From a virus, in the IMG/VR virus record IMGVR_UViG_3300028800_000292, positions 1-25,783 of that record: a stretch of 25,783 nucleotides of DNA. One strand, 5' to 3'. Positions within the stretch are counted from its first letter, which is position 1, and each line of letters opens with the position of its first letter. Made by a program: the position numbers and the translations under genes. Shown here in pieces: positions 1 to 25,783 of this stretch. The notes under the pieces were generated by a model, which was not told the origin of the DNA, made no database searches, and was given only the letters and a program-made list of their open reading frames with translations.

Positions 1-1
1 C

Positions 2-481
2 GGCTATGGCGGCGGTGGGGGCGGCGGTGGCGGATGCGGAGTATCTACTTCCTCTGGTGGAACTCTAAACACTGGCGGCCTTATTATTCTCACTTATACA
101 CCGGGTGCGCAAACCGCAGTGGCTACATGGACCGGCAGCACTTCCTTCTTGGTAAAAAGCCCAGCTTCCCGTAATGTAGTGGCAACATGGAATGGCTCCG
201 CTACTGCTAATATCAAGGGGCAATCAAAGGATAGAGGGGTCGCTACCTTCTCTCCGAGTATGAATGTTTCGATTGCCGGTCATCAGCAGGGCGGTGTCTT
301 CAAAAGCATATTCACCATGAATCCCGCGTTTACGTTCTCCCCTAAATCAAAACCAGCGGCCTCTACGGGGAGTAAGGGCATTTCGGCCGGTCCTGGACTT
401 AGCGCTACGCCCGCCGGACTATCCAGCGGTCACGGTGTGAGCGCACACTCCGGCTTAAGCGGTTCGATATATACTAAATAA
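2..481 (+). CDS. Glycine-rich tail fibre/tip protein, 3' part only (5' end outside window)
   Basis: The reading frame is open from base 2, so the gene begins before the window. An internal GTG at 119 is not a convincing start, because the codons before it encode a run of about ten glycines followed by a Gly-Leu-Ile-Ile-Leu-Thr-Tyr strand. That pairing is typical of glycine-rich phage fibre ends and resembles the end of the fibre gene at 6447. After it come about three imperfect 20-residue repeats beginning VATW, VVATW and GVATF, then a Ser/Gly/Ala-rich tail ending in IYTK. The likely role is a host-contacting virion tip. The assignment rests on composition and on its place at the head of a tail-gene cluster. 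The exact receptor function cannot be read. Confidence 0.6.
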   Translation, partial: GYGGGGGGGGGCGVSTSSGGTLNTGGLIILTYTPGAQTAVATWTGSTSFLVKSPASRNVVATWNGSATANIKGQSKDRGVATFSPSMNVSIAGHQQGGVFKSIFTMNPAFTFSPKSKPAASTGSKGISAGPGLSATPAGLSSGHGVSAHSGLSGSIYTK

Positions 482-511
482 CGGATGCAAAGTAGCGAAA
501 ACAATGGTAAA

Positions 512-547
512 ATGCTTAATATTAACCCTGTTTATCTAAAGGAGAAT
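512..547 (+). promoter_or_regulatory. Leader upstream of the 552 gene, similar to the leader at 24089
   Basis: This 70-base gap holds an ATGCT...AACCCT...GGAGAATACC arrangement, which recurs with small gaps upstream of the gene at 24132. The AAGGAG is a strong ribosome site for the ATG at 552. A TAAAAT at 508-513 could be a -10 box, but no matching -35 is visible, so the promoter reading is weak. Confidence 0.3.
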
Positions 548-551
548 ACCG

Positions 552-815
552 ATGAAAGCGTGCAAAAAAGGTGGAAAAGTTCAGGAGCATATGCCCAAGG
601 GCGAAGATAACGAGACTCCCGATGAACCCCTCAAAAAAGGCGGTAAGGTAAAGAAGGCTGCGCATGCTCATGGTGGCGCTGCAAAGCATCGTTTAGATAA
701 GCGCGCGCGTGGCGGCAAGGTAAACTCACCGAGCCATCCCCTGTCTGGTGCAGCTCCTTCAAAGATGCGCCCTGATTTCAGCGAAAAGCAGAATATCGGC
801 AAACAAGACAATTGA
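552..815 (+). CDS. Small basic virion-associated protein with KKGGKV motifs
   Basis: This is an 87-aa Lys/Gly-rich protein with no predicted membrane segment. It starts at an ATG preceded by AAAGGAG. It carries KKGGKV twice (near residues 5 and 28) and RLDKRARGG near residue 48, followed by PSH. The next gene has the same RLDKRARGG...PSH stretch, so the two are paralogues. The strong positive charge and low complexity suggest a nucleic-acid-binding or disordered protein. No function can be assigned. It lies inside the tail-gene cluster and is only two bases upstream of the next ATG, so it is probably cotranslated with it. Confidence 0.75.
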   Translation: MKACKKGGKVQEHMPKGEDNETPDEPLKKGGKVKKAAHAHGGAAKHRLDKRARGGKVNSPSHPLSGAAPSKMRPDFSEKQNIGKQDN

Positions 816-817
816 TT

Positions 818-1135
818 ATGACCGCTAAAGACGACGATTCCGGCACTAACGAGCCGGACGGCATGGACGACGAGATGGCCAAGATTCCGCCTCCCAAAAA
901 GAAAGGGGGAGGAAAGGTGCATGGCGCCATGCCGAAGCAGAGGTTGGATAAGAGAGCGCGGGGTGGAAACATCAATATCAAGCCGAGCCACAAGGGTCTT
1001 TTGCATAAAGATTTGGGTGTAAAGTCCGGGGAAAAAATTCCCGAAGCCAAGCTGAAGAAAGCAGAGCATTCTTCTAATTCCGCTGTGAAGAAGCGCGCTG
1101 TGTTTGCTGAGAATGCAAAGAGTTTTAAACACTAG
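818..1135 (+). CDS. Small basic protein, paralogue of the preceding gene
   Basis: The ATG at 818, two bases after the previous stop, is preferred over the TTG at 812. No ribosome site is visible, so translation probably depends on reinitiation. The protein is about 105 aa. It has an acidic start (DDDSG, DGMDDE), then PPPKKKGGGKV, then RLDKRARGG followed by PSHKG, and a Lys-rich end. The exact nine-residue RLDKRARGG match to the upstream protein indicates tandem duplication. The function is unknown. Basic, disordered composition and its position suggest a virion or DNA-associated accessory protein. Confidence 0.72.
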   Translation: MTAKDDDSGTNEPDGMDDEMAKIPPPKKKGGGKVHGAMPKQRLDKRARGGNINIKPSHKGLLHKDLGVKSGEKIPEAKLKKAEHSSNSAVKKRAVFAENAKSFKH

Positions 1136-1188
1136 GGGTTAGCAGCGTTGCGCTTTCGCGGCGCTGGTCCGCAATTTGAGAGAGCGCA

Positions 1189-2388
1189 ATGGCAACGACT
1201 TCCGGGCAAAGTTCATTTTTTCTTTCAAACGCGGATATTTTGCTTGAAAGTTTTGACCGCGTTGAATTGCGTCCTCCCGCGCTAACAGGCGAGCATATAA
1301 TCAGCGGAAGACGCTCGCTCAATCTTGAGCTGCAGGCGATGAGTAATTTTGTCCCTCTTTTATGGAAGGTCGATAATACTCCCACACTTATTCCACTGCA
1401 GCAGGGTGTAGCATCTTACAATCTCCCGACTGATACTGTGACGATGCTGGATACTTATCTACGCACCTTCCAGCTGCCCAACCAGTTTAATGTAGCGCCA
1501 TCATTCACTACGGTCGCAAACAGCAATATCATCACTGCCAGCATCCTGAATAACGGACTGCTGCCGGGATATTGGATTCAGATAGTTACACCTGTCTATA
1601 TAGATGGGCTTCTATTATTTGGATTCTATCAGGTCATCGATGTAATCAACCCTAATAGCTTCACCTTCCAAGCCGCAGGCAGCGGTACAGTGGGTGCAAG
1701 CGGTGGTACGCTGGCATTATTTACAACGGCATCCGCAAGCTCACTTGTGCAGGTGACACTGGGCAATCACGGTTACACAGCAGCCGGACAGATGTTTAAT
1801 GTCGGTGCAGCAACCACCGTCAGCAATGTAACGCTATATGGGTCTTACGTCATAACATCAATTATTGACGTTAATAACTTTGTCATTCAGACGTATCAGG
1901 TGGCTGGTAGCATTGCATCGGCCTATGAAAACAATAATCAGCTACAGGTGCAGGGGCAGTCGGTAAATATGGACCCGATTGACCGTATTCTGACTCCGAT
2001 AGGGCGTACCGATTATTCGCAGTTTCCCGACAAGTTTACGCAGACGATACCGACGCAATACTACTTTGCGCGTAACGTGAATCCTACGGTCACGCTTTAT
2101 CAGGTGCCAGACGGTAACGGACCATATGTGCTTTCGGTATATCTCATGCGCCGCATTCAGAACGCTGGTGTGGGTATGGGGGAAATCCCTGACATTCACT
2201 TCCTGTTTATGGATGCTCTGTGCGCGAGATTAGCAGCTCGGCTTGCTGTGAAGTATGCCAAGCCAATGCTGCCCGTTCTAAAGGAAGAGGCAAAAGAAGC
2301 ATGGGACGCGGCGATTACGGAAAATCGTGAACGCGCTGAAGATTACATCGTGCCGAATCTTGCACCATACTGGAATATAGGTAGTTGA
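1189..2388 (+). CDS. Tail accessory factor (P22 gp4-like head-to-tail connector protein)
   Basis: This 399-aa protein starts at an ATG behind GAGAGAG. The N-terminal part (residues about 10-75, with SFDRVELRPPALTGEH and LWKVDN) and the C-terminal half (PIDRILTPIGRTDY, TLYQVPDG, MDALCARLAARLA) match what I recall of the podovirus gp4-like family, which seals the portal and joins the tail. Between them, at residues about 102-256, is an insertion of two related beta-rich segments. The same kind of insertion occurs in the gp10-like protein at 4209. The gene ends one base before the next ATG. The family call is fairly secure; the insertion is unusual in having a counterpart in a neighbouring tail protein. 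Confidence 0.8.
   Translation: MATTSGQSSFFLSNADILLESFDRVELRPPALTGEHIISGRRSLNLELQAMSNFVPLLWKVDNTPTLIPLQQGVASYNLPTDTVTMLDTYLRTFQLPNQFNVAPSFTTVANSNIITASILNNGLLPGYWIQIVTPVYIDGLLLFGFYQVIDVINPNSFTFQAAGSGTVGASGGTLALFTTASASSLVQVTLGNHGYTAAGQMFNVGAATTVSNVTLYGSYVITSIIDVNNFVIQTYQVAGSIASAYENNNQLQVQGQSVNMDPIDRILTPIGRTDYSQFPDKFTQTIPTQYYFARNVNPTVTLYQVPDGNGPYVLSVYLMRRIQNAGVGMGEIPDIHFLFMDALCARLAARLAVKYAKPMLPVLKEEAKEAWDAAITENRERAEDYIVPNLAPYWNIGS
1492..1953 (+). repeat. Tandem beta-domain insertion in the gp4-like protein
   Basis: Two related segments of roughly 65-80 codons each lie in tandem. Each follows the pattern: entry strand, a Gly-Leu-x-Leu-x-Gly/Ser-x-Tyr-x-Val/Ile turn (LLFGFYQV; TLYGSYVI), Asn-x-Phe, then an Ala/Gly/Ser-rich exit. 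The second copy has GNHGYT...FNVGAATT, which matches PNHGLA...FNVYVATT in the protein encoded at 4209. Boundaries are approximate. Confidence 0.65.
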
Positions 2389-2389
2389 T

Positions 2390-2704
2390 ATGGCATGGAG
2401 ATACCACGGCAGATATTCTCCCGATCCATATCATGGCGTTGCAAGGGGCGTTTGCGATAGGTGCCAATTTGTTTGGGAGCTATCGAAACTTCAATACCAG
2501 TATGACTTTCGCGGCGACCAATTGGCTAATACTCGCTTCCGTGTTTGCCCTCCTTGCATGGATAAGCCATACGAAGGCTATCGCCCGGTGAAGCTACCGC
2601 CAGACCCGCTGCCTGTATTGGACCCCCGCGTGGAACCATTGGCTGCTGAAGAGAATTCTGGCTCTCCGCCGTTTAACCCGCTTTCAATTTATGTACCGAA
2701 TTGA
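2390..2704 (+). CDS. Small phage protein with a four-cysteine (zinc-ribbon-like) centre
   Basis: This 104-aa protein has its ATG one base after the previous stop, so it is translationally coupled. Cysteines at 22, 25, 53 and 56 form two CxxC knuckles 27 residues apart and should bind one metal ion. The N-terminus (MAWRYHGRYS) and the Leu-x-Lys-Leu-Gln-x-Gln-x-Asp stretch resemble a small protein I recall between the gp4-like and adaptor genes of related podophages. The C-terminus is Pro-rich. The role is unknown, but virion assembly or structure is likely from context. A competing frame at 2385-2591 lacks these features and was not taken. Confidence 0.75.
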   Translation: MAWRYHGRYSPDPYHGVARGVCDRCQFVWELSKLQYQYDFRGDQLANTRFRVCPPCMDKPYEGYRPVKLPPDPLPVLDPRVEPLAAEENSGSPPFNPLSIYVPN

Positions 2705-2707
2705 TTT

Positions 2708-3460
2708 ATGAGCATAGCATATACAGATTTAACGACTGCGTTGGGCGACCTGATGGTGGTGACTATCACCAGCCCGTCTTCCGCTACTCCGTCAAATGAC
2801 ACCAATTTTAATAACATTCTTCCGCGCATTATAGACTCTGCGGAGCAGCGTATATACAGGGAGCTGGATTTTCTCTACGACCGCACCACCGATTCCTCCA
2901 CATCACTAACTGCCAATAGCCGCTCCGCGACACTTCCCACCGCCAACATCTTTGTTGTGGTGCAGGGTGTGAATGTAATTACTCCCGCCGCAACCGCACC
3001 GGCTGCTGGTAAGCGCAATCGACTGGAAATGGTTTCAAAGGATGTGCTGGATATTATATGGCCTACGGAGCAGGGTGGGGTGAATAACGGGCTGCCGACT
3101 TATGGGGCGCTTTTAAACACCAATACGCTTATAGTGGCGCCTACGCCAGACGCGGCTTATATTTTGGAGTACACGGGTATCACGCGCCCAATCCCCATGT
3201 CTTCCTCGAATACCACAACTTATCTCGGCACTACTTACCCCGATTTATTTCTCAATGCCTGTATGGTGTTTGGCATGCTCTACCAGAAGGATGCTGACTT
3301 ACCACAGGGCGCTCCTCCCGGCCAGGATGTCACAAAATGGGAAACGGAATACCAGAAGGCCAAGGCAAGTGTACTCTCTGAGATTCAGCGCCAGAAGAAT
3401 CAGGGGCAGAATTGGTCTAATTATTCTCCGACACCGGAGAGCACGCCGCCGAGGCCCTGA
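2708..3460 (+). CDS. Head-tail adaptor protein
   Basis: This 250-aa protein starts four bases after the previous stop with no clear ribosome site. The pattern is that of phage adaptor proteins as I recall them: an N-terminal helix, then the IIDSAEQRIYRELDF helix (about residues 41-55), a beta-rich centre with VVVQGVNVITP, and a C-terminal region with TTYLGTTYPDLFLNACMVF followed by a long charged helix. It ends in a Ser/Pro-rich tail. Such adaptors link portal to tail, which suits its position between the gp4-like and gp10-like genes. It is the last gene before the antisense endonuclease. Confidence 0.75.
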   Translation: MSIAYTDLTTALGDLMVVTITSPSSATPSNDTNFNNILPRIIDSAEQRIYRELDFLYDRTTDSSTSLTANSRSATLPTANIFVVVQGVNVITPAATAPAAGKRNRLEMVSKDVLDIIWPTEQGGVNNGLPTYGALLNTNTLIVAPTPDAAYILEYTGITRPIPMSSSNTTTYLGTTYPDLFLNACMVFGMLYQKDADLPQGAPPGQDVTKWETEYQKAKASVLSEIQRQKNQGQNWSNYSPTPESTPPRP

Positions 3461-3473
3461 TATGATATATTTA

Positions 3474-4172
3474 TTAACTCAGGGATTTTTTCCAGACTCT
3501 ATTATAGGCAGGTTTATATACGCCTTTTTTTCTGAGAAGTTTTCTTACAGATGTGGCATTGCAATTATATTTCTTTGCTATTTCATGTGCACTGCTACCG
3601 CCGATATACATAGCCACGGCATCATCTTTGTCTATTTTTTGTTTATGGGGGTATTTCTTAGTATATCTTTGTTTTGTTATTTCGCCTATCTCAGCGGTTT
3701 CTATTTTATTCATATTATATTTCTTAATCATCTGAGAAACACACTGAACAGTGACTTTGAATTCTTTTGCAATTTCTGTCAGCGACTGGCCATCTTTATG
3801 TTTAAGAAAAACAAGCTCCGGGATAAGTTTTCTGAAACTTCTTATGGGAGGGCAATCTTTTAACCCATGAAGTGTATTTTCAGAATAAGTTATCCATTCA
3901 AGGTTCTTTATTCGGCTATCAGCCGGATTATGATTCTTGTGGTTAACAACATGTTTTTTACTTGGCCTTGGCCCTATAAATGTCTCAGCCATAAGCCAGT
4001 GGACTGCAACAGGTTTTTTTACTCCTCTTGCGTTAAGAGGGGCAAATGCATATCCATTGGCAAGATGTTGCTTAACCTCGATAGGGGCGCACCTTATTCT
4101 TCCGAGGTTGCTAATTTCATATCTGTCGCTCCAAGGCTCTACGGCTATTCTTTTCCATATTTCTTTTGGCAT
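3474..4172 (-). CDS. HNH homing endonuclease (NUMOD4-HNH) with C-terminal helix-turn-helix repeats
   Basis: This 232-aa protein is on the opposite strand to all its neighbours. Residues 4-28 (EIWKRIAVEPWSDRYEISNLGRIR) are a NUMOD4-type DNA-binding motif. Residues 57-95 form the HNH nuclease: H58, the VVNHKNHN segment with H78, and IKNLEWIT with N90. Two helix-turn-helix-like segments follow (SLTEIAKEF... near 129 and SAHEIAKKY... near 199), probably giving target recognition. GAGAG lies three bases before the ATG, a close spacing. The gene is visibly A+T-richer than the virion genes beside it, consistent with recent arrival. It fills the gap between two tail genes without disrupting either, as free-standing homing endonucleases do. 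Confidence 0.88.
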   Translation of the reverse strand: MPKEIWKRIAVEPWSDRYEISNLGRIRCAPIEVKQHLANGYAFAPLNARGVKKPVAVHWLMAETFIGPRPSKKHVVNHKNHNPADSRIKNLEWITYSENTLHGLKDCPPIRSFRKLIPELVFLKHKDGQSLTEIAKEFKVTVQCVSQMIKKYNMNKIETAEIGEITKQRYTKKYPHKQKIDKDDAVAMYIGGSSAHEIAKKYNCNATSVRKLLRKKGVYKPAYNRVWKKSLS

Positions 4173-4208
4173 AAACTCTCATTTCGTTTAGAGTAGGTAT
4201 ATCATACA

Positions 4209-6227
4209 ATGCCATCAGTTCCAATAAAATTATTGCCCGGAATAAACGTCGAAAAATCCCAAACCCTGAATGAGTCTGGTTTTTCGTCATCGCAATTAAT
4301 ACGCTTCTTCCAATCTTTAGCTCAAAAAATTGGCGGTTGGCAGCGCATGACATCCACCGCGCTCATTGGAGTATGCAGAGGGTTGTTCGCGTGGGCAGAC
4401 TTGTCAGGAGTTGGTTACATTGCTGCCGGAACAGAGCAGCGGCTAGAGGTGTGGAATGCGGGAACTATTTACGATATCACGCCGGTCTACGCTACCAACA
4501 ATATATCGGGGCCATTTTCCACCTACAGCGGTCAATCGACCATTATAGTCGCTGATTTAACCACTCAGCCAGCTGTTGGCGACTGGATTAATGTTATCAC
4601 CACCACGGCAGTTGGCGGTATAATTTTGCAGGGGTTGTATCAGGTAGCAACCATTATAGATGGGACACACTATACTTTCACAGCGGCAAACGCTGCCACC
4701 TCCCACGCAGTCGGTGCTGGCTCTACTGCTGTATATACAACGTATAGCGGTCAATCGACAGTGTATGTTGTTCTGCCCAATCACGGGCTGGCAGCCAACG
4801 CTGTATTTAATGTCTATGTCGCAACCACGCTAGGCGGGTTAACACTCTTTGGCCCTTACGTTGTCCAAAGTGTCATTAGCGCAAACAGTTTCACCATCAC
4901 CGCCTCTGGGGCTGCGACCAGCACTGCTACCGCCTCTGAAAACGGCGGTAATGTGCGTATTCAGTATCTCCTGCAGACAGGGTTAGTTTCCAGCACTCCG
5001 GCGATGGGCTACGGAGATGGTGGGTATGGCCTTGGCCCGTATAGCATAGGCGCGTCATCGGGCGCGCTTACAGTGCTCAGGCAGTGGACATTTGGACAAT
5101 TTGGCCGCATTCTTGTTGCGTGCCCGATAGGCGGTTCGATATATGAATGGGACCCGGCGCTGGGATTCTTTGAAAATCCGGCAACATTGGTTTCCGGTGC
5201 ACCCACCATTGCAACCGGCCTGTTTGTCGCCATGCAACAGCAGCAGGTCATCGCCTATGGCATTCTTGACCCCAACACGGGCGCTCAGGACCCAATGCTT
5301 ATTGGGTGGTGTGACGTGGCGAATCTTAACCAATGGACTGCCTCCGCCACCAATCAGGCTGGCACCTATCGCCTACCCATAGGCAGTAGAATTGTAGGCG
5401 GGATTCAAGGGCCGCAATACGGAATGCACTGGACTGACTTAGGGGTGTGGTTGCAGCAGTATATCGGGTTCCCCCTCGTTTATGGCTTTAATGAGATAGC
5501 GCAGGGCTGCGGTCTTATTTCCATGCGCTCGGTCGGTGTGCTGGGTGGGGTCGTGTATTGGTGCTCGCTTAACCAATTCTACCAATTCAACGGTGCCGCC
5601 GTATCGACACTGCCATGCACGGTATGGGATTTCTTCTTCCAGAACGCAGCTTTCTCTGAGCAAGACAAATTCTTGTTAGCTCCCGACAGTCACTTCAATG
5701 AGTTTTTCTACTTCTTCGCATCATTGGCTGGTGCCGGAGAGATAGATTCATACATAAAGTATAATCAGGTCGATAAGGTATGGGATTACGGTCAGCTTGT
5801 GAGAACCGCATGGTTCGACCAGAATGATGTCCAGAGCAATAACCCCATAGGCGTCGATGCAGCTGGGTTGATTCAGCAGCATGAGAGCGGCAATGATGCT
5901 GATACAGCGCCTATGGTTTCCTCTATAACCACTGGGTTTTTCAAGCTCTCAGAGGGGCTTGTAGTCATCTTTCTGGAGCGCATGATTCCTGACTTTGTAG
6001 CCGCAGCAGGCACCTCTATACAAATCACAGTCAATATGGTAAACTATCCTGACGATACTCCCTTGTTTTCTCAGACTTATACGTGGGTAGCCGGAACGAC
6101 AGAATATATTATTGTGCGCGGTAGGGGGAGATTTGCCCAGCTCACGATAACAAGTAGCGGGTTTGGTGAGTTCTGGAGACTAGGAGAGTTCTTATGGGTT
6201 GGAACAGGAAGCGGACGCAGGTCGTAA
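4209..6227 (+). CDS. Podovirus tail protein / packaged-DNA stabilization protein (gp10-like)
   Basis: This 672-aa protein starts with a segment typical of the family as I recall it (KLLPGINVEKSQTLNESG, then ALIGVCRGLFAW), and its later part is beta-propeller-like: FGRILVACPIGGSIYEWD, MLIGWCDVANLNQWTAS, and a C-terminal WRLGEFLWVG. Related proteins form the tail hub that keeps packaged DNA in place. Residues about 100-255 are a tandem beta-domain insertion that also occurs in the gp4-like protein at 1189. The ribosome site is weak (AGAGTAGG about 13 bases from the ATG). The region immediately upstream also carries the start of the antisense endonuclease. Confidence 0.78.
   Translation: MPSVPIKLLPGINVEKSQTLNESGFSSSQLIRFFQSLAQKIGGWQRMTSTALIGVCRGLFAWADLSGVGYIAAGTEQRLEVWNAGTIYDITPVYATNNISGPFSTYSGQSTIIVADLTTQPAVGDWINVITTTAVGGIILQGLYQVATIIDGTHYTFTAANAATSHAVGAGSTAVYTTYSGQSTVYVVLPNHGLAANAVFNVYVATTLGGLTLFGPYVVQSVISANSFTITASGAATSTATASENGGNVRIQYLLQTGLVSSTPAMGYGDGGYGLGPYSIGASSGALTVLRQWTFGQFGRILVACPIGGSIYEWDPALGFFENPATLVSGAPTIATGLFVAMQQQQVIAYGILDPNTGAQDPMLIGWCDVANLNQWTASATNQAGTYRLPIGSRIVGGIQGPQYGMHWTDLGVWLQQYIGFPLVYGFNEIAQGCGLISMRSVGVLGGVVYWCSLNQFYQFNGAAVSTLPCTVWDFFFQNAAFSEQDKFLLAPDSHFNEFFYFFASLAGAGEIDSYIKYNQVDKVWDYGQLVRTAWFDQNDVQSNNPIGVDAAGLIQQHESGNDADTAPMVSSITTGFFKLSEGLVVIFLERMIPDFVAAAGTSIQITVNMVNYPDDTPLFSQTYTWVAGTTEYIIVRGRGRFAQLTITSSGFGEFWRLGEFLWVGTGSGRRS
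4509..4973 (+). repeat. Tandem beta-domain insertion in the gp10-like protein
   Basis: Two related segments lie in tandem. Each starts with TYSGQST and contains a Gly-Leu/Ile-x-Leu-x-Gly-x-Tyr-x-Val turn (IILQGLYQV; LTLFGPYVV), then HYTFTA or NSFTITA and an Ala/Thr/Ser-rich exit. At DNA level, agcggtcaatcgac occurs exactly at 4527-4540 and 4746-4759. The second segment closely resembles the second segment in the gp4-like protein. Confidence 0.7.
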
Positions 6228-6228
6228 A

Positions 6229-6450
6229 ATGACAGGGGACCCCAATCAGAATGCAGTCAACGCTCTTAACCAGATATCATTGCAAATAGCGCAGCAGACA
6301 AAGACAATGAACAATATTTTTCCACAGATTATCGGAACCTCAGCGGGCAGTGTAACATCGGGCGCGATAATTCCGCTTAATTATGTGGGGTATATTAATC
6401 TCACGGACCCTGCTACAGGACAAACACTTAAGGTCGGATACTATAAATGA
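6229..6450 (+). CDS. Small phage protein between tail and fibre genes
   Basis: This 73-aa protein starts at the ATG one base after the previous stop. A TTG at 6199 would extend it by ten residues into the upstream gene and is less likely. The N-terminal half is a helix rich in Asn/Gln (NQNAVNALNQISLQIAQQTKT). The C-terminal half is short and ends GQTLKVGYYK. Similar small proteins are recalled next to gp10-like genes in related phages, with no known function. Its stop overlaps the next start (ATGA), so it is coupled to the fibre gene. Confidence 0.6.
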   Translation: MTGDPNQNAVNALNQISLQIAQQTKTMNNIFPQIIGTSAGSVTSGAIIPLNYVGYINLTDPATGQTLKVGYYK

Positions 6451-8171
6451 CGAATACGCCGAACAAGGGCTACAATTTACAAGGTACAGGAACAAATTCC
6501 GGTACATGGGGAATCGTCCTTAACAGTATCTTTTCTACCATCGATAATAACCTTGGCGGCACTCTATCGTTATCTGTTGCCGGGGCTGCAAATGTAACGC
6601 TTACGTTGGCTCAGGCGCAGAATCTTATCTATAATTTTACTGGCGTGTTGACCGGCAATATCAATGTTATCTTTCCTGCTGCTGGCGGCCTTTATTTTAT
6701 CAATAACAAGACGACTGGTAATTTCACTCTTACCATTCAGGCGGGGACAAGCGTCAGTGGATTTCTGGTTCCGCAGGGAACACAGGCTCCGATTTATGTG
6801 GACAATTCCTCAAGCCCTCCGACGGTGGGTGGTGCATCTGGTACGCAGTATATTTTTACTGCTGGCACCATTGGCGGAACCGCAAATGCGATAACCACCT
6901 CTACTACGTTTCCTTCTAATTTTGCGCTGAACAACGGCACTCTTTTCACAATAATCCCGACATCATCCAATACAGGTGCCACCACACTTAACGTGAATGG
7001 TACAGGGGCAATTGCCATAAATAAGGTTGGCGCTACCGGCCTTATAGCGGTGCAAAATGGCGATATTGTCTCCGGAGTACCCTATATTCTGCAGTATAAC
7101 GGCTCCGTATGGGTGGCGCTGAATATTGTATATACAGCAGCCCCAACGCAAATTGGAACAAATTTTAGTCTCAGCTTTGCGTACTGGCTTCAGCCCACAA
7201 TAGCTACTGCGGCTATCACCATAACAGTGCCGCAAGTTTCAGCGAATTTTACCTATTACTTCAATCTCCCGGTGACAGCGGGTGGCGGTGCTATAGTATG
7301 GACGCCATATTCCACAGATGTTATCTGGGTGAACGGCACCTCTCTTGGCGCCGGTGTAAGCTATACACAGCCCAAGGGCTCAACCGCATTTCTCACCACG
7401 GATGCGAACGGGAATATCTACCTCAATGTGGACAACGCCAATCTTTCGTCGGCTTATGCGACAGCGCAGTATGGACCTACAGCTGCATCCGGAACAAACA
7501 CAACGCAGCTTGCTACGACCGCCTTTGCCGCTGCGCTTCACGGTAAACTGCTTAATGTCCAGACTATCACGGCTACGGGGACCTACACTCCAACTGCCGG
7601 GACGAATAATGCAATAGTTATTCTGCAGGGACCGGGCGGCGGCGGTGGTGGTTGCGGTTCATCAGGTGCAACGGGTGGAGGTCAATCAACCGCCTCTACG
7701 TTTGGCGCTATCCTCACTGCTAATGCTGGCGGCGGCGGTAATCCTGCCAACGGCGGTGGCAACGTGCCGACAGCCAATGCGGCAGGCACGGCAACGGGCG
7801 GTACATTTAATGCGACCGGTAGCGTTGGATTCAACGGCTATGGGCAGGTATCTTCCAATAATAACGGCGGTCCTCCCGGTGCCCCCGGCATTTTCGGAAC
7901 TGGTGCAGGCTCAGGCGGAGCACCATCGGGCGCTGGCGCAGCGGCAGCCGCTAATACGGGTGCGGGCGGTGGCGCGTCTGGCGCTGTAGCTAGTGTATGT
8001 AATTCCGGTGCGAGCGGTAGCGCGGGTGGATTATCAATATATTACTATACGAGCGTAGCTTCGCAAACAGTCACTCTCCCTGCTGGCGGAACCGCCGGCG
8101 GCGCGGGAGTGTCTGGTTTTGCTGGTGGCGCAGGCGCTAAAGGTGTCTGCATAATAATGGAGTTTTCATAA
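6447..8171 (+). CDS. Tail fibre/spike protein with glycine-rich C-terminal domain
   Basis: This 574-aa protein begins with NKGYNLQGTGTNSGTWG, an N-terminus commonly seen in phage fibre proteins that pack against the tail. The middle is beta-rich and repetitive (Thr/Asn/Ala/Val), with TTQLATTAFAAA near residue 352, a short fibre motif. From about residue 390 to the end, glycine dominates (GPGGGGGGCG and many GGA/GAG runs) up to GVCIIMEFS. Such glycine-rich sandwiches act as adhesin tips in some phages, so receptor binding is the likely role. It overlaps its upstream neighbour by four bases and its downstream neighbour by one. The gene at the window start has a similar tip. Confidence 0.75.
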   Translation: MTNTPNKGYNLQGTGTNSGTWGIVLNSIFSTIDNNLGGTLSLSVAGAANVTLTLAQAQNLIYNFTGVLTGNINVIFPAAGGLYFINNKTTGNFTLTIQAGTSVSGFLVPQGTQAPIYVDNSSSPPTVGGASGTQYIFTAGTIGGTANAITTSTTFPSNFALNNGTLFTIIPTSSNTGATTLNVNGTGAIAINKVGATGLIAVQNGDIVSGVPYILQYNGSVWVALNIVYTAAPTQIGTNFSLSFAYWLQPTIATAAITITVPQVSANFTYYFNLPVTAGGGAIVWTPYSTDVIWVNGTSLGAGVSYTQPKGSTAFLTTDANGNIYLNVDNANLSSAYATAQYGPTAASGTNTTQLATTAFAAALHGKLLNVQTITATGTYTPTAGTNNAIVILQGPGGGGGGCGSSGATGGGQSTASTFGAILTANAGGGGNPANGGGNVPTANAAGTATGGTFNATGSVGFNGYGQVSSNNNGGPPGAPGIFGTGAGSGGAPSGAGAAAAANTGAGGGASGAVASVCNSGASGSAGGLSIYYYTSVASQTVTLPAGGTAGGAGVSGFAGGAGAKGVCIIMEFS

Positions 8172-9457
8172 TGTCCATTGCAATACCACAAGATGCGCCA
8201 GCAATGACTAGACGGACACTAGGGAGTATGGTGCCGCACCCCGCTGGTATTGGTAAGATAGCCGGCGCGCATCTTGGTATTGCTGCTCCGCGCATGCATT
8301 TAGCAGGGGGCGGCAGTGCGGCAACGCAGTCGAATATCCTGCAAACCATGTTCCAGCCCGTGAATGCTTCTGGCTCCAGCATACCCAATGCAGATGTGAA
8401 TTTTGTTACCTCTCCCGCCCTTGCTATAGGGCCCGGCCCACAACAGGGGAAAGCCCCAACACCCCAGCAGGAGCCGAGCGCAATGCAGGACGTGGCGCAG
8501 GGCACGCAGGCGGCCAATGGGCTGACAGGGCTTTATAATGGCGCAGGCGGCATTGGTAAATCTATATCTAATTTCTTCAACCCTCTCTCTCCTGGCGGTA
8601 TAAATAATCCTGTGAATGCCGCAGGCGATTCAATTATGAGCCCAAGTTTTGCTGCCGCAAATGGATTAAGCTCTGGTACAGCAGCGGCGGCTGCAGTGCC
8701 TGCCGCTACTGACTTAGGTGCATCGATAGCCGCATCAGCAGCGCCAGCCGCTATCGCAAATGCCGGGGCTACTGCTGGCATGGCTGGATTGGCGGATACT
8801 ACGGCATCGGGATTCTTCAGCGGACTCGGAGATGCTTTAGCCGCTATATTTGCTTTTGAACAAGGCGGTGCCGTACCTGGATATGCTGAGGGTGGTGATG
8901 TATCTGGCCTTACCAACATGCTTATGCGGCGTGAGGCAGGCGAGACTTACCACGCCAGCGGGCTGCTCAACAGCGCTGGTCCGGGCCGCACCGACACCAT
9001 TAATACCAATGTGCCAACAGGCGCGTATGTGATTCCCGCCGATGTCGTTTCGGGTATTGGAGAGGGGAATACTCTAGCCGGCTCTGCTGTCATCGACCGC
9101 ATGTTTGGTAGCTCACCTTATGGGATAAAATCCCCGCAGATTCGCCACGGCAGAGGGCCGGTTCCTGAAAGAGCGCCGACACCTATTAATCCCGACGCCG
9201 GTCCGTCAACAGTCGATACCGGCTTTATAAACAGCGCCGGGAAATATGCAAAAGGCGGCGCAGATACCGGGAAAGCACCGGTCGTGGTGGCGGGTGGCGA
9301 GCATGTACTCTCACCGCAACAGATTATAGCTAAGTTTGGCAGTCTAAAGAAGGGGCACCGGACGCTTGATGAGTGGGTAGTCCAGACACGTCAGAAGATT
9401 GCTAAAGAGATGCTGAAATTAGCACCGCCTGTAGGCTCCAAGGTAAAAAAGAAATGA
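8171..9457 (+). CDS. Gly/Ala-rich virion protein of unknown function
   Basis: This 428-aa protein starts at an ATG overlapping the previous TAA by one base. The N-terminal third is low complexity with no recognised domain. An Ala-rich stretch (about residues 167-205) could be helical or membrane-active. Residues 231-242 carry QGGAVPGYAEGG, the same 12-residue pattern repeated in the protein encoded at 10013. Next comes a conserved-looking block (GRTDTINTNVPTGAYVIPAD, then GEGNTLAGSAVIDRMFG) and a C-terminal block (VVVAGGEHVLSPQQI) ending in a basic helix. I recall this block order from uncharacterised phage structural proteins encoded beside a GNAT gene, as here. The function is unknown; a virion component is likely. 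Confidence 0.65.
   Translation: MSIAIPQDAPAMTRRTLGSMVPHPAGIGKIAGAHLGIAAPRMHLAGGGSAATQSNILQTMFQPVNASGSSIPNADVNFVTSPALAIGPGPQQGKAPTPQQEPSAMQDVAQGTQAANGLTGLYNGAGGIGKSISNFFNPLSPGGINNPVNAAGDSIMSPSFAAANGLSSGTAAAAAVPAATDLGASIAASAAPAAIANAGATAGMAGLADTTASGFFSGLGDALAAIFAFEQGGAVPGYAEGGDVSGLTNMLMRREAGETYHASGLLNSAGPGRTDTINTNVPTGAYVIPADVVSGIGEGNTLAGSAVIDRMFGSSPYGIKSPQIRHGRGPVPERAPTPINPDAGPSTVDTGFINSAGKYAKGGADTGKAPVVVAGGEHVLSPQQIIAKFGSLKKGHRTLDEWVVQTRQKIAKEMLKLAPPVGSKVKKK
8861..8902 (+). repeat. QGGAVPGYAEGG motif, fourth copy of the RGGIVPH..GG repeat
   Basis: Residues 231-242 of this protein align without gaps with the three repeats in the protein encoded at 10013. Glycines are shared at positions 2, 3, 11 and 12, valine at 5, proline at 6 and an acidic residue at 10. 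Confidence 0.6.
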
Positions 9458-9987
9458 CCTTCCCCAACCCATGCCCCAATGTCAGGTTCTGTAATGAAGG
9501 CGATAAAGGTCGTCTTGCCGCTTTTGTGCGCGAAGGGCATGATGAAAGTGCTATGTTCACGCTTAGCGAGCAGAAGGTAAAGACTGTTATTGAACATGCC
9601 GTCAACCCGCCCAGAGATACTGCAGGCGGAGTCATTCATCTGGTGCTTATTGGAATTATCGACGCTCCTGATAGCAGCGGGAAGATAGCAGCCAGCCTTG
9701 CGGTGGAATATACGCAGCCGTGGTACAGCGATGACTGGGTGCTCTATGAGCTTTGGAATAATGTCCGGCCAGCGTATCGCAAATCCACTTATGCTAACGA
9801 CCTCATCAAGTTTGGGAAGTGGATTTCAGATGCCACGCATAGGCCGCTTGGTATGCAAATTTACACTACCGAAAGACTCATTCCTAAGATAGAATTATAC
9901 CGTCGTAAGATGCAGCAGGTCGGGGCATTGTTTGTCCATAACATGCATTTTGCAACGGGTCCTGCAATGACGAGAGGCGAGAAATGA
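9454..9987 (+). CDS. GNAT-like N-acetyltransferase-fold protein
   Basis: This 177-aa protein overlaps its upstream neighbour by four bases (ATGA). The secondary-structure order fits a GNAT fold: NVRFCNEGDKGRLAAFVRE (first strand and helix), a central VIHLVLIGII and IAASLAVEY pair, then ELWNNVRPAYRKSTYANDLIKFGKW, which corresponds to the acetyl-CoA-binding region and following helix, and the C-terminal ALFVHNMHF strand. The usual Gln/Arg-x-x-Gly-x-Gly/Ala loop is degenerate (VRPAYRKSTYA), so activity is uncertain. Position among virion genes suggests modification of a virion or host protein, or a structural use of the fold. The substrate cannot be inferred. Confidence 0.65.
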   Translation: MTFPNPCPNVRFCNEGDKGRLAAFVREGHDESAMFTLSEQKVKTVIEHAVNPPRDTAGGVIHLVLIGIIDAPDSSGKIAASLAVEYTQPWYSDDWVLYELWNNVRPAYRKSTYANDLIKFGKWISDATHRPLGMQIYTTERLIPKIELYRRKMQQVGALFVHNMHFATGPAMTRGEK

Positions 9988-10012
9988 TGTTATTCGCAAA
10001 TGGAGTGTTGTT

Positions 10013-13000
10013 ATGAGTGGCGGTGGCGGCACAACTTCCTCCAATAGTACTACTACGGTGCCGCCCCAGGTCCTTGCCGAATATCAGCAGGTTACAGGGC
10101 AGGCGAACCAAGTCGCGTCTGCACCACTTAACCAATACGAAGGGCAGGTCGTTGCCGGGACCACTCCGACTGAGCAGAGTGCTTATAATACCATCAATAA
10201 TATGCAGGGCATTACTGCTCCGTATACACAGCAAGCCAGCAATCTTTTGGGGCAGGCCAGTCAGACTATCAATCCGCAGACTGTGGGTGCGAGCCAGATA
10301 CAGCAATATGAAAGCCCGTACACGCAAAATGTTCTGGGCAGCACTATGGCTGCTGAGAATAATCAGGATGCGCAGCAGCAGGCCCAGCTTCAGGGCAATG
10401 CTATTTCCAGCGGCGCATGGGGTGGCGACAGAGCTGGTGTGGCGCAGGGTATTCTGGGTGGCCAGCAGGCGATAGCAAATAACGCCACCAATGCCGGTAT
10501 TCTCAATCAAGGTTACTCGCAGGCGTTACAGGAAGCTAACACACAACAGCAGGCTGGACTTGGTGCTCAGGAAGCCAGCCAGTATCTGCAGGAGAGCGCT
10601 GGCCTTGGTATGAACCAGCTCGGAACATCCGCTCAGAGCAATGCGCTTGCGGGCGCTAGTGCACAGCTTAACGCCGGCCAGTTGCAACAGCAGCAGGCGC
10701 AGGCCGAGCTTAATGTGCCTTATGAGCAGTTTCTTCAGCAGCAAGCCTATCCGTTCCAGACTACGGGGTGGCTTGGTAATATTGCAGAGGGTATTGGCAG
10801 CAATACCGGCAGCAGCACCACGGGGTCTAGCACTGCCCCCAGCCAAGGGTTATTCAGCGACCGTCGCCTGAAGAAGAATATCGACAATGCTGGTATTCTT
10901 GTTGGAAAACGCGGACACTATCCTCTCCACACCTTTGAATACAAGGGCAGCGACCAAAGGCATACCGGTGTTATAGCGCAGGAAGTCGAGAAGAAGAATC
11001 CCGATGCCGTGCATATGGACCCCAGCGGGTATCGTAAGGTAGATTATACCAAGCTGGCGCGCGGTGGCATTGTGCCACATCGTGCGGATGGCGGCAGCAC
11101 ATCCACTTATTACTCAATGGGCGTTCCGCTGTCTCAAGAGGCCGCAGATGCCGCAATAGCGCAGGGCGCAATTCTTGATACCACCAACCCTAACGCAGCC
11201 TTCTATCAATCCAATAGCACAACATCCACCCCCGCCTCCTCAGCCACCCCCTCTGGTTCCGGCACCTTTACCGCTCAGGTTGCTCCAACCTATGCGCAGT
11301 TTGCCGCCAGTCCGGCTGCACAGTCTGGCACACCTTATACCGGCGGTATTGTAGCGGGTCTTAATGCGGCAAATCAGGCTGACTTGAAAGCTATATACGG
11401 CAAGAGTCGCGGAGGCATTGTGGCTCATCGTGATTCAGGTGGTAGCACGCCGGATGATTCCGCGATCGCCTCAAACAGTATTTTGCGGCATATCCAGCAA
11501 ATACCGCAACGCCTGCGCTTTCAACAGGCGGCTCAAGGGAGCGCGTATGGAACTGGAGACCAGCAGGCCATATTAACCGGCGGTATGAAGCGTGGTGGCA
11601 TTGTGCCGCACTTTGATGAAGGTGGCTCTACGCTTGATGGAGATTACGACCCCACGAATTATGCGATGGCCCCTGGTAGCGCAACAGGAATACAGAATGC
11701 AGCGCGTGATGGATATAATAGTATTCCCGCCGATGATAATGGCATGGGGGCGCTTTTACAGCAGGCTGGGACAAATGAGCCTGCATCGCAGAGCAGTATA
11801 ATGCCTGCACCGACTCCTCCGGTGAGCGCACTTGACCATCCGGATAACATGCCTTCCACTTCTGCGCCAAACTACGAAACGGAGATGCCGAAGACGCATG
11901 AAGCCAACCCGTGGCTCTCAGTGGCTGCTGGTGTCCTTGGCACCCTTGCAGGGCGCTCGCGCAATCCACTCGTGGATATTGGACAGGGTGGCTTGATTGG
12001 CCTGAATAACTACGCAGAGCAGCAGAATGTGGCTGATAAGCAGAATTACGAAGAAGGCAGCTTCCATCAGAATGCCCAGAAGCTGATGCAGGAAGCGCAG
12101 ATGGAGACAGATAAATTTAAGGAAGAGAAGTTGCGGGATGCTAATATGGCGGACTATCAGAAAGGTGAGCTTGGTATAAGGCAGCAGGAACTGCAGAAGC
12201 CGATATTTGATAAATACGGTAATCCGTGGCAGATGAACCCGCAGACCAAGACATATCAGAGGGTAGATATGTCCCCCGCCAGTATGTCGTCACCTGCTGG
12301 GGCCGGGGCTACGAATAATAATCCGCGTGACGCAGCTATAGATATTCTGCAGCAGGAGGGTGTTCCTGTCCTGCCAGTTGCCCCTAACGACCCCGGAGCA
12401 CTCAAAGCACAGCAAGCGTATCAGGCTGCAGGGCAAGTTGCGCAGAGTATGCTCGATACGTTAAATCACCAGAAGGCTCTTATTGGCACCTATACAAGCG
12501 GGCCGCGTGGTGACGCTAATAAGGGCTGGCTTCCAAGCGCGGCTGGCATGAAATACGGGTCGGAAGAATTGGCTGCAGGTAATGCCGATGATTTGGCAGC
12601 CAGACAAGAAGCAGAGAAGGATGCAAACACCCTGGCAATGCAACAGACATCTCTCCTGAAGAATGCGCGCCCCGGCCTCCGTATGATTCAATTTGCCGGC
12701 ACGACAGTTCCAAATCCGAATATGTCCGATAAAGCGCAGCTTTCCCTTATTAACGAAAATACCGATAAGCTAAACCAGCAAGTTCAGCGCGGACAGATTG
12801 CTTCTATGTATTCAGGGCTGCATCCTAAGAATATAGACGCTATCATGAATAATTATGAGACGGCCAACCCCACCACTCTCTCCGATGGCTCAAGGAATTC
12901 AAACTGGATGCCATATAGGAAGTGGATAGCATCGGGAAGGCCAGATACTGCGCAGTTGCCAGCTAATAGCGGGGCGTCTGTGGCCGCCCCATCAGTAGAC

Positions 13001-13045
13001 CCGGCAGCCTTAGCGGAGGCGAGGCATAGAGGATTAATTCAGTGA
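10013..13045 (+). CDS. Large virion protein with internal S74-type chaperone-like domain and RGG repeats
   Basis: This 1010-aa protein starts at an ATG with GGAG eight bases upstream. Residues 1-270 are very Gln/Asn/Ala-rich (GDRAGVAQGILGGQQ, YEQFLQQQAYPFQTTGWLGNIAEGIG). Residues about 280-348 resemble the peptidase S74 intramolecular chaperone: FSDRRLKKNI, then HTFEYKG, HTGVIAQEVEKKNPDAV and YRKVDYTKLA. It is followed at once by three 14-residue repeats of RGGIV(P/A)H(R/F)..GGST at 350, 466 and 527. The rest is Gln/Ala/Asn-rich and probably helical. S74 domains usually end fibres, so one at about 28 percent of the length is unusual. Context (after fibre and GNAT genes, before a probable ejection protein) suggests a virion or internal protein. 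Confidence 0.72.
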   Translation: MSGGGGTTSSNSTTTVPPQVLAEYQQVTGQANQVASAPLNQYEGQVVAGTTPTEQSAYNTINNMQGITAPYTQQASNLLGQASQTINPQTVGASQIQQYESPYTQNVLGSTMAAENNQDAQQQAQLQGNAISSGAWGGDRAGVAQGILGGQQAIANNATNAGILNQGYSQALQEANTQQQAGLGAQEASQYLQESAGLGMNQLGTSAQSNALAGASAQLNAGQLQQQQAQAELNVPYEQFLQQQAYPFQTTGWLGNIAEGIGSNTGSSTTGSSTAPSQGLFSDRRLKKNIDNAGILVGKRGHYPLHTFEYKGSDQRHTGVIAQEVEKKNPDAVHMDPSGYRKVDYTKLARGGIVPHRADGGSTSTYYSMGVPLSQEAADAAIAQGAILDTTNPNAAFYQSNSTTSTPASSATPSGSGTFTAQVAPTYAQFAASPAAQSGTPYTGGIVAGLNAANQADLKAIYGKSRGGIVAHRDSGGSTPDDSAIASNSILRHIQQIPQRLRFQQAAQGSAYGTGDQQAILTGGMKRGGIVPHFDEGGSTLDGDYDPTNYAMAPGSATGIQNAARDGYNSIPADDNGMGALLQQAGTNEPASQSSIMPAPTPPVSALDHPDNMPSTSAPNYETEMPKTHEANPWLSVAAGVLGTLAGRSRNPLVDIGQGGLIGLNNYAEQQNVADKQNYEEGSFHQNAQKLMQEAQMETDKFKEEKLRDANMADYQKGELGIRQQELQKPIFDKYGNPWQMNPQTKTYQRVDMSPASMSSPAGAGATNNNPRDAAIDILQQEGVPVLPVAPNDPGALKAQQAYQAAGQVAQSMLDTLNHQKALIGTYTSGPRGDANKGWLPSAAGMKYGSEELAAGNADDLAARQEAEKDANTLAMQQTSLLKNARPGLRMIQFAGTTVPNPNMSDKAQLSLINENTDKLNQQVQRGQIASMYSGLHPKNIDAIMNNYETANPTTLSDGSRNSNWMPYRKWIASGRPDTAQLPANSGASVAAPSVDPAALAEARHRGLIQ
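11060..11632 (+). repeat. Three dispersed copies of a 14-residue RGGIV(P/A)H..GGST repeat
   Basis: Copies are at 11060-11101, 11408-11449 and 11591-11632, which are residues 350-363, 466-479 and 527-540 of the protein. Each reads R-G-G-I-V-(P/A)-H-(R/F)-x-x-G-G-S-T. The spacers are low complexity. Confidence 0.75.
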
Positions 13046-15150
13046 CCGATTATACAGGAATGTCTGATGCTGATTTAATGGCTGCAGTTAATCCACAGCC
13101 CGCACAACCGCCCTCTTATTCCAATATGAGCGATGCCGATTTATTAAAGTTAGTCGGCCCGCAGCCTCCCCCTGCCTCTCCAAAACTGAATCCTCTGGCA
13201 ACCGGCATATCCAAGACCGGGGACTGGATGGGGGCGGCGGCAAGTGCGGTTGGCAACGCAGTCGGCAGCATACCAATCCCGGATATTCTGGGTGACGCTA
13301 CAGGCGATACATCCACAGACACCCCAAGAGATATTGGTGAGCTAACCAGCAATATTGGAAGCACAATCGGGAGGGCTGCTAACACCGCTACCGATGCCCT
13401 GCGCTCACCATCGCAATATGTAGCTAATGCTGTCGATAATCCTAGTAATGACCAAGCCATGCTGGATACACGCGATATCGCTGACAATTTCTCGCAAAAC
13501 CACCCGGACTATTCAGCAAGTGTCTTAGGTGGCGCGAAGATTCTTGGTGCCTTGGGAGCGGCAGAAGGCGTATCGTCTGTTCGTAGAGCTATCTCTAGCG
13601 CAACGCAGCCTGCAGCTGATTCCTTCGCAGCCTCTAAAGTAGCCAATACATTGGCAAGGAATAACGTGCTACCAGATACTCAGGCCATAATGGAAGGTAG
13701 GGGTATTTCATCTGAGGCTGTAGCGACAATGACGCCTCAGCAGATTACAAAGATAAAAAACCAGATGTACGCAGAGGGTGTTGTCGGGAATATTCAGGAT
13801 GCCCGCACTATAAAGAACGGCATATATTCTATGGCTGATGAGGTCGGCAACGACGATACATTCAATGCCGCAAACACCAAGAATCAACTTGACGCATTGC
13901 ATCAAAAATACAGCAATGACTCAGCCTATGACGGCACTCCATTAGTGCGCAAGCTAGATAGCTGGCGCAATATGTTTGATGAAGATGGTTCCATTACCCC
14001 TACACGGCTCAATAAATTACAAGACCAAGTTGACGACGCCTTCCGCGAAAATCCCAAGTCACCAGAAGGCGAGGTGTACGGTGCTATACAGACACCGGTG
14101 AATGGAGCGGTAGATGCCGCCAAACAGCAATTTCCTAATTGGGGCAAGCTCATAGATATTGCCGATGATGCTCATTATAACCTGATGAAATCCACGCGGG
14201 ATGATAGTACCTTTACCGGCAAATGGTCGCCTGACAGTCAAAAAGATTTTCAAATAGTTGCAGGCAAAAGCAACAATCCCGCTGATTTTATGGGCGATAC
14301 TCAACGCCAAATAGCCAATCTTGCCAATGTCAAAGATGAGGCGGAGCTGCAAAAGATGATGACGGTTGTCCCAAAGGACTTGCAGGGGCAGTATCTTACT
14401 GACGTCCAAAAGAATGCGTCTACACCGTTAAAGCTGAGGAACGCTATTAAAAGCATTATCAGCGTGATGAAGGGTAATCCGGGAGCGAGCATCACCAATG
14501 CTATGCAAAGCCTGCCGTCTACAGCAGATATAGCCGGATGGGACCCCGATGCCGCTACGCATATTACAGACAGAATGCAGTCATATAAAGATGCGGCCAG
14601 CGATGCATATCAGGCGCACTTAGATGCTAAGCAGGCGCAGGCTGCTGCCGGAGCTTCTGCGCAATATAGCGGTGCTAATGCCCAAAGACTTTTACCCGCA
14701 CCCTCTTACTCTAATCGCCCGCCCGTAACTCCGCAGCAAGCGCTCCCATCGCCACCAGATATCAGAACTAACTCCGTTGGAACGTCAGCTACCCCAGGCG
14801 GTGCGTCCTACACCGCCCCGCGAGGTGCTGTGGGGGAAAACACATCTCCCGTAGCCGGTATTGGCTCCCCCGCAAGTGGCGGCGTTGACATGCGCGGCGC
14901 GCAAATGCGTAGCGGCTCAGAGCTTGGTCAGTTTGCAGCCCAGAATGGCGGACAGCCCATTAAGCCGTTTGAGAATGCGACTTCTATGGGGCAAGTCGGC
15001 AGCAAGATTCATGACCCGGAGTATGATGCCGCTATGGATGCTCTTCAAAAGCTATCCCGCAAGCGTGGCGGTCCTATCCCCACACCTGCGCAGATAAAGA
15101 AGATAAACGGTATGGCGAAGAGAACGCGAGAAGGGCGGCAGGTCACATGA
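13042..15150 (+). CDS. Probable internal virion/DNA-ejection protein
   Basis: This 702-aa protein starts at a GTG that overlaps the previous stop (GTGA). The N-terminus holds two copies of a short motif, YTGMSDADLMAAV (residues 4-16) and YSNMSDADLLKLV (26-38), followed by a Pro-rich linker. I recall such MSDADL motifs at the N-termini of large phage virion and ejection proteins. A small Gly/Ala-rich segment (GDWMGAAASAVGNAVGSIP) may be membrane-active. The centre is helical and charged, and the end is Pro/Ala-rich with a basic tail carrying RKRGGPIP. No enzyme domain is visible. Position at the end of the virion operon fits an internal protein; the exact role is inference. Confidence 0.6.
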   Translation: MTDYTGMSDADLMAAVNPQPAQPPSYSNMSDADLLKLVGPQPPPASPKLNPLATGISKTGDWMGAAASAVGNAVGSIPIPDILGDATGDTSTDTPRDIGELTSNIGSTIGRAANTATDALRSPSQYVANAVDNPSNDQAMLDTRDIADNFSQNHPDYSASVLGGAKILGALGAAEGVSSVRRAISSATQPAADSFAASKVANTLARNNVLPDTQAIMEGRGISSEAVATMTPQQITKIKNQMYAEGVVGNIQDARTIKNGIYSMADEVGNDDTFNAANTKNQLDALHQKYSNDSAYDGTPLVRKLDSWRNMFDEDGSITPTRLNKLQDQVDDAFRENPKSPEGEVYGAIQTPVNGAVDAAKQQFPNWGKLIDIADDAHYNLMKSTRDDSTFTGKWSPDSQKDFQIVAGKSNNPADFMGDTQRQIANLANVKDEAELQKMMTVVPKDLQGQYLTDVQKNASTPLKLRNAIKSIISVMKGNPGASITNAMQSLPSTADIAGWDPDAATHITDRMQSYKDAASDAYQAHLDAKQAQAAAGASAQYSGANAQRLLPAPSYSNRPPVTPQQALPSPPDIRTNSVGTSATPGGASYTAPRGAVGENTSPVAGIGSPASGGVDMRGAQMRSGSELGQFAAQNGGQPIKPFENATSMGQVGSKIHDPEYDAAMDALQKLSRKRGGPIPTPAQIKKINGMAKRTREGRQVT

Positions 15151-15174
15151 TAAATTCTTTCTGCGGAGATAAAA

Positions 15175-15546
15175 ATGGCGGTGGATGAGCAGCGTTTTGG
15201 TGAGCTAATAGGAACTGTCGGTGCTCTTGTTACAGCAGTCGCCGATATGAAGGGGGCGGTTATTCCAGCGCTCAGGACGCAGGAGGAGAGGATGACCAAG
15301 TTTACCGACCTGATGAGGAGAGAGCTGGCTGACCACAATGAGAAGGATGAGGTGGTTCACAAGGTGGTGGCTGATATGCAGGACTTGATTTACGGCGATG
15401 GAACCGCTGATGATTTAGGGATGAGAAAAGAGGTCAGCAGGCTCGTAAAAGGCAATACAAGGCTGCTGGCATTTATAGCCGGTGTCGCAGTTGCGGGTGG
15501 TATTGCAGGGCATAAGCTTGGGGTAATTGTAGATAAATTCTGGTGA
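15175..15546 (+). CDS. Small coiled-coil protein with C-terminal membrane anchor
   Basis: This 123-aa protein starts at an ATG behind GCGGAG. Residues 1-90 are helical and charged (FGELIGTVGALVTAVADMKG, then RRELADHNEKDEVVHKVVADM). A single hydrophobic stretch at about 96-115 (LLAFIAGVAVAGGIAGHKLG) is followed by a short end. The layout, soluble coiled coil then one C-terminal membrane segment, is like XhlA-type and similar small phage membrane proteins. A lysis cassette with its own holin candidate exists at 24132, so a lysis role here is unproven. It is the last gene of the virion operon. Confidence 0.65.
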   Translation: MAVDEQRFGELIGTVGALVTAVADMKGAVIPALRTQEERMTKFTDLMRRELADHNEKDEVVHKVVADMQDLIYGDGTADDLGMRKEVSRLVKGNTRLLAFIAGVAVAGGIAGHKLGVIVDKFW

Positions 15547-15556
15547 ACCTACGCCC

Positions 15557-15733
15557 TCAGAGGACGCTAATCCCCTTCGGCCTCACGCTAAACTTATTGA
15601 TTGCCGCGACCGCATAAGCGGCTTTAAAAACCCTAACGACAAATCCATCTGCGGTAGTGTAGGAGTCAATCACGGGCCATTGGGTTGCCGTGTCACCTTC
15701 GTCGTCCATTAGTTTCCTAGCCTTTTTGGCCAT
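15557..15733 (-). CDS. Hypothetical 58-aa protein, divergent from the 15816 gene
   Basis: An ATG at 15733 opens 58 codons on the minus strand ending in TGA at 15557. The protein begins MAKKARKLMDDEG and has a central DSYTTADGFVVRVFKAAYAV and a basic end. No family is recognised. There is no ribosome site at the first ATG; Met9 has AGGA six bases upstream and is an alternative start. Support comes from the otherwise empty 270-base gap and from a plausible minus-strand promoter (TTGACT, 16 bases, TATCAT) placed about 30 bases upstream. It remains a tentative gene. Confidence 0.42.
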   Translation of the reverse strand: MAKKARKLMDDEGDTATQWPVIDSYTTADGFVVRVFKAAYAVAAINKFSVRPKGISVL

Positions 15734-15747
15734 CGGACGGAATGTTG

Positions 15748-15794
15748 TTGACAGTTAATAACGTCAATGATAATGACTTCCTTACAAAAGTCAA
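15748..15794. promoter_or_regulatory. Overlapping divergent promoter pair (copy A)
   Basis: Plus strand: TTGACA at 15748-15753, a 15-base spacer, GATAAT at 15769-15774. Minus strand: TTGACT (reverse of 15789-15794), a 16-base spacer, TATCAT (reverse of 15767-15772). The two -10 boxes overlap, so the promoters should be mutually exclusive. TTGAC/GTCAA half-sites lie at 15748, 15763 and 15790. The same layout occurs at 21571-21618. The plus promoter would serve the 51-aa gene and rusA; the minus one the 58-aa ORF. Confidence 0.45.
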
Positions 15795-15810
15795 TAATAA
15801 TTTAACGGGG
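15790..15810 (+). repeat. GTCAATAATAATTTAACGG leader element, copy A
   Basis: This stretch is nearly identical to 21614-21635; the copies differ by one T and by GGGG versus GGAG. In both places it ends in the ribosome site of a small gene and starts 15-16 bases after a -10 box, so it would lie in the 5' untranslated region. Confidence 0.6.
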
Positions 15811-15815
15811 AATTT

Positions 15816-15971
15816 ATGCTATTCACACCGGAAGACCTTGAAACACTTGAGCCTTTCTTCCAAAAAGCAATTGAGAAGAACTTATATAGAATGCAAAAGC
15901 AGATTGAGCTATTGCAGGCCGATATTAAGGCGCTCCGCTCCTTAGTCCATGCAGGCGTAATGGATGATTAA
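15816..15971 (+). CDS. Small helical protein upstream of rusA
   Basis: This 51-aa ORF starts at an ATG five bases after GGGG. The sequence, MLFTPEDLETLEPFF then IEKNLYRMQKQIELLQADI, suggests a short helix followed by an amphipathic coiled coil. The stop overlaps the next start by eight bases, a sign of translational coupling with the RusA-like resolvase. It carries the duplicated leader also found before the RHH gene at 21645. No family is recognised. A role in regulation or in assisting the resolvase is possible but not shown. Confidence 0.6.
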   Translation: MLFTPEDLETLEPFFQKAIEKNLYRMQKQIELLQADIKALRSLVHAGVMDD

Positions 15972-16299
15972 GATTATACTGCCGCTACCACCTAGCGTTA
16001 ATTGCCTGTACTCCGGTAAGGGCAGACGTCACAAGAGCAAGCGATATGAGCGGTGGGAGATAACCGCTCGCAATGCGCTGCGGTATCAGAAATTTACCCC
16101 CTTCGGTAAGGAGCCGCTAAGAGCGCATTACCGATTCGGCAGGCCAGACAAGCGCATACGGGACCTTGGCAATCTAATAAAGGCGGTTGATGATTTTATG
16201 GTGCATGAAGGTATCATTGCTGACGACAGCTGGATACATCACATAACCATTGAGTGGGCTGACGTGACAGGAGCCCATATAGAAATCAGCCTCCTGTAA
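15964..16299 (+). CDS. rusA: RusA-like Holliday junction resolvase with an altered active site
   Basis: This 111-aa protein matches the RusA family in length and pattern: LPPSVNCLYSGKGRRHKSK at the start, the RDLGNLIKAVDDF active-site helix, and GIIADDSW near residue 87. RusA resolves four-way DNA junctions as a dimer using acidic residues and a lysine. Aligned to E. coli RusA with a constant offset of three, D70 corresponds to D67, K76 to K73 and D91 to D88, but D72 corresponds to G69. Loss of that acid could reduce or alter catalysis, or D76/D77 may compensate. It is coupled to the 51-aa gene and faces the minus-strand recombination operon. Confidence 0.85.
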   Translation: MIKIILPLPPSVNCLYSGKGRRHKSKRYERWEITARNALRYQKFTPFGKEPLRAHYRFGRPDKRIRDLGNLIKAVDDFMVHEGIIADDSWIHHITIEWADVTGAHIEISLL

Positions 16300-16469
16300 G
16301 CGCCTCCAGCGCGTTGATTGTAGACATCAGGAACCCCATCCTTATAGCGAGCATGCCTCTTAAGTTCCCGGTATCGTGCTTTGCTCCACACCAACACCCG
16401 TATCTCTTTCTTATCCTGGCAATGGGCATAAGTCCCACGCTTATCATAAACAGGCGGTCGCGCTGCCAA
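16286..16469 (-). pseudogene. Ribbon-helix-helix gene split by an apparent frameshift
   Basis: Two overlapping minus-strand frames each carry half of a recognisable RHH pattern. The frame opened by a TTG at 16469, directly after the upstream stop, gives KEIRVLVWSKARYRELKRHA (a strand plus helix A). The frame one base further on, closed by TGA at 16286, gives IRMGFLMSTINALEALTGG (turn plus helix B). Removing one base near 16345-16360 joins them into a conventional strand-helix-helix of about 60 residues. Possible causes are mutation, programmed +1 frameshifting or a sequence error. A separate TTG at 16495 with AAGGAG seven bases upstream opens the second frame and is a competing reading. The segment overlaps the end of rusA by 14 bases. 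Confidence 0.4.
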
Positions 16470-16679
16470 TCAGAATGGAGGACTCTTTGGGTCAAAGGAA
16501 AACTCCTTGCAGCCTATGGGTAAAATTTCTGCCGGTATAGCCATTTTACACTGTTTGCAGATTCCGGGGAACTCCCAATTTATGCAGGCCGTGCAGGGTG
16601 TGGTGGTTAACATCTTGTTAACCTCCTCCCATGCATTCTCCAGCGCCTTGAGCAGCGAGTGCTTCTCGTGGGGAGTCAT
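16470..16679 (-). CDS. Small cysteine-rich phage protein
   Basis: This 69-aa protein overlaps the helicase stop by four bases (ATGA). The first 25 residues are a helix (HEKHSLLKALENAWEEVNKML). Cysteines at 29, 32, 41, 44 and 57 follow, then a short end closing in DPKSPPF. I recall small phage proteins with this helix, cysteines and terminal Pro-Phe layout encoded with replication/recombination genes; none has an assigned activity to my knowledge. Metal binding is likely. It is the penultimate gene of the leftward operon. Confidence 0.65.
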   Translation of the reverse strand: MTPHEKHSLLKALENAWEEVNKMLTTTPCTACINWEFPGICKQCKMAIPAEILPIGCKEFSFDPKSPPF

Positions 16680-18286
16680 TCCATATGCTCCCGCACCACG
16701 TTAAAGTATTTCCCCACCCGCTGTACATCCACCGATTTTGGCTTCCGCAACTCAGAGGAGCGTGCCAGGGCATCGGTAATGGTATTGGGAGGCTGGGTAT
16801 CGGCATGGCCGCGCCACCACGCGCAGGCTTCATTCCTGAGCTTACCGGAAGCCTCAAACAGCACCCATTTGCGGAATGACTTGGATAGGCCGCACATATA
16901 CTCAATGCGCAGGGAGTCCGGTCGCCCTTCCTTGGTATGGCGATAGTAGAAGACGTTTGTAACTTCGTGAGTCTCAATCTGGAGCTGGGTAGAGAGGACG
17001 GCGGCAGAGGATGCGGTTTTATCTATGTCCAGCTCATGCGGCGGGAACTGGAAGCCACATGCCGGACACTCCATGACTGCAGCGTGACATTCCTCCTTGC
17101 AGGCTGGGCAGATTTTAATCGGCGCTTCGCCCTTGCCCTTTTTCTTCTCTTTGATATGCACCTGGTCGATGGGGCCAAGGGCTTCCACCACCCGGCCGAA
17201 GTCCAGAAGCAAGCAGTCAGATTTATTTGGCGCTAACCGCATACCGCGCCCCGCAGTTTGTATATACAACACAGGGCTACGCGTCGGCCTCATGAATGCC
17301 ATGAGGTCAATCTGAGGTGCGTTAAATCCGGTAGTCAGAACCATGACGTTGACCACACATTGCACGTCACCACTCTTGAACCGCGACAGAATAGAATTGC
17401 GCTCTTCAGTGGGTGTTTCACCCGTCACCATTTCACAGTTAATATTGTACTTTCTGATTTCATCGCGCACATGCAGACAGTGCGTAATTCCCGCCGTAAA
17501 TACCAACCACTTGTTTCTTGCCTGCCCGAACTCAATAATCTCCTTCACGCAAGCGCGGGTTAGCATATCAACATCAACTGCCCGCTCAAGCTCCCCGGCA
17601 ATATAATCCCCACCACGCATCTTGACACCATGCACGTCCATGCGAGTCTGAACCTGCGGCGTAATGATTGGTACTAAATAGCCGCGATTGATGAGGTCGA
17701 TGATACCAATCTCATAGCATATATGAGTAAAGAGTCGCCTTTCACCCTTATGCAGATAGCCGCTATTGGCGCGAAATGGGGTTGCCGTAAATCCGATTAC
17801 CTTGAGATATGGATTAATAATCTTTAATTCCTCAATGAAGCGACGATACATGGTGTCATCTTCGGGGCTCAAGAGGTGACTTTCATCTATAACAAGTAAA
17901 TCCGGCACATGTGGATAACTCAGCGCACGCTTATACATACTCTGTATGGTTCCCATCACCACATCACCAGACAGGTCCTTCTTGCCGAGCTTATCGCTGC
18001 AAAAGCTGATGCGTAGATGCGGACAGTGCTCGGCTAATTCCTGCGCATTCTGAATGATAAGCTCGGAGACATGAGACACAAGCGTTACCCGCGTGCCTGG
18101 ATATAGGCTATAGGCGCGTTTTATAAAGTCAGCAATGATCAGGCTTTTACCGCCAGCGGTAGGGATGACCACCAGCGGATTGCCCTTCTTTTTATCAAAG
18201 TAGGCAAAGATGGAGTCCACCGCCTCCACTTGATAGTCGCGCAATGTCTTCTGTGCTGGTGTTGGAATAAAGAGGTCTGGCATCAT
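16676..18286 (-). CDS. Superfamily 2 DNA helicase (DEAD/DEAH-like) with zinc-finger-like segment
   Basis: This 536-aa protein has the SF2 motifs in order: Q19 in LRDYQVEAV, Walker A PTAGGKS (42-48), Walker B DESH (134-137), motif III FTATP (166-170), motif V region TTGFNAP and motif VI QTAGRGMR (about 343-350). Behind the two RecA-like domains is a CPAC...CPAC pair (about 384-402) and an aromatic-rich C-terminal region of unknown fold. It should unwind or remodel DNA in replication or recombination. It overlaps the nuclease gene upstream and the Cys-rich gene downstream by four bases each. Pairing with a Cas4-like nuclease suggests combined end processing. Confidence 0.9.
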   Translation of the reverse strand: MMPDLFIPTPAQKTLRDYQVEAVDSIFAYFDKKKGNPLVVIPTAGGKSLIIADFIKRAYSLYPGTRVTLVSHVSELIIQNAQELAEHCPHLRISFCSDKLGKKDLSGDVVMGTIQSMYKRALSYPHVPDLLVIDESHLLSPEDDTMYRRFIEELKIINPYLKVIGFTATPFRANSGYLHKGERRLFTHICYEIGIIDLINRGYLVPIITPQVQTRMDVHGVKMRGGDYIAGELERAVDVDMLTRACVKEIIEFGQARNKWLVFTAGITHCLHVRDEIRKYNINCEMVTGETPTEERNSILSRFKSGDVQCVVNVMVLTTGFNAPQIDLMAFMRPTRSPVLYIQTAGRGMRLAPNKSDCLLLDFGRVVEALGPIDQVHIKEKKKGKGEAPIKICPACKEECHAAVMECPACGFQFPPHELDIDKTASSAAVLSTQLQIETHEVTNVFYYRHTKEGRPDSLRIEYMCGLSKSFRKWVLFEASGKLRNEACAWWRGHADTQPPNTITDALARSSELRKPKSVDVQRVGKYFNVVREHME

Positions 18287-19245
18287 TTCACCTCACTATC
18301 CGTCCAGATAGCCCCAGACTTGAGGCGATAAGTGATGGACTTATCTGTAGCCTCAATCACTTCACCGGGCACAAACCCGGGCAATAGCAAATGAGCAGGG
18401 CATGCGGCAAGCTGCTCATCAAGAGTCAATTTCTTTCCCCACCTGGCGCAATGCCATTCCCCGCTTGCTATGGGTGAGCTGTGAACGCAGCTTCGGCAGG
18501 TTCTGTCCGGCATATCGCCCTTATGGCACACCCCTGCAAACGAACAATACCGGCATTCAAAGTAGGAGGCGTCATTGCTCAGTCGGTCAAGCGGCTCTTG
18601 GGATTGGATAATACGTTTCGCCTTGGCAATCTCATGTATAGCATGGGCCGCATCATAATCTGTACGCACACCAATCCAATCGCGTCCGCCTGGAGTTGCT
18701 ACAACAAGATAATGACGTGTACGATTGTGATAGTGGCAATAAGTCTGCGCTTGAGAATAATAAACGGGGTTCCACTTCTTTAGTGCCTGCTTTTCACCCA
18801 ACTCCACCACGGCCTTTTTAAGCTCGTTAAACTTCTTTTCTGAGCAGCATTTGACTTCAAGCACATGGGGCGTTTTTGGGGCTTGCAATATACCAAGTAT
18901 ATCCCCATCAAGATGTCCGCTAAAATGGCCATCATGGTCTTTATATCCTATTTGGTTGCCATCTTGCAGCTCGCTTATAAGTGTAATACCATCTACTGCA
19001 CGCAACCTATCAATAACAAGTTGCTCCGTCCTGTGACCATCTTCAAACCTTTTAAGCGTAGCCGCATCAAACGCCTCGTGGGCTGCGAACCGGAATCTGT
19101 ACCACGTCTTACGTGCGCAGCTTTCACCGACAGATGACATCCCCAAATATGCCCTCGGCTTCTCCTGCGCTGCCTTGGCTACAAGGGCCGCATCGGCGGC
19201 AGCCAATGTAGGGTCTTCTTCAAGGATGCTGGATAGGGAGCTCAC
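18283..19245 (-). CDS. Cas4-like/RecB-family PD-(D/E)XK nuclease with iron-sulfur cysteines
   Basis: This 320-aa protein starts at a GTG overlapping the previous stop (GTGA). The nuclease core is D113 in GHLDGD, E130 and K132 in LEVKC, and Q165/Y169 (QxxxY), with H71 and E74 further upstream. Cysteines 43, 231, 234 and 240 are spaced as in Cas4/AddB proteins that hold a 4Fe-4S cluster. A second four-cysteine set (250, 253, 266, 282) follows, probably a zinc site. Such enzymes degrade single-stranded DNA ends. No Cas1 or CRISPR is nearby, so the role is phage recombination rather than adaptation. The order ATPase, SSB-like, nuclease, helicase fits an end-processing and annealing pathway. Confidence 0.87.
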   Translation of the reverse strand: MSSLSSILEEDPTLAAADAALVAKAAQEKPRAYLGMSSVGESCARKTWYRFRFAAHEAFDAATLKRFEDGHRTEQLVIDRLRAVDGITLISELQDGNQIGYKDHDGHFSGHLDGDILGILQAPKTPHVLEVKCCSEKKFNELKKAVVELGEKQALKKWNPVYYSQAQTYCHYHNRTRHYLVVATPGGRDWIGVRTDYDAAHAIHEIAKAKRIIQSQEPLDRLSNDASYFECRYCSFAGVCHKGDMPDRTCRSCVHSSPIASGEWHCARWGKKLTLDEQLAACPAHLLLPGFVPGEVIEATDKSITYRLKSGAIWTDSEVK

Positions 19246-19628
19246 GCATTCCCCTCTTTCAGCACCAGCTTATCCCCAGCCTTCACCATTGCTAAAGACA
19301 TACTCAGCGCGTCAATCAGGCTCTGCGATGCCTTGGCGTCAAACTGCGTGGTAAACTTCACCGTCTGATTTCCAAACACCACCTCATTCTGCAAGAGCAC
19401 GTTCTTGTTCTCCCTATCCGTGCCGGTCGTGTAATGCAGTATATACATGCCCTTGAGATTGGTGTTCATGGAATGGAGCTCCTGCAGCAGGTATTCAAGC
19501 TGCGTTAACGCCTCACTCACATCCTCGTCTGACACCATGCGTAGCAAGTCCTTCATGGCATCAGACGGGCTGTGTTGAGCCTCACACGCAACGGCGTACA
19601 GGGCCTTTATGGTTGAGTGGATACTCAC
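19242..19628 (-). CDS. Hypothetical protein in the recombination operon
   Basis: This 128-aa protein starts at a GTG two bases after the SSB-like stop and ends overlapping the nuclease start by four bases. The first half is helical (IKALYAVACEAQ, then DEDVSEALTQLEYLLQELHS), and the second half is beta-rich and then helical (QTVKFTTQFDAKASQSLIDALSMSLAMV) ending in KAGDKLVLKEG. No cysteine cluster or nucleotide motif is visible, and no family is recognised. Tight coupling to both neighbours suggests it works with the SSB-like protein or nuclease. Confidence 0.7.
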   Translation of the reverse strand: MSIHSTIKALYAVACEAQHSPSDAMKDLLRMVSDEDVSEALTQLEYLLQELHSMNTNLKGMYILHYTTGTDRENKNVLLQNEVVFGNQTVKFTTQFDAKASQSLIDALSMSLAMVKAGDKLVLKEGNA

Positions 19629-19629
19629 C

Positions 19630-20193
19630 CTACTTCTTCCATCCCGGAGCTACCGGAGCAGCGGCTGGAGCAGCGGCGGCGGGAGTGCCGACATTATTCC
19701 AGTTTGGCTTTGCGGCGGCAGCAGCAGTCTGCGCCGGAGCAGCAGCGCCCTTCTTCTTAGCATCCTCTGCATCTGCGTCTACGCCGACGGGGTAGTATTT
19801 TCGGCACTCGTTTTTTGGTTCAGGATATTTAGGGTTATCGGAAGCCTTGACGATAAGCCGCCCCTGCACTGTTTTTCCCAAAAGTTCCTGATCATCATGA
19901 ATAATACCGTTAATACCGCAAGCCTTTGCCAAGTCAGCCAGACCTTCAATGCCAATCTGCCGAGCCTTCTGACTCTTGTTAACGATATTAAACCTGTCCC
20001 AGAACTTGCGATTGCTAAACTGAGGCGGCGCCTGGACGTCAAACTCAACTTCCTCGTAGACACCCTGCTTGTCGTTAGTGTCCTTTTGCTGTACGCGCAC
20101 GATAGTCATTACATATACACCGGGAGGCAGTGGATTATTGCCAGTCGGCGAAGTGCGTTCATATTGGGTGGTATCAATTCCTACGGTAGCCAT
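19630..20193 (-). CDS. DUF669-type single-stranded-DNA-binding-like protein
   Basis: This 187-aa protein starts at an ATG behind AAGGAG. The core matches the DUF669 family as I recall it: LPPGVYVMTIVRVQQK at the start of a beta barrel, EEVEFDV, NRKFWDRFNIVNKSQKARQIGIEGLADLAKACGI with the helix between barrel strands, and LLGKTVQGRLIVKA then KNECRKYYP. Such genes commonly sit beside Sak4-type annealing proteins and are thought to act as phage SSBs. Residues from about 145 are an Ala/Pro-rich disordered tail ending in PGWKK, not the acidic tail of bacterial SSB. The upstream Sak4-like gene supports the role. Confidence 0.78.
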   Translation of the reverse strand: MATVGIDTTQYERTSPTGNNPLPPGVYVMTIVRVQQKDTNDKQGVYEEVEFDVQAPPQFSNRKFWDRFNIVNKSQKARQIGIEGLADLAKACGINGIIHDDQELLGKTVQGRLIVKASDNPKYPEPKNECRKYYPVGVDADAEDAKKKGAAAPAQTAAAAAKPNWNNVGTPAAAAPAAAPVAPGWKK

Positions 20194-20204
20194 TTTTAGT
20201 CTCC

Positions 20205-21092
20205 TTACTTAGCGTTGTTGAAAAATTTAGGCAGGGTAATCTTCTGAGCGGATTGCTGCATTCCGACTTCCTTCTGCGTAGGCTGCTGGAATTGCTTGAA
20301 CCACGGGATATGGGAAGATAGTACACTCCATACATCACCCCAGTTCTTATCTTTAACTTCAATCTGCGGTGGCAAGCTGTAGCGGTTTTTAGCGCTCCAT
20401 GCTGGGCGTGCTTCAGTATATACAATGCGCTCTCCTGAGCCAACTGCGCGGTTACGCGATGCACCAAACCCAAGCTTCTCTCCGGTAAGTGCTGTACGCC
20501 AGTTAGCAAACAGAACAATGTCGCTATGTTCAACAATCTTATCCTTTGCCGATGTCTTTTCCGCATCCTGAAGTTTTGGCATGTAACAGTCAAAGCTGTC
20601 CATATCGGGCGGTGTTACCTTGCGAATGGCGGAGTGAATGATATAGATAATCATCATATCTTTTTCAAAGCGAAGGCGGTCGGAAAAGGCAATAAAGTCA
20701 TTCCAGTAGTCTATGGCCAGCTTATACCCCTTTCCGTAGCCATAATCCTCGACATTCTTAACCGGCATTCCCTTTTCATTGGTGGGCTGCTGACGCATAA
20801 GATAATTCCACACCATTGGCTCGTACCAATCGAGTGTATCGAATACGGCGGTTTTATAATTATGATTTCCATCCAATAAGGCTTGAATACTCATCATCAC
20901 ATCTTCATAGGTCTTGCACAGAGGAAACTTAGCCACATCCAGATTACCAAGGCTATTCTCCGTTGGAATAAAAATAGGCGAAGGGGCGTTGGCCGCAAAC
21001 GTACTTTTTCCTAGCCCCTCGTCCGAGTGGATAGTAATTACCGGTGGATTTTTTGTGATGCCGGTTTGAATTGATTCGAGTGAAATGGCCAT
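20205..21092 (-). CDS. RecA-fold AAA_24 ATPase, Sak4-like single-strand annealing protein
   Basis: This 295-aa protein starts at an ATG behind GGAAG. The Walker A region is SDEGLGKS (23-30), Walker B is AVFDTLD with D85, and the segment between (FIPTENSLGNLDVAKFP) is typical of phage AAA_24/Sak4 proteins. These promote strand annealing and recombination with an SSB partner. The first glycine of the usual GxxxxGKS loop is serine here (S23). The GYGKGYKLAIDYW helix and IIYIIHS strand complete the core, and the last 60 residues look less structured. It is followed by the DUF669 gene, a common pairing. Assignment as Sak4-like rests on pattern recall; a plain ATPase of the same fold is the alternative. 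Confidence 0.82.
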   Translation of the reverse strand: MAISLESIQTGITKNPPVITIHSDEGLGKSTFAANAPSPIFIPTENSLGNLDVAKFPLCKTYEDVMMSIQALLDGNHNYKTAVFDTLDWYEPMVWNYLMRQQPTNEKGMPVKNVEDYGYGKGYKLAIDYWNDFIAFSDRLRFEKDMMIIYIIHSAIRKVTPPDMDSFDCYMPKLQDAEKTSAKDKIVEHSDIVLFANWRTALTGEKLGFGASRNRAVGSGERIVYTEARPAWSAKNRYSLPPQIEVKDKNWGDVWSVLSSHIPWFKQFQQPTQKEVGMQQSAQKITLPKFFNNAK

Positions 21093-21094
21093 AA

Positions 21095-21535
21095 CTATTC
21101 TTCCTTATCTATGATTTTAATGGATGGGTTTTTTGCCTTTACGGTTCTGGCGGGACTAAAGAATGCCTTAATGTTGTCACCCCATGATTTATATAAGGTT
21201 TCGCTGACACCGTACTCAATCTTGATATAATCTTTTGGGTTTGCCCCATCAGCGGCAATCTGTTTCCAGATAGCGTCTAATTGTGCCTGGTCCCACTGCA
21301 CATCCTTGGATGTATCTATCTTGGCTATCTTATTGCCAAGCTGGAGATTGACAATGCCGAACGCCTCTGGCTTTGCACCATACAAGGCTTTAATCTCGGC
21401 TGCCTTGCGATTGAGAAGCTCATTATTCAACTTCTTCTTTGCAAGCTTTACTGCAGTCTCGTCTTCTTCTACAGCTAACAGGTGTTCGGCAAGCTCGGTA
21501 TCATTAAGTGTGGTTAGGTCGGGTATCGTTTGCAT
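21095..21535 (-). CDS. Hypothetical protein, first gene of the leftward recombination operon
   Basis: This 146-aa protein starts at an ATG seven bases after AAAGGAG and about 48 bases after a strong predicted promoter start. The first 50 residues form a charged helix (TELAEHLLAVEEDETAVKLAKKKLNNELLNRKAAEI). The middle has FGIVNLQLGNKIAKIDTSKDVQWDQAQLDAIWKQIA, and the end is basic. No family is recognised with certainty. Leading position before the Sak4-like ATPase suggests a recombination accessory. It ends two bases before the ATPase start. Confidence 0.75.
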   Translation of the reverse strand: MQTIPDLTTLNDTELAEHLLAVEEDETAVKLAKKKLNNELLNRKAAEIKALYGAKPEAFGIVNLQLGNKIAKIDTSKDVQWDQAQLDAIWKQIAADGANPKDYIKIEYGVSETLYKSWGDNIKAFFSPARTVKAKNPSIKIIDKEE

Positions 21536-21570
21536 CGCTTGACTCCTTTGGTTCGGTTTGAAAAAAGTTA

Positions 21571-21597
21571 TTGACTAATTTGTTTGCAGACTATAAT
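21571..21597 (+). promoter_or_regulatory. Rightward promoter for the RHH/primase operon
   Basis: TTGACT at 21571-21576, a 15-base spacer and a perfect TATAAT at 21592-21597. The spacer is shorter than the usual 17, a hint that an activator may be needed. Transcription would start near 21604, about 40 bases before the RHH start. It overlaps the leftward promoter. Confidence 0.6.
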
Positions 21598-21618
21598 GTA
21601 GGTGTTATTGAATGTCAA
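21590..21618 (-). promoter_or_regulatory. Leftward promoter for the recombination operon
   Basis: Reading the minus strand: TTGACA (21618-21613), a 17-base spacer, TATAGT (21595-21590). This is close to consensus with ideal spacing. The -10 boxes of the two opposing promoters share bases 21592-21595, so RNA polymerase can occupy only one at a time. Confidence 0.7.
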
Positions 21619-21635
21619 TAATAATTTTAACGGAG
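21614..21635 (+). repeat. GTCAATAATAATTTTAACGG leader element, copy B
   Basis: Near-identical to 15790-15810. Here GTCAATAA also overlaps the leftward -35 box and forms an inverted repeat with TTATTGAC at 21568-21575, with 38 bases between the arms. It looks like an operator arm and ends in the GGAG ribosome site of the RHH gene. Confidence 0.6.
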
Positions 21636-21644
21636 AAAATAAGT

Positions 21645-21791
21645 ATGCGCCAGGTCGTTTCAAAATGCTACTGTCTTCCGCCTGATATTGTAAAATGGCT
21701 AGATGCTGTAGCTAAGAAGAAGAGGCGCTCTACCAGTAGTATATTGACTGAAATACTTCTCGAAATTAAGCAGACTAAAACCTCCAAATAA
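21645..21791 (+). CDS. Ribbon-helix-helix (CopG/Arc-like) DNA-binding protein
   Basis: This 48-aa protein has its ATG nine bases after GGAG. The pattern is RHH: a short strand (VVSKCYCL, residues 4-11), helix A (PPDIVKWLDAVAKK), a basic turn with KKRRSTSS, and helix B (SILTEILLEIKQ). Such proteins bind as dimers to inverted DNA repeats. It is the first gene after the overlapping divergent promoters and is followed 30 bases later by the primase gene, so autoregulation and control of the leftward promoter are plausible. The inverted TTGAC/GTCAA sites around 21571 and 15748 are candidate operators; this is inference from position. Confidence 0.7.
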   Translation: MRQVVSKCYCLPPDIVKWLDAVAKKKRRSTSSILTEILLEIKQTKTSK

Positions 21792-21821
21792 TTAAAAAAC
21801 TACGGTGCGGGGAGCACGCCT

Positions 21822-24077
21822 ATGGCGGATGCGTTGGCAGCATGGCTATCTACAACTATCGGCCAATATGCTGCTGCATATGCTAAAACAAGCTATGTTC
21901 TCCCCCTGCATGGCATTACAGCGGATTTAAAGTGCACCTGCGGTGCTTCTGACTGCAAAAGCGCTGGCAAGCATCCATTCACCAAGCACGGCCTTAAAGA
22001 TGCTTCTAATAATATAGAGCAGATAGCTGCTCTTTTTAATTACAGAGAAGATTTAAATATTGGCTTGCTCACAGGTGAGAAGTCCGGATTCTTTGTCGTG
22101 GATGTTGACGGCAACAAAGGCGGATTTGAATCTCTTGAAAATTTATTTCAGGCATACGGAGAGTTTGACCCAACTGTCATTATAAAAACAGGAAACGGCG
22201 TGCATATCTGGTTCGCCTATCCCCAGGGGATACATATAGGGAACCGCACTAATCTTCTGCCTGGAATTGACGTGAGGGGTGAAGGCGGTTACGTGGTGGC
22301 CGCTCCGAGCCGCCATGCGTCTGGTGTTTATTATGAGCCAACAGAGACAAGCGCCAGAAATACTATTGTGGCCCCTGCATGGCTTACTGCGATGGTGCAG
22401 ACAAAAAAAGAAAAGATTGAACCGGTAGACAGAAATAGCACGAGCGGTGCTAAGTCAGAATGGAGCGCCGAGGAAATACAGGGCATGCTTGATTGCATAA
22501 ACCCATCCCTCGGCTACTCGGACTGGATTGCGGTCGGCATGGGAATTCACTCAGGCGGCTATCCATACAAGCTTTGGGATGACTGGAGCAGTCGCGGTTC
22601 AAATTATGAAAGAAACTGCTGCGCTCCTCACTGGCGTAGTTTTAAAACAGATGGCGGCATATCTCTAGGCACGCTCGTGCAGATGGCCCAGCTCGCTGGC
22701 TGGAAGCCAACACCCAAAGAGCGCGAGATTGTCGATACATCGAATGTGCAATTGCTGATAAAAAAAGCGGAGAAGGCTTTGAAGCCTGCGGCAGTAAAGA
22801 AACCCCAGCCTATGGTGCTTGGCTTCAACGCGCTGGAACTCCCCGGCCTTATTGGCGATACAGTGCGCTGGATTACCAAGCATGCCATCTTCAAGCAGCC
22901 TGAGCTTGCCCTTATAAACACGCTCGCCTTTGCAGGCTCTGTCTTTGGCCGTCGGTACTCTTCCCCGCTCAATACGCGGACCAATCTGTATATGGTCGGC
23001 ATTGCGGGAACAGGTGACGGTAAGGACCACAGTAGAAAGGCAATTAAGGAGCTGGCCCATGCTTCCGGCCTTGATGACCGCATTGGCGCTGATGCCATTC
23101 GCTCAGATTCAGGTATGTTACGCGGCCTCATGAATAACTGCAGCCAGCTTATGATGATTGATGAATTTGGTCACTTCCTGCAGGCTATAGGTGACGATAA
23201 GTCTCCCCACTATATACGCTCGCAGATTGGTATTCTGCTGAAATTATACAGCACCTCAAATAGCATTTATAATCATGGGGAATATGCAGACTCCAAAACA
23301 AAATCGATAATTATCCAATATCCCAATCTCTGTATATACGGCACGTCCACGGAAGAAAAATATGCCAAGTCTCTCAAAAAATCAGCCATCGACAGCGGTG
23401 AGCTCAATCGCTTTATCACCATCAAATCCAGGCAGGGAAAGCAATATCCCGATAAGATAATGCCTGCCTATGAAATAGAGCAATCGCTTATAAACAGGTG
23501 GAGTGAGTTCTCCCCTAAAATCGGCAGTTCGCTTGGTGATATAGTTAACAGCTCTGATATGGCTCCAGACCCGATTACAATCCCGTGGGGTGACTGCGAT
23601 GAAATACAATATGCCATACAATGCAAGCAGGTCGATAAAACCAATACCGACTCCCCCATCCGATCCCTCTGGGGTCGCATGTTTGAGAACACAGTAAAGA
23701 TTGCTATGATTCTGGCAATAGCCCGGGACAAGAACAAACCTCAGTTCAAGCCAGAAGACTTTGATACCGCGCAGATGATTGTGGAGTCCTCTATCGAATA
23801 TCTTAGCTATCTCGCCGGAACACGCATGAGTGAAACACCGCAGGAGGATAGTAATAACGAAATAGTCAATGCCATCATAGAAGCGGGTGGGGAAATGGGG
23901 CGCAGGGACATCATGCGGAAATTCCGCAAGCTTAAAAAACGGGACCTTGATGAGGTGCTGGGCAGCCTTATTGAGCAGGAAATAATTGAGGCTGATAAAG
24001 CAGCTGATGAGGGCAAGGGGCGTCCGAAGACTGTATATAAGATAGTGAAAGACAATAACATTTCAGCCGTGGCTTAA
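21822..24077 (+). CDS. Primase-polymerase / replicative helicase-like fusion protein
   Basis: This 751-aa protein starts at an ATG seven bases after GGGGAG. Residues about 15-190 are a bifunctional primase-polymerase domain: cysteines 38, 40, 45 and H51 near the start, D94 and D96 in FFVVDVDG, H128 in GNGVHIWF, and D150 in GIDVRG. A PriCT_2-like helical region follows (about 218-292, IQGMLDCINPSLGYSDWIAVG...). Residues about 340-600 resemble a DUF3987-like ATPase, with the Walker-A-like loop GTGDGKD (396-402) and Walker B MMIDEFG with D447 and E448. The end (about 680-745) looks like a winged helix. It probably primes and unwinds phage DNA. Asp replaces the usual Ser/Thr after the loop lysine. 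Confidence 0.88.
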   Translation: MADALAAWLSTTIGQYAAAYAKTSYVLPLHGITADLKCTCGASDCKSAGKHPFTKHGLKDASNNIEQIAALFNYREDLNIGLLTGEKSGFFVVDVDGNKGGFESLENLFQAYGEFDPTVIIKTGNGVHIWFAYPQGIHIGNRTNLLPGIDVRGEGGYVVAAPSRHASGVYYEPTETSARNTIVAPAWLTAMVQTKKEKIEPVDRNSTSGAKSEWSAEEIQGMLDCINPSLGYSDWIAVGMGIHSGGYPYKLWDDWSSRGSNYERNCCAPHWRSFKTDGGISLGTLVQMAQLAGWKPTPKEREIVDTSNVQLLIKKAEKALKPAAVKKPQPMVLGFNALELPGLIGDTVRWITKHAIFKQPELALINTLAFAGSVFGRRYSSPLNTRTNLYMVGIAGTGDGKDHSRKAIKELAHASGLDDRIGADAIRSDSGMLRGLMNNCSQLMMIDEFGHFLQAIGDDKSPHYIRSQIGILLKLYSTSNSIYNHGEYADSKTKSIIIQYPNLCIYGTSTEEKYAKSLKKSAIDSGELNRFITIKSRQGKQYPDKIMPAYEIEQSLINRWSEFSPKIGSSLGDIVNSSDMAPDPITIPWGDCDEIQYAIQCKQVDKTNTDSPIRSLWGRMFENTVKIAMILAIARDKNKPQFKPEDFDTAQMIVESSIEYLSYLAGTRMSETPQEDSNNEIVNAIIEAGGEMGRRDIMRKFRKLKKRDLDEVLGSLIEQEIIEADKAADEGKGRPKTVYKIVKDNNISAVA

Positions 24078-24088
24078 GAGCCCATTAT

Positions 24089-24125
24089 ATGCTATTATTA
24101 GATATAACCCTCTCAACGGAGAATT
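24089..24125 (+). promoter_or_regulatory. Leader upstream of the lysis cassette, similar to the leader at 512
   Basis: This holds ATGCT...AACCCT...GGAGAATTACC in the same order as the leader at 512-547. GGAG is the ribosome site for the ATG at 24132. An A+T-rich stretch before it (24084-24106) could hold a -10 box, but no convincing -35 is seen. Confidence 0.3.
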
Positions 24126-24131
24126 ACCCTC

Positions 24132-24473
24132 ATGACGCTCCAATCCATCAACGTCTTCATTCTGAAATACCATCACATTGCTCGTGGCATTCTTATTATC
24201 GCCCTGGGCCTGCTTATTGGCCTGACTGCATACTATATCGAGCAGCATGTTATTCTCTTCGGCAGCTTAGGTTTCATGGCCTTCGCAATCTACGAGGGTG
24301 TAATTCACATGCTTTCTAACCCGATTAAGAGAGATATCGCTCTTGACCTGGCTAAGGCTGAAACATGGGCAAAGTCGGAATTAGGTTTTGACCCTACAGG
24401 GGTTATACAGCCAACAGGGGCGATACAGTCTTCGGATGCGGCACCCACCCCAGCCCCCGCAGCAAAGCCGTGA
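24132..24473 (+). CDS. Candidate holin (two membrane segments)
   Basis: This 113-aa protein has two predicted membrane helices, about residues 17-36 (ARGILIIALGLLIGLTAYYI) and 41-59 (ILFGSLGFMAFAIYEGVIH), then a soluble C-terminus with PTGVIQPTGAIQ and an Ala/Pro-rich end. It has 54 bases of leader and a GGAG ribosome site. The stop overlaps the endolysin start (GTGA), and spanin genes follow, which makes holin or antiholin the best reading. A small accessory membrane protein is the alternative. No family name is claimed. Confidence 0.65.
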   Translation: MTLQSINVFILKYHHIARGILIIALGLLIGLTAYYIEQHVILFGSLGFMAFAIYEGVIHMLSNPIKRDIALDLAKAETWAKSELGFDPTGVIQPTGAIQSSDAAPTPAPAAKP

Positions 24474-24988
24474 GATTCTGGCTCATAGCAGTAGCCCTGC
24501 TATTGGCATCCCCTGCCTACGCCTGCCTTCATGATTGCCAGCCCGATTACCGCGCATTTCGTCTTACAAGGCAATATGAGGGGTTAAGGCTCTTTGTGTA
24601 TGAAGATGTAGCGGGGCACGGAACGATTGGATTCGGGCACCTCATAAAGCCAGAAGAGTCATTCTCCAGCCCCATAACTGGCATTGAGGCGGAAGCCCTG
24701 CTAGAGCAGGACGAGGCTATTGCAGCTAAGGGTGTAAATTCCCTTGTGAACGTCGATTTGACCATCTCCCAAGCTAATGCACTTGACGATTTTGTTTTTA
24801 ATCTTGGTGCCGGTACTTTAGCGAGATCCTCAATACTTTCTGCGCTCAATGAATCCTGCTATATCCAGGTTACTTCTAAGTTTCTTGAATATGATAAGGC
24901 CCGCGTAGGTGGTGTGCTGCGGGTGTTTCAAGGGCTGCTTAGCCGTAGAAGGGCAGAAGTCTCGCTATATAGAGAGGATGTTCAATGA
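24470..24988 (+). CDS. Secreted endolysin, glycoside hydrolase family 24 lysozyme
   Basis: This 172-aa protein starts at a GTG overlapping the holin-candidate stop. It cleaves the glycan strands of peptidoglycan. The family 24 triad is clear: E37 in YEGLRLFVY, D46 and T52 in DVAGHGTIGFGH, with E-x8-D-x5-T spacing. Residues 1-18 (hydrophobic MRFWLIAVALLLASPAYA) look like a Sec signal with cleavage after Ala18, leaving mature Cys19 and Cys23 near the N-terminus. Secretion of this kind means the holin need not make large holes. Alternatively the segment is retained as a signal-anchor-release element. ALDDFVFNLGAG (about 104-115) is a second family motif. Confidence 0.9.
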   Translation: MRFWLIAVALLLASPAYACLHDCQPDYRAFRLTRQYEGLRLFVYEDVAGHGTIGFGHLIKPEESFSSPITGIEAEALLEQDEAIAAKGVNSLVNVDLTISQANALDDFVFNLGAGTLARSSILSALNESCYIQVTSKFLEYDKARVGGVLRVFQGLLSRRRAEVSLYREDVQ

Positions 24989-25416
24989 GCGGATATATAA
25001 TTCTTCTACTTATGGCTATATCACTACTCGGTGGCGCGGGTGGTACATGGTACGTGAAGGGCAATGCAGACAAGCTTGCCTTGGAAGCGGCAATAAACAC
25101 TCAGAAAGAGAACGATAATAAATTCTGCGCTAAAGAAAAACAAATCACCAAGGAGGCCAACGATGGACTACAGAAAGACCGCGATGCTATTACTGCCAAT
25201 CTTGCTAAGTATCAGCAGTTGCACCCCCCGCAGTGTATCATGCCCGCAATTACCAAGCCTGCCGCAAAGGGTAAACATAGGGCCAGACCCACAGCAGCTA
25301 ATGGAATCAGCACTGGCTGGCTACGTAGCTTTGCAGCCGACGACTGCGCCGTCTACCGTGCAGCGCTGATACGGGAGTACCGGTTTGAAGACGCCATATG
25401 GGCGTTGTTTAAATGA
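24985..25416 (+). CDS. Rz-like inner-membrane spanin
   Basis: This 143-aa protein overlaps the endolysin stop by four bases. Residues 4-20 are an N-terminal membrane helix (YIILLLMAISLLGGAGG), followed by a charged periplasmic coiled coil (about 28-75) with C48, and a basic Pro-rich end. This is the i-spanin layout: anchored inside, spanning the periplasm, and pairing with a lipoprotein to fuse the membranes at lysis. The nested lipoprotein ORF at 25163 in another frame is strong support. The last three bases before its stop belong to the start of another lipoprotein gene. Confidence 0.82.
   Translation: MSGYIILLLMAISLLGGAGGTWYVKGNADKLALEAAINTQKENDNKFCAKEKQITKEANDGLQKDRDAITANLAKYQQLHPPQCIMPAITKPAAKGKHRARPTAANGISTGWLRSFAADDCAVYRAALIREYRFEDAIWALFK
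25150..25156 (+). promoter_or_regulatory. Strong ribosome binding site inside Rz for nested Rz1
   Basis: AAGGAGG lies six bases before the ATG at 25163, inside the Rz coding frame. It is near-perfect and decides the Rz1 start. Confidence 0.75.
25163..25369 (+). CDS. Rz1-like outer-membrane spanin lipoprotein, nested within Rz
   Basis: This 68-aa ORF lies wholly inside the Rz gene in the +1 frame. It has a lipoprotein signal (KTAMLLLPILLSISSC) with the lipobox ISSC and lipidation on C20. The mature part is short and Pro-rich (PRSVSCPQLPSLPQ), as in Rz1 proteins, with C27 available for disulfide-linked dimers. It would sit in the inner leaflet of the outer membrane and bind the Rz coiled coil. 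Fully nested Rz1 genes are an established arrangement (lambda). Confidence 0.85.
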   Translation: MDYRKTAMLLLPILLSISSCTPRSVSCPQLPSLPQRVNIGPDPQQLMESALAGYVALQPTTAPSTVQR

Positions 25417-25541
25417 GATATGCAGCCCTGATAGCTTTGTTGCTGTCGGGATGCTCTGAACCGCGCTGGTTATATCAAGGCTCACCGCCACAATGGCAGG
25501 ATGCCTACTATACCTATGATGTTAAGCATGTGGTGAAATAA
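25413..25541 (+). CDS. Very small lipoprotein (42 aa) behind the spanins
   Basis: An ATG overlapping the Rz stop (ATGA) opens 42 codons. The start MRYAALIALLLSGC has a classic lipobox LSGC with C14 as lipid anchor. The mature 29 residues are rich in aromatic and polar residues (EPRWLYQGSPPQWQDAYYTYD). It is too short for most predictors but has a textbook signal and tight coupling. It could be a second outer-membrane spanin component, a superinfection or surface-exclusion lipoprotein, or an accessory lysis factor; the sequence cannot choose. Confidence 0.65.
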   Translation: MRYAALIALLLSGCSEPRWLYQGSPPQWQDAYYTYDVKHVVK

Positions 25542-25781
25542 CTACGGTGTCTTAGTCTGGGAAAGATCGCGGCTGAATACAGCGGCACATTGAACTTCGT
25601 GGTATTCAGGCAATCCGCAATATGATTCATGTGTCTTTCCTGAATGCTTGTATGATTGCATGGCTTGAATAGCCGCCTCCGCCATGCGGTTCAAATCCTC
25701 GCGAGTCAAATTATGGTCCAGGGGATTATTATGCTGGCAATAAAGTGCTTTTGCCACATGCTCTATAAGCTCTCTATCCAT
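25542..25781 (-). CDS. Hypothetical 79-aa protein (start near window edge)
   Basis: A minus-strand ORF starting at an ATG two bases from the window end and stopping at TAG 25542, directly adjacent to the stop of the lipoprotein gene. The sequence MDRELIEHVAKALYCQHN...TREDLNRMAEAAIQAM has the helical pattern of small uncharacterised phage proteins I recall with an N-terminal AKALY and a later AAIxAM. The gene may extend beyond the window. It converges with the lysis cassette, so a termination signal might be expected at the junction, but I see none. Confidence 0.55.
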   Translation of the reverse strand: MDRELIEHVAKALYCQHNNPLDHNLTREDLNRMAEAAIQAMQSYKHSGKTHESYCGLPEYHEVQCAAVFSRDLSQTKTP

Positions 25782-25783
25782 TG

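What the first reader, a model, noticed from the sequence alone, without database searches (positions are those of the whole stretch)
21568..21635. Overlapping divergent promoters with an inverted TTGAC/GTCAA repeat next to an RHH gene
The leftward promoter (TTGACA-17-TATAGT) and rightward promoter (TTGACT-15-TATAAT) share -10 bases, so only one can fire at a time. TTATTGAC and GTCAATAA arms flank the core, overlapping the rightward and leftward -35 boxes. The first rightward gene encodes an RHH protein, a class that binds inverted repeats. This has the shape of a switch between recombination genes (left) and replication/lysis genes (right).
Basis: partly seen in the sequence, partly recalled or inferred. 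Interest (0 to 1): 0.62.

Follow-up and report, generated by a model that had tools for sequence, protein, structure and literature searches.

The report
Phage two-way promoters sharing repressor sites
An uncultured phage carries two compact two-way promoters marked with the same short palindrome, probably the binding site of a tiny phage repressor encoded beside one of them, so that one protein can shut several early gene sets together; this is a solid but not exotic variant of known phage gene control.

Summary
Two consensus-like promoters (left TTGACA-17-TATAGT, right TTGACT-15-TATAAT) share -10 bases 21592-21595, and the element is conserved in two independent relatives (53 of 65 nt identical in all three; fourfold-degenerate sites 13-15%). 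The 48-aa gene beside it is very probably ribbon-helix-helix (RHH). The quoted TTGAC/GTCAA repeat is partly trivial, because it is the two -35 boxes facing each other. The better operator candidate is a 19-bp pseudo-palindrome, GTTATTGAATGTCAATAAT (21604-21622), covering the leftward -35/spacer and the rightward start. The same palindrome, inverted, lies in a second overlapping-divergent promoter at 15744-15798 (a 58-aa gene leftward; a 51-aa gene and RusA rightward). Relatives keep both sites at fixed 48- and 47-bp geometry, and one 66-kb relative has two more copies at promoters. A leave-one-out motif finds both sites in each genome where both are held, well above shuffles. Best reading: the RHH protein is an autorepressor that occludes both directions at each site, shutting down several early modules together, rather than a switch choosing recombination or replication/lysis. 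Binding and start sites are untested. This is a new member of a known kind (bidirectional promoter plus small RHH repressor, works like P22 Arc).

The parts
21571..21597 (+). Site A rightward promoter: -35 TTGACT 21571-21576, 15-nt spacer, -10 TATAAT 21592-21597; predicted start about 21604
   Evidence: conserved in L002 (CATAAT) and L006 (TATAAT)
21590..21618 (-). Site A leftward promoter: -35 TTGACA 21618-21613, 17-nt spacer, -10 TATAGT 21595-21590; predicted start about 21583
   Evidence: conserved in L002 and L006
21604..21622 (+). Candidate operator A, GTTATTGAATGTCAATAAT (TTATTGA-ATG-TCAATAA palindrome); covers leftward -35/spacer and rightward +1 to +19
   Evidence: I10; leave-one-out motif score 24.2 against shuffle maximum 16.5
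21567..21575 (+).
   Evidence: invariant in three genomes
21645..21791 (+). 48-aa ribbon-helix-helix protein gene, proposed regulator; SD GGAG 21632-21635
   Evidence: (PHROG Arc-like E 0.0013, CopG-like 0.0026)
21822..24077 (+). Primase-polymerase/helicase, next gene of the rightward operon
   Evidence: Prim-Pol, PriCT_2
24132..25416 (+). Downstream rightward genes: small membrane-like protein (holin candidate, no family match), lysozyme, Rz-like spanin (weak match)
21095..21535 (-). First gene of the leftward operon (phrog_2480; DUF7173-like, below Pfam cut-off)
16676..21092 (-). Rest of the leftward operon: Sak4-like AAA, DUF669/SSB-like, unknown 128 aa, Cas4-like exonuclease, DEAD helicase
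   Evidence: conserved order in L002/L003 and L006
15744..15762 (-). Candidate operator B, GTTATTAACTGTCAACAAC; inverted relative of operator A
   Evidence: (score 20.1, second in the window)
15748..15774 (+). Site B rightward promoter TTGACA-15-GATAAT (17-nt register in L006: TATAAA)
15767..15794 (-). Site B leftward promoter TTGACT-16-TATCAT
   Evidence: conserved spacing in L002, L005, L006
15557..15733 (-). 58-aa gene leftward of site B, conserved, function unknown
15816..16299 (+). 51-aa gene and RusA-like resolvase rightward of site B

Best explanation
Sites A (21567-21622) and B (15744-15798) are bidirectional sigma70-type promoters whose -10 boxes overlap (shown by sequence and conservation). 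Each carries one copy of a 19-bp pseudo-palindrome, consensus GTTATKRANTGTCAATAAT, laid over the -35 and spacer of one promoter and the start region of the opposite one (shown). The 48-aa RHH protein encoded first in the operon to the right of site A binds this palindrome, probably as two dimers about one helical turn apart (inferred). Bound protein blocks both directions at each site, so it limits its own synthesis and shuts off the replication/recombination operons and the small RusA operon together once enough protein has built up early in infection (inferred).
For: Two such sites in the window, against 0.013 expected for TTGAC-N37/38-GTCAA and 0.04 expected for overlapping promoter pairs. 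A leave-one-out motif recovers both as top hits in the window, L002 and L006 (24.2/20.1, 26.2/22.8, 24.3/23.9; shuffle maxima about 16-17), and the single available site in L005 (17.95 against 16.98). Geometry is fixed at 48 bp (A) and 47 bp (B) in all genomes. One relative (66 kb) has two further exact copies at its other end, each with TTGACA as a -35 and a -10-like box 16-17 nt on. The RHH gene is present next to A in all three genomes where A is held. RHH identity: PHROG Arc-like/CopG-like hits in family members, AlphaFold helices 13-26 and 30-47 after a short N-terminal arm, Foldseek matches dominated by Arc and CopG. Half-sites TTGAC and ATAAC are 10 bp centre to centre. RHH proteins commonly bind inverted repeats over their own promoters and occlude them (PMC5569661), and the autorepressor AcrR represses both RNAs at a bidirectional promoter (PMC12825309).
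Against: No binding or transcription data. RHH E-values are marginal (best 0.0013; Pfam none; Foldseek E above 0.2). The palindrome is imperfect in relatives (L002 TTATGTA...TCAATAA). Part of the motif is the -35 consensus itself. The rightward -10 at site B is weak in L002 and L005. L006's genome has another possible RHH gene next to its third site, which could be the true regulator. Only three to four independent lineages were found.
Confidence: 0.6

Rival explanations
1. Genetic switch: the RHH protein blocks one promoter and so favours the other, choosing between recombination genes and replication/lysis genes.
For: Promoter bodies overlap, so only one polymerase can sit there at a time; an outer half-site on the rightward -35 differs from the full palindrome on the leftward -35, which allows unequal effects. 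A plasmid conjugation switch (pLS20) works through overlapping divergent promoters and an autoregulator (PMC4207663).
Against: The operator covers the rightward predicted start as well as the leftward -35. Both operons hold DNA-replication genes (SSB/annealing left, primase right). Site B repeats the design before RusA and a 58-aa gene. No integrase was found in any of five related contigs, though several are fragments.
Confidence: 0.17
2. Same operators, but another regulator reads them: a second phage DNA-binding protein or a host factor.
For: L006's genome has a 202-203-aa protein with an RHH-like N-terminus just upstream of its third site. The window is a fragment, so other regulators may lie outside it.
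Against: The 48-aa RHH gene is fixed beside site A in every genome where A is held, and its predicted strand is nearly invariant. The larger protein is not in the window, and Pfam does not classify it.
Confidence: 0.18
3. No dedicated operator: the shared words are only phage promoter consensus (-35 with flanking AT and a favoured spacer sequence).
For: Two facing -35 boxes alone give TTGAC/GTCAA, and all copies of the motif coincide with a -35.
Against: 34 of 45 positions outside the hexamers are invariant at site A, against 13-15% at neutral sites. ATAAC is kept 5 nt downstream of TTGAC at all nine site instances listed, a place sigma70 does not read by consensus. The motif separates from the rest of each genome.
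Confidence: 0.1

Closest known systems
Bidirectional promoters with shared -10 elements (Warman, Wade, Grainger and colleagues; PMC10268837, PMC12825309)
   Same: Divergent predicted starts 21 bp apart at both sites, inside their 7-25 bp definition; -10 elements shared between strands; at PacrA/acrR an autorepressor (AcrR) blocks both RNAs.
   Different: Phage setting, near-consensus -35 boxes on both sides, spacing 21 rather than the usual 18 bp, RHH instead of TetR-type regulator, and the same unit used twice in one genome. Starts are predicted, not mapped.
P22 immI Arc/Mnt with Pant and Pmnt
   Same: Small phage RHH proteins acting as autogenous repressors (Arc autoregulation: Youderian 1982, as cited in PMC2629481); the divergent promoter layout is from general knowledge, not retrieved here.
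   Different: No antirepressor, mnt or sar found here. The operator is unrelated in sequence. The targets are replication/recombination operons.
Archaeal virus RHH regulators SvtR, AvtR, F55 (PMC5569661)
   Same: Small viral RHH proteins that repress their own promoter and several further promoters through imperfect inverted or tandem repeats.
   Different: Archaeal promoters; no overlapping divergent pairs of this geometry described there.
Aca autorepressors of anti-CRISPR operons (PMC9410906)
   Same: Small DNA-binding protein in the operon it controls, with an inverted repeat inside the core promoter.
   Different: Aca proteins are helix-turn-helix, with no anti-CRISPR link here.
Cluster A mycobacteriophage repressor and stoperators (PMC6550527)
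   Same: One phage repressor, several sites across the genome, at least one inside an early promoter.
   Different: Asymmetric 13-bp sites, 20-30 per genome, a lysogeny repressor; here two to four symmetric sites at promoters and no sign of lysogeny.

Membership tests
Ribbon-helix-helix (Arc/CopG/MetJ superfamily) regulator | Short N-terminal strand followed by two helices | tested here: met
   AlphaFold: helices 13-26 and 30-47, pLDDT above 90 in the middle; strand not formed in the monomer model, as expected for a strand that pairs in the dimer
Ribbon-helix-helix (Arc/CopG/MetJ superfamily) regulator | Recognisable profile or fold similarity | tested here: met
   PHROG Arc-like E 0.0013 and CopG-like 0.0026; Foldseek top matches include Arc and CopG, probability 0.8-0.96 but E above 0.2; no Pfam match
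Ribbon-helix-helix (Arc/CopG/MetJ superfamily) regulator | Dimerisation and sequence-specific DNA binding | not testable with these tools
   needs a bench assay
Bidirectional promoter (shared -10) | -10 elements overlap on opposite strands, starts 7-25 bp apart | tested here: met
   shared bases 21592-21595; predicted starts 21583 and 21604; site B predicted 15760 and 15781
Bidirectional promoter (shared -10) | Transcription in both directions observed | not testable with these tools
   no RNA data
P22 immI (arc/mnt/ant) module | RHH repressor gene plus antirepressor gene and a second repressor | tested here: not met
   no antirepressor or mnt-like gene among the genes searched beside site A; only the RHH gene is comparable
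Lysis-lysogeny switch | Integrase or prophage maintenance gene | tested here: inconclusive
   no PF00589 in five related contigs, but most are fragments
Regulon with a shared operator | Same motif at more than one promoter, conserved in relatives | tested here: met

The most novel reading that the evidence does not exclude
A fixed-geometry bidirectional promoter unit (TTGAC-N37/38-GTCAA with an embedded RHH operator) is reused within one phage genome, so that a 48-aa protein sets several early modules at once and limits polymerase competition and noise at each pair. This would be a natural regulon built from bidirectional promoters.
Probability: 0.3. Interest if true: 0.6.

Novelty: new member of a known kind. 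Interest (0 to 1): 0.42.

Why it matters
A 2026 study (PMC12825309) states that nothing was known about the control of bidirectional promoters. This phage group offers a minimal natural case in which one very small repressor appears to govern at least two of them, with the operator built into the core promoter. It gives a clean, testable set of four promoters and one 48-residue protein, and a motif for finding early regulons in related uncultured phages.

Tried and rejected
Single-protein scans with primase and RHH found no relatives in IMG/VR, and megablast of the right part of the window found none in named phages. A strict A-site pattern in genome contigs gave 34 hits, none with the neighbouring genes. 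A strict B-site pattern gave 20 hits; only those already tied to relatives were syntenic, and L072/L085:1386 is coding, so chance. L005:1251-1298 (48 bp) is inside a coding frame and taken as chance. L011, a distant relative, lacks both sites; its small ORF at the same place looked RHH-like by eye, but hhalign and a single-sequence fold did not support that, so it is not used as evidence. A DnaA-box reading (TTATTGACA against TTATNCACA) was considered from memory and dropped because the mismatch G is conserved. The perfect 7+3+7 palindrome of the window was checked in relatives and is only partly kept there. PDB sequence search gave no RHH match.

Full report
Observation. In Markov shuffles of the window, overlapping-divergent promoter pairs with both members at 10 of 12 or better occur 0.04 times; the window has two, this one (site A) and one at 15748-15794 (site B).

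Relatives. The window is a whole 25.8-kb IMG/VR contig with no close relative among the phage records searched. Scanning IMG/VR with the Cas4-like protein found L002/L003 (two contigs with identical sequence at the stretch compared), L006 (66-kb contig), L004 and L005 (both cut off before site A), and later the distant L011. Gene order around site A is the same in L002/L003 and L006. Site A is kept without indel across its 54-bp core; 53 of 65 positions are identical in all three genomes, 34 of 45 outside the hexamers, while fourfold-degenerate sites of primase, helicase and Cas4 are identical in only 13-15%. So the intergenic DNA is under strong selection beyond the promoter boxes.

Second site and motif. 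A scan for TTATTGAC with one mismatch showed a second cluster at 15745-15797, which is the intergenic space between a leftward 58-aa gene and a rightward 51-aa gene plus RusA. TTGAC-N37/38-GTCAA occurs twice in the window, at exactly these two places (0.013 expected), and recurs at the matching places in relatives with total lengths 48 (A) and 47 (B). L005 shows one further 48-bp match inside a coding frame, taken as chance. Read on the strand of the TTGACA promoter, both sites start TTGAC-N5-ATAAC; this is a 19-bp pseudo-palindrome GTTATKRANTGTCAATAAT on the other strand. A weight matrix trained without the genome tested ranks both sites first in the window, L002 and L006, above 20 shuffles of each; in L005 its single site scores 17.95 against a shuffle maximum of 16.98. 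In the 66-kb relative, two more exact copies lie at 62197 and 65426, each with TTGACA as the -35 and a -10-like box 16-17 nt away.

Regulator. The gene at 21645-21791 encodes 48 residues with a Shine-Dalgarno sequence at 21632. PHROG profiles give Arc-like E 0.0013 and CopG-like 0.0026. The AlphaFold model has two confident helices in the RHH arrangement, and Arc and CopG dominate the Foldseek list, although E-values are weak for so small a protein. It is found beside site A in each of the three genomes in which A is held and in neither of the two contigs lacking A (L005 is cut off before it; L011 has a different intergenic region). RHH identity is therefore likely, not proven; binding is inferred.

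Mechanism. At A the palindrome spans the leftward -35 and spacer and lies at +1 to +19 of the predicted rightward start. At B, in mirror orientation, it spans the rightward -35 and spacer and about -2 to +17 of the predicted leftward start. A protein bound there should stop polymerase in both directions. With the regulator as the first gene to the right of A, this predicts negative feedback and joint decline of the leftward operon (annealing protein, SSB-like, Cas4-like, helicase), the rightward operon (primase, lysis) and the RusA operon. A true either/or switch is less likely: both operons serve DNA replication, and basal transcription at five tested E. coli bidirectional promoters was too low for competition (PMC12825309). 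A difference in affinity between the full palindrome and the outer half-site at 21567-21575 could still give unequal repression.

Relation to known systems. The promoter layout fits the bidirectional promoters of Warman and colleagues (starts 7-25 bp apart; PMC10268837). Repression of both RNAs by an autorepressor is known at PacrA/acrR (PMC12825309). Small viral RHH proteins that control their own and other promoters are known in archaeal viruses (PMC5569661), and autogenous repression by phage P22 Arc is established (cited in PMC2629481); the Pant/Pmnt comparison is from general knowledge. The present case combines these in a phage and repeats the unit, so I rate it a new member of a known kind.

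Limits. Three to four lineages only; no RNA or binding data; the window and most relatives are fragments; host unknown.

Noticed in passing
window 15790-15811 and 21614-21635: The right flanks of sites B and A are nearly identical in the window only (GTCAATAATAA-TTTAACGG against GTCAATAATAATTTTAACGG), suggesting a copied leader or recombination between the two sites.
   Followed up: partly
L084 3198 and 6427 (G004:62197 and 65426): Two more copies of the operator at promoter-like sequences in the 66-kb relative; the gene just upstream of the first has an RHH-like N-terminus by eye (no confident family match).
   Followed up: partly
L026-L055 (genome contigs, mostly Clostridia): Many unrelated AT-rich genomes hold TTATTGACATATG...TATAATG...CATATGTCAATAA, a promoter framed by a strict inverted repeat of 55-59 bp, likely operators of some bacterial regulator.
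   Followed up: no
window 3474-4172: HNH homing-type endonuclease gene on the minus strand inside the tail/structural gene block.
   Followed up: no
window 21204-21231: A second strong promoter-like match (CTGACA-16-TATAAT, TG before -10) lies inside the first leftward gene, pointing right.
   Followed up: no
L011 5447-5540: The distant relative has a different intergenic element with an 11-bp inverted repeat TTTGGTATTTT/AAAATACCAAA framing it, next to a small ORF at the position of the RHH gene.
   Followed up: partly
L084 6780-7106: Repetitive ORF (GDYSTSGSS/GDYSKSASS units) at the end of the 66-kb relative.
   Followed up: no
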